NCBI GenBank assembly: GCA_026636295.1
Contig: CP089450.1
Coordinates: 620,001 to 684,000 of the forward strand
Length of the DNA: 64,000 nt
DNA from: Medakamo hakoo
Lineage: Eukaryota; Chlorophyta; Trebouxiophyceae; Coccomyxaceae
Direction of reading: 5' to 3'
The notes beneath the pieces were generated by a model that saw nothing but the letters and a program-made list of their open reading frames with translations, did no database searches and had not been told where the DNA came from. The stretch's first letter is position 1. Each line of letters begins with the position of its first letter. Positions 1 through 64,000 of the stretch are shown here, one piece after another. The position numbers were made by a program, and so were the translations under genes.

Positions 1-385
1 AGAATCGGAGGGCTGGGCATGTGTGTGTGGGGGGGGGGGGCGTGAAAAGGTGAGGAGGTGGGTGGAGGGGGGCGAGCGGGGTGGTCGCGCGCGCGCGAGA
101 GCAAAAAAAACGACGCACGTCTTCACTGTACGCCGCGCTCGCCCACGCGACGCCCGGCCCGCTTCCCTCCCCGCCCGGATCCAGCAGGCGGACGAGGGCC
201 ACAGTCAAGGCCATGCACAGACACACAGGGCCCACAACCGAAACGACCTCGCCGCCCAAATCGTCGAGGACGCTCTTGCCTTCCAAGCGCGGGCGGTCGG
301 GCAAGGGCTGCGGTGGAGTGGGCGTGGAGGGGCCTGGCGCCGCCGCATCCTCGCCGATGAGCGGGGCGGCGTCGGAGGACGACAT
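1..385 (-). CDS. Presenilin, first exon only (partial, runs off window)
   Basis: Catalytic subunit of gamma-secretase, a multi-pass intramembrane aspartyl protease of ER/Golgi and endosomal membranes. Only the N-terminal exon is present: ATG at 385, 89 codons to 119, then a donor GTGCGTCG at 118. The exon reads an acidic Pro-rich head, then KSVLDDLGGEVVSVVGPVC and a hydrophobic first membrane segment (CMALTVALVRLLDP), closing on AAYSED. This order, with a short motif like DxLGEE followed by the VxPVxxCM transmembrane helix, is the start of plant and animal presenilins. Catalytic YD and GLGD motifs would lie beyond the window start. It follows ESF1 on the same strand with about 130 bp between. 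Family call is good; nothing can be said about whether the protease is active. Confidence 0.75.
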   Translation of the reverse strand, partial: MSSSDAAPLIGEDAAAPGPSTPTPPQPLPDRPRLEGKSVLDDLGGEVVSVVGPVCLCMALTVALVRLLDPGGEGSGPGVAWASAAYSEDVRRFFCSRARATTPLAPLHPPPHLFTPPPPTHTCPALRF

Positions 386-517
386 GGACGAGAACGGAGC
401 GTGGCGTTTCTTGTCGGCGTGTCCTCGGCGTTCGGTGTTTTCGTGGGAGTGAGAAAAGGCATGCGTTTTTTTTCCACCTCGGCGTCTCTGTCCATCCCTC
501 TCCCCGTCGTCGTCTCC

Positions 518-3304
518 TCACACCCGCCGCTTCCCACCGTTCCCACCAGAAGCCGCCACCGCCGCTTTGCGCTTCAGGCTGGCCACCATGGTCTTGAGAT
601 CTCCAGCCGGCGTGGCAGGGGCGGTGGGATGCGCAGCGCCGCCGCCGCCGCCGTCCTCCCCACCTTTTTTCTGTCGCGCAGCCGCGGCCTCAGCCCGGGC
701 CGCCAGCACGGCGGCCGCGTAGCTCTCGCCCTCTCCTCCACCCTTCTTTTTCTTCTTGTTCTTAGACGCAGACGCGGCAGACCCACCACCGACGCGCGCG
801 TACTGCGGGTCGGTCGGGTCGAGCGCGAACTCGGGGGAAGTGAGCAGCGCGGAAAAGCGCGGGTCGGCCAGGTCGGCCTTGAAGGCGGCGCCGCCATCCT
901 TGGTCCCAGCGCCCAGCGCCTCGTCATCGGAGTCCGCGCCTCGGGCAGCGGACCGGGCGGCCCGGCGGGCGGCGGCCCGGGCTTTGCGGGACAGGCGGCC
1001 GGCTTTCTCGCCGCCGCCGCCGCCTCCCGCCGCTTCAGCCGCCGCGATCGCGGCCCGGGCGGCGGCTTCGCCGCCCGCGCCGCGTAAAGCGGCGTCGTCC
1101 ATGGTCAGGAGCTCCAATTCGGCGGCCGTCGTGGCGGAGACAGGGGCGGCGGCCGCGGCGGTACCTTTTTTCTTCTTGGCCTTTGTCGCCGCGGCCGCGC
1201 GGCCGCCGCCACGACGGCCGCCACCCTCTTCCTCCGAATCGACCGCGCCGTCGAACGCGGCCTCATGGCCGTCGTCATCCGCAAAGAACGGGTCGTCAAA
1301 GGCGGCCGCCGCCGCCTGGGCCGCCCGGTCGGCGGCCAGGGCTTCAGCCGCCGCCGCGGCGCCGGCGGCCGGGCCCGCCTTGGCGCGCCGTCCACCATCC
1401 TCGTCGCTGTCGGACGAGCTCACGTCCCGCCGCCCCGCCGCCCTCCTGGCCGCCCGCTTCTCCCGGCGGCGGCGCTCGTAGGCGGCCCACACGGATTCGC
1501 CGCCTTTGTCGGCGGCGCCCGCCCGCGCGGCCAGGCGGTCGGTCAGCGCGTCCAGGCCCGACGCAAAGGTCACGGTCACGTCGCCAGGCGCGCCGCCCGC
1601 TTTCCTCGCCGCGCCGCCCTTCCCGCCGCCCCCGTCATCCTCATCCTCAGCAGCGCCGGCCCAGGCTTTGCCGCCCCGCCGGGCGGCGGCGGGTCCATCG
1701 CCAGCCAACAAAGCCCTGTACTTGGCGGCGGCGGCGGCTTTTTTCTTGTCATCGCCGCCGCCTCCACCTCCTTCGTCGTCGTCGTCCTCCTCCTCATCCG
1801 ACGACGACTCGTCGGACCCCAAATACGCGCGCAGCTCCGCCGCCCGCAGCGCGTCCGCGCTTTTGCCTTTGACAGCTTCACCCGCCAGAGTCGCCGCCCG
1901 GGCCAGGGCCCGCGCCCGGCCGCCGTCGGCCGCGTCCCACGACAGCTTCACGCGCGTGTGCTGGAGGGCGGACGACGCAAAGTCGGGGGCTTCGTAATCG
2001 GCCGGGACGGCGTCCGCGCTGTCGCGTGGCGTCCTGTCGTCAAAGGTCTGGCCGTCGGGCACGTAGCGCAGGTCCAGCATGGTCGACGACCGCAAAAACT
2101 CGAGGCCATCGCACTCGGCGACCAGGCGCGCGGCCGTCGCTGGGGAATCGCACTCCGCGATGGCGTAGTAGTAGCGCAGGCGAGACCGCTCGTACGCACG
2201 CAAGCGAGCGGTGGCCAGCGCCTGAGCGGCGGGGGAATCGTCGTCGTCGTCTTCGTCGCCACCGCCGTTTCCGTCGCCGTCGCCCTGTGTCCGCCCGCCA
2301 CGGCCGCCGCCGCCGCCGCGGCCGCGCAAGAGCGCGCCGGGCCCGGCCCGGTCTTCCGCCGCCATGCGCTCCTTCCCGTAGTCCGACGGGTACACAGTCA
2401 CGCGATCCACCCGCCCAGGCGGGGCCGTGAAGGAGCGCAGCAGCGCCAGGACGTCGACGGACGACACGCGGTCCCAATCCAGGTCGACGAGCGCGAGGCG
2501 GGCCGTGGGCGCGTCGAGCGTCGGGATGGCCTCGCCCGCGTCCGGGTTGGCCGCGTACGCGCCCACGCCGAACTCGGCCAGCAGCGTGTCCGTGTCGAGG
2601 ACGGCTTCCGCCGCGCCGGCGCCGGTGGCGGCGTCCTCATCCAGGTCGGAGACGGTGCCGGCGTCCGAGGTGGAGGAGGAGGGGGTGGACGAGCCGCCCT
2701 CTGACCCGCCCTCCTCCTCGGACGACGACGAGGACGCGTCCGGGCCCAGGCCGCGGGCGCGGGCCCACCGGGCGGCTGCCGCGGCCGCGGCCGGATCCTC
2801 TTCGTCGGTGGAGGAGGCGGGCGCGTCCCCCTTGCCGTCGCCGTCCTGTCCGCCACTGCCCTCGCCCAGGCGGTAGTAGCGCGCCACGTCCAAATTCGCT
2901 TTGCGCGTGCCCTTGTCCACGGCCCGGCCACGCTTGTCCACAGGCGCGCGGACGCGGAACGCAGGGTCGGAGAACATGCCTGTTGAGGGTGGGGGTGGGT
3001 TGGGGCGGGCGCGTTGAGTGAGGCGGGTCGTTTAGCGCTGGAGGTCGGAGGTCGGGCCAGCCGACCGCATGCGTTGCCGCGAAACAACAAGACACGCGCG
3101 CTCACCTTTGAACCTCTCATCAATCGCCACTTTGCCCTGCTCCCGGGGCATGCGCTGGAACCGCGGGTCGGTGTGGACGCGGGCGAAGCGCGGGTCGGTG
3201 ATGACGGGGGTGGAGGACGACGGGCGGCGGCCGGCGGCAGCAGCGGCCGACGGCTTGGCGCCGCTGCCGCCAGCTGCCGCCTGTTGTTTGTCCTTTTTCG
3301 CCAT
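518..3304 (-). CDS. ESF1: ESF1 pre-rRNA processing factor
   Basis: Nucleolar factor needed for 18S rRNA maturation within the small-subunit processome. Two exons: 3304-3106 and 2979-518 (intron 3105-2980, GTGAG...CAG), 886 residues. The split Gly codon gives ...[15 protein letters not shown], the conserved ESF1 N-terminus with paired DPRF repeats ([17 protein letters not shown]). The middle holds an RRM-like stretch ([20 protein letters not shown] and a [13 protein letters not shown] loop) typical of the family, separated by long acidic Ser/Asp/Glu and Gly tracts. The C-terminus carries the NUC153 motif ([23 protein letters not shown], about 100 residues from the end) and ends basic, GGKRRV. 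Head-to-head with phosphoserine aminotransferase. Confidence 0.9.
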
Positions 3305-3714
3305 CGCCCGGTGTTGGGGTGGGGCGGGCTGGGTGCAGTGAACGCGTGTGTGTCCGTGCGCGTGTGCTGGAAAGCCACGGAGGCGCTCGTGCGTGGCGCC
3401 CCCCTGGCCACCGAGAAAAGAAAGCACTAGTGAAAAACACAGGGCCCGGCGCAGCTTTTTCGCGACCGATGCGTCGTCGCTCACACCCTGCATCCCCCGA
3501 CACGCCCCGCGTCCCGCGCGCCCCCCACCCCACCCCACGCCCCCCACACCCCACCCGACGCGTCCGCCGTGACCCCGTCCCGGCCTGCGAAAACGTTTCG
3601 TGCCCAACAAAACGCGCCGCCCCCCTGAATTTTATTGCCGTTTGCCCGCGCGCAGCCGCCGTCCCCGCGCCCCGAGTCCCAACCTTCGCGCCGCCCCCCT
3701 CCCAACGCCCAAAC
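3305..3714. promoter_or_regulatory. Shared upstream region, ESF1 / PSAT
   Basis: Divergent 410-bp interval between two start codons. The PSAT-proximal half is C-rich with repeated CCCCACC-type runs. No TATA box seen. The PSAT reading frame stays open upstream of its ATG through an in-frame ATG at 3466, so part of this interval could instead encode a targeting peptide. Confidence 0.4.
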
Positions 3715-4964
3715 ATGCCGCGCATCTTCAACTTTTCGGCGGGGCCCGCCGTCCTGCCCGAACCCGTCTTGGCGGAGGCTAAAGACGACCTGACCGACTA
3801 CAAAGGGTGCGGCATGTCCGTCATGGAGCTGTCGCACCGCGGGCCGGAGTTCATGGACATCATCGCGCGCGCCGAGGCCGACCTGCGGGCGCTGCTGTCC
3901 ATTCCGGACAGCTACGACGTCCTGTTCCTGCAGGGCGGCGCGTCCGGCCAGTTTGCGGCCATCCCGCTCAACCTGACGGCCAAGAAGGAGGACGTCGTCG
4001 ACTACGTCGTGACGGGGTCCTGGTCCAAAAAGGTGAGTGAGGGGGGACGGGGACGGGGGCGCGCAGACGGTTGGGGATGGGCATGGGATGGAGGGAATGG
4101 GAGGGAGGGAGGGTGACGCGGTGCGCGGGCCGCCTGCCCCCGCCGTGCCTCACACGGCCGCCTTTGTTTTGGACCTCTCACCCCCACACGCAGGCCGCCG
4201 AGGAAGCCGGCAAGTACGCGACCGTCAACATCGCGGCCAAGGGCGACAACAAGTCCATCCCACCGCCCGAGTCCTGGGCCCTGACCCCCGGCGCCAAGTA
4301 CGTGCACTACTGCGACAACGAGACCATCCAGGGCGTCGAGTTCCAGGGCCCGCCCGACGTGCCGGACGGCACCGTCCTCATCGCCGACATGTCGTCCAAC
4401 TTCCTGTCCAAGCCCGTCGACGTGGCCAAGTACGGCGTTATCTACGCGGGCGCCCAGAAAAACGTCGGCCCGGCCGGCGTGACCATCGTCATCGTCCGCA
4501 AAGACCTGGTCGGCGCCGCCCGCCCCGACACGCCCGCCATCCTGGACTGGAAGACGATGGAGGGGTCCATGTACAACACGCCGCCGTGCTGGGCCATCTA
4601 CATGTGCGGCCTGGTCTTTGCGTACGCGCTGAAGAACGGCGGCCTGGCGGCCGCGGCGGAGAAAGCGGCGGCGAAAGCGTCCGTCGTGTACGACGCCATC
4701 GACGGGTCGGCCGGTTTCTACGCCTCGCCCGTCGACCCGGCGGTGCGCTCCAAGATGAACGTGCCGTTCACGATCCCGTCCGACGCCGCCCTGGAGAAGA
4801 GCTTCGTGTCTGAGGCGGCCGCGGCGGGCATGGTCCAGCTGAAAGGCCACCGCTCGGTCGGCGGCATGCGCGCGTCCATCTACAACGCCATGCCCGCGGC
4901 GGGCGTGGACAAGCTGGCGGCCTTCATGAAGGAGTTTGCGGCCAAGCACGCGGCGACGGCGTGA
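3715..4964 (+). CDS. serC: Phosphoserine aminotransferase
   Basis: PLP enzyme converting 3-phosphohydroxypyruvate and glutamate to phosphoserine and 2-oxoglutarate, second step of the phosphorylated serine pathway. Exons 3715-4032 and 4194-4964, intron GTGAGT...CAG, 362 residues, the usual family length. The start [15 protein letters not shown] and the motif [14 protein letters not shown] are diagnostic; [14 protein letters not shown] is the cofactor phosphate-binding loop; [12 protein letters not shown] carries the Schiff-base lysine; [15 protein letters not shown] near the C-terminus binds substrate phosphate. The ATG at 3715 matches the bacterial-type start. An in-frame ATG at 3466 would add 83 residues rich in Arg and Pro; since the plant enzyme is plastidial, that longer form is a real alternative. 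A (GA)n tract follows the stop. Confidence 0.95.
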
Positions 4965-4967
4965 AAA

Positions 4968-4992
4968 GGGGAGAGAGAGAGAGAGAGAGAGC
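4968..4992 (+). repeat. (GA)n microsatellite
   Basis: Dinucleotide GA run immediately after the PSAT stop, in its probable 3' UTR. Confidence 0.8.
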
Positions 4993-5152
4993 CGGGTTGT
5001 CGTCTCCGGCCAGAGTCTGCCTTTTTTTTTCGTTCCGACACACACGCATCACCTTCTCATGCCACCGCTGATTTCTCCCATGCCTGCGACGGGCGTGCTG
5101 TACAAGGCGCACGCCACGGCTTGAAGGAACGCCTGCCGGACGCGACAGAAAC

Positions 5153-7156
5153 ATGCCGCCGCGGCAGACGCGGCGCAGCAGCATTCGCGACGGCGGCGGC
5201 GCCGATGCGGGACCGTCGTCCGCTCCGCCTGCCCCTCTCCCAGACCCGGCGCTGCCCTCACGGGCAGGTGACAGTCACCCGTCACGCAAGAGAGGACGAG
5301 GGAGCAGCGGAAATGAGGAAGGCAGCGGCGGCGAGCCCTTACTAGAGCTGGCGCCCCCGCCAGAACCACCCCCGCCTGCACCTCCACCCCCACCGCCTGG
5401 CACACTCCGCCGCCTGGACGCCCGGCCTGCCGGCGGTTCGACCTCCCGGTCCGCGACTTTTGCCGTCGGCGCCCACGCCCACGCCCGGCGCGACCACGCG
5501 GCCAATGTGTGGGGCGTCCTGCGGGCGGCGGCCAGCAGGGGCGACGCCGCGACGACGGCGGCCGCGGCCGCCCTCCTCCTACGCGCGCCCGCCCCACCGC
5601 CTGAAGCGGCGGCCGCCGCGGCAGGTGTCCCACCGGGTTGGGCGCCCGCCCTGGGCCCGTCACCTTTCAATGCCGCCGTCCTGACGGCGGCGGGGCGGGC
5701 GGCCGCGCTCGCGGCGGGCACCGACGCGCTGCGCGCGCTGCGGGCGCCGCCGTCGGACGTCACCCGCGCCTGCCGGGCGCGCGTGGCGGTGGGTCCACCG
5801 GCTCACGTGTCGCCTGCCGCCGGCAGTGCGGCGGCGCTGGCGCTCGCCCTGGAGCTCGCCGCGGCGGGCGACGCGCCGCAAGCGCTGGCCACACTGGGCG
5901 TGGCGGCCCACAGCCTCGCGACCGTCGCGTCCCCGCCCGACCCGCCCATGCTGGGCGCGCTGGCGGCCCTGCAGTATGCCGCCTGGGAGGCTGGGCACCG
6001 GTCCGACGCGGGCGCGGCGGCCGACGCGGCGGCGGCGATCGGGAGGTGGCACGCCGCCGGTGGGGGCGGCGCGGGCGCGGCGACGCTCCTGGCGGCCCTG
6101 CACCTCTGGTCGGGCGGCGGTGGGGCCGGGGCGGTGGGGCGCGCGGCGGACGCTGCCAGGCGTGGGCTGGCCGCCTGCCCGCGCGACGCGGACGCGGCGG
6201 CGCTGGCCTTGCTGCTCGCGCCGGCGGCGGGTGCGGGTGGCGGCGGCGCCGCCACCCGCCGGCCGCGCGGCCCGCCCGCCGCCGCCAAGGTCGCGGAAGC
6301 GAGCGCACGGGCGGAGGCGGCCTTGGCTTTACTGCGGTGCATCCCCTCCTCCGGCCGGGCCCTGGCCGCCGTCCTGGACGCGACGGCGGCCGCCCCAGCC
6401 GCCCTCGCGCCGGCGCGCGCTGAAGCGGGCGCCCTGTTTTTGGAGGCGGCCGGCGGCCGGCGGGCGACGGGGTCCTCACCCCGCTCCCGATCCGTGCGGG
6501 CGGCCTGGTTGGCGCTGGCCCGGGGGGCGGCCGTCCTGGCCCGGGCCGCGGCCGGCGGGGGTGACGACGGCTCCTCGTCTTCAGCCGATGAAGAAGTGGC
6601 ACCCCCCGCCGACCGGCGCCCGCCGCCGCCCGCCGCGGCCGCCGCCCTGGCCGCCCTGCGCGCCCGCGCGTCCGCCTGGGCCGCGCCCGGTGGGCCACTC
6701 GACCTCACCACCCTGCCCCGCTACACCGCCGGCAAGCGCCCCCTGGGCGAGCACGCCTGGGCCGACCGCGGCGTCGCGGCCGCGCTCGTGGGCGGCGGCG
6801 GTGCGGGCGCGCCCTTCGCCCTTGCTGTCCTCGCGTCCCTGGAGTCCGCCGCTTTCGAGGGTGAGGCGGGCGACCCTGCCAAAGCTGCGGCCCGGGTGCG
6901 GGATGCGCTGGAGCTTGGCGGGAGCGTGGAGGTGGGGGCGGCAGCGCCGTGGGCGCAGGCGAGGGTGCCGGGGAGTGCTGGTGGCGGCGGCCCGACCCAC
7001 CGCGCCCATCCCGACACCGGCCGCCTGCGGTCACTTCCGGCCGCCTGGTGGGCGGCTTTTCCGGCCTGCCTGGCGCGAGGCGGAGGTGCCGCTGCTGGTG
7101 GGCAACGACCACGTGGGAGTGGGTGGGTGCGGCTGCGGGAGGTAGAGAGAGCTTAG
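5153..7156 (+). CDS. Ala-rich helical protein, possibly TAF1A-like (Pol I SL1)
   Basis: 667-residue single-exon gene; ATG preceded by ACAG AAAC. The first 90 residues are Pro/Ser-rich with a basic stretch (SRKRGRGSS, a plausible nuclear signal) and a polyproline run. From about residue 105 the protein is a series of Ala/Leu helices (DHAANVWGVLRAAASRGD, then FNAAVLTAAGRAAALAAG, LALALELAAAGDAPQALATL) that looks like a helical-repeat array. A short acidic Ser patch (SSSSADEE) precedes the last 170 residues, which contain conserved-looking LDLTTLPRYTAGKRPLGEHAWADRG in pieces and a Trp-rich end (AAWWAAFPACL). The N-terminal LW..LR...R.D...A pattern and Trp-rich tail recall plant TAF1A, a Pol I initiation factor; this is a weak resemblance, and generic TPR-like protein remains possible. 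Convergent with BUD32, 49 bp between stops. Confidence 0.55.
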   Translation: MPPRQTRRSSIRDGGGADAGPSSAPPAPLPDPALPSRAGDSHPSRKRGRGSSGNEEGSGGEPLLELAPPPEPPPPAPPPPPPGTLRRLDARPAGGSTSRSATFAVGAHAHARRDHAANVWGVLRAAASRGDAATTAAAAALLLRAPAPPPEAAAAAAGVPPGWAPALGPSPFNAAVLTAAGRAAALAAGTDALRALRAPPSDVTRACRARVAVGPPAHVSPAAGSAAALALALELAAAGDAPQALATLGVAAHSLATVASPPDPPMLGALAALQYAAWEAGHRSDAGAAADAAAAIGRWHAAGGGGAGAATLLAALHLWSGGGGAGAVGRAADAARRGLAACPRDADAAALALLLAPAAGAGGGGAATRRPRGPPAAAKVAEASARAEAALALLRCIPSSGRALAAVLDATAAAPAALAPARAEAGALFLEAAGGRRATGSSPRSRSVRAAWLALARGAAVLARAAAGGGDDGSSSSADEEVAPPADRRPPPPAAAAALAALRARASAWAAPGGPLDLTTLPRYTAGKRPLGEHAWADRGVAAALVGGGGAGAPFALAVLASLESAAFEGEAGDPAKAAARVRDALELGGSVEVGAAAPWAQARVPGSAGGGGPTHRAHPDTGRLRSLPAAWWAAFPACLARGGGAAAGGQRPRGSGWVRLREVERA

Positions 7157-7205
7157 AAAACGAAACAGAACGGAAAAAAAAAAACAAGGCGCCAACCTTC
7201 TTCCC

Positions 7206-8190
7206 TCACCCAACCATCGACCGCTTCCGCCCGCGCAGCCGCACCTCTGCAAATTTAGCCAGCGTGGTCCGCCAACTGCGCGAGTGGTGGCGGTACGACG
7301 CCAGCACCGCCGCAAACAGGGCGTCCGGGCAGTGGGCGGCGGGGCCGTGCTTGGGTGCAGGCTTGTCACCTGCTCCGCCCCCACCCCCACCCCCACCACC
7401 CCCGCCGCTGCTCGTCGCGTGCGCCGCCGTCAGCGCCCGCTCCAGGACAAAGAGGTCGACGGCCTTGTCTTCGGCGGTGCCACTGTTGGTGGCCAGCCCA
7501 AAGTCAATGACGACGACCTCGTCGCCGCCGCCGCCGTGCGGCGTCGCCCTCGCCCGCACCAACAGGTTGCTCGTCGTCAGGTCGCCGTGCACGAGGCCGC
7601 CGTCGTGCAGGGCCGCCACGTGGCGCCCGACGTCCGCCATGAGGCCCGCCACCCTCTCGGTGCTGGCGTCCGCGCCCTTGAGGACTTCCCGCAGTGTGGG
7701 GCCGTCCACGTGCTCCAAGTAGAGCGTGGACGCGCGCGTGTCGACAAAGAGGACGGCGGGGGTGGGGACGCCGAGCCGCCGCGCGCGCGCGAGGGCGCGG
7801 GCCTCGGCTTTGACGCGCGCGGAGGTGAGGCGGGCGTTGAGGACGGGGTGACGGTACGCCTTGGAGAAGCGCTGCTTGAAAATGGTGGGCCGGTCGAGGA
7901 AGGTGCCCCGCCAGACGCGCTGTGGAGAGAGAGGGGTGGGGGGGGTGGGGTGGGGTGGGGTGGGGTGGGGTGGGGGGGGGGGGAGACAGAGATGGGAGAG
8001 TGAGAGGGTTGGAGTGCGTATGCGTTCGGGCCGCCGCCATTGCCCCCCCTCAAAATCCCTCCCCCCACCCAACCGACCGCGCCTCTCGTACCGCTTCAGC
8101 GCCCTGCGCGACACACGAGTCCGCGGTAGGGACGGGCACGATGGGCGGGCCAAAGATGTCGCCGGCCGGCTCGGCTGTGGCGGCCGTCAT
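7206..8190 (-). CDS. BUD32: BUD32/PRPK kinase, KEOPS complex subunit
   Basis: Small atypical kinase/ATPase of KEOPS, required for t6A37 modification of ANN-decoding tRNAs. Exons 8190-8092 and 7919-7206, 270 residues, a typical length. The splice rebuilds the family signature QGAEAR exactly (residues 29-34). Further marks: IFKQRFSKAYRHP (Lys and conserved helix), LYLEHVDGPTLR hinge, catalytic HGDLTTSN (residues about 144-151), metal-binding DFGL (about 172-175), KAVDLFVLERAL, and the invariant basic tail RGRKRSMVG. A Gly run of 13 (about residues 205-217) is an unusual insertion before the C-terminal helices. The intron is a long C-rich tract on this strand. Head-to-head with SWP73. Confidence 0.93.
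7928..7984 (+). repeat. GGGGT-type G-run tract in BUD32 intron
   Basis: Tandem TGGGG units followed by a run of about 12 G. Lies in the BUD32 intron, where the transcript is C-rich; the G-rich strand has quadruplex-forming composition. Confidence 0.7.
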
Positions 8191-8465
8191 GGCGCCCCGT
8201 CGCGTTTTTTTTTTCCGTGTGTGGCTTGACGGACGAAAACACACTCGCCGCTCCTCACTGTTTGCTTTTCTCTCCCCCTGCGTGCGAGCGCTCTCCCGGC
8301 GGCGCGCAGCAGCCCGCACACTCGCACGCACGCACGCGTGCATCCCTGCTGCGCGTACCACAGCAGCAGGGCCTTGGCGAGCGCGCCCAGGAGGGCAAGG
8401 GCGTGCAGGAGTCTCTCCCCTCCTCCCTGCTTTCGCATCGCCGCCCGCGCTCTCTCTCAGACACC
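8191..8465. promoter_or_regulatory. Shared upstream region, BUD32 / SWP73
   Basis: 275-bp divergent interval; contains CACGCACGCACGC repeats and a CTCTCTCTC initiator-like stretch just before the SWP73 ATG. No TATA element seen. Confidence 0.4.
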
Positions 8466-10111
8466 ATGACGTCCGCGCCCGGTCCCTCGGGCGACGACGG
8501 CTCCCAGGTGCGACGCCCGCGCAAGCAAGGGAGAGCAGTGCGCAACCATGCCGCCGCGTGCCGAGGGCCGTCGCCTCACGTTTTTTCTCCCCCCCACGCA
8601 CACACACACTCTGCGCACTCTCCCCTCAGCGCCTGCCCGCCCGCGCCGCTGACTTTGCGCCCGCCGCCCGCCGCACCAAAAGGCGGCGCGTGCCCGAGCC
8701 CGGGTGCGGCTCCGGCACCCTCGGCCTGGACGGCTCCATCCCCGAGTCGGCCGTGTTTTCTGCGCTGCGCGCGGCTGAAGAGAAAATCGACGCGGCTCTG
8801 GCCGCCCGCCTCGCAGGGTTGAGGGACGCGCTGCGCGTGGCCGGCTCGGGTGGCGGCGGGCCGGTCGCCCCGCCGAGGGCCCCGCGCCGCTTGCGCCTGC
8901 ACGCCCAGGTGGAGTGCAGCCCGCAAACGGCGGGCGACCCGCCGCGGTGGGTGGTGACTCTGTACGGCGGCCTGGTGGAGCCGGGCGAGGTGGCGGGGCT
9001 GGGGCCGGGCTCGGAGAAAGCCGAGGCGGCGGCCGCCCCCCGCCCGCCGCGCTCCTTCCTCGCGTCCGTTCGCCGCCTGCGCATCGAGGGCGGCCCGCCC
9101 GGCCACGACTGGGTCGGGTCCGGCCCGCTGACCGCGGCTGAGTCTCCCCTGGGCGGCGGGCCGGGCGGGAAGCCAGCGGTGATTCAGTGGGCGCGGTCGT
9201 CCGCGCTCGGCGTGGCGGCCGCGCACGCGCCCGCCGGCTCGCCCGAAGCGTCCGCCGCCCTCGCCGCCCTGGCCCCCGCCCTGACCGTCCGCCGGGTGGG
9301 CGACCAGGCCATGGACCTGCGGGTGACGGTCGAAGCGGACGGGTACGCAGAACGCGTGCGCCCCTCGCCGGCCCTGGCGGCCGTCCTGGGGTCGGGCGAG
9401 CCCCTGACCCGGGCGGCCGCGTTCGAGGCCGTCATGCGCTACGCCGCGTCGTCCGGGTGCTTCGCCGCCGCGTCCGCGCCAGGCATCTTGACCCTGGACG
9501 CCAAACTGGCCGCCGTCCTGGGCGGGTTCAGCGGCGCGGCGGCCGCGGCGGCGCCGACCGTCTCCGCCGCCGACGTGCCGGCCGCCCTGGCCGCCCACCT
9601 CTCCCCCTGCCCGCCGCCCGGCTTTGTCGTGCCCGTCCGCCCGGGACCGAGCGCCTCGGTCATCACCCACAGCTGGGAGTTGGAGGTGGAGGCGCCGGTG
9701 GAGGCGGCGGCGCCGGACGCGGGTGGAGGCGCGGGCGGCGGCGCGGCGACCCACCCGCCGCCACCCCCGCTGTCGGGCGCAGACCGGGCGGTCGCGTCCT
9801 TCGCGGACGCCCTGGCCCACGACCCCGCCATCGCGGCCGCCGACGCCGACTTGGCGACCGCCCTGCGCCGCCTGCGCGAGCACGCCCGCCGCCGCGAGTT
9901 CTACCTGGGCTTCGCCCTCGACCCGGCCGCGTTCATCGACGGCCTGGCGTCCGCCCAGGCGGCGGACTTGCGCGCCGTGTCGGAGAAGGGTGGGGGCGTG
10001 CCCGGCGGTGGGGCGGGCGTGGGCATGCCCGGCGCGTCGGTGTTCGCTGGCAAGTGGGTGGACGAAGTCCTGGCCAAGCTGCTGCAGCGGCGGCAGGCGG
10101 CGGGGCAGTGA
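8466..10111 (+). CDS. SWI/SNF subunit SWP73/BAF60 (SWIB domain)
   Basis: Accessory subunit of SWI/SNF-type chromatin remodellers; acts in the nucleus as an adaptor to transcription factors. Exons 8466-8507 and 8630-10111, 507 residues. The N-terminal part has a basic stretch (RRTKRRRVPEP) and the family block SIPESAVFSALRAAEEKIDAAL, corresponding to the IPES...FE.+.D..L motif of BAF60. The SWIB/MDM2-like domain spans about residues 285-350 (SPALAAVLGSGEPLTRAAAFEAVMRY...LDAKLAAVLG, in pieces). The C-terminal RREFYLGFALDPAAFIDGLASAQ matches the conserved BAF60 tail helix. A Gly/Ala/Pro loop before it is longer than usual. No catalytic residues are expected. Confidence 0.88.
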
Positions 10112-10221
10112 GGCGAGGGGGTGGGGGGTGGGGGTGGTGGAGGCCGTGTGGGCGTGTGGTGGGTGTGCCTGCGTTTTTGGCTTCTGCCTCCCCCTTTCTA
10201 CACGCGCGGTGTGTTGTGCAC

Positions 10222-11619
10222 TCACGCATTCCGGTGGGCGGCGATGGTGCCACCACTGGAGGACCTCCTGCCCAACAGCCGGGCCTTGGTGAACAGGGCG
10301 GCCGCCCACCGCGGGCGGGGCGCGTCGGCGGGCGCGTGCGGCCCGCCTCCATCCGCATCCGCCTCCTTCACGACCGCCCACGGATCACCGCCGACCGCCA
10401 CCCCACGCGCCCGGCGCCAGGCCGCCACACCTGCTGCCGTGCATGCCTGCACGGCTTCCAGCGCGGCCACGCCGCCCGGCCCGCCCACGCGGGCCGCCTC
10501 CAGGTCGAACACGGGCCCCGGCGGGTTGAAGCGCGCCCAGGCGCGGAGCCACCCGTCCATGCCGTCGGCCAGGGCGCGGAAGTACGGGTCGACGGGGCCC
10601 AGGTGGTCCCGCACCGCGGCCGCCAACTCCGCGTAACAGCCCTCGACGGTGCGCGAGCGCAGGCACGCGCGGCCGGGCCCCCGGAAAAAGGACACCATGG
10701 CCTCGCCCCACTGGATGCCTTTAAACTCTTTCACCAGGTTGGCCACCGGGTCCGACGCCCGGGCGTGCCACACGTACGGCGCGCCGGACTTGATGCCCAG
10801 GCCCACGTGGTCGCAGATGACCTTGGCGCACCAGCCCGCCCACATGTCGTCGTACCTGCCCAGCGGCTGGCCCGCGCCCATCAGCCCAAAGTACAGGGCG
10901 GGCCCGACCAGGGCCCGGTCAAAGGCCAGGTTCATGCCGCACATGGGGAAGAGGGCGCCACGTGGCACGGTGGTGACGACGTCCGCCGCATGCCGCCAGT
11001 TGCGCTCGCGGGGTTTGGCCAGGGCCGTCGGCGCGTCGTAGTCCGGGACGTTGAGCCAGAGGCCGTGGCTGATGGCAGTCGGGACGCCGGCCCGCAGCGA
11101 AAACGGGGTGCCGCGCACCCAGTCGGCCCCCGGCGCGAACGGGTCGTACAGCGTGTTGAACCAGTCGGGCGAGGACGGGGTGAGCAGGTTGCGCAGGTGG
11201 AGCGACGGCGCGTCCACGCCCGTGGCGGCGTCGCCCGGCCCCGCGCGCGCCGGGTCCAGGGACGCCGACGGCGCGGGGGCGATCAGGCAGTCGTCGTCCA
11301 GCGTGAAGACGTAGCGCTTGTTCGACACGAGGAAGCCGAAGCACCGGCAGGCGGAGTCGCGGAAGGAGATGCAGGACGCCTCGGGCCCCAGGACCCGCTC
11401 CACGTCGGCCCGGGTGTACCTGTCGTACGAGAAGCCGGGCGGCACGGGGACGGGCGGCGCGACCGGGTCGCCGTCCTGGATGATGATCAGGTGGAAGCGG
11501 GCCAGCAGCGGGCGCCAGGCTTCCAGGAAGTCGAGGGAGCGGATGGTGGGGATGATGACGTCCAGCTCGGCTTCCAAGCCGGGGGGCAGGGAGGCGAGCT
11601 GGTGTGCGCCGGCGGACAT
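10222..11619 (-). CDS. UDP-arabinopyranose mutase (reversibly glycosylated polypeptide)
   Basis: Interconverts UDP-arabinopyranose and UDP-arabinofuranose for cell-wall glycan synthesis; cytosolic or Golgi-face. Single exon, 465 residues, longer than the roughly 360-residue plant RGPs because of inserts and a tail of about 60 residues. Visible family blocks: [20 protein letters not shown] at the N-terminus, [30 protein letters not shown] with the metal-binding DDD motif, [71 protein letters not shown] in pieces, and [21 protein letters not shown]. The reactive Arg of RGP (NGYPFSLR-like site) is present as [11 protein letters not shown] at 11619 chosen; an upstream in-frame stretch to 11874 is low-complexity. 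Confidence 0.92.
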
Positions 11620-12169
11620 GTTTGGGGTGTGGGGAGGGGGGCGCGGCGCGCCGGGGTGGAGGGCAGCGTCGGTCGCGCGCCCGCCGCAGCGCGTTTTCCT
11701 GTGTGCGTGAGAGTGGGAGGGAGGCGTGAGGCTGACCTCATTTTTTGCATTCCACTGGGTAGGCCATGTCCCAGAGGCCTTGGAAAGAGGGGAAGCATCA
11801 TGGGCGCGGACAGCCTCAGGCAGGGCGAGCGGCCGGGGGCGCGCTCGCGGAGGAAACGCGGCGCGCGGCGGCAAGCCATAGCTGCGGCGGCGCAGCGGAA
11901 CAATTCGTCGCCGCCGCCGTGCGCAAGCCCCTCTCCTGAGCCTCCTGCCGCCATGAATAAGCGCGCACGCACCCGGAGTCGAGCTCGAGCCTGGTGGACG
12001 GCTGAGGACGAGGGGGCGGGAAGGGGTGCGACGGGGCTTTTGTCGCTGGCTGTCGGCGCGCGAGTGTTTGGACTGAAGACGGCCAGGCGAATGTACACAT
12101 GCACATGTTTACACCCTCCCATCCCATCCCGCCCCCCGCCCGCCGAACGCCAACACCGCCGGCAGGCCC
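11620..12169 (-). other. 550-bp gap upstream of UDP-arabinopyranose mutase
   Basis: Between the mutase start and the ATCase stop, both on minus. No coding region recognised. Holds a TGTAA poly(A)-like signal for ATCase at 12109-12113 (reads TTACA on plus) and otherwise GC-rich sequence that should contain the mutase promoter. Confidence 0.5.
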
Positions 12170-13390
12170 TCACCCCTTCAGCGCCAGCTTCAACAGGGCC
12201 ATGCGCACGTACAGCCCATTCTTGGCCTGGCGAAAGTACGCGGCCCGCGGGTCGGCGTCCACTTCAGAGGCGATGATCTCGTCGACGCGCGGCAGCGGGT
12301 GCATGACTACGGACGCCTTTGGCAGTGCGCCCATCACCCGCCCGTCCACGATGAACTTGCCTCGGGCGGCCTCGTACTCGTCGGGGCGGTCCTGGAACCG
12401 TTCCTTTTGGATGCGGGTCTGGTACAGGACGTCGACCTCGGCGGCGACGGCCCTCAAATCGTCGGCTTCGGTCCACGCCACGCCCCTGTCGTCCAGGTGG
12501 GCTTTGATGTCGTCGCCCATTTTGACGACGTCCGGCGCGACAAACACAAAGGACACGCCCGGAAACATGGCCATGAGGTAGGCCAGCGACCGGGCGGTGC
12601 GGCCGTGCGCCAGGTCGCCGACCAGGGCGACGCGGACGCCGTCGAGGCGGCCCAGCTCGCGGCGGATTGTGTAGACGTCCAGGAGCGCTTGCGTCGGGTG
12701 CTGGCCGGGCCCGTCGCCGGCGTTGATGATGGGGACGGACGCCACGGCCGCGGCGGCGCGGGCGGACCCGGCGGCGAAGTGGCGGAGGACGATGGCGTCG
12801 GCGTAGCCCTCGATGGTGCGGATGGTGTCTGAGGTGGATGGGGGGTGGGATGGTGTTGGATGGGATGGGATGGGATGGGAGCGCGCATGCGAGAGCACAA
12901 CAAACAGCCGCCCCACGCCCCCGCACACGCGGCGCCCGCTCCCCTCCCGCCTCCCACACAAGACACGCGTACCTTCCAGCGTCTCGCCCTTGGCCGCAGA
13001 CGAGTACTCGCCCGCGCTCTCCGTGGACAGCACCGTCCCGCCCAGCCGGGCCATGGCCGACTCGAAAGACAGACGGGTGCGCGTCGACGGCTCGTAAAAC
13101 AGGGTGGACATGACGTACCCGTCCAGCATGCGGGATTCGGGGCTGCCGGGCTTGACCTTCTCCATGGCCTCCGCCGTGTCGAAGATCATGTCCAGCGAGG
13201 ACCGCGAAAACTGCTGGGACTCGACGACGTGCCGGATGGGCAGGTGCGCCCAGTCGCCCGCGATGGACGGGTGGCGCGCGTCCGACGCGGACGCGGCTGA
13301 GACGGCGCGTCGAGGGCGGCGGCGTGGGGCGGCCGGCGGCAGACGACAGGGCGGCGCCGCGGCGCGCGGGCGCGCCATTGCGGGCGTCAT
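12170..13390 (-). CDS. PYRB: Aspartate carbamoyltransferase, organelle-targeted
   Basis: Condenses carbamoyl phosphate with aspartate, the committed step of UMP synthesis; plastidial in plants. Exons 13390-12973 and 12828-12170, intron GTACGC...CAG; 358 residues. The first about 40 residues are Arg/Ala/Pro-rich with no acids, as in a plastid transit peptide. Catalytic blocks are intact: STLFYEPSTRTRLSFESA (carbamoyl-phosphate STRT loop), the lysine loop SSAAKGETLE, the splice-restored EDTIRTIEGYADAIVLRH, INAGDGPGQHPTQALLD, DLAHGRTARSLAYL, and VMHPLPRVDEI near the C-terminus. Being a stand-alone enzyme, not part of CAD, it fits the green lineage. In-frame sequence continues upstream to 13693 but lacks similarity; ATG at 13390 preferred, 13378 possible. 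Confidence 0.95.
   Translation of the reverse strand: MTPAMARPRAAAPPCRLPPAAPRRRPRRAVSAASASDARHPSIAGDWAHLPIRHVVESQQFSRSSLDMIFDTAEAMEKVKPGSPESRMLDGYVMSTLFYEPSTRTRLSFESAMARLGGTVLSTESAGEYSSAAKGETLEGTRVLCGRREGSGRRVCGGVGRLFVVLSHARSHPIPSHPTPSHPPSTSDTIRTIEGYADAIVLRHFAAGSARAAAAVASVPIINAGDGPGQHPTQALLDVYTIRRELGRLDGVRVALVGDLAHGRTARSLAYLMAMFPGVSFVFVAPDVVKMGDDIKAHLDDRGVAWTEADDLRAVAAEVDVLYQTRIQKERFQDRPDEYEAARGKFIVDGRVMGALPKASVVMHPLPRVDEIIASEVDADPRAAYFRQAKNGLYVRMALLKLALKG
12829..12972 (-). repeat. GGATGG/TGGGA repeat inside ATCase intron
   Basis: Pentamer-like GATGG repeats (best at 12836-12880) within the ATCase intron; reads as CCATCC on the transcript, forming part of the pyrimidine-rich intron 3' end. 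Confidence 0.6.
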
Positions 13391-13516
13391 CGCTCTCAGG
13401 CTTTCAATTGCAGGAGTTGAGAGAGAGCGCTCTCTCTTACTCCAGAGAGAGTGATGCACAGCCGGTTTCTTGCAGAGAAAAAACTGGTGGGCGATTTGCC
13501 GCAGGCGCCAGCTCAC
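13391..13516. promoter_or_regulatory. 126-bp shared promoter ATCase / cyclophilin H with 18-bp palindrome
   Basis: Head-to-head start codons 126 bp apart. The centre carries a perfect palindrome AGAGAGAGCGCTCTCTCT at 13420-13437, an orientation-neutral element suited to a bidirectional promoter, followed by another GAGAGAG copy at 13445. Function is inferred only. Confidence 0.45.
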
Positions 13517-14324
13517 ATGGCGACCGCTCCACCTCCCACCGCGGACGGCGGTGGCGTCCAGTGGCACCTGCGCCCGGCCGTGGCGGGCAACCCGGTCGTG
13601 TTCTTCGGTGCGTGGGAGGAGGGGGCGGGTGGTCTCGCTCGCGCCGCCGTCGCCGACCTCTCCGCCACCCGCCTCCTCCCACTCGCGCCTCACTCTCCTC
13701 CGCCCCGCCTACCCAAACACAGACATCACCATCGGCGGCACGCCTGCCGGCCGGGTCCAGATGGAGCTGTTCGCCGACATCGCCCCGAAAACTGCAGAAA
13801 ACTTCCGCCAATTTTGCACGGGCGAGTTCCGGTGCGTGTCGAGTCCTGTTCTTTTTTTTCTGCCTGTTTCCACAGGCGCGCGGGCGCGCGCTCCCAACCC
13901 CACGCCATTCTCACGCCCCCCCAACCATCCACCACCCACCAGTAAAAACGCCCAGCCCGTCGGCTACAAAGGCGCCCCCTTCCACCGCGTCATCCGCGGC
14001 TTCATGCTGCAGGGTGGCGACTTCGTCAAGGGCGACGGCACGGGGTGCACGTCGATATACGGCGCGCGTTTCGCGGACGAGGCCTTCACCGCGACCCACT
14101 CCGGCCCGGGCCTCCTGTCCATGGCCAACTCCGGGCCGGACACCAACGGGTGCCAGTTTTTCATTACGACCGCGCCCGCGCCCTGGCTGGACGGCAAGCA
14201 CGTCGTCTTTGGGCGGGTGCTGGGGGACGGGTTGCTGGCCGTGCGCAAGGTCGAGGCCGTGCCGACGGGCGCGGACAACCGGCCGCGCTTGCCGGTGGTG
14301 ATTGCGGAGTGTGGGGAGATGTGA
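13517..14324 (+). CDS. PPIH: Cyclophilin H (spliceosomal peptidyl-prolyl isomerase)
   Basis: Peptidyl-prolyl cis-trans isomerase associated with the U4/U6.U5 tri-snRNP. Three exons: 13517-13607, 13723-13831, 13943-14324; 193 residues. Joined sequence reads [54 protein letters not shown], then [45 protein letters not shown] and the terminal [10 protein letters not shown]. Active-site residues (Arg of FHRVI, Phe/Met/Gln of FMLQGGDF, Trp of WLDGKH) are all present. The extra [10 protein letters not shown](Y/F)RKN and the GEM terminus are closer to PPIH than to cytosolic cyclophilin A. ATG at 13517 gives a head of family length; an in-frame ATG lies at 13454. Confidence 0.92.
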
Positions 14325-14492
14325 GGGTGTGTGTGTGACAAGCGAGGCCCGGGACGCGTTAGTTTTTCTCCTTTATGTGCGGTTGTCGGGCGTGTGTGTG
14401 TGTGTGTGTGACGGGCGGGCGGGATGGGATGGGGAGCGCGCGCCGTGGGGTCAGAGTCTCATTTTTTGCGGGCGCAAGACTCTTTTTTCGCC

Positions 14493-14962
14493 ATGGCGTC
14501 CGAGCTCTCCAAACTGATAGACGACCAGCTGGTCGCGGCAGGGCAGGTGCGGACGGACTTCAGCTTGCTCGACTAGGGGCGGGTGGGCGGAAAGAGGGGC
14601 GCGCTCGCGTGGCGGCGGCGGGCGCGACAAAAAATGTGCAAGACATCCCGGGCTCTTAACCCCCCCCCCCCGCTCCCCAGGACAAGGCCGATCCCGCCGC
14701 TCGCAAGGTCGCGGCGTTGGCGACCGAAGCCGCGCACGGCCGCCCCTCCCCCTCCTCCACCCGCGTCACCTCGGCCGACGACGACGCCGACGCCGAGTCC
14801 GCGACCGCCTGGTGCGTGGGGCGGCGCGGACTCATCACAGGCGCCGTCACCACCGCCGCCGTCCTGGCCCTCCTCCTCCTGGTGTCCCGGCACGCGGCGG
14901 GCCCGGAAGGCGGGTGGGATGCGGCGGGCTTGGCGCGGTCGCGCAAGGCCGGGCCGCCGTGA
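14493..14962 (+). CDS. Small single-pass membrane protein, unrecognised
   Basis: Not recognised. Two exons, 14493-14546 and 14681-14962 (intron GTGCGG...CCAG), 111 residues. The first exon encodes MASELSKLIDDQLVAAGQ, a short amphipathic helix; the middle is acidic (ADDDADAES) and followed by WCVGRRG and a hydrophobic segment at about residues 73-92 (LITGAVTTAAVLALLLLVSR); the tail is short and basic. One membrane span near the C-terminus with positive charges on both sides suggests a tail- or stop-anchored protein. The splice is supported by clean donor, C-tract plus AG acceptor and frame continuity. It sits between PPIH and the convergent DHFR-TS. Confidence 0.55.
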
Positions 14963-15257
14963 GAGCAGTGGTGTGCGTGTGGGGGGTGGGAGCGGTCCTG
15001 TCGTCTTTTCCTGTCTTCCGGCCCTAGTAGACGTGTGTAGAGAGTTTTTTTCTTTTTTGTTGGTTCATTGCTCTCTGTACACACGGAGGCGCCCGCTCTC
15101 ACACACACACACTCTCTCTCTCCGCACGGCTGCGTGCGCCCTAAAGCCCTACAGGGGCGTGTGTTTCGTCATTCGTTTCATCTCTTGCTCTGCACGTTTT
15201 CTCCCTCCAACCATTCCCTCCATTCCCATCCCATCCAGTTTCCATCCATTTTTCCTC

Positions 15258-17306
<2,049 letters not shown>

Positions 17307-17326
17307 CTTGGGACGCTTGAACTGCG

Positions 17327-17343
17327 AAATTTTTTATTCGAAA
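17327..17343 (-). promoter_or_regulatory. AT-rich element upstream of DHFR-TS
   Basis: On the minus strand reads TTTCGAATAAAAAATTT, 20-37 nt upstream of the ATG. It stands out in about 75% GC surroundings and could be a TATA-like or leader element. Confidence 0.3.
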
Positions 17344-17491
17344 CGCGCCTCCGCGCCGCGAGCAAACTGAACAATGAAGAGGGGAGGGAAGAAAAACCTC
17401 AACCTGGCCCGCTCTCTCTGCGACTCCGCACTTTGCTCTACACGTCCACGCACTGCTTCCTGCTGCTTGGCTGCCTGCTCCTCCTGCCCTC

Positions 17492-18370
17492 TCAAAACTC
17501 AACTCCGCCCTCGCCCTCATCCACCACCCCTGCCGCCGCGGCTTGCACTCGCTGCAGCACCGCCGCCTGCTCCGCGGGCGGCAGCGCCCGGAACGCAAAG
17601 ACGGACTTGTCTCCGATGTCCTCCACAAGCGGCTGCGTGAGGAGCTTGCGCACCACCCAGACCAAGGCCGTGGCGGCGGCCGCGTCGGCCAAAGGCCCCG
17701 CGGCGGAGGGCGCGAGGCCGGACAGGTGGACGAGGGCGGCCGTCGGCAGCAGGGCCGCCAACGCCGCGCACTCGGGCTTGCCGTAGCAAAGCCCTTCCTT
17801 GATGGCCAGGCCCGTGAGGGCGGCCGCCGCGGGTCCGACCGCCCAGACGGAGGACGGGTGGGCCGCGACGACGGCCGGCAGGGCCTCGCCCGGGTGGGAG
17901 AGAGTCAGGAAGGCCGCGCCGGCCACGCCGGCGCCAAACAGGGCGAGCAGCGCTTTTTTGAGGGGGGCGACGTACAGGTGGAGCAGGCTGAGCGACAGGC
18001 CAAAGCCGGCCAGGCCCGCCGCGCACGCCGCGTTCAAGGCGGAGGGGTGGGACGACGCAAAGGCGGCGAGCGGCGGGAGGGTGGCGCACCCCACGGCGGC
18101 GGAGCCGGCCACGACCGCGACCGCCAGCCCCGCCCGGTAAGCGGACACTTCCGCAACGTCGGACGCTTCGACGGTCCAGGGGCCGTACACGCCCTCGTAC
18201 ACGGTGGTGGACGACGGGTCGGTGAAGCGACGCGCGGAGTCGGGTTCGCGGGCGACGGCGGGGGCGTGGGTCGGGCGGCACGCGCGTCGGCGGCGGCGCG
18301 GCGGCCCGGAGAACGCGCGCCGAGCCACGGCAACGCCACCAACCCGCGGCGCAGTAAGCACTCCGCGCAT
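17492..18370 (-). CDS. DUF2301 multi-pass membrane protein, plastid type
   Basis: Family of unknown function shared by cyanobacteria and plastid-bearing eukaryotes. Single exon, 292 residues. The first about 45 residues are Arg/Ala/Pro-rich and look like a transit peptide. The family block TTVYEGVYGPWTVEASDVAEVSAYRAG (in pieces about residues 57-82) is the characteristic short soluble start, followed by about six hydrophobic segments (AVVAGSAAVGCATLPPLAAF, ALNAACAAGLAGFGLSLSLL, ALLALFGAGVAGAAFLTL, VWAVGPAAAALTGLAI, CAALAALLPTAALVHL, DAAAATALVWVVR). The conserved IKEGLCYG motif sits between segments four and five. Probably a thylakoid or envelope protein. Head-to-head (170 bp) with the ADP-ribosylglycohydrolase-like gene. 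Confidence 0.8.
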   Translation of the reverse strand: MRGVLTAPRVGGVAVARRAFSGPPRRRRRACRPTHAPAVAREPDSARRFTDPSSTTVYEGVYGPWTVEASDVAEVSAYRAGLAVAVVAGSAAVGCATLPPLAAFASSHPSALNAACAAGLAGFGLSLSLLHLYVAPLKKALLALFGAGVAGAAFLTLSHPGEALPAVVAAHPSSVWAVGPAAAALTGLAIKEGLCYGKPECAALAALLPTAALVHLSGLAPSAAGPLADAAAATALVWVVRKLLTQPLVEDIGDKSVFAFRALPPAEQAAVLQRVQAAAAGVVDEGEGGVEF

Positions 18371-18540
18371 CGTGCGTCACTAGGGTGTGGGTTGCAGGGA
18401 GGGTGGACGGTGGTGGGACCGTGGCGCACCGTGGTTTTCGCCGGCGAAATTCGTGTGTGACAAGCGCCCGTGAGAGGAAGCGCCCGACATTTTTCGTTTC
18501 GGCGCGCGGCAGCTCGCCAGAGTCACGCCCGCCCGCAGCC

Positions 18541-20236
18541 ATGGCGCCCACCCTGCGCCGCCGCACGCGGCCGGTCGGTGAGGCTGATAAGCCCTCAACC
18601 TCGCCGGCGCGCGAACCCACCCCGAAACGGGCGGCCACCGTCACCGGCCGCGAGGCGAAACCCGCGCCGCGGCGCTCCATCCGTCGCCCGCTGACCCTGG
18701 GCCTCCTGCTCGTCGCTGCTGCGGCCGCGGTCGCGACCTCCTTGCCCAAATGGCGTGCCGCCTTCGACCGCGCCTCCGTCCTTTCAAACTTGCCGTCCTT
18801 CCCAGACGACGGCGGCAACACCGGCCCGGCCGTCATGCCCCCCCGCCAATTCGTCGAACCGACAGGCGGCGCCGTCCCGGCCGACCCGGCCAACCCGACG
18901 GACGCAGAAGTCGCGGCGGCGTTGGGGGAGTTGGGCGAGAAAGCCTTGCCGCGCGTGCCGGCCGGTGCTTCTGGCTACGTCAGCGCGGCGGAACTGGAGG
19001 CGGCGGCCGTGGATGAGGACGCCCTGCGCCCGCGCCTGCGCGCCGCGGTCGTCGGCGCGTTTGTCGCAGACGCCGCGACCGTGGGTGTGCACGGGTAAGG
19101 CGGGAGGCCGGGCGGTTTTTTTCGGAGAGGAGGGGAGGGGAGTGTCTAGGCCTACACGCGCTCACGGAAAGCCTCACCCACACACAAAAACGCAGGGTCC
19201 GCGGCGGTGCCGCCGGCGTCCAGGCCGCCCAGGCAAAGGCCGGCGCGACCACGCCGGCCTTCCTCTCCCCGCCTGCGACACCTTACCCCGTCGAGGCCGG
19301 CGCCTTCTCTGCGCACGCGTACCAAGCCCTCCCACTCCTGCAGAGCATGATGGCCCGCAATGACTTCGATGACGAGCACTATGGTGAGTTGAGTGTATGG
19401 GCGGCGGCGTACCCCCCCCCCCCCCCCCTCCCCCAAAAAACGCAACGCGCTCTCACCCTTTCTATCCATCCATCTCTCCAGTTGCGACCACCATCTCCTT
19501 TTTCAAGCAGACGCCCGGCCACCTACTCCCACTCCCGACCGCCCTCCTGGCCAAGCACGCGGCCGGTGCCAAGCACCCGGACCTGGCCATTCAAGCCGAT
19601 GGCGCTGACGCCCTCCCCAAAATCGCTCCCCTTGTCGCGCGGTTCGGAGGGACGCCGCGCCTGCAGCCCGTGGTGGAGAGCGCGGCGGCCGCGCTGCAAG
19701 CCTCGCCCGCCGCGGTGTCCTGCGCGTCTGCCGCAGCCGCCGTGCTGGAACGCATTGTGGTGTTGGGCGAGGGCGTGAGGGACGCTGTCACCGCCGCGGC
19801 GGCCTCGCCCGCCGTGCCCGTGCCCGGGCGGGCGTGGTTGAAGGCGGGGCTGGAAGCGGCGGACGCGGGCGCGCCCGACCTGGGCGTGAAGGACGACGAC
19901 GACGACTCGGCCCCCGCCGCGCTCGTGTCCGCGGTGGCGGCCGCGGTGGCGCACGACTCCTACGAAGCCGCCGTCTTGGCGGGCGCGGCGCGCGGCGGCG
20001 ACGCGGCGGTGCAGCGGGCGCACCTGGTCGGCGCGTGGCTGGCGGGGCGGGCGGCGGTCGTGGGCGGTGCCGCCGACCCGGCCCGTCCCGACGGCGCGCC
20101 GCCCGCGCCCTGGCGGGAAGCCGCGACGAAGGTGTTGCAGCTGGAGGCCATGACGCACGCGCTACTGTACCAGCGCGGGGCCAGGCTGCCGTTTGCGATG
20201 GCGGGCGAGGAAGTGCCTGGGGCGGAGCCGGCGTGA
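18541..20236 (+). CDS. Membrane-anchored ADP-ribosylglycohydrolase-like protein
   Basis: Crystallin J1/ADP-ribosylglycohydrolase superfamily, whose members remove ADP-ribose from proteins or small molecules using two Mg ions. Three exons: 18541-19094, 19196-19383, 19482-20236; 498 residues. Residues about 1-48 are basic and cytosolic-looking, then one hydrophobic segment (LTLGLLLVAAAAAVATSL). The catalytic-domain start is RAAVVGAFVADAATVGVHG, the algal form of the GxxxGDAxG motif. Downstream, PVEAGAFSAHAYQALPLLQSMM (in pieces) and NDFDDEHY resemble the family segment with G.LSPYGDEAL.LL. The C-terminal half is helical, Ala-rich, with a DDDDD patch. The usual second-metal DDD/NTD cluster is not obvious, so activity is uncertain. 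Family assignment rests on motif pattern only. Confidence 0.6.
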
Positions 20237-20405
20237 AAGAATTGTTTTTGTAGAGCGGGTCCCATGGGGCTGGAGACCTGGGTCCGGGCGGTTGATTGAC
20301 ACGAGAGACAGCGGCGCGTTTGTTCCTCCCATTGCGTGTTGTCCTCTCCGCCGCGGCCCCGCCCCGAGCCGGGGCTCCGCTGGCCCCTCACCCGTCACCG
20401 TCAGC

Positions 20406-21314
20406 ATGCCTGCGATGCGTCGCACCATCGCGGCTGTGCTCACACTCCTGGCGGTGGCGGCGGCGTGCGAGGCGCGGCGCCTGGTCGACGCGGGCGGCGC
20501 ACACGCCCTCGACCACCCTGCCGCGACACCTGCCCCCGCCCCCGCACCGCCGTCGCCGCCTGCCAACGCGACGGACGCCGGCCCCCGCCACCACCGCGCA
20601 GGTCGGTCATCGCCCACCAATGCCACCGCGTCGCCGTCCTTCGACTACTTCCTGTTCGTGCGCCAGTGGGACCCGTCCATCTGCGACGCGATGCAGTGCG
20701 GGCCGCGCAAGCCGTCGGCCGACGCCTTTACGATTCACGGGCTGTGGCCGGAGCGCGCCGATGGGTCGTGGCCGCAGTACTGCGGTCGGCCAGACAGTTG
20801 GACGCCGGCTGACCTGGCGCCGCTCCTGCCGCGGCTCAAAGCGGCGTGGCCGTCCTTTGGCCCGGCCACGCCCGACCCAGACCCCGCGTTTTGGGCGCAC
20901 GAGTGGTTGCGCCACGGCACGTGCGCGGGGCTGGGCGGCGGGCCCCGCACCTTTTTCGAGGCGGTCCTGGGGCTGGACGCCGCCCTGCCGTTGGGCCCTG
21001 CCTTCGCGGCGGCGGGCATCACGCCCGGCGGCGGGGTGAACGCCAGCTTCGCCGTGGCCGACCTGTCGTCCGCCGTCGCGCGCGTCACCGGCTCGCTCCC
21101 CGCCATCCGGTGTGGGCCGCCCCGGTCCCGCGCCCGGGGCGAGCTGGCCGAAGTGTGGGTGTGCTTGGACAAGGCGACGCTGGACGTCATGGACTGCCCT
21201 GCGAATGTGCGGAGGGGAGGGGCGTGCCCGGGTGGGCGGGTGCGGCTGCCGAGCCTCCTCCGGCAGTCTGCAAACAGCAGCAGCGAGCGTGGGGGCGTGG
21301 TAGGCGCGGCGTGA
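20406..21314 (+). CDS. Secreted RNase T2
   Basis: Endoribonuclease of the secretory pathway, vacuole or outside, cutting RNA through 2',3'-cyclic phosphates. Single exon, 302 residues. A signal peptide is clear (basic MPAMRR, then IAAVLTLLAVAAACEA). A Pro/Ala linker precedes the catalytic domain: FDYFLFVRQWDPSIC, CAS I as AFTIHGLWPE with the first catalytic His, and CAS II as FWAHEWLRHGTC with the second His, Glu and Lys/Arg position (Arg here). Cysteine spacing (QYCG, HGTC, VWVCLDK, DCP) fits the family disulphides. An N-terminal extension with NAT and a short Ser/Asn tail suggest glycosylation sites (NAT, NAS, NSSS). Followed by a 3' hairpin at 21388-21411. Confidence 0.93.
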   Translation: MPAMRRTIAAVLTLLAVAAACEARRLVDAGGAHALDHPAATPAPAPAPPSPPANATDAGPRHHRAGRSSPTNATASPSFDYFLFVRQWDPSICDAMQCGPRKPSADAFTIHGLWPERADGSWPQYCGRPDSWTPADLAPLLPRLKAAWPSFGPATPDPDPAFWAHEWLRHGTCAGLGGGPRTFFEAVLGLDAALPLGPAFAAAGITPGGGVNASFAVADLSSAVARVTGSLPAIRCGPPRSRARGELAEVWVCLDKATLDVMDCPANVRRGGACPGGRVRLPSLLRQSANSSSERGGVVGAA

Positions 21315-21387
21315 GGGAGTCGGGGAGGTGAAAGACGAAAAAATCACTCACACCGGGGGGAAGAACATCACACACGCTCACGCACAG

Positions 21388-21411
21388 AGAGCTGTGAGGC
21401 TCACAGTCTCT
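21388..21411 (+). repeat. 3' hairpin after RNase T2
   Basis: AGAGCTGTGAG, loop G, CTCACAG, bulged T, CTCT. An 11-bp stem 74 nt downstream of the stop; candidate 3'-end or stability element. Confidence 0.55.
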
Positions 21412-21724
21412 TCACACGGGGGACGTCACGCACGAAAATAAACCAAAAAAACAGAGGCAGCCCACACCAGGCGGGGGCGCCATTCGGAAAATCACGAGCC
21501 GCGCGCTGCTGCTCCTCCATCCCACCCGCCCCCCACCACACCACCCACGCACTCTTTTTTATCGCCTCACGCCCAAAAACAAGGAAGAATGAAGAATCCG
21601 CCGCCCACCGCCACTCCAGAAGAAGACTAGGCTGCTGCATCCACGCTGCCCACGGGGCGAAAAAGAAAAGAGAAAACTGACGTGCTAGTTTTCGCACCGG
21701 GGGAGCACCGCACGCGCTGTGCCG

Positions 21725-21728
<4 letters not shown>

Positions 21729-21783
<55 letters not shown>
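21729..21783. repeat. (CA)n microsatellite
   Basis: About 27 CA units without interruption, in the 3' flank of the minus-strand gene; likely length-polymorphic. Confidence 0.95.
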
Positions 21784-21784
<1 letters not shown>

Positions 21785-21808
21785 ACCACCCACACCCAAC
21801 CTGTCGCC

Positions 21809-24603
21809 TCAAGCCGGCGACGACCGGCGCCGTTTGGCCGCCGGCGCCACGCCGCCGACCGCGTCATCGTCGTCCGCGCCAACGGCCGCGCCACCCGCCG
21901 TCGTGGCCGTCGTCCGACCGGGGCCGGGCGCGGACCCGCCGTCGCCGTGCTCGGTGGCCGTGGGCGTGGGCGTCGACGGCTGGGCGGCCGCGGCCGCGGC
22001 CGCCGCAGCCGCGGCCGCGCCGTTGCAGTCGGCCAGGGCCCGCCGCAACGCCGCGGCCGCCGCCGCCGTCGCCGCGCCCGACGAAGACGCTTCCAACGCG
22101 GCCGCCTCGGCTGCGACGCGGTCGCGCAAGGCGGCCAGGGCGGCGGCGGCCGACGCCGTGGCCGCGCGCGCGGCCGCCGCCACCCCGGCCAGGCGGTGCG
22201 CTTCCGCCCGCAAGTCTCCATTGGCGACGGCCGCCGCCCGGGCTTCGGACCGGGCGGCCGCCGCTTCGGCGCGGGCGGTGCGCTCCGCGGCGGCGGCGGC
22301 CAAGGCGCGGGACGCGGCGTCGGCGAGCTCACCCTCCGCGCGCGCCGCGCGCGCGGCCGCGGCCTGGGCAGCGGCGCGCGCCCGGGCCGCCGCGCCCATC
22401 GCCGTCAGGTCGGCCGCAGACGCCTGGCGTTCCGCGAGCGGAGCAGGCGCGGCGGCCGCGCCGCCGGCGGCGGCCGCGCCGCCCAGGCGGCCGCGGGCGC
22501 AGCGGCGGGGCGACGCGCCCTCGTCGTCCGAGAGCGACCCGCCCGACCCGCCGTCCCCCGGCGACGCGGCCGCGCCCGCCGCGGCCGCCGCGTCGGCAAA
22601 GGCCGAGGCGGGGGACGCGGGCGGGCGGCGGGGCGTCTGGTGAGCCACGGCCGCCGATTCCACGGGCGGCTCGCCCACGGATTTGGCCGCGGCGGGCGGC
22701 GCGACGACGGTCGTGGCGCCGCCGGCGCCCACCTCCCCGCCGCCGCCGCCGCCGGCCACGGCGCCTTCCTCGTCGCCCGTCGCCGTCGCGGCCAGCAGGG
22801 CGCCGAACCGGCGGTCGGACGGGGAGCGGGACAGGGACTTGGCGTTGGCGGGCGCGGCGCCGGAGCCGGCGCGGGCGGGCGAGCCGGACGCGGGCGGCGG
22901 CGGGCCGGGCGGCGACGCGGCCGCGCCACCGGCCGCGCCGCAGCTGGGCGAGGCCGCGGCCGCGGCCGCGCCCACCGCGCCGGCGGCGGTCGCCGCGCCC
23001 GTCGCCCCGCCCGCCACGGCGGTGGACGGCGCGGTGGACGGCGCGGACCCGGGCCCCGGCGGCAGCGGGTCGGCGGGCGCGGGCGTCGGCGCCGACGCCG
23101 GCCGGGACACGGCCGCCGTCGCCGGCCGGCCGCCGCCGCCCGCGGCCACGGCCGCGGCGTGCGCCGTCCCGCACGTGCACTCGTCCGGCCCCGCCGCCAC
23201 GCGCACCGTCCCCTCCCCGCACTTGACGTCGATGACCTCCACGTCCACCAGCCCCGGGCAGTGGCCCAGCGCGGCCAAGTCGTACCGCACGACGGTCGCC
23301 AGGTACTGGTCGTCGCCGCCGTACCGGTTGCGGTCCAGGTTGGTGGAGTACGACCCGCCCGCGCCGTCGGACAGGGCGGTGCGCCGCAGGTCGTCCGGGA
23401 CGCGGTGCGTGCCCGCGCCCAGCTCCACGACTTTCGTGCGCCGCGTGTTGGCCGCGAGGATGGCGAGAATGTTCCGCGCGCCGGCCGGGCCGCCCTCCGC
23501 GGCGAACAGGGTGGAGAGGACCTGTGGGGGGGCGTGCGTTGTTTTGAGGTTTTGGGGTGGGGGACCGGGTGAGCGTTGTGCGGGTGCGGTGCCGGAGGGG
23601 AGGGAGGTGGGGGGTGGCCAGGCGTGGGCGCGCCCGCCGACAGCTGCGGCAACGCCTCCGACCCTCTCGTGCGCGGCCGGAGCCTCCGCTCGCGCGCGCG
23701 GCCCCCCTTCTTCCGATCGCGCGCCAGCGCGGCACCGAAAACGGCGCCTTCGCTTCCAAGTCTTTCCACTATGGCCTGGATCTAGACGTCGCGGAGCACA
23801 AGGGGGCAGTGGCAGCCGCGTCGGCGGCCGCCCGCCGCGCTGGCGGCCGTCGGAAAACGCATTCCCTGCGCACCTGGAGGAAAGCGGTCGTCACACTCGC
23901 GCACGCGTCGGTCTCGGTGGGGAGGCCCGCCGGGGGCGGGCCAGCCCAGTGCTCCCACCGGAAGTGCGCCTTGTACCTGGAGGGCGAAAGGGTGTGGCGG
24001 CAGGGGTGGGCGGAGCGTGAGAACGCGGGAAGGGGGAGGGTCAGCGCCCTCCTCGCGCCGTTTCCTTCGTCCCCAGAGGAGGGAATGGTCGCGCGCGAAT
24101 CAGGGCGCGTCGTGACGCGCGGTCGCGGCGTCCTCCCCTCCCTCCGACACTCACAAAAGCTGGTTGTTCGTGGGACGCGTGCGCAGCTTGCCGGCGCCGC
24201 CGCCGGAGGCCGTGGCCGCGCCGGAGGAAAGGCCGTACTCGGACGTGAACAAGCTGCGCGCGCCCGCCGACCGGGAGTGCCGCGGCGGCAGGCCGTCAGC
24301 GCCCGCCGCTGCGGCCAGGACGCGGGCAGACACGCGCGTCGCGCCGGCGGGGACGTCGGCGTCGAACGACCGCCGAGGCGCCGGCGGCCGCCCCGCGGAC
24401 GACGGAAAGTGCGGCGGCGGCGCGCTCGCCGGGCGGGCCGGCAGCGACGCCGGCAAGTCGGACGGAAAGGATTCCGCGTCCAGGGCCGCCCGGCGCGGCG
24501 CTTTCTTACGGCGGTTGGACCCGTGCGATACGCCGCCGTGGGAGACCGCGCCGTGCGACACGCCTTCCCCACCGCTGGACGCGGCGGAGAGGGGCGGGCG
24601 CAT
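21809..24603 (-). CDS. Uncharacterised 754-residue protein with coiled coil and C-terminal NLS
   Basis: Not recognised. Exons 24603-24155, 23976-23874, 23521-21809 join in frame (introns GTGAGT...CAG and GTGCGC...CAG). The head has a repeated VSHG motif, basic RRKK and Pro/Ser-rich disorder. The only compositionally normal domain spans about residues 145-290: NNQLLYKAHFRWEHW, FLQVLSTLFAAEGG, NILAILAANTRRTKVVELG, YSTNLDRNRYGGDDQYLATV, and CPGLVDVEVIDVKCG; it ends at ECTCGTAH. The rest is Ala/Gly/Pro-rich, then a long Ala/Arg/Glu helix (about residues 530-690, ARAAAQAAAARAARAEGEL) predicted as coiled coil, and an acidic patch followed by KRRRSSP, a nuclear-signal-like terminus. Probably nuclear. 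The splice model rests on frame continuity and consensus sites. Confidence 0.6.
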
Positions 24604-25218
24604 TGCAAAACAAAAGCGGCGCTGCCTTTCCTGTTTTGTTTCGAGCCCACAGCGACCGGGGCCCGCCCTCCGCTACTCTTCGCCAGCCACGCGACGGCGC
24701 GTGCGCGTGTGCTGGCTTGGAGTGGGGTGGAGGAGCGGACTGGCCGAGGGGAGGGTTGGGTGTGCCCGGGTGGAGGAGGAGGGATAGGAGAGTGAGCCCG
24801 GCCGCGCGCGCGGCGCGCTCCGTGGTCTCTGGTCCAAGAGAGCTCTGCCTTGCTAGCCCCGCCCCGCCCTCTCCCCACGCCTCCCCTCCCTCCCAGCGAC
24901 TGATCCCGCTCGCTCTCTCTCCATTTCTTTTTCCTTCTTCCTCGCCGCCGCCGCTCCCCACGCCCTTCGCTGCCGAGCGGTCGGCCAAACCAGAACCGCA
25001 AGCGACCTGCCCCCCTCTCAGAGAGGGGGGCAGGTCGCTTGCCACGCGCGCCGGGGCCCTCGCCACACCCCTCCTCCTCGCGGCAAACGCGCGAGCACAC
25101 GGCCCCGGGCTCGTCCCGCCCGGCACCTCTCCTGGCACCTATCTCAGAACCTCTCGCCTCCTCCGTTTTTTCTTCGTCTAACAAAAAAAGTGCGCTCCAT
25201 CCCATCCTCAACCACTCC
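24604..25218. other. 615-bp gap containing a 45-nt palindrome
   Basis: Between the BRWD stop and the next minus-strand start codon. Mostly C/T-rich on plus (24880-24960). No coding region supported. Must contain the BRWD 3' UTR and the promoter of the 754-residue protein; the palindrome at 24998-25042 is its notable content. Confidence 0.6.
24998..25042. repeat. Perfect 22-bp-arm inverted repeat, 1-nt loop
   Basis: Left arm begins GCAAGCGACCTG and ends CCCCCCTCTC (24998-25019), spacer A at 25020, right arm GAGAGGGGGG... to 25042 is its exact reverse complement. Lies 176 nt past the BRWD stop. Confidence 0.95.
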
Positions 25219-28200
25219 CTACCGCCGCCCCGCCGCCCGGGGCAAGCGCACGCGCAGCCCCGTCCCGCCACCACCGCCGCCGCTGCGCTGTGGCCGTTGG
25301 TGCTGCTGCTGCTGTTGCTGCAACGCCTGCGTGCGGCGCGCCCGCCCGCGCGGAGGCGCGCCCCCGCCCTCCTCCCCTTCCCCCGCGCCCGCCGCCCGGG
25401 CCAGGGCCGCCGCGACTTCCCGCGCCGCGGCCGCGATGTCCGAGTCGTCGCCGTTGAAGGCGGCCGCGTTGGACGCGATCAGCGCGCCGTCCGCCGCCAG
25501 GGCCGCCGGGCTCCTGTACCAGCCGGCCGCGAGGCGGACGCCCACCTCGGCCAGGGACAGCGGCACCGGGATGGCCGCCGTGTACGCGACGGCCGTGCGG
25601 TGGGACAGGCGTGCGCCGGCCGCGGCCGCGGCGACGGCGCTGCCCGGCCCGGGCGCGAAGCGGGCGCCCGGGCCCGGCGCGTACGCGAAGGCGGCGTATC
25701 TCCCGTCCGCCAGCAGCGCGTCGACGGCCGCCCGCCCGGCCTGCGCGACGGGCGGCGGCAGGGCTGGCAGCGCCGCCCGCACGTCCGCGAGGCTGGTCCC
25801 CGGCCGCCACAGCTCCCAGGTCGACAGGCTGGCCGGCGGGTCGTCGCCGTCGCCGTCCCAGGCCACGCGGAAGCGTTCCCACCCGCCGCGCGGCGCGGCG
25901 GCGGCCGCGTCGTCCGCCACGATGACGCCGCCCCAAAACCGGCCGGCGTCCGGGCCGGACCCCGGCTCGTCGTACCAGACGGCGACGCGGTCGCCCAGCG
26001 CCCAACCTGCGGACGCGGCGGCGTCGTACCGGGCCCGGTGGACGATGAAGTCGCCACACTCGGCGGCCGGGTCGGGCAGGGGGACGCTCACCTCCTGGCC
26101 GTCGGACGGCCCGCCCTCCAGCCGCAACGCCGCGGCCGCGGCCGTCGTGCCCAGCGCGTTGTGGGCGCGATCGGGCGCCGGGATGGAGTAGGTGACGCCG
26201 ACGACGAGGGCGGGCTGGGCGGGCAGGGTGGGCGGGAGGTGGGGCCGGCGCAGGGGCGCGCGCGCGCCAGGCGCGGCCGCGGCCGCCGTCGCCGCCTCCC
26301 AGCCCGCCCGGATGAAGACGACGGCGTCGCCGACTTGCGGGATGTACGAGCCGGCGGGCGCGGCGAACGCGGCGGCGAAACCCAGCCAGGCGTACGCGTC
26401 GGGCGGGCGGGGGGCCGTGAGCGCGCCGCTCCACCGGCGCGGGGCCGGCCGCGGCGAGTGTCCGTCGTCGTCTTCCTCTCCTTCGGACCAGGACGGCGAT
26501 GGAGACGCCGGCCGGCGCCCGACCCGGCGCCGCAGCCGCGGGCCGCGGTCGGAGGAGGAGGACCGGCCCCGGCGGCGGGCGCGGCGGCGGCGGCGGGCGC
26601 GCGCGCCCCGGCCGCCGCCCTCCCCACTGCTGCTGCTGCTGAAGTCGGTGGCCGGGGTGGAGGACGGGGACGACGAAAACTCGCCCTCCTCTTCTTCCGA
26701 CCGGGCACGGCCGCGGCGACCGCGGCGGCGTGGAGGCGAGCCGCCGCGGGGTGAGGCCCTGAAATCGTCGTCGTCGTCGTCGCCGTCGCCGTCGTCGTCG
26801 TCCTCATCGTCGTCGGAGGAGGACGGCGGCGTGCGCACGCCAATCGCAAAATCGCTGTCCAGGAGGCTGCCGTCGTCGTCGCCGTCGACGTCGCTGTCGG
26901 ACAAGACGATGATGGGGTCAGAAGGCGAGCGCCGGCCAGAGCGCCGGGGCACGCCGTCGCCCCCGCCGCCGTCTTCGCCGTCGCTCGCCCACGCAAACGC
27001 CAGGCCGGCCGCTCCCACGCCCGCTTCCAGCATGCGGGCCGGGATGGCGGGCGGGTCGGCGTCGAGGAGGGCGGCTTCCGCGTCGGCCAGCTCGGCGGCC
27101 GAGTCGTCGTCGGATGAGTGGCCGCCCGCCGCCCCGCGCCGCCCGCCGCCGCCGCCGCCGCCGACCGCCGCGCGCGCGGCCGCAGCGCGCGCGGCCGCCG
27201 CGGCCGCGATCGCCGCCTCCGACCGCGCAAACCGGACTTCGGCCCGGCGGACGGCGGCGGCGATGGCGCCGTCCCCGCCGCCGTCTTCAGTCGCAAGCCA
27301 GGCGGCGGCGGTCAGCGTGGGCGGCGCGGCCCGGGCGGCGCGGGGCAGGGCCCACGCGGGCCGCGGCGGCGCGCCCTCCGCCTCCACGCGCGCGGCCCAG
27401 GCCGGCAGCTCGCTCAGGCGCCGGGCCCGGGCGGCGGCCACGTACGGCCGCGGGTACTCCCCGCCCAGGTAATCGACGAGCGTGACGTCCATCTCGTCGG
27501 CAATCCAGGGCGGCGCGCCCGTGCGGGCGTCCAGGACGAAGGACGGCCCGCTCGCGGCCACCAGGGGGCCGATGACATCGAGCATCTCGGCCCGCCAGGC
27601 CAAGCCGGCGGGCAGGTTGTCGAGGGCGGCCGGGCCGCGGGCCAGGCGGTCGTAATCCCGGGACAGGAACTGGTCGTACCGGGCGCGGGCGATGGCCGGC
27701 GACGGCGGGCCCGAATCGAAGGCGTGCCACTGGCCGCCGACGTCCGACAGGGCAAAGCCGCACCCGCCGGGCGCCCAGTGCCCGTCGACGATGGGGATGG
27801 CGTCCGGCCACACGCCGCCCGGGGCCGGGTACGCAGACCGCGTCGACCAGGTGCGGAGCGGGGGCGACGCCGACGGCCGGCGGCGGTCCAGGGCCCACAG
27901 CGCGGCCGTGCCGTCGTAGCTGGCCGTCAGGACGAGCGCCGGGTCGGCCGGGTGGGGCTCCAGCACGTGGACGGGTCCCACGTGGTGGCCGGCCAGCACG
28001 CCCGCGGCCGCCCCGGTGCGCCCGCACCAGGCGTGGACAGTGCCGTCGGACCCGGCGGCCAGGACGGCAGCGTCGTCGGCCGTCCATGCGACTTGGGTGA
28101 CGCCCGGAGATGGGGGGTCGGCCGCGCGGGGGCGCCCCCGCGCGGCCAGCCGGGCGGGGGCGGCCGGCCGGGCGTCCAGGGCCGGGCCGGCTTCCCAGGT

Positions 28201-30164
28201 CGGCGCGGCGCGGGCCGACGGCCCCTTGCGCAAGTGAAACAGGCGGACCCACCCGTCCTTGGCCGACGCGGCCAGGGACGCGCCGCCGTGCGAAAACTGG
28301 ACAAGCATGACGGGGGACGGCCCGCCCTCACCACCCACACTCCCCCCGCAGGCCAGGCGGACCAGCTCCGTCGGCGGGCGGCGGGCGGCCAGGGCGGCCA
28401 GGTCTTTGTCTAGCGGCGGCGGGGGCGGCGGTGGGAGGCGCCCCACGCCCGCCGTCGGCTCGTAAAAGCCCGCGCCCGGGCGGCGGGTCGCGCCGCCCGC
28501 ATCCGGCCCGCCCGCGCCCGCCCACCACTCGTCCGGCAGCGACCACAGGTACACGTGCCCGTCCTCCGACCCGGCGACGAGCGCGTCACCGCGTGGTGAG
28601 AAGCCGCAGACCATGATGCCCCGCGGCTGTTGGGGCGGCGGCGGCGGCTGGGGTGGTGGAGGGGCGGCGCCGCCGTCTGCGTGGCGGGCGTCGACGTCCA
28701 TGCCGCCGCCCTCGCCCTCGCCTGCACCCCCGCCGCCCCGGCCGTGGCGGCGGCGGCCGCGGTCCGCGCGGCGGGCGGCTTCGGCGGCGGCGGCGGCCGC
28801 GCCGCGCGTCGCCCGGGCGGGCGACGCGTCGTTGGAGCGCAGGCCCGCCCGCCGCACAGGCGCACCGCCGCGCCGTCCGCCGTCGCCCTCCTCATCGCTG
28901 CTGGCCGCCGCGCCCAGGCGGACGGGCCGGCGGACAATCCGCCGGTCGCGGCGGCCAGGCCCGAATTCAGGCCCGGGCGTCAGCACGACCAGCGCGCGCC
29001 GCGGCTCGGCAAACGCGAGCATGTGGACGCGGGCCGGCCCCACGGGGTCGGGCGGGGCGGACCGGTCGCCGCCGTCCCACAGGCGGACGGACCCGTCAAA
29101 GGACGAGGAAATGAGGACGCCCGCCTGGCCCGCCGGCGTGCGCGCGGGCGCGTACTCGACAAACGTGACGGCGGCGGTGTGACCGACCATGACGGCGACG
29201 GGCGAACCCCGCCCGCCGCACGCGGCAGACGTGGCGCGGCGGGTATCATGGCCGACGGCGCGGTGCGGCCGCACCCGCCACACGCGCACCTCGCCGTCGC
29301 AGGACCCGGACGCGACCAGGCCGCCGTCCGGGTTGACGGCCAGGTCCGTGACTTCCGCGGCGTGGGCCCGGCACGTGGCGATGAGGGACGCCGTGCGCGC
29401 GCCCCACAGCTTCACCAGGCCGTCGTCCGAGCCCGTCACGACCGTCTCGCCGTCGGGCGAGTGGGCGAGGCAGTAGACGGCGTACCGGTGGCCGCGCACG
29501 GTGGAGGCGTGGCGCAGCGCGGACGCGACGGTGGACGGCGGGGCGATGGCGGAGCGGGAGCGGGAGGCGGCGCACAGGTTGCCCGGCCGGGCGGTCGTCA
29601 GCAGCGTCGCCCGGTTTTTGAGCGGGTCTGGCGGCGGGCCGCGGCGCGCGCCGCCCACCGCCAGGCCGCCCCCCGCTTCAAGGAGGGAGTGCAAGCCTGC
29701 ACGCGCAGGCGGGCCCGTCGCCCTCTCCCGCGCCAGGACCCCGCCCAGCAGGTCCGCCAGGGCGGTCGGGCGCAGGGATGGGTGCGATGCCGCCGCGGCC
29801 GCGAGCGTGGGCGGCGCGCGGTCCGGGCCGCCGGTCGGGTCCAGGCGTGGGGGCAGAGGCAACAGGGCGCCGCCCGCCGCTGCATTGGCGGATTCCACGG
29901 CTGCCAGGGCGGCGGGCGCGACGGAGCCGAGGTGGTGGAGGGCGAGGAGCGTGACTTCCCGCGGGTCGATCTCCTGGAGATGGGATGGGATGGATGGATG
30001 GAGGGGGAGGGATGTGAGTGAGGGGGCGCGCCGTCGTGGACGAGTGTGGCGTGCGCGCAAAGCACGCATCAATCCCGTCCCCTCCCTCGCCCACACACCT
30101 GTGGCCGGCCGGAAGGCCCGGCCACCTCTCCGTCCGGCGGAGGCGGGCCGTCTTCTGGCCGCAT
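25219..30164 (-). CDS. BRWD/PHIP-type WD40-bromodomain protein
   Basis: Nuclear chromatin reader; animal relatives act as substrate receptors for CUL4-DDB1. Two exons: 30164-30099 (MRPEDG...GRPQ, 22 codons) and 29973-25219; 1606 residues. N-terminal helical part (EIDPREVTLLALHHLG...PLPPRLDPTG) matches the BRWD head. WD repeats from about residue 140: TVRGHRYAVYCLAHSPDGE, TGSDDGLVKLWG, ASGSCDGEVRVWRV, MVGHTAAVTFVEYAP, SSFDGSVRLWDG, then after a disordered insert VAGSEDGHVYLWSLP, LVQFSHGGASLAAS, VAWTADDAAVLAAGSDGTVHAW, TASYDGTAALWALD and IVDGHWAPGGCGFALSD. A crypto-Tudor-like segment follows (AGSYIPQVGDAVVFIR...VGVTYSIP). One bromodomain near the C-terminus: IPVPLSLAEVGVRLAAGWYR and LIASNAAAFNGDDSDI, with the acetyl-lysine Asn present. 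Tail is basic. Confidence 0.9.
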
Positions 30165-30387
30165 TCCGGGCCAAGAGGAGCGCCGCACGCGTGCAGGGAC
30201 AAACGAATGCGTGTTGGGCCGACGCGAGAGCGGGTGCGCGCTTTGGCGCTCCAGCCACTCGGGCCTCTACCCTATGCACGGCCGGGTGGAGCGTGCGTGC
30301 CAGGAGCTCAGGGCGAGGTGGTGGGTGGCATGGCGAGGTTGGGTGGAGTGGGCGGGCGGGGCGGCGGGGAGAGAACAGAGCAGTGAC

Positions 30388-30412
30388 GCAGAGCATTCAT
30401 GGAATGCTCTGC
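30388..30412 (-). repeat. 3' hairpin after the GPDH gene
   Basis: GCAGAGCATTC, 3-nt loop, GAATGCTCTGC. Perfect 11-bp stem beginning 21 nt beyond the stop codon. Confidence 0.6.
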
Positions 30413-30433
30413 GAATCTCAACCTTCTCCATTG

Positions 30434-32668
30434 TCACACGCCCACCGGCTCCCCCACCCTTCCCGCACCCTCCACCGCCGCCACGCCTTCGACCGGCCCG
30501 ACCTCGCGATACCGCAGAATCGCGTCCGGGCCGACCTCCCCGCGCGTGATGGCGTAGACCGTCGAAAAGAGCGGGAAGTCGGGCGCCCAGCCGCGGGCGG
30601 CCAGGACGGCCGCGACCTCGGCGGCCGTCAGCACGCCCTGGAGGCGTTGGCCGGCCAGCAGCTCGGCTTCCAGCGCGTCAAAACCGGCGGGGCCGACCGG
30701 GACGTCGGCCGCGCCCGCGCTGACGGCGGCGGCGTACGCGGCGGCCACCCGCCGGTTGCGGCCACCGTAGGACGAGGCGATGAGGTCGCCGACGCCGCAC
30801 GCTTCCAGGAAGGTCGCCGTGATGACGGCCGGGTACAGGCGCTGCGAGAACAGGCGCATCTCCTCCAGGCCCGCCCGCAGCACCGTGGCCTTGGTGTTGT
30901 CCACGGCGGCGCCGCTGCCTTGGGCCAGGCCGTCCACAAAGCCGGCGGCCAGGGCGACGACGTTTTTCAGGGTGCCGCACATTTCCACGCCCGCCACGTC
31001 CCCGGTCGGCGTCACGCGGAACGACGGGTTGCCGCCAAACAGGCGCATGAGCACGGCTTCCGCGCCGGGCGACGCGGCGCCGAGCGTGGCTTCCGTCAGG
31101 GCGCCCGCCGCGACCTGCTCCGCCACGTTGGGCCCCATGAGCACGGAGCAGTCGACGCCCAGCTTGGACCGGACGAGGTTGCTGATGAGCTGCGGGCCGT
31201 CCGGCCGGACGCGCATGCCTTTGATGAGCGAGCACGCGACCGCGCCGGGCGCGACGGCGCCCGGGCTGGCCGCCAACTTGTTGCAGATGGACCCAATGAA
31301 CTGGTGGGGCGCGCACAGCAGGATGACGTCCGCGCCGGACACGGCGGCGCCCAGGTCCGGCTCCGCGCGCACGTTGGGCCCCAGGAACGTGCCGGGCAGG
31401 TACTTGACGTTTTCCCCGCGGGCGTTGATGATGGACGACAGCGGGACGCCGTCGACGTCCTCCTCGTGCACCCACATGCGCAGGACCGGGTCAAACTCCT
31501 CGCCCGAGCCCGGGCCCGCCAGGTCGCGCAGGCGGGCCGCGACGATTTTCGCGGCGGCGCACGCCCACGCGCCCGACCCGACCATGGCCACGCGCTTCCG
31601 CGGCAGCGCGTCCGCGAGCGTGGAAAAGGACGACACCGCCCAGTCGGCGCGGGCGATGACGGCCGGGCGGGCGACGACGCCGGTGAAGGCGATGAACGCG
31701 TCCGCGCCGGGCGCGTGCGTGCGCGGCGCGCCGCCCGGCCCACCGGCGGGCGGCGCGCCGACCACCGCCTCCGCGTCCGTCATGCCGTCGCCGACCATGA
31801 CCAGGGAATCGTACGGCCGCGCGGCGCGGATGGACGCGATGGCGGCGGGCTTGCCGCCGTTGCGGGACGTGGGCTCCCGGGCGTCGAAGCCGGCCAGGCG
31901 CGTCGGCGACTCGTCCGTCAGGTAGCCGCTGCCGTCCCCCGCGCCGTCGGACAGCGTCCAGGTCAGGCGATTAGCAAACAGGTTGGCCGGCGGCACGCCC
32001 AGCGCCCGCGCGACGGGCAGCTGCTGCTCGCGCAGGCCGCCGCTGATCAGGAAGACGGCCGTGCCGCGGGCTTGCAGCTTGGCGACCAGCTCCTTGGCGC
32101 CGGGGACGAGGCGGGAGGCCGCCGGGTGGGCGGTGTGCCAGCGCGCCAGGTCGCCGGGCGAGCAGTCCAAGATCTCCAGCCGCTTTTGGAGGGCCACATC
32201 CAGCGGGAGTTCGCCGCCCATGGCGGCCGACGTCAGGGCGGCGATGGCGTCTCCCTTGCCCAGGAACTGGCCGAGGGAGTCCAGCGCGTCGTCCACGCAC
32301 AGCGTGGCGTCGATGTCAAAGGCGACCGCGTCCGCGCGCGCCCAGAGCGACCGGGCATACGCCGGGTTGCGGCCCTCCGCCGGTTCGGCCCCCAGGTCGA
32401 TGGACGTCAGGCCTTCGACCTGGTCTTTCAAGGGTGGGACGTCGCCGGCCGGCGTGGCGCGCGGCGGCGGGGCGCGGAGGAGCGGCGGCGGCCGTGGCGG
32501 TGGTTTCCATGCGCGGAGGAGCGGCGGCGGCGGGGGTGGTTGCGCGCGGCGCGCGGCGCGGAGCTCGCCGAACGAACGACGGCCGCCGGGCGGCGCCGAT
32601 CGGGCTGGGCCCGCGCCCGCTTTCAACGCGTTCAGACGCGTGTGCAGGCCCATGAGGGCTCGGCGCAT
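30434..32668 (-). CDS. SerB-like HAD phosphatase / NAD-glycerol-3-phosphate dehydrogenase fusion
   Basis: Bidomain enzyme known from chlorophytes: the GPDH half reduces DHAP to glycerol-3-phosphate and the HAD half is thought to hydrolyse it to glycerol, for osmoprotection and lipid backbone. Single exon, 744 residues. First about 80 residues are Arg/Ala/Pro-rich without acids (plastid transit-like). HAD domain: nucleophile motif AFDIDATLCVDDAL (Asp118, Asp120), LISGGLREQQLPVARALG, and the metal loop VMVGDGMTDAEAV. GPDH domain: VAMVGSGAWACAAAKIVA (NAD site), SSIINARGENVKYLPGTFLGPNV in pieces, VILLCAPHQFIG, CSLIKGM, SVLMGPNVAEQVA, GVEMCGTLKNVVALAAGFVDGL with catalytic Lys, and the C-terminal G.LIASSYGGRNR. 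The phosphatase motif is DIDAT rather than DVDST. Start codons of this gene and the AAA ATPase are 125 bp apart. Confidence 0.92.
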   Translation of the reverse strand: MRRALMGLHTRLNALKAGAGPARSAPPGGRRSFGELRAARRAQPPPPPPLLRAWKPPPRPPPLLRAPPPRATPAGDVPPLKDQVEGLTSIDLGAEPAEGRNPAYARSLWARADAVAFDIDATLCVDDALDSLGQFLGKGDAIAALTSAAMGGELPLDVALQKRLEILDCSPGDLARWHTAHPAASRLVPGAKELVAKLQARGTAVFLISGGLREQQLPVARALGVPPANLFANRLTWTLSDGAGDGSGYLTDESPTRLAGFDAREPTSRNGGKPAAIASIRAARPYDSLVMVGDGMTDAEAVVGAPPAGGPGGAPRTHAPGADAFIAFTGVVARPAVIARADWAVSSFSTLADALPRKRVAMVGSGAWACAAAKIVAARLRDLAGPGSGEEFDPVLRMWVHEEDVDGVPLSSIINARGENVKYLPGTFLGPNVRAEPDLGAAVSGADVILLCAPHQFIGSICNKLAASPGAVAPGAVACSLIKGMRVRPDGPQLISNLVRSKLGVDCSVLMGPNVAEQVAAGALTEATLGAASPGAEAVLMRLFGGNPSFRVTPTGDVAGVEMCGTLKNVVALAAGFVDGLAQGSGAAVDNTKATVLRAGLEEMRLFSQRLYPAVITATFLEACGVGDLIASSYGGRNRRVAAAYAAAVSAGAADVPVGPAGFDALEAELLAGQRLQGVLTAAEVAAVLAARGWAPDFPLFSTVYAITRGEVGPDAILRYREVGPVEGVAAVEGAGRVGEPVGV

Positions 32669-32793
32669 GGGCTGGCAGAGGCGCGCCCTCTGCTTCTTAC
32701 TTGCGGCAGGGGCGCAAACAAGAAAAGACAAAACAAAACTGATGGGGCGCGGTGTCGCGTCACAGGTGCTTTGTGTGCTAGGACAAAGGCCAA

Positions 32794-34803
32794 ATGCGCC
32801 GCCGCGCCCTCGCATCCGCGTCGCGCGCCCTGGCCGCCGCGGCCGATGGACTGGCCACGACGTCCGCATCCCGGGAGCCTGGGGTTTCGACAGCGGCGGC
32901 CGTTGCCGCGGCCGCGGCGGCGGTGGCCAGCGGCGGGCTTGCTGTCTCGCGCTGCGAACCACCCGCCCGCCAACCCCTCGACGCCGCTGCATTAGCCGCG
33001 GCCCGGGCCGCCGTCAACTCGGCGTGGCAGTTTATCGATGAAGCCCTCCACCGCGATGAAGCCGCCCTCGGCAGCCTGGCGTCTTTTCTCTTGCCCCAAC
33101 CCGTCCCCCCCGTCGTTTCGCCGGCCAAAACCGGCGACGGCCGCGTGTCCGTCTCCTTCCCCATCCGCGGCGGGGCCGACCCCGCGGGCGTGGTGGCTGC
33201 TGTTTCCGCAGCTTTTGGACCCGGTGGCGCGCGCATGACGTCTGAGAAGGCCGACGGCGGTGGCGCGACGACTGTCGTGCTGTCGTCGGCGAGCGGCGGC
33301 GTGGAGGCGCGCGTGCGCCTAGTGGCATGCGGGGAAGGCGGGTCCGTCGAGCTCACGGCCTGGCCGTCCGACCTGGCGTCGCCGTCCTCACCCGCCGCGT
33401 CCGTCCTCACCGCCGGCCTGCGGTCCGCGAATGAGGTGGTGCGGTCGGACGGACCGGGCGGCGGGCGGTCGTTCTCGAGGTCGTGGACGAGGTCGTGGTC
33501 GTCCACAGACGGCGTCCGCCCGGGGGACGGCGGCCCTGGCGGCCCGCCCGGCGGCGGCCCTGGCGGCCTCTTGGAGCTGGGGGACCTGCTGCTCCGTGGC
33601 TCCGTCGAAGAACTGCTCTTCCGGAGCGGCGGGGATGACGACGGCGACGACGCCGCCAGCCGCGGGGGGGTGCCCGGCCGCCGCCTCCCCCACCACCAGC
33701 CGCCGCGCCTGCCTGGAACGAGTGGAGCGGGCGCCCCTCCGCCCGCGTCGCCGCCCCCTCCCCCCCTCCCGCGCGCCGTCCAGGCCGCTGTCTCGGACCT
33801 GGAACGCCTGGGCTGCTGCGTCACGCTGCCGTCGGCGGCGGGCGGGGACGACGGCAAAGCCGGCAAAAGCGACCCGTGGGCCGCGTTTGCTGGCTATGGC
33901 CCCCAGAAACGCGCGGTCGAGGAAGCCCTGCTCCCGCTGCGCCACCCGGACCTGTGCGACGGCGTGGCGGCCGCAGCGCGCGCGCCCGCCGTGAGTGGTG
34001 GCGGACCCGACGCCCGGACGGGCACCGCGGGCGCGGGCGGGTTGGCCCGCCCGCGCGCGGTCCTTTTCTCCGGGCCGCCGGGGTGCGGGAAAACGACGGT
34101 CGCCGCCATCGCGGCCGCGACGTCGTCCGCGCCGCTGGTGTACGTCCCCGTGGAAGCTGTGGTGTCCAAGTACTACGGCGAAGCGGAACAGCGCCTGGCC
34201 GGCGTGTTTGAGGCCGCCCGGTCTTTGGCGACTGCCTGGGTGGACGCAGGCGCGCCGCCGCCCCCGCCCGCCTCCTCCGACACACCCCCACCCCCGCCGC
34301 CGACAACTGGCAAAGCCCTCGTCTTCATTGACGAAGTCGATTCCCTGGCCACCTCCCGCGGCGGGGACATGCACGAAGCCACACGGCGGTGTCTGGGCGT
34401 GCTCCTGCGCGCCCTCGACGGCTTCGCCTCGACGCGTGGCGTCGTCGCCGTGCTCGCCACCAACCGCCCGGGCGACGTCGACCCTGCCCTCCTCTCCCGG
34501 TGTGGGGCGCGCGTCGAATTCCCGCTGCCGGACGGCGCCGCGCGCAGGGGGATGGTCGGCCTGTACGCGGCGCACCTGTCGCCAGCCGAAGCGGACCGCG
34601 TCGCGGCCGCGGCCGCCGGCCTGTCAGGCCGCGCCATCCGGGACGCGGCGGAAGCGGCGGAGCGGGCGTGGGCGGCGCGCCTGTTGGAGCAGGCGGCGGG
34701 GAGGGGTGGGTCGCCGCCGAAAGCGAGCGCGCCGCCGCTGGAGTTTTATCTGTCCGCCATCGCCGCCCAACAGAGCGAGGCAGGGGTGTGGCGGGAGCAG
34801 TGA
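32794..34803 (+). CDS. AAA+ ATPase, probably organellar
   Basis: Single exon, 669 residues, substrate unknown. The first about 60 residues are Arg/Ala/Ser-rich with few acids, like a mitochondrial or plastid presequence. Residues about 65-250 form a domain I do not recognise (VNSAWQFIDEALHRDEAALGS, FPIRGGADPAGVVAAVSAAF), followed by a Gly/Pro linker with a short LLELGDLLLRGSVEELLF helix. AAA module: FAGYGPQKRAVEEALLPLRHP, Walker A SGPPGCGKTT, YVPVEAVVSKYYGEAEQRL, Walker B ALVFIDEVDSLA, second region of homology VLATNRPGDVDPALLSRCGARVEF with arginine finger, sensor-2 helix GLSGRAIRDAAEAAERAW. Pattern is that of classical AAA proteins (spastin/ATAD group). Its stop lies 34 bp from that of the convergent golgin gene. 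Confidence 0.85.
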   Translation: MRRRALASASRALAAAADGLATTSASREPGVSTAAAVAAAAAAVASGGLAVSRCEPPARQPLDAAALAAARAAVNSAWQFIDEALHRDEAALGSLASFLLPQPVPPVVSPAKTGDGRVSVSFPIRGGADPAGVVAAVSAAFGPGGARMTSEKADGGGATTVVLSSASGGVEARVRLVACGEGGSVELTAWPSDLASPSSPAASVLTAGLRSANEVVRSDGPGGGRSFSRSWTRSWSSTDGVRPGDGGPGGPPGGGPGGLLELGDLLLRGSVEELLFRSGGDDDGDDAASRGGVPGRRLPHHQPPRLPGTSGAGAPPPASPPPPPLPRAVQAAVSDLERLGCCVTLPSAAGGDDGKAGKSDPWAAFAGYGPQKRAVEEALLPLRHPDLCDGVAAAARAPAVSGGGPDARTGTAGAGGLARPRAVLFSGPPGCGKTTVAAIAAATSSAPLVYVPVEAVVSKYYGEAEQRLAGVFEAARSLATAWVDAGAPPPPPASSDTPPPPPPTTGKALVFIDEVDSLATSRGGDMHEATRRCLGVLLRALDGFASTRGVVAVLATNRPGDVDPALLSRCGARVEFPLPDGAARRGMVGLYAAHLSPAEADRVAAAAAGLSGRAIRDAAEAAERAWAARLLEQAAGRGGSPPKASAPPLEFYLSAIAAQQSEAGVWREQ

Positions 34804-34837
34804 GACACGAGCCGGTGTGCCCCTGTCCTTTTTTGTG

Positions 34838-36529
34838 TTACACGTCTCGCCTCTTCAGGCCAGCCCTCGCGGCCGCGACCGCTTCCGCCTGCGCGCTCAG
34901 CACGGACTTCAAGTCCGCCACGTCCTGCGTCAGCTCGAAAATTTTCTCGTCCTTCTCGCCCACGATCTCCAGGGCGGCGGCCAAGCGGGCGGCCAGGGCG
35001 GCAGCTTCGGACCTCAGGGCTGGCACAGCTGCGGCTTCGGCGCGGGCGGCAGCGGCGGCGCCGGCAGCACGCACGGCTTCGTCCGCCAGGCGGGCGCACG
35101 TCTGCTCCACGTCCGCGACGCGTGCCGTCAGAGCGGATGGACCGGGGTGAGTAGTCGGTTCCAGCGCCGCGGAAGCCCACGCCGACGCGGCCGTGGAGAC
35201 GGGCAACAAGCCGTCGTCGTCGCCGACTTCGCAGCCGTCGTCTGGCACGAGCGCCCAGCGCTGGCCAGGCGGCGCCGCCAGGGCGGGCGGGACGGCGGTT
35301 GTGGGCGCCGGGCTGGGCGCTGGACGGAGCGGCGTGCCCGCTGGAGTCGCGCGGACGGGAGACGGGGCGGGAGCGGCCGCGGTCGCCGCCACCTCCGCCT
35401 CCAGGCGAGCCGCGCGGTCTTCGGCCGCGCGCGCCGCGCGCTCGGCCGCCGCGCGCCCCGCCCGCTCCGCCTCAGCCGTCCCGGCAGCGGCCAGAGCGAT
35501 GGCCTCTGCCTCCCTCGCGCGCGCGCCCGCCGCCTCTGCCGCTTTTTGAGCCGCCAGCGCGGCTTCCCGGGCGCTCCGGCCTTCTTCCCGGGCGGCGGAC
35601 AGGGCGGCTTCGGCGGCGGCGGCCCGGCAGGTGGCAGCGGCCGCGGCTTCGCCGGCCGCCCGTGCACGCCCGTCGGCAGCCGCGGCCGCACCCTCCGCCG
35701 CCGCCGCCCGCCCGGCCCACACTCTCTCAGCTTCCGCCGCGTCGGCACGCACCCGCTCCGCGTCGGAACGGGCCGCTTCCAGGGCGGTCGCCAAGGACGC
35801 GGCGTCCGCGGAGGGCGTCGCAGCTCCAGCGGCTGCGAGGGCGGCCGCAGCCTCCCGCCGCGCCGCCACGACCTCCCCCCGCAGCTCTTCCTCCCGCGCC
35901 TCCGCCGCTCCGCGTGCCGCCGCCAGGGCAGCCGTCAGTTCGGCGACGCTGTCGGCCGCGGCCGCGGCGCGGGCGTTGGCGGTGGACGCGGCTTCTTCCG
36001 CCGCTGCCAGCGCGGCCGCGTCGGCCGCTTTCACACCCGCAGCCGCGGCCGTCGCGCGCGCGCTCTTGGCTGCGGACTGGGCGGACTTGAGTTCGGCCAG
36101 CATCTGAGCGATGTACGCGTCTTTTTCGGCCAGGGCGGCGTTGAGCGCGTCGGCCCGCTGTTCGGCGGCGTGGGCGCGGCGTTCCCAGGCAGTCGAGGGA
36201 GGGGAGGTTGCAGGCGCAGGCGACCGAGCCTGACCAGCGGTCGTGTCGGGGGCTCGCCCGGCCGTGTCAGCGTCTCCCGGCGCGTCGGCGCCCTTGAGAC
36301 GGTTTGGCGAGAGCTCGATGACCTTGACGTCACACGTGGGCGCGGCGTCTGTCGGGCGGGGCGCGGCTTGCCGGCCGTCGTCGGGCGCAGCAATTTCAAC
36401 CGGCACCGAGTCTGCGCCCGCGGCAAAGTCAAAACGGGCGACGCTCTCAGCCACATCGTCGCGGAGGCGGGTGGCGGCCTCCTGAATGCCTCCAACGGCC
36501 GCGGCGACGGAGTCAAACAGGCCGTCCAT
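34838..36529 (-). CDS. TMF-like Golgi coiled-coil protein
   Basis: Golgin family related to TATA element modulatory factor, a Golgi tether binding Rab6. Single exon, 563 residues. Short N-terminal helix (MDGLFDSVAAAVGGIQEAA), a Pro-rich linker, then an almost continuous Ala/Glu/Arg coiled coil from about residue 115 to 370. The first coiled coil includes NAALAEKDAYIAQMLAELK, matching the LREKDE.I..LM.EGE segment of TMF. After a Pro-rich break, the last about 90 residues end in ALEIVGEKDEKIFELTQDVADLKSVL, the conserved TMF C-terminal motif (LE..GEK.E...EL..D..D.K..Y). Family identification rests on these two short motifs, so another golgin is possible. Upstream is a palindromic CAATATATTG element at 36562-36571. 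Confidence 0.65.
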   Translation of the reverse strand: MDGLFDSVAAAVGGIQEAATRLRDDVAESVARFDFAAGADSVPVEIAAPDDGRQAAPRPTDAAPTCDVKVIELSPNRLKGADAPGDADTAGRAPDTTAGQARSPAPATSPPSTAWERRAHAAEQRADALNAALAEKDAYIAQMLAELKSAQSAAKSARATAAAAGVKAADAAALAAAEEAASTANARAAAAADSVAELTAALAAARGAAEAREEELRGEVVAARREAAAALAAAGAATPSADAASLATALEAARSDAERVRADAAEAERVWAGRAAAAEGAAAAADGRARAAGEAAAAATCRAAAAEAALSAAREEGRSAREAALAAQKAAEAAGARAREAEAIALAAAGTAEAERAGRAAAERAARAAEDRAARLEAEVAATAAAPAPSPVRATPAGTPLRPAPSPAPTTAVPPALAAPPGQRWALVPDDGCEVGDDDGLLPVSTAASAWASAALEPTTHPGPSALTARVADVEQTCARLADEAVRAAGAAAAARAEAAAVPALRSEAAALAARLAAALEIVGEKDEKIFELTQDVADLKSVLSAQAEAVAAARAGLKRRDV

Positions 36530-36561
36530 GGCGGTGGTGCGGCGGCGGCGAGACAGACGAA

Positions 36562-36571
36562 AACAATATAT
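36562..36571 (-). promoter_or_regulatory. TATA-like CAATATATTG upstream of TMF-like gene
   Basis: Palindromic A/T element 33-42 nt upstream of the ATG, rare in this GC-rich context; candidate TATA element. Confidence 0.35.
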
Positions 36572-36619
36572 TGAACACGATGCCCACACCAGCGCATTAT
36601 TTTTACCCTTCTCCTCTCT

Positions 36620-37448
36620 TCACCAGCACGCCCGCCCCGGCCCGAAAGGGTTGTTGGTGGCCGCGCCCACCCCTCCACTCGCGCCCGCACTGACGCTGCA
36701 CGGCTGCAACGGCATGTCCGACACGGTCGGCGGCGGCGGCGGCGGGCGACGCGGGCGGCGCCGCACGACCACCCCACCCGCGCCAGGCGAGGGCGTGCTC
36801 GCGGCCGACCCACCGCTCGCCGCACCGCTGCCTGGCGACGCGCCACGCGCACCCACTTCCACAGCCGGCAGGGCCACACCCAGGGAAGCCACGCACAGGC
36901 TCTGGCCGCCCCCCTCCTCTTCCGCCACCTCGCGCGGCGAGGAGGATGGAGACGGGAGCGTCGCCCACCCGCTTTTAGCCAGCCGGGCCGCCACCGCGGC
37001 CGCCCGCCATTTGGTCCGGCCCTGCAAAGGTGGGACGGGTGGAGGCGGCGCTGCCGCCGACGTGCTGGCCGTTTCTCCTGGCGCCCAGGACGCGGACCGG
37101 CGGTGGCCGGCACTCGCAGCCGGCCAGGCAGCGCGGATTTTGGTGCTGGTCGGAGCAGCGGCCGCCTCCTCGCCGAGCGCGTGCGTGGGCTGTGCGCTCC
37201 CGGCACTCCCACGACGCCCGTCAGCTGACCGGGCGCGTGTCGCCTGCTTGCCGGCGGGGCGGGCCGCCTTGGCGAGCTTGCTGTTGTGCGTGGGCGTGGC
37301 GTGGGGCGAGGCGTGAAAGAATTGAAAAACTCGGAGCGACAGCTCAAGCCACGCCGCCCGCCCGCGCGCACCTGGCCCACCACGCCTTCAGCCCGGGAGA
37401 AGAAGGAACATCGCTGGCAGTCTGGGCGGGGGTCTTGTGGCGAGGCAT
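36620..37448 (-). CDS. Unrecognised basic, disordered 245-residue protein
   Basis: Not recognised. Exon 1 is 37448-37372 and exon 2 is 37280-36620; the intron has a GTGCGC donor and a CACAACAG acceptor after a pyrimidine-rich stretch, and the frame is kept across it. The joined start reads MPRHKTPAQTASDVPSSPGL then KAWWASKLAKAARPAGKQAT. The rest is Ala/Pro/Ser-rich, with one more structured piece QGRTKWRAAAVAARLAKSGWATL (in pieces, about residues 130-152), a basic VVVRRRPRRPPPPPP and an end FGPGRACW. Highly basic, so nucleic-acid binding or nuclear location is plausible. It fills an otherwise empty 1-kb interval and is head-to-head with KDSR (117 bp). Evidence is splice logic and composition, not homology. 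Confidence 0.5.
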
Positions 37449-37565
37449 GTCGGAGTGCGTGCCAGCGGGCGCGACGGAAAAAAGACAGCGTGCGCGCCTT
37501 TGGTCGAAGTGAAGGGCCCGACGAGCCAGACACGAGTTTTTTTTTATTCGTCCCCCAAAACAACG

Positions 37566-38858
37566 ATGCCGCTCCTCCCGCGTCGGGCATCGTCCTTCGC
37601 GGGCGACCACGTCCTCATCACGGGAGGCTCCGCCGGCCTGGGCCTGGCCCTGGCCCGCGCCTTTGTCGCGGCCAATGCCAACGTGACGCTGGTTGCCCGC
37701 TCGCCGGACAAGCTCGCCGCCGCGGCGGAGGAGCTGCGCAAGCTGGCGTGTCGCCGGGCGGGCGCGGTGGACCCCTGGGTGTTCGTCAAGGCGTGCGACG
37801 TCACGGATGGAGACCAGGTGCGGGTGCAGTGGATGGCCCCAGACGGGAGGCATGTGCTTTGCTTGCGCGCCCGGTCTCATCAACCTCCCTCCCTCCCTCC
37901 CTCTCAAAAACCGGCCCGCCTTCAGTTCGCCGCCGCCCTGCGGTCCATCGAGGACGAGATGGGCCCCGTCGACGTCCTGGTCTGCAATGCCGGGGCTAGT
38001 GTACCAGGCACGTTGTTTTCTTGAGGTGGCCAAACGAAGGCGGCCCCCCTCCTCTCTCCCTTCCCGCGCGCGCGTCCGGCCCCCTCAAGAGTTTGTCCCA
38101 CCCATCTCTCCGTCCATCCGTCCATCCCACACCAGGCCGCTTCCTCGAACAGGACCCGTCCATCTCCCGGCGTACCATGGACCTGAACTACTTCGGCGTG
38201 GAAGCCGCCGCCCGGGCCGTGCTGCCGGGCATGGTGCGGAGGAAGGAAGGCAAGCTCGTTTTCATTGCGTCGGCCATGGCGGTCTGTGGTGCGTGTGGTT
38301 TTTTTTTTTTGGATGGGGGACGGTAAACAAAAAAGGCGGCGCGTCCCCTCATTCCGCTCCACGATGCATCTCCTCGCAGGCTTCGCCGGCTTCTCGTCCT
38401 ACGCCCCGTCCAAGTGGGCCGTCCGCGGCCTGGCCGACTGCCTGCGGTCTGAGCTCCTGTCGTCCGGCGTGTCGGTCCATGTTGCCTACCCACCCGACAC
38501 GGACACGCCCGGCTACGAAAGGGAGTCGACGACCAAGCCGCCCGAATGCCATGCGGCGTCGCGGGCGGCGGGCGACGTCCTGTACAGCGCGGACGCCGTG
38601 GCCGCCAAAATCGTGCGTGGCCTGGCGAAGGGCGCCTACCATTTACCCTCGCCCGACCTGGGCCAGAATTTACTCGTGGCGGGGATGGCGGGCTTGTCGC
38701 CTCGAGCCCTGTGCTTGCCCTTGGACGTTGTCTTAGCGCCTGTGATTGCGATTGCCATGCGCCTGTTTGGGTGGGTCATTGACCGGGCGGCGAGGAAAGC
38801 GGCAAACGTGGGGGAGGAAGGAGGTGGCGGCGGCGGCGGGCGGCGACTGGACGAATGA
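37566..38858 (+). CDS. KDSR: 3-ketodihydrosphingosine reductase
   Basis: SDR enzyme of the ER that reduces 3-ketosphinganine to sphinganine with NADPH. Four exons: 37566-37817, 37926-38007, 38136-38288, 38380-38858; 321 residues. Cofactor motif HVLITGGSAGLGLALARAF, then VDVLVCNAGASVPGRFLEQD, catalytic segment FIASAMAVCGFAGFSSYAPSKWA with Ser, Tyr and Lys of the SDR triad, and the family-specific VAYPPDTDTPGYERE followed by TKP. Two hydrophobic segments near the C-terminus (LCLPLDVVLAPVIAIAMRLFGWVI) would anchor it. The second intron must use a GC donor (GCACGT at 38008): only that junction gives the ungapped family sequence NAGASVPGRF; a GT donor 6 nt upstream would drop two residues. Confidence 0.93.
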
Positions 38859-38921
38859 TATGGAAAAACACAACGCACGACCCCGCTAGACCTCTGCTCT
38901 CTACATGCTTCCCCCCGCTCT

Positions 38922-39557
38922 TCACTTGCCGCCGTCGTCAGCCAGGCCCAACCGGTCCAGTTCAGCCAACACCGCCGCCGCGCTGCCACCCAGCCTGTCG
39001 GGCGTCCACTTCAGCACGGGCGCCCTCCTCGCCCCGAGCGCCCGCCCCACCGCCGACCGCAGCGGCCCGGCCAGCGGCCCGCTCAACACGGTTTCAGCGG
39101 CTTCTTCCGTGCCTGGCGTCACGTCATACAAAATGTGGGCTGTGCGGCCGTCGGGCCCCGCACGCACGCCGCCGAGGGCAAGGCCGCACCTCACGGTGAG
39201 CGTGTGCACGTCCGGGCCGCGCAGGCCCGCCGCCGCTGGGTCGGCTAGGACGGCGGACACGGCCCGGCGGATGCGGGCGGCCGCGGCTTTCTGGCGGCGG
39301 GAGGCGGGCCACAGGGCGTCGGCCATGGCAAACGTATCGACTGAGGTGGTGGGGGGGAGGGTGGAGGGCGGCGCGCCGTCGTCGGCGGCCGTGGAGGCGG
39401 TGGCACCGCTGCCGGGTCGGTCATTGTCGCCACCGCCCGTGAAAGTGCCCAGGGTGCGTAGGAGGGCGTGCGAGGGGGACGGCCACGCGGCCGCGCCGGC
39501 CGCGCCCGGCAGGCGGAGGCCGGCAGTGTGGAGGGCACGGGCCAGGTTGGAGCGCAT
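38922..39557 (-). CDS. RbfA-like ribosome-binding factor, organellar
   Basis: RbfA binds the small ribosomal subunit late in assembly in bacteria and organelles. Single exon, 211 residues, ATG at 39557. Residues 1-about 45 (MRSNLARALHTAGLRLPGAA) lack acids and resemble a mitochondrial or plastid presequence. The KH-like core is visible as ADALWPASRRQKAAAARIRRAVSAVLAD, HTLTVRCGLALGGVRAGPDGRTAHILYDV, LRSAVGRALGARRAPVLKWTPDRLG in pieces; the last follows the RbfA pattern L+..la..l.lRr.P.L.F..D. The carboxy-terminal helix AAVLAELDRLGL is also in place. Motif-level identification. Convergent with KDSR (63 bp between stops). Confidence 0.65.
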   Translation of the reverse strand: MRSNLARALHTAGLRLPGAAGAAAWPSPSHALLRTLGTFTGGGDNDRPGSGATASTAADDGAPPSTLPPTTSVDTFAMADALWPASRRQKAAAARIRRAVSAVLADPAAAGLRGPDVHTLTVRCGLALGGVRAGPDGRTAHILYDVTPGTEEAAETVLSGPLAGPLRSAVGRALGARRAPVLKWTPDRLGGSAAAVLAELDRLGLADDGGK

Positions 39558-39895
39558 CGGCGCAGCTGACCAGGGCGCGCGACCAGGGGCAGGCAACGCG
39601 ACGGGCGCGGCCACGCTGTGTGTGGAATGGCACGCGTGGCAGCTTGGCCTCACGGGCAGAGCGGCATGCGGGTGTGGGAATGGGAGCGGTCCCTCCCCCA
39701 GGCGCACGGGCGAAAAAAGAACACACAGAGCGTCGATGTGCGAGTGCGAAAGGGCGCTGCCGCGCCCGCCCCGACGCATTGCACTGTACTCGGGCGAGAG
39801 GCCCGCAAAAAAAGCGCGCCGGCCGACGGAGACTCGCCGTCGCGGCGCCAGGGCGGGCCTCCTTTTCCTCACGCCCTTGCAAAAAGAGGGTCCCC
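39558..39895. promoter_or_regulatory. Shared upstream region, RbfA-like / FHA-PP2C
   Basis: 338-bp divergent interval; nothing coding recognised. A GAAAAAAGAACACACAGAG stretch at about 39710-39730 is the most A-rich part. Confidence 0.35.
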
Positions 39896-42800
39896 ATGCT
39901 TCGCGCCGCCGCCTTTGTGGTGGCGGGCGCGGCGGCGTGGTGGTACCGGCGCACGGTGAGTCGGGACGGCGAAAAAGACAACTCGCGGAATTTCGCGCCC
40001 CAGGGCGGCCCCCGCCGCGGCCTGCCGACCGGGTTGCAGCGTCCGTCAAACCTCTCTAGTTGATGTCAGGCCAACTCCAGCTCCTAGTTGCGCGGGGTTG
40101 CGCCCGCAGAACGCGTCGATCTGCCCCCGCGCGCGACGCCCCCTGCCCATCGGCAGCGCCACCCTCACGCGCCCTCTCTCACTTCTCCCGACGCAAAAAC
40201 AAACAAAACAGCAGCAGGAGGCGGCTGCCGGCGAGCCTGGACCGGCGGCCTCCATCGCAGACGACGCTGGCGCGCCCGTGGAACCAGTTGAGGACGAGGG
40301 AGCCGTGCCGGAAGGCGGCACCGCGGCCCGCGCGGGCGCCGAGGCGGCGTTGCTGGCGGTCGGCGGCGGCGGAGGACCGCCATCATCACCCGCTGGCAGC
40401 CCGCGGGCTGCCGTCACGCCCGCACCCACGCCCGCCGAGCCCGCGGCCGCCGCGGCCGCGGCCGCCACGCCGCCCGCCCCGCCGTCCCCGCCGTCCCCGC
40501 CGTCCTCCTCTACATCGGGCGGCGGCACCGGGTCCGTGCCGGGCGCCACTCCTCGCCGGTCCGCTCTGGCCTCGCCGCGGTCGGGTGGAGGTGGTGGGAG
40601 TGGCGGCGGCACCACCCCCCGCGCCGCCGCCGACCCGTCCCCACGCTCCGTCACGTTCGCGCCCTCCCCGCCACGGGACGTGCTGGACCTGGTGCCGCCT
40701 GAGGCGGCGGCGCCGACGCCCGCGCCGCCGACGCCCGCGCCACCACCCCGGCTCGACGCGCCGACCCCCGTCCGCCGCCTGTCCGTCTCCACGGCCCGGC
40801 CTGCCCGGTCCGCGCCCGCCGGGCCATCCGCCTGGGATGGTGGCCCGGACGACGCGACGTCGGCGGGTGGCCCGTCCACGTCCGCGCCCGCGTCCGGCTC
40901 CAACACGGCGTCCTCGTCGTCCGCGCCCTCCGGCGCGGGGCGCGCGGGCGCGGCCTCCACCAGCGCGGGCCGGGCCGCCTTCCGCGCGGCCTTTGGCCCG
41001 CCCTCCTCCTCGTCCGGTGGGTGCACGCCGCCTAGCGCGACAGGTGGAGACGGCGGCGGTGGCGGAGGAGGAGGAGGAGGAGGCGGGTCGGCCGGCGCGT
41101 CCCCGCTCGCGCCGGCCGGGCGCGCCGACTCGGGGCCCGCCCCGCCCATGCTGAGCTGCTTTGCGGGCGGCGGCGGGCCGGCCGGGCTGCCGCCCGCTTC
41201 CCCGCCCGCCCTCCTGTCCCCGCTCGCCGGCCCGGACCTGGCGTCGGCCTCCCCACCGCGCGCGCCCGGGCCGCTCGCGTGGGCGACGACCACGCCCGTC
41301 CAGCCGCCGCAGGCGCGCCGGGCGCGCGGCTCCGCGCCCACGCCTGGTGGCGGCGACGACGACGACAGCAGCAGCCCGGACGCGTTGGCGGCCGGGCGCC
41401 GGGTGGCGTCGCTGCCACGCGCCGCGTCCGCGGCCGCGTTCGCGTTCGCGGCGGTCGCGCCTCCACCGCCGCCGCCGCCGCCGCCCCGGCCGACGGGCAC
41501 GGTCGACGCTGAAGTCTCGGCCCGGGACTGGGCGGCGCGGTCGGCCGCGCTCGCCGCCGCGGCCGCCGCGCCCTCGTCCCGCGCGGCGGTCGCCGGCGTC
41601 CCGGCCCGGCGGCGGGCGGTCACCCTGCCGGAGGCGGGGACCACTCCGCCCGGCGCGGGCGCGGGCCCCGACTCCGCCCGGTCCGCCGCGGCGGTCGCGG
41701 ACTGGTTTGACGGCGAAGAAGATGGGGGAGGCGGGTCGTCGTCGTCGTCTGAGTCATCCCTGGCCTGGACGGACGACGGGCGCGGGCCCCTGGACACGGG
41801 CGCGCCCGTGGCGGCGGTGGGCGGCGCCGGCGGCGACGGCTCGGCCCTCACCGCGTCCGTCCGCGTCCCCGGCGCCGCCGGCGCGGGCGGTGGCGGCCCC
41901 CGCCCCGCCGGCTCGGCCCGCACCCGCCGCGTCTCCCGCTCCTTTTCCGAGCCCAACCTGGCGGGCGCGGCCGAGCTGGAGCAGCGCCGCGCGGACGAGG
42001 AGGAGGAGGAGGAGGAGCGCGAGGCGCGCGGCGGGTCCAGCGACGGGCCCGGCGGCGGCGGCGGCGGCGCGTCGGGCGACGGCGGGCTGGGCGCGCGCCT
42101 GGCGGCCGCCCGCGCGGCGGCGGCCGCCCAGGCCGCGGGCGCGACGGGCGTGGGCGGCGGCGCGGCCGGCGCCCGCCGGCCGGCGGCCGCCCTCCCCGCC
42201 CTCGCGGCCGCCCCGCCGCTCGTCCTGCGCCTGGACGTGCTGACGGGCCCGGCCGCCGCCCTGACCATCACCACGCCGCCCGGCGCGTCGGAAGTCACCA
42301 TTGGGCGGGCGCCCTCCAACACGCTCGTCCTGCCGGACGGCGAGGTGTCGGGCCAGCACGCCATCCTGCGGTGGGCGCCGGCCGAGCGCGCGTGGACCGT
42401 CCTGGACGTCGGCTCGCTCAACGGCACGCGCCTGAACGGCCGGGCCCTGGCGTCGGGCGGGCGGCGCCGCGGCCGCGTCGCCCTGCTCGGCTCGGACGAC
42501 ATCCTGTGCCTGGGCACGCAGAGCGCGCTGCGGGTGGTCGTGCTGCCGCCCGACCTGGGCGGCGGCGACGGCGGTGGTGCGCCTGGAGGCGGCGTGGCCG
42601 TGGCCGCCGTCGCGCCCGCGGACGCGGGCGCGCCGCCGCTCCGCGCCCTGCGCGCCCTGCCCACCCTGGAAGCGTCCGGGTCCGGCAGATTGGCTGGAGA
42701 CGAGGCGGGACCGGCGTCGTCCGTCGATCTCCCTGCCGCCGCGGCTGCCGCCCAGGCCCCCCTGCCCCCGCCCGGCACGCCCACCGCCGCCGTGCGGGCG

Positions 42801-44162
42801 GCCGACCCGGCCCTGGGCTGGGAGGCCGCCTCCGCCTCCCGCCTGGGCGTCGACCACGCCCGCCGTGGGGCCGGGTGCGAGGACGTCAGCGCGTTGTGGG
42901 CGCCGGGCGGGTCGGGCAGCGCCGTGCTGGTGAACGCGACGGCGAGTGAGGGCGGCAGCGGCGGCGGTGGGTGCGGGCTGCTGCCCGCCGCCCCATCCCC
43001 GCCGCACCCGCCACGCACGCCGGGCGACCGCGCTGGCGGCTCCGGTGGTTCCACGCCCCGCCGCTCCCCACGCTCGTCCGTCTTGCCGCCCGGCTCGGCT
43101 CTCCTGGCCGTCTTTGACGGCCACGGCGGCGGGCGCGCCGCGAGCGACGCGGCAGGCGCGCTGCCCGGCGCGCTCGGCGCCCGCCTGGACGCGGCGGGCT
43201 TGGCCGGCGCGGCGGCCGCGGCCGGCTGTTCTGGTGGCAGCCCGCGGTCCAGCGACCCGTCCTCGCCCACCCCGCCGCTGGCCGCGGCCTGGACGGCGGC
43301 CTTTGCGGCGGTCGACGCGGTCGTTGCCCCCGACGAAGGCACGACCGCGACGGCCGTCCTGGCCTGGCGCCCGCCCGCGGGCGGGGGCCTGGCCATCCAA
43401 GCCGCCAATGTGGGCGACTCGGCGGCGCTCCTGCTCGTCCGCGCGCCCGGCTCGGCCCGCGGCGTGCTGGACGAAGAAGGCGGCGGCGGCGGCGGCGGCG
43501 GCGGGTCCACCCCGCACTCGCCCGACGGCGCGGAGCGGGCGTCCGCGTCCTCGTCCTCCCCGCACGCGCCGCCGCCGTACACGGCCCTGCCCCTGACGGC
43601 GGACCACCGCCTGACCAACGCGGCCGAGCGGGCGCGCCTGGCGGCCGAGGGCGTCCTGCTGGGCGGCGGCGGGACGCGGCTCTACGGCCTCAACCTGTCG
43701 CGCTGCCTGGGCGACGCCTCGCTCAAGGCGGGCGAGGGGTGGGGCCTGTCCGGGTCGCCCGCCGTCAGTGGCGTGCACTGGGTGCCGCCCGGCGATGCCG
43801 CGCTGGTCCTGGCCGCGTCCGACGGCGTGTGGGACGTCGTCTCCGCCCGCCGCGCGGCCGCGGTCGCGGCGGCGGCGGCCGCGGCTGCGCCCGACGGCGA
43901 CCGCGCGTCGGCCGCGGCGGCGGCCGTCGTCGCCCTGGCTGTGCGGCGCCACGCGCGCGACGACATCACTGTGGCCATCGCTGTGTTGCGGCCGCCGCCG
44001 CTGGCGGGTGGCGGGGCGCCGGGCGGGTGCGGGGCAGAGGGCGAAGATGAGAGCGGGTCTGCCAGCGGCGGCGGCGGTGGGGGCGGTGGGAATGGAGGCG
44101 GTGGTGGGTCGCCGCTGGCGGCGTCGCCGCCCGCCACGCCCCGGGCGGTCGGGGCGCGGTGA
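39896..44162 (+). CDS. KAPP-like membrane-anchored FHA-PP2C phosphatase
   Basis: Architecture of plant kinase-associated protein phosphatase, which binds phosphorylated receptor kinases through FHA and dephosphorylates them. Exon 1 39896-39955 encodes MLRAAAFVVAGAAAWWYRRT, a signal-anchor-like helix; exon 2 40212-44162; total 1336 residues. About 650 residues of Pro/Ser/Gly-rich disorder with acidic patches follow. FHA at about residues 690-790: EVTIGRAPSNTLVLPDGEVSGQHAIL and VLDVGSLNGTRLNG hold the conserved Gly-Arg, Ser, His and Asn. PP2C after it: AVFDGHGGGRAA, GTTATAVLAWRPP, AANVGDSAALLLVR, TADHRLTNAAERARL, LSRCLGDASLK, LAASDGVWDVVS, HARDDITVAI, with all metal-binding Asp residues. It is more than twice the length of plant KAPP because of the linker and PP2C loops. 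Confidence 0.88.
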
Positions 44163-44408
44163 GGGTGGGGTGGGGTGGGGGGAGAGGGTGGGGTGGGGGC
44201 AGAGAGAGGGTGGTGTGAGAAATGCTAACAGGAGGTTTCGCCATGACTCGCTCGCGCGAAATAAGACCAGTGGTCAGACCGCTCTTGGTGCAGGCGGCGA
44301 CGGACGCCACCAGCGCCGCGCCCACAGCGCGCGCGCGCGCGCGGGCACCTCTCCACCCACCCCACCCAAACTGACCGGCGCACACTTTCGCGCGCATCTC
44401 CGATCAGG

Positions 44409-45191
44409 ATGGACGGCAACCAGGCCGCCGCGCTGATGGCTTTACTGTCTGCGAGCCGGAGCGTCGCGCCACCGCCGTCTGCGCCTGTGCAGCAGCAGCC
44501 GCCGCCGGCCGCGTCCAGCGCTTACGCCTCACCTCCCTACCTGGTAAGCTTGTGCGAGATGTCGGCCTGTCTTTGCGGTTGAATTGGGGCCGTCTAAAGC
44601 GGGTCCAGGGGATTGCCACGCGCCGCTTCCACTGTTTTTTGTCGCAGCGCATCGCCGCTCTCGCTCTCGCTCTCGCTCACCCCCCCTCCCGCCGCGCACA
44701 CACACACAGCCGCCCACCCAGGCCGCCGCGGGCCAGGTCCTGGCCCAGGTCTTGGCGCTGCAACAAGCCCAGCAGGCGGCGAGTTTGGCAGCGTTGTCGC
44801 AGGTGAGGGAGGGAGAAAAAAAGAGGCCCCACGCCGCGTGCGGATAGAGGGAAGCGACGCGTCGCCAGGAGCTATTTTTTTTTTCCGCCAAAAACACTGG
44901 CGTCTCAGCGGGGTGGTGCACCACACTCATTACGTAAGGAGCCGCCCAAACACACACACACATCACAGGCCCGCCCGCCGGCCGACGCAGGCGCCGCCCT
45001 GCTGGCGGCGCTGTCGGCAGCGACGCAGCCGGCGTCTCCTCTGCCGCCAGCAGGCGCGGCGCAGGCGCAGGCACAGGCACAGGCGGCGGCGCACCAGGCG
45101 CACCACCACCAACAACCCTCGGCCGCGGCGCTGGCCATCCTCCAGGCCATGGCCGCCGCGGCCGCGGGGGGCGGCGGCGCCCCTCGCCCGC

Positions 45192-45222
<31 letters not shown>

Positions 45223-46195
45223 CCCAATCCCGCCGGGCCCGCCCGCCGACCCGCCGCCTGCTCCGCCCGCCAAAAAACGGGCGACGGCGGCCCGCCCGCG
45301 CGGCGGGTTCCCCACACCGCCCGACACCAAGCCGCTGTCGCCGCCGCCGCCGCCTCCGTCCGGCAACCTGTCGTCCGCGGAGGTGGTCGCGGCCGCCGCC
45401 CGCCGCCACGAGCGCGTAGCTGCGTCGCTGCGCGAAAAGGTCGCCGCCGCCGCCAGGTCGCCCGGCGGCAGCGCGCCGTCGCCGCCGAGCACGGCCGCCG
45501 CGGGCACGGCCGCCGCGACGGCGGGCATGGCCGCCGCCGCGGCCGCCGCCACGGCGTCCTTCCCACGCCCGGGGTCGGGCGCGGTGGCCACGCGGCCGGG
45601 GCCCGGTCGCCCACGCTGCAAGGACCCCGTCGAACGCGCGGCCCGCCTGGCCCGGCGCAAACAGTCCAACCGCGACAGCGCGCGCCGGTCGCGCCTGCGC
45701 CGGGTGGCCGAGGCCGAAGGCCTCTCCGCCCGGTGCGCGGTCTTGGAATGCGAGCTGGACGGCGTCATGAGCGCGCTGGCGGCCGCGCAGGCGGCTCTCG
45801 TCGGCGCGGGCAACGCCGCGGGCGCGGCCGCCGCCGCGGCCGCCCTTGACGCGGGCGGCAAAGCGGCGGAGAAGGCCAAGGCGGCCGCGCTCGTCGCGAT
45901 CGAAGCCGCGTACGCGGCGGAGGGCATGACGCCGGACGCGGCCGCCTTTTACGGCGGCGGGTACAGCATGGCTGGCGGCACTGGCGCCGCGTCCGGCGGG
46001 ACGACGGCCACGACGGACGGCGCGGACGGCGGCGGCGGCGGCGGCGGCCCGACCATGACGACGGCCGCCGCGCCGGGCGGCGGCGGCCTGGGCGACGTCG
46101 GCTTTTCCGCCGTCATTTCTTCGGCGGCGGCGGCGGCGGCCATGGCGGCTGTGGATGGCGGTGGGCCGTCCGAGCCGCCGACTGCGGCCGCGTGA
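44409..46195 (+). CDS. bZIP transcription factor
   Basis: Nuclear DNA-binding protein. Exons 44409-44543, 44722-44802, 44969-46195; 480 residues. Exons 1 and 2 encode Ala/Gln/Pro-rich activation-like sequence (MDGNQAAALMALLSASRS, QVLAQVLALQQAQQAA). The basic region is at about residues 295-320: RLARRKQSNRDSARRSRLRR, with the invariant N-x7-R. The zipper is short and Ala-rich (AEAEGLSARCAVLECELDGVMSAL), giving Leu or Cys/Met at heptad positions for about three turns, so dimerisation may be weak or need a partner. A Gly/Thr-rich tail ends in helical SAVISSAAAAAAMAAV. RRKQSNR resembles plant G-box and S-group factors; no finer assignment is possible. A small hairpin lies at 46250-46266. Confidence 0.85.
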
Positions 46196-46249
46196 CGCCT
46201 GGTTTCGCCGCCACCCCCCCCCCCCAAAAAAAAAAAATAACTCAGGAAT

Positions 46250-46266
46250 GGTGGGTAGTTCCCACC
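46250..46266 (+). repeat. 3' hairpin after bZIP gene
   Basis: GGTGGG, loop TAGTT, CCCACC; 55 nt past the stop. Short, so chance occurrence is possible. Confidence 0.35.
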
Positions 46267-46522
46267 GACTAGAAGAGAAGAGAAACATTTTTCCGCTGCA
46301 CCACCACCCCGCTGCGTTTTCCTAGGCAGGCCACTCTCCTTTGTCCTCCCGACCCCCCCAAAAAAAACCCTCTCTCTTTTCCCAATCCCCAACTCCCCAT
46401 CAGCCTACCTTCCCCCCTGCTTCTTGTTGCCCAACCACCCGTGTGCCCGGGCACTCATATCTTATTTATTTTTTGCGTGCAATGCCCTTGCCTTTTTTGT
46501 AATGATTTAGGTTTGATCTGCG

Positions 46523-46538
46523 TGCTCCGTGCGGAGCA
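46523..46538 (-). repeat. 3' hairpin after SLC35E3-like gene
   Basis: TGCTCCG, loop TG, CGGAGCA; 87 nt past the minus-strand stop. Confidence 0.45.
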
Positions 46539-46624
46539 GAGAACGAGAAAAAAATCGAAGGTTTACATCACACACACCCCCACCACCCCTTTCTCTCATT
46601 CCCACCATCCCGCCCTCGCCGCCC

Positions 46625-47883
46625 TCACGCGCTCGCTGGCTTGCCCGTCGTCCCCGCCACCAGCGCCACGCCCGACGCGACGCCCCCGCCCGGCCCCGCC
46701 CCGCCAGGCGACGACGCCGGCGCCGTCACGGGCAGGACGGGCGGCGGCCCGCTCGCCCCGCCGGACGACGCGGCCAGCTTGAGCTGGCTGTACCAGACGA
46801 TGCCGGCCATGGCGACCGCAATCCCGCCCAGCTTTTTGGCGGGCATCTCATCCCCGAAAAACAGGCACCCGCCCGCCAGGATGATGACGGTCTTGACGTG
46901 GCCGACGACGTTGTAGGTCAGGGACGACGTCGCGCCGATGACGAGGAAGGTGGACAGGGAGACGAGGAGGCCCAGGCCCGCGGACACGGCGATGGCGGCG
47001 ACCGCGCCGAACGAGTAGGGGAAGCCGAGCAGCGTGTTGGCCCGCGCCTCGGGCGTCAGCGAGCCCGCGTTCAAGCCAACGGGCTCCATGAGCGGGACCA
47101 GCACCGCCAGCATGGCCGCCGCCAGCGGCGCGTACTGGTCCAGCAGCTGCATGGACCCGGCCGCCAACTCCTTTTGTTTGGTGCCCGCCCAGATCTGGTA
47201 CGCGGCCGTCGCGGCGACGGCGCCGCCGCCGACGAGCAGGCCGCCGAAGCCGGCGCCCAGCTGGGGGTCGGTGACGGTCGCCAGGCCGACGCCCAGGCAG
47301 ACGACGGCGATGGAGGCCGTCACGCGCGGCGTGGCTTTTTTGCCTAAAAACACCGCCTCCGCCGCCAGGACGGCGGGCGCGACCGCGATCTTGGTGATCT
47401 GGTAAAAGCCGACGGTGTTGAGGTTCAGGTTGAGGTTGTTCAGGACGATGTAGCCGACGTACGCGGCGGCGAGCGGGACGAGCGCTTTCTTGGGCAGGAT
47501 CTTTTTCTCGTACAGGCCTGGGCCCAGGCGAGGCGGGGGTGGAGGTGGAGAGGGAGGAGGGGGGAGAGGGAGAGGGCGTGCGGTGTTTTTTTTGTGAGTG
47601 GGTGGCAGAAGGGATGGACGGCGGGCTTGGCGCGCTCCCTCACCCTCCACCCCTCCACCCCCTCCCACCTCCTGTCCCACCCCTCACCTGCCGCCTCAAA
47701 GGCTTTCATGCCGCCGATGGTCGCCACCGTGTGGATGAGCGTCAGGGCGACGACGAAGTGGAAGCCGTACCCGTGGTCGACGCTCATGACCGCCTTGTTG
47801 GCGAAGACGATGCCGGACGCGGACACGATGTTGAGCAGGGCGTACAGGGCCGGCCGCAGGTTGGAGCCGGCGGCGAGCGACAT
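46625..47883 (-). CDS. SLC35E3-like nucleotide-sugar/sugar-phosphate transporter
   Basis: Ten-helix drug/metabolite-superfamily antiporter, probably in Golgi membrane. Exons 47883-47688 and 47517-46625; 362 residues. Family landmarks: ALLNIVSASGIVFANKAVM in helix 1, FEAAGLYEKKILPKKALVPLA across the splice, AYVGYIVLNNLNLNLNTVGFYQITKI (in pieces; SLC35E3 has FTNLSLQNNTIGTYQL), YQIWAGTKQKELAAGSMQLLDQYAPL, and LTYNVVGHVKTVIILAGGCLFFGDEMPAKKLGGI with the conserved GH.K and G..I motif near the end. The tail of about 45 residues is Pro/Gly-rich and cytosolic. Substrate cannot be read from sequence; related plant members carry UDP-sugars. Confidence 0.85.
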
Positions 47884-48038
47884 GGTGGGGGAATTGGGCG
47901 CGCGGTCGGGGGGTTGGAGCCGGGGCACGAAGGCGCGCGTGGGTGTGGGTGGGTGGTGGACAGATAGAGAGAGGCGGCCGGCGCGCCGTCGGTCGTCTTA
48001 GCTGTCAAAGAACGGGGCGCGGGGCCGGTCCTCGCACT

Positions 48039-48078
48039 GTCACGCCCTCAAACAACCACGCGCCGGGTAGGGCGTGAC
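48039..48078. repeat. 10-bp-arm inverted repeat, 20-nt spacer
   Basis: GTCACGCCCT ... AGGGCGTGAC, 156-195 nt upstream of the transporter ATG. Each arm resembles a TGACG-type bZIP half site; possible regulatory element, no proof. Confidence 0.45.
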
Positions 48079-48290
48079 CGTTGTCAGACTCTGGTCGGGC
48101 AGGCGCGCCCAGGAGTGGTGTGCCGAGGCCACGGGGCGATCGGCGCACCGGGTGTGCGGCCTACGCGCGCCGGAGACCGAGATTGGCGAGTGGGCACGGC
48201 GCGCAGGATTCGCAGGCGATCCCGCACTGCGCGCACGCGGACTCAACGTCAGGCAGATGGGCTGTGTCCTCGCCTCAGGTGGGGATTGGG

Positions 48291-48314
48291 CGCGCGAATC
48301 AAGCAATTCGCGCG
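48291..48314 (-). repeat. 3' hairpin after FPGS
   Basis: CGCGCGAAT, loop CAAGCA, ATTCGCGCG; perfect 9-bp stem 77 nt past the stop. Confidence 0.55.
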
Positions 48315-48391
48315 GCGCGGACGAGGGAAAGGCAACGAAAGAGTGGTCGGCGGCGCTCCGGGCTTTGCCTCACCTCTGCTCTATCCACCTC

Positions 48392-50130
48392 TCAACACGC
48401 CACCTCGACCGCCCGTCCCCGCACCGCCTCGCCGACCGCGTGCAAGCTGCCCGCAATGCACAGGATTGTGGGACCGCTCCACTCAGGCGCCGCGGCTGCC
48501 AGCTCCCTCGCCGCCGCGTCCACCGCCGCCGGCAGCGACGCTTTCACCAGCTCGCGGCAGCGCGGCAGCGGCGGGCCACCCCTGGACACGGCCCGCGCGC
48601 GCCCGACCCGCCACGCGCCCGCCAGCGCGCCAGGCGCGGCGGCCCGTTCACTCCGCCCGCCAATGGGCACGGACGTGAACACCACAACACCAGGCCCAGC
48701 ACTGGCCAGCGCTTCCGCCACGCCGGCCAAGTCCTTGTCGTCCGCGGACGCGAGGACGAGGCCCAGGGGGGCCGGGCGGGGGAAGGCCGCCCGCAGGCTG
48801 TCCGCCAGCGCGGCCGCCGACGCGGGCGTGTGCGCGCCATCCAGGACGACGGTGATGGGCGGGCCTGGCGTTGCGCGCGCCAGCGTGCCCAGCTGAAAAC
48901 GGCCGGGCAAGCTGACGGTCGCGAGGGACCGGGCGAGGGCGGACGGGTCGGACACGGCCGGCGGCGCGGCGCCCGTCCGCGCGAGCACGGCCGCCGCGAC
49001 GGCCGCCGCCGCCGCGTTCCCGGCCTGGTGCGGGCCCACGAGGCTCAGCTCCGTTTCTATGGTGAGGCTGGACGGCAGAGCAGGGTCGCCGCCCAGCGCG
49101 GCGTCGATGGCGGCCCCGTCCAGGACGAGGCGGACGGCCGTGACTGGGCGGGCGTCGCCGCCCGCCACCACCACTTGCGCTCGCTCCACCCTCGCCACCG
49201 CCCCCACCTCGACGAGTGGGCACCCCACCGCCCGCGCCCGGTCTTTGAACACGGCTTCAGCTTCCGCGTGCGGTTGCGGGCACAGGATGAGCGGGGTGCC
49301 GGGCGTGGACAGGATGCCGGCCTTGGCGGCGGCGACGGCGGGGAGAGACCCGCCGAGCGCGGCCGCGTGCTCGAGGCCGACCGGCGTGGCAACGACCGCA
49401 GCGGGGGGCGGGAGGTCGCCGCCCCCACTCCACACGTTTGTCGCGTCCGTCGCGCCTCCCAAGCCCGCCTCGACGACGGCGACCTGGACACCGGCGTCGG
49501 CAAAGTGGCGCAGGCTCAGCGCCGTCAAGGCTTCAAACCAGGTGGGCGGGGAGGGCAGCGCCGCGGCCGCCGCGGCCTGGAGGCGGGGCGCGGCCGCGGC
49601 CGCCACGCCGTCGAGCTCTTCCCGGCCGATGGGTTTGCCGTCGACCGCGATGCGTTCCGTCAGATCCACAACGTGCGGCGACGTGTACGTGCCCGTCCTG
49701 AGCCCGCCAGCGGTGAGCGCCGCCGCCAACAGCGCGGCGGTCGAGCCTTTGCCCTTTGTCCCCACGACGTGCACGACGCGCATGCCACGCTCCGGGCTGC
49801 CTAGCCCGGCCAGCAGGGCCTTCATTCGCCCCGGGTCGAAGGCGGTGGGCGAGCCGGAGACGCCAGCGCCCGCGGGGACGCCGGTGGCTTCGTGGTCGAC
49901 GGGCGACAGGGCGGCCAGGGTGGCGGACGCGGGTGGGACCGGGGTGGTCGAGGCGGGCCTGGCGGGGATGGTTTGGGGCGAGCGTGAGAGAGAATTGGGT
50001 CTGCACGCCGCGCACGCCAGCGCTGCCGGCCCCTGCGCACGCCTCCTCACCTACACGCCTGCCACCTCCAGACAGCTGGCCTGCCACCACGACCCGCTGC
50101 CGCCGCAGCCAGAGCTCCAATCGCCCTCAT
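48392..50130 (-). CDS. Folylpolyglutamate synthase / dihydrofolate synthase
   Basis: Mur-ligase-type enzyme adding glutamate to folates, retaining them in the compartment. Exons 50130-50051 and 49958-48392 (intron GTGAGG...CCAG); 548 residues. The first about 70 residues are Ala/Arg/Pro-rich (MRAIGALAAAAAGRGGRPAV), transit-like. Catalytic features: VVHVVGTKGKGSTAALLAAAL (P-loop), GTYTSPHVVDLTERIAVDGKPI, PTWFEALTALSLRHFADAG, VAVVEAGLGGATDATNV with Mg-binding residues, TPVGLEHAAALG, AGNAAAAAVAA, SLPGRFQLG, VVLDGAHTPASAAAL, LCIAGSLHAVGEAV. The first exon is required because no ATG occurs in exon 2 before the conserved domain. Its ATG overlaps the stop of PET117 by four nucleotides. Confidence 0.88.
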
Positions 50131-50312
50131 TTCGACGATGACGAACCTGCGGCCGCGCGTCGCTCGGCTGCCTTCGCCGCGAGCAATTCCGCGTCGCGCA
50201 GCACGCCCGCGTGCAGGGCCGCCCGCTCCTTGACCTGGGCGTCGTGCACAAACCAGATGCCCGCGCCTGCGCCGGCGCAGGTCAGGAGCAGGGCGGCAGC
50301 TCCCCGGCGCAT
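50127..50312 (-). CDS. PET117: PET117-like cytochrome c oxidase assembly factor
   Basis: Small mitochondrial inner-membrane protein that couples heme A synthesis to complex IV assembly. 61 residues, single exon, ATG at 50312. N-terminal hydrophobic helix (RRGAAALLLTCAGAGAGIWFV) followed by the family signature VHDAQVKERAALHAGVLRDAELLAAKAAER, matching V+..Q...R..+H.GV.RD.E....K. of PET117; length is typical. A longer in-frame ATG at 50420 would add a second hydrophobic stretch and is less likely. Its TGA overlaps the ATG of FPGS (ATGA), an arrangement seldom seen in nuclear genomes. Confidence 0.75.
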   Translation of the reverse strand: MRRGAAALLLTCAGAGAGIWFVHDAQVKERAALHAGVLRDAELLAAKAAERRAAAGSSSSK

Positions 50313-50471
50313 AGCCCGCAGTTTGTGCGTTTTGTGGAGTGAGGCGAGTGCGCACGCCCAAACCTCCAGCGAGGCACAGGGAAAAATAAAAAACGTCACG
50401 GAAAGAAAGGAAGCTAGCAAGAGAATTCACACGCACGCGCACACGCAGAAAAGCAGAAGCACACACAGGCG

Positions 50472-53400
50472 TCATTCCCCACCCATGAGGGCGGCACACC
50501 GCCCGCCAAAGGCGGCGACCGCCCACGCGCCCGGCCGCTCCCCGCCGCCGCTGCCACCTCCGCTCTCCACCACCACGGCCGCCGTGTCCCGCGCTTCCGC
50601 CCGGACCAGGCGGGCCGCGCCGTCGGGCGGGCCCAGCCGGGCGTCACGCAAGGTGACCCGGCAGCCGGCAGCAGCAGCCCGGGCGGCGGGTCCGTCCAAA
50701 AAGGGGAGGGCCCCCCTCTCACCGACCAGGCGCACCGCCAGCAGCCAGGCCGCGTCCGCGCTCACCCGGCCGCCCTCCAGCCCGTCCCGCACGCTGTCGT
50801 CCGCCAGGAACAGCCACTGCGAGGCTTCCCACTCCCGGTCGCCCGGCCGGATGTGGGAGGCCGCCACCAGGACGGCGCCCGCGGACGGCGGCAGGTCGAA
50901 GTCGGACAGGTGCGCGCCGCCGCCCCCATCGCCCGCCACCAGCACGCCGACGTTGGCGGCGACGCGCGGGCGTTGGAGGACGGCCACTTGGCTCGCGGCG
51001 GACGACGGCCAGGCAGACCAGGCGGTGGCCCCCCCGCGCCCAGACGACAGGGTGGGCGGGGCGGGCGTGGCGCCCGGGGCGCGCGGCTCGCCGGGCACCA
51101 GGCCCGTTGCGATGAAGACGCGCCCCTCGGCCAGCGCCGGCGCGCCGTCGGGCGGTGCCCACAGCGACAGCAGCCACTCAGCGTCCAGAGCCGCCGCAGC
51201 GGCCGCCGGGTCAGCGGGCAGGCAGGCGGGCGCGACGGCGGGCGAGACGAGCGCGCGGAGGACGGGACGCTCGCGTTCCGGCGGCGGCGGCACGCCCGCG
51301 GCCGCGAGCGCGGCCTCGCCCAACGCCGCCGCCCGCCCCGCCGTCGCCCGCTCCCGGCCGGCGGCGTACCGGGCGGTGGCGGCCAGGTTGGACGGCGTGT
51401 CCAGCGGGGCGGGCGGCGCGGCAGCCGCAGCAGCGGCGACGGCGGCCCAGGCGGATGGAGCGGCGGTCGGCGCGCGCGCGCCGCCGCCGCCGCCAACGCC
51501 GCCGCCGCTCTCCGCCGCGGCCGCTGCGACCTGGTGCGCGTACGCCAGCGCGCCGGGCGGCAGGCCGTAGTCGGGCGGGCCGGCTTCACGCCCAGAGGAC
51601 GAGGCGGCGGCGCGCAGCAGCCCTGCCGCGTGCGCGGCTTCCTCCGCGCGCAGGGCGGCCGACACGCCGTCCGCCGCTGCTTCGGCCGCGGCCGCGCGCG
51701 CCGCCGCGGCCGCGGCCACGGCCGCCGGCGTGCGCACGGCCCGGTCGCCCTCAGCTGTGACAGACCAGATGATGGGCGGGTACAGGCGGCGGACCAGGAA
51801 AGCCGTGCGCGGGATGGGCCCGCCGCCCGGGCGGGCGCGGTGCAACGGGGTCAGGGCCGGGAGGGCGGCGGCGGGCGCGCGCGCGGGCAGCCCGCCACCG
51901 CCGCCGGCGCCGCCCCGCCACCGCCCCAGCCGGGCGCCGGGCGGCGCCACGCGCGTCGTGTTGAACGCCAGGTCCAGGACAGCCGACCGGGCCGCGTCGG
52001 CCGCGGGTTCCGGGCCCCCCGACGGCGACGACAGCGCCGCCCCAGCGATCAGCAGCTTGGTCCCGGCCACCAGGCGCCCCGCGGCCGCGGCGGCGCCCAG
52101 GCCGCCGTCGCCGCGCGCCCAGACGGTGTACCAGCCGTCCGTCAGCTCCAGGCCGCACCCTCCCGCATCGGCGGCCGCCGCGGCGGTGGCGCGCGCGGGC
52201 GGCGACCCGGGCGGCGGGGGCGCGTCGCCGGGCAGCAGCACGGTCAGGACGGCCAGCACCGCGGGCGCGCCCGGCGCCTCGTCGCCTTCCAGCAGCCGCG
52301 CCAGGTGCGGGCGCCGCCCCGCCCGCCCGCCGTGCTCCACCTCGTACCGGCGGCGCAGGGCGTCCAGCAGGACGGGGGCGGTCAGGGCGCGGGCGCACAG
52401 GGCCGCCGGCCAGCCGCGCTCGTAGGCGGCCAGCTTGATGGCTAGCCACCGGACGCCGCGCGCCGTCCACTCCTCCGTCGCCAGGGCCGGGTCGGCGCCC
52501 GCGGCGCAGAGGAGGGCCGCGAAGTCGGGGGCGCGCATGAAGGTGCCGGGCACGCCGACGCCGCCCGCGGCCGGGACGGCGAGCGTGGCGGCGGTCTCGC
52601 CGTCGACGCCGGCGACGGGCGGGCGCGGCGGCGGGCCAGGGACGGCGGGCGCGGCCGGGAGCAGCGCCGCCAGAGCGGCGGCGTCTCCCGCCCTCGCAGC
52701 CGCCAGCAAGCGGGCGGACAAAGGTGGAGACAGGTCGTGCAGGGCGGGGCGGCGGGTGCAGGGCGGGGCGGGAGCCGCAGCAGCACCGGTCGTCGTCGGG
52801 CCGAGGCGGCTGGATGGCAGCGCGGCCGCCGCCGCCGCCGGCGCGCCGCCCGCACGCAGCGGGGAGACGAAGCGGGCCCGCGCGCCCTTGGAGACGCGGG
52901 CCATCACACCCCTTGGTTGAGGCGGCGGCGCGCGAGCGTTGGTGGTCTCGGCCAGGGCCGCGCGGACGGGCGGAGGAGGAGGAGGTTGGGGAGGCGGCGG
53001 CGGCGGCAGCGCAGTGGTGGTGGTGGTCGTGGTGGTGGTGGTCGTGGTGGTGGTGGTCGTGGTCGCCGGTCCACTGCCACCACCGCCAGCGCCGGCGAGC
53101 AGGGCGCGGCCGCGCGCCGCGTCGCCCGCGGACACGGAGACGGTGCGACCGGCACCCGTCGCCCAGCCGCCGCCGGCAGGGGAGCTGGTGCTCTCGCCGC
53201 CGCCGCCCGCCAGGCCGCCGCCGTCCGACCGCGCCCGTTTAGGGTCGCCCTCGGGCGGCAGGCGGGGCGGCGGGCCAGCCGCCCCGCGCTTAGCAGCAGC
53301 CGTGGTGGGCGTGGGCGCGGGCCCCGGCGCGGGGGCGCCTACGCCACGGTCGTCCGCCACCAGCCCGTCCTCGCCCAGCAGGGCGCGCGCCCGGGCGGCG

Positions 53401-54370
53401 GCGGCGGCGGAGACGGCCGGCAGGCCGCGGCCGCCGGCCATGACAAAGACGCCGGGAGGGGGCGCTGCTGGCGCGGGTGGTGGGGCGGCGCCGGCTGGCG
53501 CCGTGACCGCGGCCTGGCGGTCGCTCGGGCCGGGCGCCTCGCCCCCCGCCTCGGGCGGTGGGCCCAGCCCGTCCTCGCCCAGCAGGGCGACGGCGCGGGC
53601 GAGGGCCGCGGACGAGGGCCGGGCGAGGGTCGGCGGCCCGCGGCCAGACGCCATGCAAAAGGTGCCGGGCGGGGGGGCGGCGGCGCGGGCGGGAGGAGGG
53701 CGGCGGAGGTTTCGGGCGGAGCGGGCGGCGGGGGTGGCGGGCGCGGAGGCGCCGCCGCGAACGCGGCCGGCCGGGCGGCGCCCGGGCCCGGAGCAGCGGC
53801 CGGGCCCCACGCCCCGCCCAGCTGGACGGCGGGCGGCGGGCGGGACGCCGGGCCGGGCGGTGGGGCGGCGCCGGCGCCAGCCCCGCCCTCGCCCTGCGAC
53901 TGCGTCAGCGAATAATCAAACCCGCCGCCGCCGCCGGCCTTCTTGGCTGCGGCCTCGGCCGCCGGGCGGGCCGGCGCGACGTCAAAGTCCAGGTCGAAGG
54001 CGGCCAGGCCGTCGTCGTCGCCGTCGTCTTCGCCCGCGAAACAGTCGGGCGCGGGTGGGGGCGGAGGCGCCGGGCAGCGCGCGGCGGCCGCGGCCGCGTC
54101 CGCCTCCGTCCACGCCGGCACATCCCCACCGCCACCGTCAGGCCACAGGCCAGCGACGTCGCCGGCCAAGTGGGCGAGGCGGGGTTCTGACGCGACGGCG
54201 GCGGCTAGTGCGGCCTGCAGCGGGGCGACGCGCCAGGGGTGAGGAGGGGGGAGTGCGGGCTGTGAAGAAGACGGACCCGCGGCGGCGTCGGCGTCCGCCA
54301 GGACGCGGCGGCCGACGGGCACGGCCTCGTCGCCGTCGTCTGGCACGTCGTACACGGTCAGGGTGGCCAT
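50472..54370 (-). CDS. BRCA2: BRCA2 homologue (one-base frame change in a C run)
   Basis: Loads RAD51 on ssDNA in homologous recombination. About 1299 residues if the frame change at 53671-53677 is ignored; no introns seen. N-terminal part from ATG 54370 is disordered (MATLTVYDVPDDGDEAV, later FDYSLTQSQG). BRC repeats: FCMASGRGPPTL...ALLGEDGL, FVMAGGRGLPAVS...ALLGEDGL, and a degenerate WATGAGRTVSVS...GRALL. A Thr run follows. Helical domain WLAIKLAAYERGWP, LTAPVLLDALRRRYEVEHGG, RPHLARLLEGDEAP; OB1 ELTDGWYTVWARGDGGLGAA, LVAGTKLLIAGAAL, LDLAFNTTRVAPPGARLG. Later OB-fold-like sequence includes ARVSADAAWLL. Upstream of the G run the minus reading differs by one base from that downstream, with no AG acceptor between; see findings. 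Confidence 0.85.
53013..53067 (-). repeat. (ACC)n trinucleotide repeat encoding a Thr run in BRCA2
   Basis: Imperfect GGT/GTG triplets on plus encode about 17 consecutive threonines after the third BRC-like repeat; likely length-variable. Confidence 0.8.
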
Positions 54371-54693
54371 GGTCGTGCGTGCGGGAGGAAGGGCGGCCGG
54401 GGGGAGGCCGCGTCAAGAACACGAAAATTGGTCGGGGGGCGAGGCGGGCGCGAAACGGTGCGTGTCTTTATTCTCGCGGTGCCGCCGCCTCGGCGCGCCT
54501 CGGTGTGGGGAGGGCGCGACCACGTGCACCCGCGCTCACACGCAGCCCGCGGGCGCGGGCATGCGCGGGCTCCGTAGACGGCGCGCGGTCCGCACCAGCG
54601 CGCTACGAACTCGGCTCTGAACAGACGGCCCTCTCAAACTTGCTTTCTTTTTTCGCGCGTTTGTGCGCCACGCCCAGCGCCCCACCCACGCCA
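54371..54693. promoter_or_regulatory. Shared upstream region, BRCA2 / destruction-box protein
   Basis: 323-bp divergent interval. Contains a TCTTTATTCTC stretch at about 54466-54476 and ACACGCAGCC repeats; near the plus gene an A/T richer CTTGCTTTCTTTTTTCGCG. No TATA box. Confidence 0.4.
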
Positions 54694-55671
54694 ATGGACG
54701 ACCCCACGCCAGCCCGGCGCATGACGCGCGGCCTGTCCCGCGCGCTGGAAGCCAGCGCGAGCGCGACGCCCAAAACAGGCGCGGCCGCTGTTTCAAGTGC
54801 CCCGGCGACAGCTCCTCGCCGCGCGCTCGGCGAACGGACCAACACGGCGGGCGCGGCTGGAGTCCCGCCTCCTCCTGCTGCCACTGCGACCGTCACGCGG
54901 CCGGTGCGTGCGTGGTGGGAGTGGGTGGGCCCAAGGGGAGGATGCGTCAGTCCGAGGCGCGCCGCCGCCTCTTCCCTCCCAATTTCAACCACTACCCCCC
55001 TCCCCCACCCCCAGGCTTTCTCCCCGCTCCTGCCCGGCGCGGACACGACGCCGCCCCTCCGCCTCGCGCCGGAAGCCCTGGCCTCCCCTGCGCCTGCGCG
55101 CGCGCCTTTTACGGGCGGGGCGGGTGCGGCAGCCCCCCTGCCGTCGTCCATCCCGCGGTCCCTGCTGCGCCGCGCCGCGCCCCTGCCCCCGCCCTCGACG
55201 CTCGACGAGCTCCTCGCGTCGCCGTACACGCCCGTCGGCGACGACGGCGAGCTCCTGGGCCCGTCATCCATCCCCGCGCACTGGCCACGGCCGGGCGAGC
55301 GGGAGGCGGCGGTGCGGGCGTACACCAGCGGCGACGGCGGCGGGCCGGCCTCTGCTTCGTCCCTGCCGCCAAAGGCCGTCGTCGCCCGCGCGCCGACGCC
55401 GGAAGACGCCGGCACCGACCGCGAGGGCGTGGCAGCCCTGCAGGACTCGGTGCGCCGGGCGCTGACGTCTGTGGGCGTGGTCGTGCCTCCGCCGGCGCGG
55501 CGGCAGGCGTACCGCCCGCCCGCCCTGCGGGCGGCGGACGGTGAGGCTGGCGAGGCGACGGCGCCGACCCCTGGCCGCCGCCTGACGGCGTTGGAGGCCG
55601 TGTTCAGCGGGTTGGGGCTGCGCACGCCGGGCTCGCGGCGCCGGACGCGTGGTGGTGGCGGTGGGGCGTGA
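54694..55671 (+). CDS. Disordered protein with cyclin-type destruction box
   Basis: Not assignable to a known family. Exons 54694-54903 and 55015-55671; 288 residues. Residues 42-50 are RRALGERTN, fitting the B-type-cyclin destruction box R-x-A-L-G-x-x-x-N. The remainder is Pro/Ala/Ser-rich with several SP/TP sites (ASPAPARAPF, SPYTPVGDD, RAPTPEDAG, APTPGRRL), and short helices (STLDELLASPY, GVAALQDSVRRALTSVGVVV, LTALEAVFSGLGLRTPGS). No cyclin box. Such a build, a degron plus phosphosites with little fold, is that of cell-cycle regulators degraded by APC/C (securin-, geminin- or shugoshin-like), but nothing identifies which. Head-to-head with BRCA2. A TGTAA motif lies 105 nt after the stop. 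Confidence 0.7.
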   Translation: MDDPTPARRMTRGLSRALEASASATPKTGAAAVSSAPATAPRRALGERTNTAGAAGVPPPPAATATVTRPVRAWWEWVGPRGGCVSPRRAAASSLPISTTTPLPHPQAFSPLLPGADTTPPLRLAPEALASPAPARAPFTGGAGAAAPLPSSIPRSLLRRAAPLPPPSTLDELLASPYTPVGDDGELLGPSSIPAHWPRPGEREAAVRAYTSGDGGGPASASSLPPKAVVARAPTPEDAGTDREGVAALQDSVRRALTSVGVVVPPPARRQAYRPPALRAADGEAGEATAPTPGRRLTALEAVFSGLGLRTPGSRRRTRGGGGGA

Positions 55672-56166
55672 GGGCTCAGTGACAATGAGGGCTCTGTGTG
55701 AAAAAGAAAAAAAAACACGCTCTCTTTGCACTTTAGTAGAATCGGAAAAAAGAAGGGGGGAGGAGACACCGGGTTTGTAACGGGGGGATGGGGGGGGTGG
55801 GGACGTGGAATGTGGGGGGGGGGCTTCGATCGTTTGGTCCGAAACGGAGGAGGGATGGATCGGGGGAGGGGAGGGGAGGGGAGGGGAGAGGTGGGGGGAT
55901 GAAACGGCGCCCCGGGCCGCGCTGCCTGGAAAAAAGAACCTAAAAAAACGCAGCGGCCGACGGGGCACAAAACTCACGCACACACACGCCAAAAACGGGA
56001 AGACCAAGATATGGGGCTCTCAGCCCTGGGGCCGCGCCGGCCACCACACGGCGCGCCGGCCGGGAAAAAAAACGGAAACGAAAAAAAACACGCACACCCT
56101 TTGAGAGATCTCTCTCAAAGGTCCAGGTCGGACGGCACGAAAAAAAAAAACACCCAACCCCTTCCT
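55672..56166. other. 495-bp convergent gap with G runs
   Basis: Tails of the destruction-box protein and FAD2. G-rich and A-rich blocks on plus (GGGGGG runs at 55760-55900, GGGGA repeats at 55862-55890), a TGTAA at 55776-55780 and the FAD2 hairpin. No coding region supported. Confidence 0.55.
56098..56121 (-). repeat. 3' hairpin after FAD2
   Basis: CCTTTGAGAGA, loop TC, TCTCTCAAAGG; perfect 11-bp stem 45 nt past the stop. Confidence 0.6.
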
Positions 56167-57611
56167 TCAGTCCCGGTCGCCGCGGAACCACAACGCCGGC
56201 TCGCCCTCCGCGTCGGGCGACACCCAGTGGCAGTCGCGCCAGTCCTCCCACAGCGCGCGCACAACCCCGCGCCCGTCGGACGCGTAGTACTCGCCCAGGA
56301 CGGGCTTGATGGCGGCCGACGCTTCCTGCGCGTGGTAGTGCGGGATGGACGAGAACAGGTGGTGCAGGACGTGCGTGTCGGCGATGTGGTGGAACGCCGC
56401 GTCCAGGACCGGGCCGTACGACCGGTCGACGGTGGCCAGGGCGCCGCGCAGCCAGTCCCACTCCTGGGACGACGCGTAGTGCGGCAGGGCTGGGTGCGAG
56501 TGCTGGAGCAGTGTGATGATGACCAGCCAGGCGTTGACGATGAGCAGGGGGACGCCGTACAGGGCGGCCACGGCCGCGGCGCCGTGGGCCTTGACCGCGG
56601 CGACGAGGCCCGCGACGACGGCGAAGAACGCGGCGGACGAGGCGGCGACGCCCGCGCGCTGCCGCTTGGAGAAGATGGGAGAGGCCGGGTCGAAGTGGTT
56701 GGGCGGCAAAGAGAGCGAGGAGCCGCCGCCGCCGCGTTTGGGGTAGTCACGCCCGGACACGTTGAAGGCCAGGTACAGCGGCCAGCCCAGGGTGAGGGCG
56801 GCGGTGATGCCCGCCACCCGGCCGGGGACCGTGCGCAGCGCGCGCGTGAAAAAGTCGCCCAGCACGGCCGCCCGCCCGCCCGTGCCCGGAATTTTGGACA
56901 CGGGCGGCACAAAGACTTCATCCCCTTCCACGTCGCCCGTGTGCGCGTGGTGGCGGGCGTGGCTGTACTTCCAGGACCAGTAGGGCACGAGGAGGAGGGA
57001 GTGGAGGACGGAGCCGACGGCGTCGCTGTTGGTGGTGAGAGTTGGGGCAGGGTTGGGAGGGAGGGGTGGTGAGCGGGGGGTGAGAGAACGAGCGGGAGGG
57101 GGCGGCAATGACGGACGGAGCCCCCCGCCCGCAAAAAAAAACAGACTCACTTGAGGACCGGCGAGGACGAAAAGGCGCCGTGGCCGCACTCGTGCGCGCA
57201 CACCCACAGGCCCGTGCCGACGACGCCCGCGACGGCCCAGTAGGCGCACCAGGCGGCGGCCTTGACGGCGACGGGCGCCGCCGCCAGCAGCGGTTGGGCC
57301 CGCACGATGGCGGTCGCGGCGGCCGCGATGATGGACGCGTCAACGGCGACGTAGGCCAGCGATTTCAGGGCCGAGCGGTGGAAGCAGTGCGGCGGGATGG
57401 CGGCCCGCAAGTCGCTCAGCTTGAAGGGCGGCGGGGTGGATGGTTTGCGCGCCACGGCCGCGGCTGCGGCCGTCGACGGCTGCGAGTGCGCGCCGGTCGG
57501 CGACGCCGCGCCCTTGGCCGAGTTCAGGTCCTTGGCCGAGTCGGCCCGGGCGCGCGGTCCCAGCCCCTCACTGACAGGGCTGCGGTCACGGACGACGGAG
57601 GCCTGACACAT
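56167..57611 (-). CDS. FAD2: FAD2-type microsomal delta-12 oleate desaturase
   Basis: ER di-iron enzyme converting oleate to linoleate on phospholipids. Exons 57611-57151 and 57025-56167 (intron GTGAGT...CAACAG), 439 residues. Three histidine boxes are intact: HECGHGAF, HARHHAHTG, HVLHHLFSSIPHYHA. Flanking family sequence includes [54 protein letters not shown] across the splice, DYPKRG, and LQHSHPALPHYASSQEWDWLRGAL with DRSYGPVLDAAFHHIADTH. Four or more hydrophobic segments. The N-terminal about 65 residues are Ala/Ser-rich and longer than in plants. Between delta-12 and omega-3 activity the LP(H)Y and TVDRSYG features favour delta-12. Confidence 0.93.
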
Positions 57612-57916
57612 ATTGTGGTGATGCGGGCGGTCCTGGGCGCCGTGGGGGAGCGGGAGAGGGCAAAACGTTCTGATGCGACGACGGCACCAGGAAAGAAAGG
57701 CCGGCGAGGGGGCAGCCGGGCGCAGATCGAATCCTTGTTGCGGCCCCACTTGGGTCTTAAGAGCTTCTACAAGCCAAAAACGTGTGCAGGACGGATTGGA
57801 GGAGGGGAAGGTTTGAGCGCTGGACGCTGCGAACAAAAAAAAATACGTTTTTGGCGAGCGCGCGGCGCGACAAGCGGTCGCGCTCCCCTCGCCCCCTCGC
57901 CCCGGCCCCCCACCCT

Positions 57917-57944
57917 GTGGGTGTGCTTTGGCAAACACACCCAC
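57917..57944. repeat. 9-bp-arm inverted repeat
   Basis: GTGGGTGTG, 10-nt loop, CACACCCAC, with partly pairing CCCT/GGG outside. Confidence 0.7.
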
Positions 57945-57987
57945 GGGCACTTGAACCCCTGACTCCGCGGTTCGTAGCCGTGTGCTC
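57945..57987 (-). pseudogene. tRNA-Arg(ACG)-like 3' half fragment
   Basis: On minus reads GAGCACACGGCTACGAACCG then CGGAGTC and GGGGTTCAAGT. The anticodon arm CGG-CTACGAA-CCG presents ACG and closely follows organellar trnR(ACG); the T arm has a mismatched stem. No D arm or 5' acceptor strand precedes it: the 16S-like piece does. Hence a fragment, not a functional tRNA. Confidence 0.55.
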
Positions 57988-58020
<33 letters not shown>

Positions 58021-58024
58021 GCCG
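57988..58024 (-). pseudogene. 16S rRNA-like fragment (start of helix 44)
   Basis: On minus contains GAATACGTTCCCGGGCC followed directly by TTGTACACACCGCCCG, the near-universal 3' region of bacterial/organellar 16S rRNA (E. coli about 1370-1406). Only about 37 nt are present, inside a nuclear gene-dense region, so an insertion of organelle DNA is the likely source. Confidence 0.65.
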
Positions 58025-58045
58025 CTGACAGCGGTGAATACGTTC
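58011..58045. repeat. 16-bp-arm inverted repeat overlapping the 16S-like piece
   Basis: GAACGTATTCGCCGCT, loop GAC, AGCGGTGAATACGTTC; one mismatch. The two arms are opposite copies of the 16S segment around GGTGAATACGTTC. Confidence 0.85.
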
Positions 58046-58048
58046 ACC

Positions 58049-58066
58049 GTCAGCTATATAGCTGAC
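58049..58066. repeat. 18-bp perfect palindrome
   Basis: GTCAGCTATATAGCTGAC, A/T-centred, adjacent to the previous inverted repeat; 66 nt past the SUN gene stop. Confidence 0.9.
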
Positions 58067-58131
58067 CCGAAATAATCTTTTAGCTCCAGCAACGGGAGAT
58101 TCACTGGGCCGGCCGTCGGGCAGCCCCGGCT

Positions 58132-58920
58132 TCACTCCTCCCCGACCACCCGCACCCTGTGCAAACACGTCCCGCCCGCCCGCCCCCGGTTCCGCACCAC
58201 CCGCACCCGCACCACCCTCGCGCGGCCGGGCGACCGCACGGCCAGGACGGCGGGGGGCGACGCGCCCGCGCCCGGGCGCGGCACCTCCACTTCCCCGGCC
58301 TCCACCCAGTCCGACCCGTCGCCCTTTTCAGACAGGGCCACGCCCAGGACGGCCGGCAGGCCCGCCAGGCCGTCAGGCCAGGCCGTGCCGGCCGGCGGGG
58401 CGTCGACCGACAGGCCAGTCACGTGCGGCGGGGAGGCATCCGCCGACCCGCCCAGCCGGACGTCCACCCAGCCGCCGGACGCCCCCGCCAGGGGGAGGCA
58501 GGCGCCCGGCAAGGCCAGGCCGCCGGGAGGCGGGGTCAAGAGCCAGGCGTCGGCGCGAGGGTGGACGGGCGGAGGCGTGGACGACCCCCGGGGCGGGGCG
58601 GGCATGGCCTGGGCCGCGGGCGTGCCCGGCTCGAGCGGGGAGTGCGCGACGACCCGCCCGCCCGCAGACGCGAGCGCCCAGTCCCTCCCAGGCCCGACCA
58701 GCTGGGCTGAGAGGGCGGCCTGCGCCGCGGACGCGGCCAGCGCGGGCGACGCGTCCCAGGCGCGGCGGGCCAGGCCAGCGGCGCCCAGCGCCGAGACCAG
58801 CGCCGCCGCCGCCAGCGCGCTCGCAAAAAAGGCGAGCGCGGCGGGCAGCGGGACGTCGAGCGCCAGGCGTGGGACGACCCGACCGGGCGGCAGTGGCGGC
58901 GGCGGCCGGCGGGGTGGCAT
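58132..58920 (-). CDS. SUN-domain inner nuclear membrane protein
   Basis: SUN proteins span the inner nuclear membrane and bind KASH proteins to link nucleus and cytoskeleton. Single exon, 262 residues, small for the family. One membrane helix at about residues 25-50 (LPAALAFFASALAAAALVSAL), a short Ala-rich helix, then the SUN domain: DWALASAGGRVVAHSP, ALPGACLPLAGASGGWVDVRLGG (PGxCW-like site with Cys-Leu), SPPHVTGLSVDAP, LAGLPAVLGVALSEKG, VLAVRSPGRARVVRVRVVRN, and the closing GGTCLHRVRVVGE, which matches the G..TCLYR.RVHG end of SUN domains. The canonical coiled coil before SUN is very short. The KASH-lid region cannot be judged. Confidence 0.78.
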   Translation of the reverse strand: MPPRRPPPPLPPGRVVPRLALDVPLPAALAFFASALAAAALVSALGAAGLARRAWDASPALAASAAQAALSAQLVGPGRDWALASAGGRVVAHSPLEPGTPAAQAMPAPPRGSSTPPPVHPRADAWLLTPPPGGLALPGACLPLAGASGGWVDVRLGGSADASPPHVTGLSVDAPPAGTAWPDGLAGLPAVLGVALSEKGDGSDWVEAGEVEVPRPGAGASPPAVLAVRSPGRARVVRVRVVRNRGRAGGTCLHRVRVVGEE

Positions 58921-59046
58921 GGCGTGCGTGCGTGTGTGCGTGCTGTCGTCGAAGGACGGTTAGGGACAGTGTGTGTGTTGTTTCCACCTCCCCCCCCCCT
59001 CCTCCCTCCTCCACCCCCCCCTCCTCCCGCTTCACGCGCCCGTTTT

Positions 59047-60941
59047 TCACTTCGCCCGCCCGCTCCGCGACCGCGACCGCGACCGCGTCGCCGCCGCCTT
59101 CTTCGCCGCCCCACCACTCGCTGCCTTGGCCCGCGACGGCCGCCCGCCCCCACCACCATTCGCGGCGGCGCCTCCCGCCGCCGGCGGGTCCGCCACGCTC
59201 ACTTTTTTGGGGGTGATGGCTAGGCACCGAATGCCCAGGTACGCGCACGTTTCATCGATGACGGACAGGACGTAGTGCAGGTACCCGCCCGCAGCCAGGA
59301 CCAGGATGCACGCGTCGAGGGCCGGCGGGGGCGCGAACAGGCCCGCCTTGCCGTCCCCGCCCGCCGAGTTGGCCGCGGAGAGGGCGAGGAGGCCGAGCGG
59401 CCACCAGGCCAGCTCAAACGGTTCTTTAGACATGTGATCCATGATGAGCTTGGACGCCTGTTTTTTTAAGGGTTTGGGCGCGCGGATCGATGCAGGTTTA
59501 GTGTGTTGGGAACCGAGGAGAGAGAGGGGCGCGACGCGTGGGGTGTGCGTGGGGGACGGAGCGGTGCAAACAGCGGCGCCGGAAAACGTCAAAACCTCGC
59601 AAAAAAAAAAAAAAAACCTGGGCCTCACCTCGAGTGCGTAAATGATGCCAAACGTGCCAAACACCACCCGCGTGTGCCAGTCCTCCCGCCCCGCGCGGAC
59701 GGGCTCCAGCATGGCGACGGCTCCCAGACTCAGCAACAACGTCAGCTGGGCGGCGTGCGCAGCCGCCGCCCGGCGGCCGAGCTGCTTGGCTCCACGCGCG
59801 GCGGGCGCGAGCGGCGCGTCGCCGCTGGACGAGCACACCAGCACCCGCCACAGCGGGCCCGAGACTTGGAAGACGCCGCACGCGACGATGACGGCGAGCA
59901 GGGCGTCGGTGCCGGTGCAGGACGAGACGTACGCGCCGACCGGGCGGGGCAGGCGGGCCAGGGCGCCGGCCAGGCCCCACCGGCGCGCGAGGGTCGGCAG
60001 GCCCACCCGCCAGGGCGCCGCCCCGAACGCCGCCGTGACCAGGTGCAGCGCGATGAGCGTGTAGTTGGCTTCCGTCACGCCCCACCAGCCGTTGCCGTAC
60101 CGGATGTGGCCGGAATGGTACTCCTCCCAGTGCGCGGCGATCCAGGGCGCCATGACGGCGAGCTGCCCCACGACCGCACGCGGGGACAGGCCCGTGTCGA
60201 TCGTCGCCCCGATGCCGACGATGAGCAGGTGGACGGCGAGGGCGTCGCACCCGTGGTCGAACAGCTGGCCCAGGGGGGAGGACGACCCCGTGCGCCGGGC
60301 CTGCTTGCCGTCCAGGACGTCCAGGTGGAGGTAGAGGAAGGTGGCGGCGGCCATGAGGGCATACACCCACGCCGGCGCGGTCGTCTCCAGCGCGGGCGCG
60401 TGCGCCGCCGTCACCACGTACGCGCCCGTCAGGACGGCGAGGCCGGACAGGGTGATGAGGTTGGGGGCGAGCCAGAGGGGCAGGTAGGTGACGATGGCTG
60501 TGTGGATGATGGGATGGGGTGGACGGCGGTGGAGGAGGGGGGGTCGCGTCAGCGCGAGCAGCCGTCGGCGGCGGTTGCGCGCCGCGGGCGAGAGAGCGAT
60601 GCGAGACGTCGAAAACCCGTCTCGCAGGGAGCTTTGCCGCGGTCAACCCGCCTACCCACTCCCCACATTGGGTCTTCACATGACTGGGGTACGCGTTGCA
60701 CGGCGTGGAGGCATTGGTTGTGGGCTTGCCTGGGCGTGGCGCGACGAAAAACCGACGCGGGCGCCCGTTTTTTTCGCACGACGCCGCCGCCGCAAATTGG
60801 CCCCCCCGCCGCGCCCACCTGCCCCGCCAGCACCTCACCATTCCACGCGGGCGTGTGCACGTCATCTAGCCAGGTGTAGCCCGAGGCCACATACTTGTAC
60901 TTGGCCAGCCCTTGGAGGGCGCGGCGGGAGAGGTAGGGCAT
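59047..60941 (-). CDS. CDP-ethanolamine/choline phosphotransferase
   Basis: Final step of the Kennedy pathway: transfers phosphoethanolamine or phosphocholine from CDP to diacylglycerol in the ER. Exons 60941-60839, 60497-59629, 59457-59047; 460 residues. Start MPYLSRRALQGLAKYKYVASGYTWLDD is typical; the splice gives PAWNAIVTYLPLWLAPNLITL. Catalytic CDP-alcohol motif DVLDGKQARRTGSSSPLGQLFDHGCDA fits DG-x2-AR-x8-G-x3-D-x3-D. HWEEYHSGHIRYGNGWWGVTEAN is the family segment after it. About eight to ten hydrophobic stretches; a basic Lys/Arg/Ser tail (SRSRSRSGRAK) is unusual. Choline versus ethanolamine specificity is not readable. Exon 1 ends at the GTGAGG donor, not the GTGGGC donor 20 nt downstream, which breaks the frame. 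Confidence 0.93.
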
Positions 60942-60998
60942 GGTGTGGAACAGAGTTGTGACGGCGAGCGTGGGGGGGGGGGGACCGCTCTTTTTCTG

Positions 60999-62011
60999 TC
61001 ACACTCCATCCCCATCATCATCCGCGACCAGCCGGTCCCAGACCGCGTCCACGCGGGCCACGTAGTCGGCGAATGACGGGTCGGCTAGGAGTGCCTGTTG
61101 TGCGTGCGGGTGGGGAGGAGCGTCAGTGCGCGTGCGTGCGTGTTTTTTCTTCCTCCAGGTGCACGCACGGGGGTTTGGGAGGGAGGCGGGTAGAGGATGA
61201 GGGAGACCACCCCGGGAGCGACGACGACGCGCACCCTGATGCCGGCCTCCAACGCGTCGTCGTCCTCTTCTTCGCCTTCTTCCTCGCCCACGATCTCCTG
61301 GGCGGCTTGTGCGGGTGGCGGCGGCGGCGGCGGCGCCGGCTGGGTCCGACCAGGTCCAGGCGCGGCCACGGCAGGCGATGGTGGCGCCTCGGCCGCCGCC
61401 TCGGCCGTCGCGGCCTCGACGCCGCCGTCCGCCGTGCCCAGGCTCGCCGCACCGCCACCCGGCCCGGCCGTGAGGGAGGGCAGGGTGGCCAAGGAGGACG
61501 GAGGTGGTGGCGGTGGCGGCTCAGCCACCGCCGCGACTACCGCGCCCGCTGCCACGGCCGCGCGCGCTGCCTCGGCCGCGGCTTGCAACGCCCGCCACGC
61601 CGCCGCCAGCCTCGGCCCGTCGTCGGGGCGTTCCAGGCGGAAGGCGAACTTGAGGGCGTGAGGCAGGCCCGTGGCCGAGTCGGTGTACGAGGCCGTCGCC
61701 GCAAAGACGGCCGGGCCGCCCTTGCCGCCGCCGCCCTCGGCCGCGCTCAGCACGACGCCCGCCACGTCGGCGCACGTCAGGTCAACCCGCAGCGCGTCGA
61801 CGCCCCCGCATGAGACGCGAATGCAGGCGTCCTCGATGACGAGGGTGCCGGGCGCGCGGGAGACCAGCCAAAACCCGGGCGGAGAGCGGGCGGGCGGCGC
61901 TCCAAAGCGCGCGGTGTGGGGAGGGCGGACGGCCGGGCGGTAGAGCGCGGCCCGGCCCGTCCACATGGACGGGGGTGGGAAAGGGACAGGGAGTGGGGGT
62001 GCGCCGGCCAT
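60999..62011 (-). CDS. Uncharacterised protein with PH-like N-terminal domain
   Basis: Not recognised with confidence. Exons 62011-61235 and 61094-60999 (intron GTGCGC...CAACAG), 290 residues. Residues about 15-145 look like one beta-rich domain ending in a helix: MWTGRAALYRPAVRPPHTARFG, FWLVSRAPGTLVIEDACIRVS, VDLTCADVAGVVLSAAEGG, VFAATASYTDSATGLPHALKFAFRLER, LAAAWRALQAAAEAA (in pieces). That order suits a PH/GLUE-type fold such as in TFIIH p62 or ESCRT-II Vps36. A Pro/Ala linker and an acidic stretch (EEEGEEEDDD) lead to the second exon, a helix ALLADPSFADYVARVDAVWD RLVADDDGDGV. Only 57 bp separate its stop from the EPT start codon on the same strand. Confidence 0.6.
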
Positions 62012-62129
62012 CGCGAGTGCGTTGAGGTGTGTTGTGCAAAAAAACGAAAAAAGCTCTCCCTGCTGCGCTCGCTCTCAACACACCCGCTCGCCCCCCTCTC
62101 CATCCATCTCTCTCCCTCTCTCCCTTCTA

Positions 62130-64000
62130 TCACCGCCGGCCCAGGCTCAACGCCCCAGCCGCCAGCAGCAGGTTGCGGGACGAAAACTTGAGCGCAATGG
62201 GTGGGGTGGCTTTCGTAGGCCAGACGGCCAGCTCTGGGAGGGCTGGGACGGCGGGACCCGCAGGCCCCGCCGCCGCAGCGGCGGCGTCGGCCGCGCCCGC
62301 CCGTCCGCGGTCGTCGCCGCGCGCGGCCGCGGCCGCCGCGCGCGCGGCAGCTGTGGCCGCCGCCTCCGCGGCTTTGGCAGCGGCCAATGACCCACTCGCA
62401 TCCCACAGCCGCACCGCATCGTCCGCGCCGCCAGAAGCCAGGACGGGCGCGGTCGTGCCGCCGTCGGCCGCGCCGCGCGCATAAGCCAGCGACCACACAG
62501 CGTGCCCAGCATGGGCGGTCGGCGCGGCCGCACGGGGCCGGGCGGCACGCAGGTCCCACAGCACGATGCGCCCGTCCTCATCGCCGGACGCCAGCGCCGT
62601 CCCATCGGGGCTGAAGGCCAGGGCGGTCACGGGCGCCGTGTGCCCCGCAGGCCCGCCGACGAGGACGCGGGCGGCCGCGCCGTCGCGCGCGTCCCAGAGG
62701 CGCGCGGTCGCGTCGTCGGAGCCCGTCGCCAGGTAGTGGCAGTTGGGGTGCCAGGCGACGGTCAGGACGTCGGACGTGTGGCCGGCGAAGACGCGCAAGG
62801 CCGCGGCGCGTTCGGTCGACCACAGGCGGGCGGTGCGGTCGGCGGAGGCGGACGCAAAGTACAGGCCGCGCGGGCAGGCGGCCACGCCCCACACCGGCCA
62901 GGCGTGCTCTCTGTACACAGCCACGGCGGCGCGGGCGTCGGTGGACCAGGCGCGGAGCGTGCCGTCACCAGACGCGGACAGCGCCAGCAGGGACCCGTCC
63001 ATGCCGGGCGCGGACAAGAAATCCACGCCGTACACGGGGCCGGCGTGGCCGCGCAGAATGGTGATGGGCGGCGGGGCGGGCGGGCCACCCCCGGCAGAGG
63101 AGGCGGCGCCGTCGTCGTCTTCCGGCGGCGGGCGGGCCGGCTCGCCCGCCGCACGGGCAGCGGCAGCCGCAGCCGCCCGCGCCCGGGCGGCCGTCCCGGC
63201 GGCCGCGCCCGCCGCGACGTCGTACAAGCGGACGCTGGCATCGGCAAACCCGCCGACGACCAGGCTGGCGTCGTCGGCCAGGGCGGCGCAGTTCAGGGCG
63301 CGGTGCGTGTTGACAAACGTGAACATGGCCGCGGAGGGCAGGGAGTCCGGCGACACGGCCGCGCGCGCCCGCAAGTCGTCGACCTCCCCGCCCAGCGCGT
63401 CTTCGTCGACGTCCGGCAGGGGGATGGACGGCGCGAGGCACGTGGCCGCGACACGCGCGCGGCGCGCCCTCTCGGCCGCCACATCCCGCAGCAGCTGAGC
63501 TTTGGCTTTCTTTGTGAGGGGGCGGCCCTCCGCGTCCGTTTCGGGCAGGGCAGCACCCTCACCGGCCGCGAGCATCTCGCCGACGGCCGAGCCGGCGATG
63601 CGTTCGGCGACGACGCGCTCGACCGCCGGGTCGGCCAGCCGGTTGAGCGTCAGCGCCCCGGCATTCACCGCCGCCGCGTCTGTGGCCAGGGCGCCCGCCG
63701 CCAGTGCCGGCTCTTCCGACGCCGCGGCAGCGGCGGCGGACAGGGGCTGGCCGTCGACGACGTGCAGGGCCAGGCGGTCGTTGATGAGGGACAGCAGCAG
63801 CCCGCCCGGCCCGGTGCCCGTGCCGCCGCCGCCGGCGCGGCGCAGGTAGGCCATGAGCAGGTCGAAGGAGTGGCCGCACAGCGTCAGCGGGTGGCGGGAC
63901 GCGCGCGCCGCGGACGCGACGCGGTCGGAGGCGACGGCGTCGGGCGTGGTGACGCCCTGCAGGGCGGCCAGCTCGGCCGCGCGCGCGCGCGACCCACCCG
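62130..64000 (-). CDS. TAF5: TAF5, TFIID/SAGA WD40 subunit (partial, 5' end outside)
   Basis: Scaffold subunit of TFIID, dimerising through NTD2 and binding histone-fold TAFs with its propeller. At least 623 residues here; the start lies beyond the window. NTD2 part: RHPLTLCGHSFDLLMAYLRR, LLLSLINDRLALHVVDGQPL. A linker contains LTKKAKAQLLRDVAAERARR. WD repeats: NTHRALNCAALADDASLVVGGF, ITILRGHAGPVYGVDFL, SASGDGTLRAWSTDARAAVAVY, HAWPVWGVAACPRGLYFASASADRTARLWS (pieces), FAGHTSDVLTVAWHPNCHYLATGSDD, GHTAPVTALAFSPDGTALASGDEDGRIVLWDL, and a last repeat ending ASGGADDAVRLWDASG. The HPNCHYLATGS.D.T.RLWD repeat is a TAF5 hallmark. The tail FSSRNLLLAAGAL corresponds to the conserved F..RNLL end. Confidence 0.93.
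   Translation of the reverse strand, partial: GGSRARAAELAALQGVTTPDAVASDRVASAARASRHPLTLCGHSFDLLMAYLRRAGGGGTGTGPGGLLLSLINDRLALHVVDGQPLSAAAAAASEEPALAAGALATDAAAVNAGALTLNRLADPAVERVVAERIAGSAVGEMLAAGEGAALPETDAEGRPLTKKAKAQLLRDVAAERARRARVAATCLAPSIPLPDVDEDALGGEVDDLRARAAVSPDSLPSAAMFTFVNTHRALNCAALADDASLVVGGFADASVRLYDVAAGAAAGTAARARAAAAAAARAAGEPARPPPEDDDGAASSAGGGPPAPPPITILRGHAGPVYGVDFLSAPGMDGSLLALSASGDGTLRAWSTDARAAVAVYREHAWPVWGVAACPRGLYFASASADRTARLWSTERAAALRVFAGHTSDVLTVAWHPNCHYLATGSDDATARLWDARDGAAARVLVGGPAGHTAPVTALAFSPDGTALASGDEDGRIVLWDLRAARPRAAAPTAHAGHAVWSLAYARGAADGGTTAPVLASGGADDAVRLWDASGSLAAAKAAEAAATAAARAAAAAARGDDRGRAGAADAAAAAAGPAGPAVPALPELAVWPTKATPPIALKFSSRNLLLAAGALSLGRR

Follow-up and report, generated by a model that had tools for sequence, protein, structure and literature searches.

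A short nuclear patch of Medakamo hakoo that joins organelle-type 16S rRNA and tRNA-Arg(ACG) fragments to putative inverted self-copies

A patch of less than 200 bp on a nuclear contig of the green alga Medakamo hakoo carries a piece of a 16S rRNA gene fused to the second half of a tRNA-Arg(ACG) gene, in the company of three inverted repeats (Table 1). We consider it probable that a small, rearranged piece of organelle DNA was inserted here into the nuclear genome, captured at a chromosomal break with fold-back synthesis; break repair would be the event and fold-back one of its steps. The new element is that the two palindromes within the 16S part can be read as inverted self-copies of the 16S letters, organelle insertion and fold-back inversion each having been documented already. 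We propose no function for the patch, which looks like a scar of broken-DNA repair. Throughout, the window is the 64,000-nt stretch of contig C3 in which the patch was noticed.

Table 1. Features of the patch and of its neighbours (window positions)
Feature	Position	Strand	Remark
Neighbour: fatty-acid desaturase gene, first coding exon	57147..57611	-	start codon 57609-57611
Left-edge hairpin, desaturase side	57914..57947		15-nt arms, 87% complementary, 4-nt spacer
tRNA-Arg(ACG) fragment	57948..57987	-	D-stem 3' strand, anticodon arm, variable loop, T-arm start
16S rRNA fragment, helix 43 3' strand to helix 44 start	57988..58027	-	Salmonella 16S 1359-1395 = 57988-58024
16S hairpin	58011-58045		17-nt arms, 94%, 1-nt spacer
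Insert within 16S fragment	58028..58056		29 nt, mostly inverted copies of the flanks
Perfect 18-bp palindrome	58049-58066		palindrome scan
16S helix-43 loop	58057..58067	-	in register with 57988-58027 against L004 once the insert is omitted
A+T-richer stretch	58068..58100		without significant 16S match
Neighbour: ORF related to P0005	58132..58959	-	stop 58132-58134

Genomic setting of the patch

M. hakoo is a tiny trebouxiophyte whose published assembly comprises 18 contigs, two of them organellar and set aside (PMC9871001). The nuclear assembly analysed here holds 15,638,232 bases (15.64 Mb) in 16 contigs. Neither cox1 nor psbA gave a match in these 16 contigs, so the organelle genomes appear to be absent from them. 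The patch lies on contig C3 (1,283,613 bases), flanked by ordinary eukaryote genes, which places it in the nucleus, and the protein neighbours of the window (GC content 74%) are green-algal. The sequence-only reading had described a stretch of under 200 bp between two ordinary genes, and this was borne out; the whole intergenic space measures 521 bp, and the organelle-type RNA-gene part takes up about 150 nt of it.

On one side stands a desaturase gene whose reading frames contain PF11960 and PF00487. On the other side is an ORF that is 46% identical to P0005 across 192 aligned positions; P0005, a relative's protein, has a precomputed SUN domain (PF07738), and the ORF ending at 58132 gave no match of its own in a Pfam search. 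The ORF and P0005 share the same last residues and stop, and thus the patch left the ORF uncut. This SUN-related ORF stands next to an ethanolaminephosphotransferase gene (58132-60642 for both), and the two are also adjacent in the relative, whose gene prediction joins them in a single protein (P0005).

Because organelle and nuclear contigs of M. hakoo were assembled together (PMC9871001), the patch might be a misassembly or a library chimera of organelle and nuclear reads. However, the published account gives a long-read coverage of 246.8x and contigs flanked by telomeres (PMC9871001), and a chimera would be expected to bring in long, unaltered organelle sequence rather than about 150 nt with inverted copies. 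We regard an artefact of this kind as highly improbable. We found no description of the patch in the genome paper, as far as its main text goes (PMC9871001), and the string 'palindrom' is absent from that text.

16S rRNA and tRNA-Arg(ACG) fragments

Read on the minus strand, the order is the A+T-richer stretch, the 16S piece with its insert, the second half of tRNA-Arg(ACG) and a hairpin. Judged by its letters, the identity of the 16S core is certain. A full-length Salmonella 16S query had a single match in the 15.64 Mb assembly, the patch itself (37 nt, 97%, E 1.9e-9; non-exhaustive search), and this match marks the fragment as of the bacterial or organelle type, distinct from nuclear 18S. 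In Salmonella numbering the match ends about 150 nt short of the 3' end of the gene. Beyond the core, the 58031-58140 side, aligned locally to 16S in sense orientation, did no better than shuffles, of which 300 of 300 and 58 of 300 scored as well; the tRNA side likewise failed to exceed shuffles in alignment to 16S.

The core is also met in other collections. A blastn search with 57880-58130 matched 510 plasmid records, of which 391 were 95-99% identical, 116 were 90-95%, two were 80-90% and one was at least 99%; among the 20 of these 510 matches that were listed, the aligned span ran from about 57982/57988 to 58030 at 86-97% identity. In the phage collection 21 records matched (19 of them at 95-99%), with a 16S annotation on eight of the 20 matches listed. 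Exact scans of viral contigs for plastid-type 16S letters found none.

Directly adjoining the 16S fragment is the tRNA-Arg(ACG) piece, and the fusion that the sequence-only reading had proposed is confirmed. On the minus strand, 57946-57987 aligned over 35, 39 and 42 nt to genes of bacterial type that ARAGORN names tRNA-Arg(ACG) in loci L010, L011 and L016; the first two loci were retrieved with 20 letters of the window itself and the third with a plastid version, so that the alignment scores are biased upward. The fragment scored 38-50 against six viral tRNA-Arg loci (of 11, all chosen by pattern) and at most 28 against 18 nuclear tRNA matches, nine of which ARAGORN names, none as Arg; a nuclear Arg(ACG) gene was not among the sequences compared. 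Nuclear tRNA-Arg(ACG) genes often have introns. An anticodon-arm pattern of the eukaryote type gave three two-mismatch matches against four for its reversed control, and thus no nuclear tRNA-Arg(ACG) gene was identified.

The piece begins in the D-arm, extends to the T-loop and, by eye, has one mismatch in the anticodon stem and a broken T-stem. ARAGORN reported no tRNA in the window. Rfam searches with lax thresholds returned only sub-threshold chance families in or near the patch and none at the gathering score in the window. Together with the ARAGORN result, this indicates that both RNA genes are present as fragments only. A circularly permuted tRNA, with the left hairpin as acceptor stem, was also considered and was dropped, no D-arm being seen by eye after the hairpin. 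The exact 16S-tRNA junction was found nowhere in the prokaryote and viral contigs scanned.

The sequence-only reading took it that these RNA genes are not neighbours in normal organelle genomes. For this group the premise is weak, as the plastid rRNA operon is reported to be broken in most late-diverging core trebouxiophytes and perhaps in all of them (PMC4524492). The fusion and the palindromes could then have existed in an organelle genome beforehand, as a 16S duplicate or as palindromic repeats beside trnR, and have moved to the nucleus as one collinear piece. The rearranged rRNA operons of late trebouxiophytes (PMC4524492) are in favor of such a transfer, as is the abundance of palindromic repeats that is described for the organelles of chlamydomonadalean green algae (PMC7235400). 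In contrast, the palindromes made of 16S letters interrupt a conserved rRNA core and so should not sit in a working 16S gene. Furthermore, a tRNA that begins in its D-arm and a 16S match that stops about 150 nt early mean that a rearranged duplicate would be required. We therefore rate this transfer of a ready-made arrangement as unlikely, while still giving it some weight.

Inverted copies within the 16S fragment and the palindromes

The three inverted repeats announced by the sequence-only reading are all present. We propose that the two in the 16S part arise from the 29-nt insert, which consists of 1 nt, an inverted copy of the left flank (17 nt), 3 nt and an inverted copy of the right flank (8 nt). 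Each inverted copy lies beside its template, as fold-back copying predicts, and agrees with it at 16 of 17 nt on the left and 8 of 8 nt on the right. Among 2000 random 29-mers of local composition none reached the left match and nine reached the right one, counts that depend on insert bounds set by eye after inspection of the sequence. In a cruder local alignment of this side to whole 16S genes in the inverted direction, shuffles did as well in 7 of 300 trials with Salmonella and in 4 of 300 with L004. At one position the 16S copy has a C, against a T in the inverted copy and in each of the four references, and therefore at least one base probably changed after copying.

When 58028-58056 is omitted, the flanks form 51 nt that agree with L004 at 45 of 51 positions ungapped, 12 loop letters included, where L004 is a chosen reference: a WWE3 bacterial contig retrieved with a plastid-type 28-mer that was picked after the loop had been noticed. 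The same 51 nt matched ungapped at 41 positions in Salmonella, 42 in Acinetobacter and 40 in Rhodobacter, nearly all in the 3' part, and the loop disagrees in all three. Thus the loop letters of the patch are absent from these three proteobacterial 16S genes. We take them to be those of the green plastid 16S helix-43 loop. The source would accordingly be of plastid type, as the loop suggests. In the prokaryote contigs the plastid-type 28-mer occurred in one stretch, L004 1687-1714, a WWE3 bacterial 16S gene with the same helix-43 letters as those ascribed here to green plastids; the presence of the loop there means that it is not exclusive to plastids.

Both 16S palindromes are built from 16S letters that they interrupt, and on this composition they need not be foreign repeat elements. 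The earlier proposal that the palindromes are organelle repeat elements now residing in the nucleus is accordingly disfavored: the two in the 16S part are best described as inverted 16S self-copies, and no second nuclear copy was found. The search for further nuclear copies that had been recommended was carried out, and in the 15.64 Mb assembly the patch, the 16S core and the 18-bp palindrome each matched only at the patch (non-exhaustive search). With up to two mismatches allowed, the palindrome again occurred only there in the nuclear assembly, which is not the behavior of a dispersed repeat. An exact scan of viral contigs did not find it. A tRNA-derived SINE was rejected on the grounds that a single copy was found.

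A 23S query matched the assembly only in the nuclear 28S region on contig C10, in two pieces, and therefore this query yielded no second organelle scrap. That nuclear rDNA region (L041 3757-9908) has three group I intron matches in Rfam and, about 1.4 kb after the 28S start, a tRNA-Ala(CGC) gene.

The patch is predicted to fold strongly, with z scores of -5.13 as RNA and -4.98 as DNA, about five standard deviations below shuffles for either strand, and 0 of 200 shuffles did as well in either case. Taken as strings, palindromes of this size are no rarity in the G+C-rich M. hakoo genome: those with arms of at least 16 and at most one mismatch number five in the 64-kb window and 10 in 200 kb from elsewhere in the genome. 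The longest arms among the window matches listed belong to a 45-nt palindrome at 24998-25042 (22-nt arms, at most one mismatch, 1-nt spacer), which has a C/T run inside, and elsewhere on contig C3 a 50-bp palindrome with 25-nt arms (L036 4430-4479) is based on a tetranucleotide repeat. Hairpins with arms of at least 14 number 49 in 264 kb, and the majority are strongly G+C; arm base entropy reaches 1.7 bits in six of the 49, the patch hairpin included. Under a cut of our own choosing (arms of at least 9, at most one mismatch, entropy of at least 1.85 bits) there are 14 hairpins in the window and 24 in 20 background loci combined, and the patch is the only site in the 264 kb where two of them lie within 200 bp of each other.

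Strong predicted folding and a location between two genes would suit a functional hairpin element, acting as RNA or as DNA, that belongs either to the upstream gene, at its 3' end, or to the promoter of the desaturase gene. However, a single copy was found, no Rfam family reached its gathering score, and most of the patch is explained by its origin from fragments. A functional element is, in our estimate, scarcely credible.

Proposed origin and comparison with known systems

In the origin that we favor, a chromosomal break between the desaturase gene and the SUN-related ORF would have been closed with organelle scraps, a plastid-type 16S piece and the 3' half of trnR(ACG), set end to end. During copying or joining of the 16S piece, the new strand would have turned back on itself, or moved over to the opposite strand, inside helix 43, which is itself an inverted repeat and would offer a match for fold-back. 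About 17 and then 8 bases would have been copied in reverse before a return to the original direction, which would account for the 29-nt insert and for both 16S palindromes. One strand switch would not place the inverted pieces in the order seen, and a minimum of two steps would be needed. A similar fold-back may be the origin of the left-edge hairpin, which is possibly the tRNA 3' end with a fold-back copy of it.

The separate steps have precedents. Organelle DNA is known as a filler of breaks, with joints that are blunt or overlap by 1-7 bp, and insertions of several pieces as well as mosaic ones are documented in plants (PMC6215612, PMC7037861). The 16S-tRNA junction of the patch seems to have little or no overlap. 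Yeast break repair yields fold-back inverted duplications, mostly 5-34 bp long, at short inverted matches, and several yeast mutants are reported to have complex insertions that combine two inverted pieces from the same locus (PMC11724301). The M. hakoo genome has a gene for a Pol theta-type protein; its 2310-aa open frame carries helicase, POLQ_helical and family A polymerase domains. Stem-loop extension by Pol theta is the subject of PMC11292364. The fold-backs in yeast required Pol delta and NHEJ (PMC11724301), and thus the yeast work does not point to Pol theta.

An RNA route would start from pieces of organelle rRNA and tRNA, with template switching and snap-back during reverse transcription and insertion of the resulting cDNA. 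Both recognisable pieces do derive from RNA genes and have their sense orientation on one and the same strand; RNA genes are, on the other hand, the pieces most easily recognised when the organelle genome is not at hand. The patch has no visible poly(A), and a flanking direct repeat (57907-57919 and 58149-58161, 12/13) is unlikely to be a target duplication. We rejected it as such since one copy lies within the conserved end of the neighbouring ORF. Overall we judge the RNA route very unlikely.

Of the two origins put forward in the sequence-only reading, a mosaic insertion of organelle-type RNA-gene pieces in the nucleus is supported. The other, in which a chlorophycean mitochondrial genome with scrambled rRNA genes and palindromic repeats was the donor, is not: the host belongs to the Trebouxiophyceae, and both 16S palindromes are made of 16S letters. 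The patch shares with chlamydomonadalean organelle repeats (PMC7235400) the possession of short palindromes able to form hairpins, but its palindrome was found in a single copy, consists of 16S letters and lies in a trebouxiophyte nucleus.

Similarly, the complex NUPTs and NUMTs and the mosaic 'numins' described in plants (PMC6215612, PMC7037861) consist, like the patch, of organelle-type pieces joined directly at a nuclear site. The patch differs from these mosaics in being very short (about 150 nt) and in having inverted self-copies. The same plant surveys describe NUPTs as few in most algae (PMC6215612, PMC7037861). With the fold-back inversions and inverted templated insertions of yeast (PMC11724301), the patch has in common inverted copies (of 5-34 nt in yeast) beside their template and a pair of pieces from one locus that run in opposite directions. 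Unlike the yeast cases, where the pairs come from mutants, the template here is an organelle-type 16S sequence inside an insertion, the host is an alga, and only the end product is seen.

Read as inverted self-copies within an organelle scrap, a puzzling group of palindromes would tie the capture of organelle DNA to fold-back repair. The host is a minimal alga, and a single 16S query found no other such piece in its nuclear assembly. We further put forward, as a distinctly speculative extension, that fold-back copying is seeded by the helices naturally present in RNA genes, whereby pieces of organelle rRNA and tRNA genes, or of their RNAs, would turn recognisably into palindromes once captured at breaks. 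The finding would gain in importance if fold-back at rRNA or tRNA helices recurred in many such scraps, and were helices indeed the seeds, the patch would preserve that process as a clean fossil, possibly an RNA-templated one.
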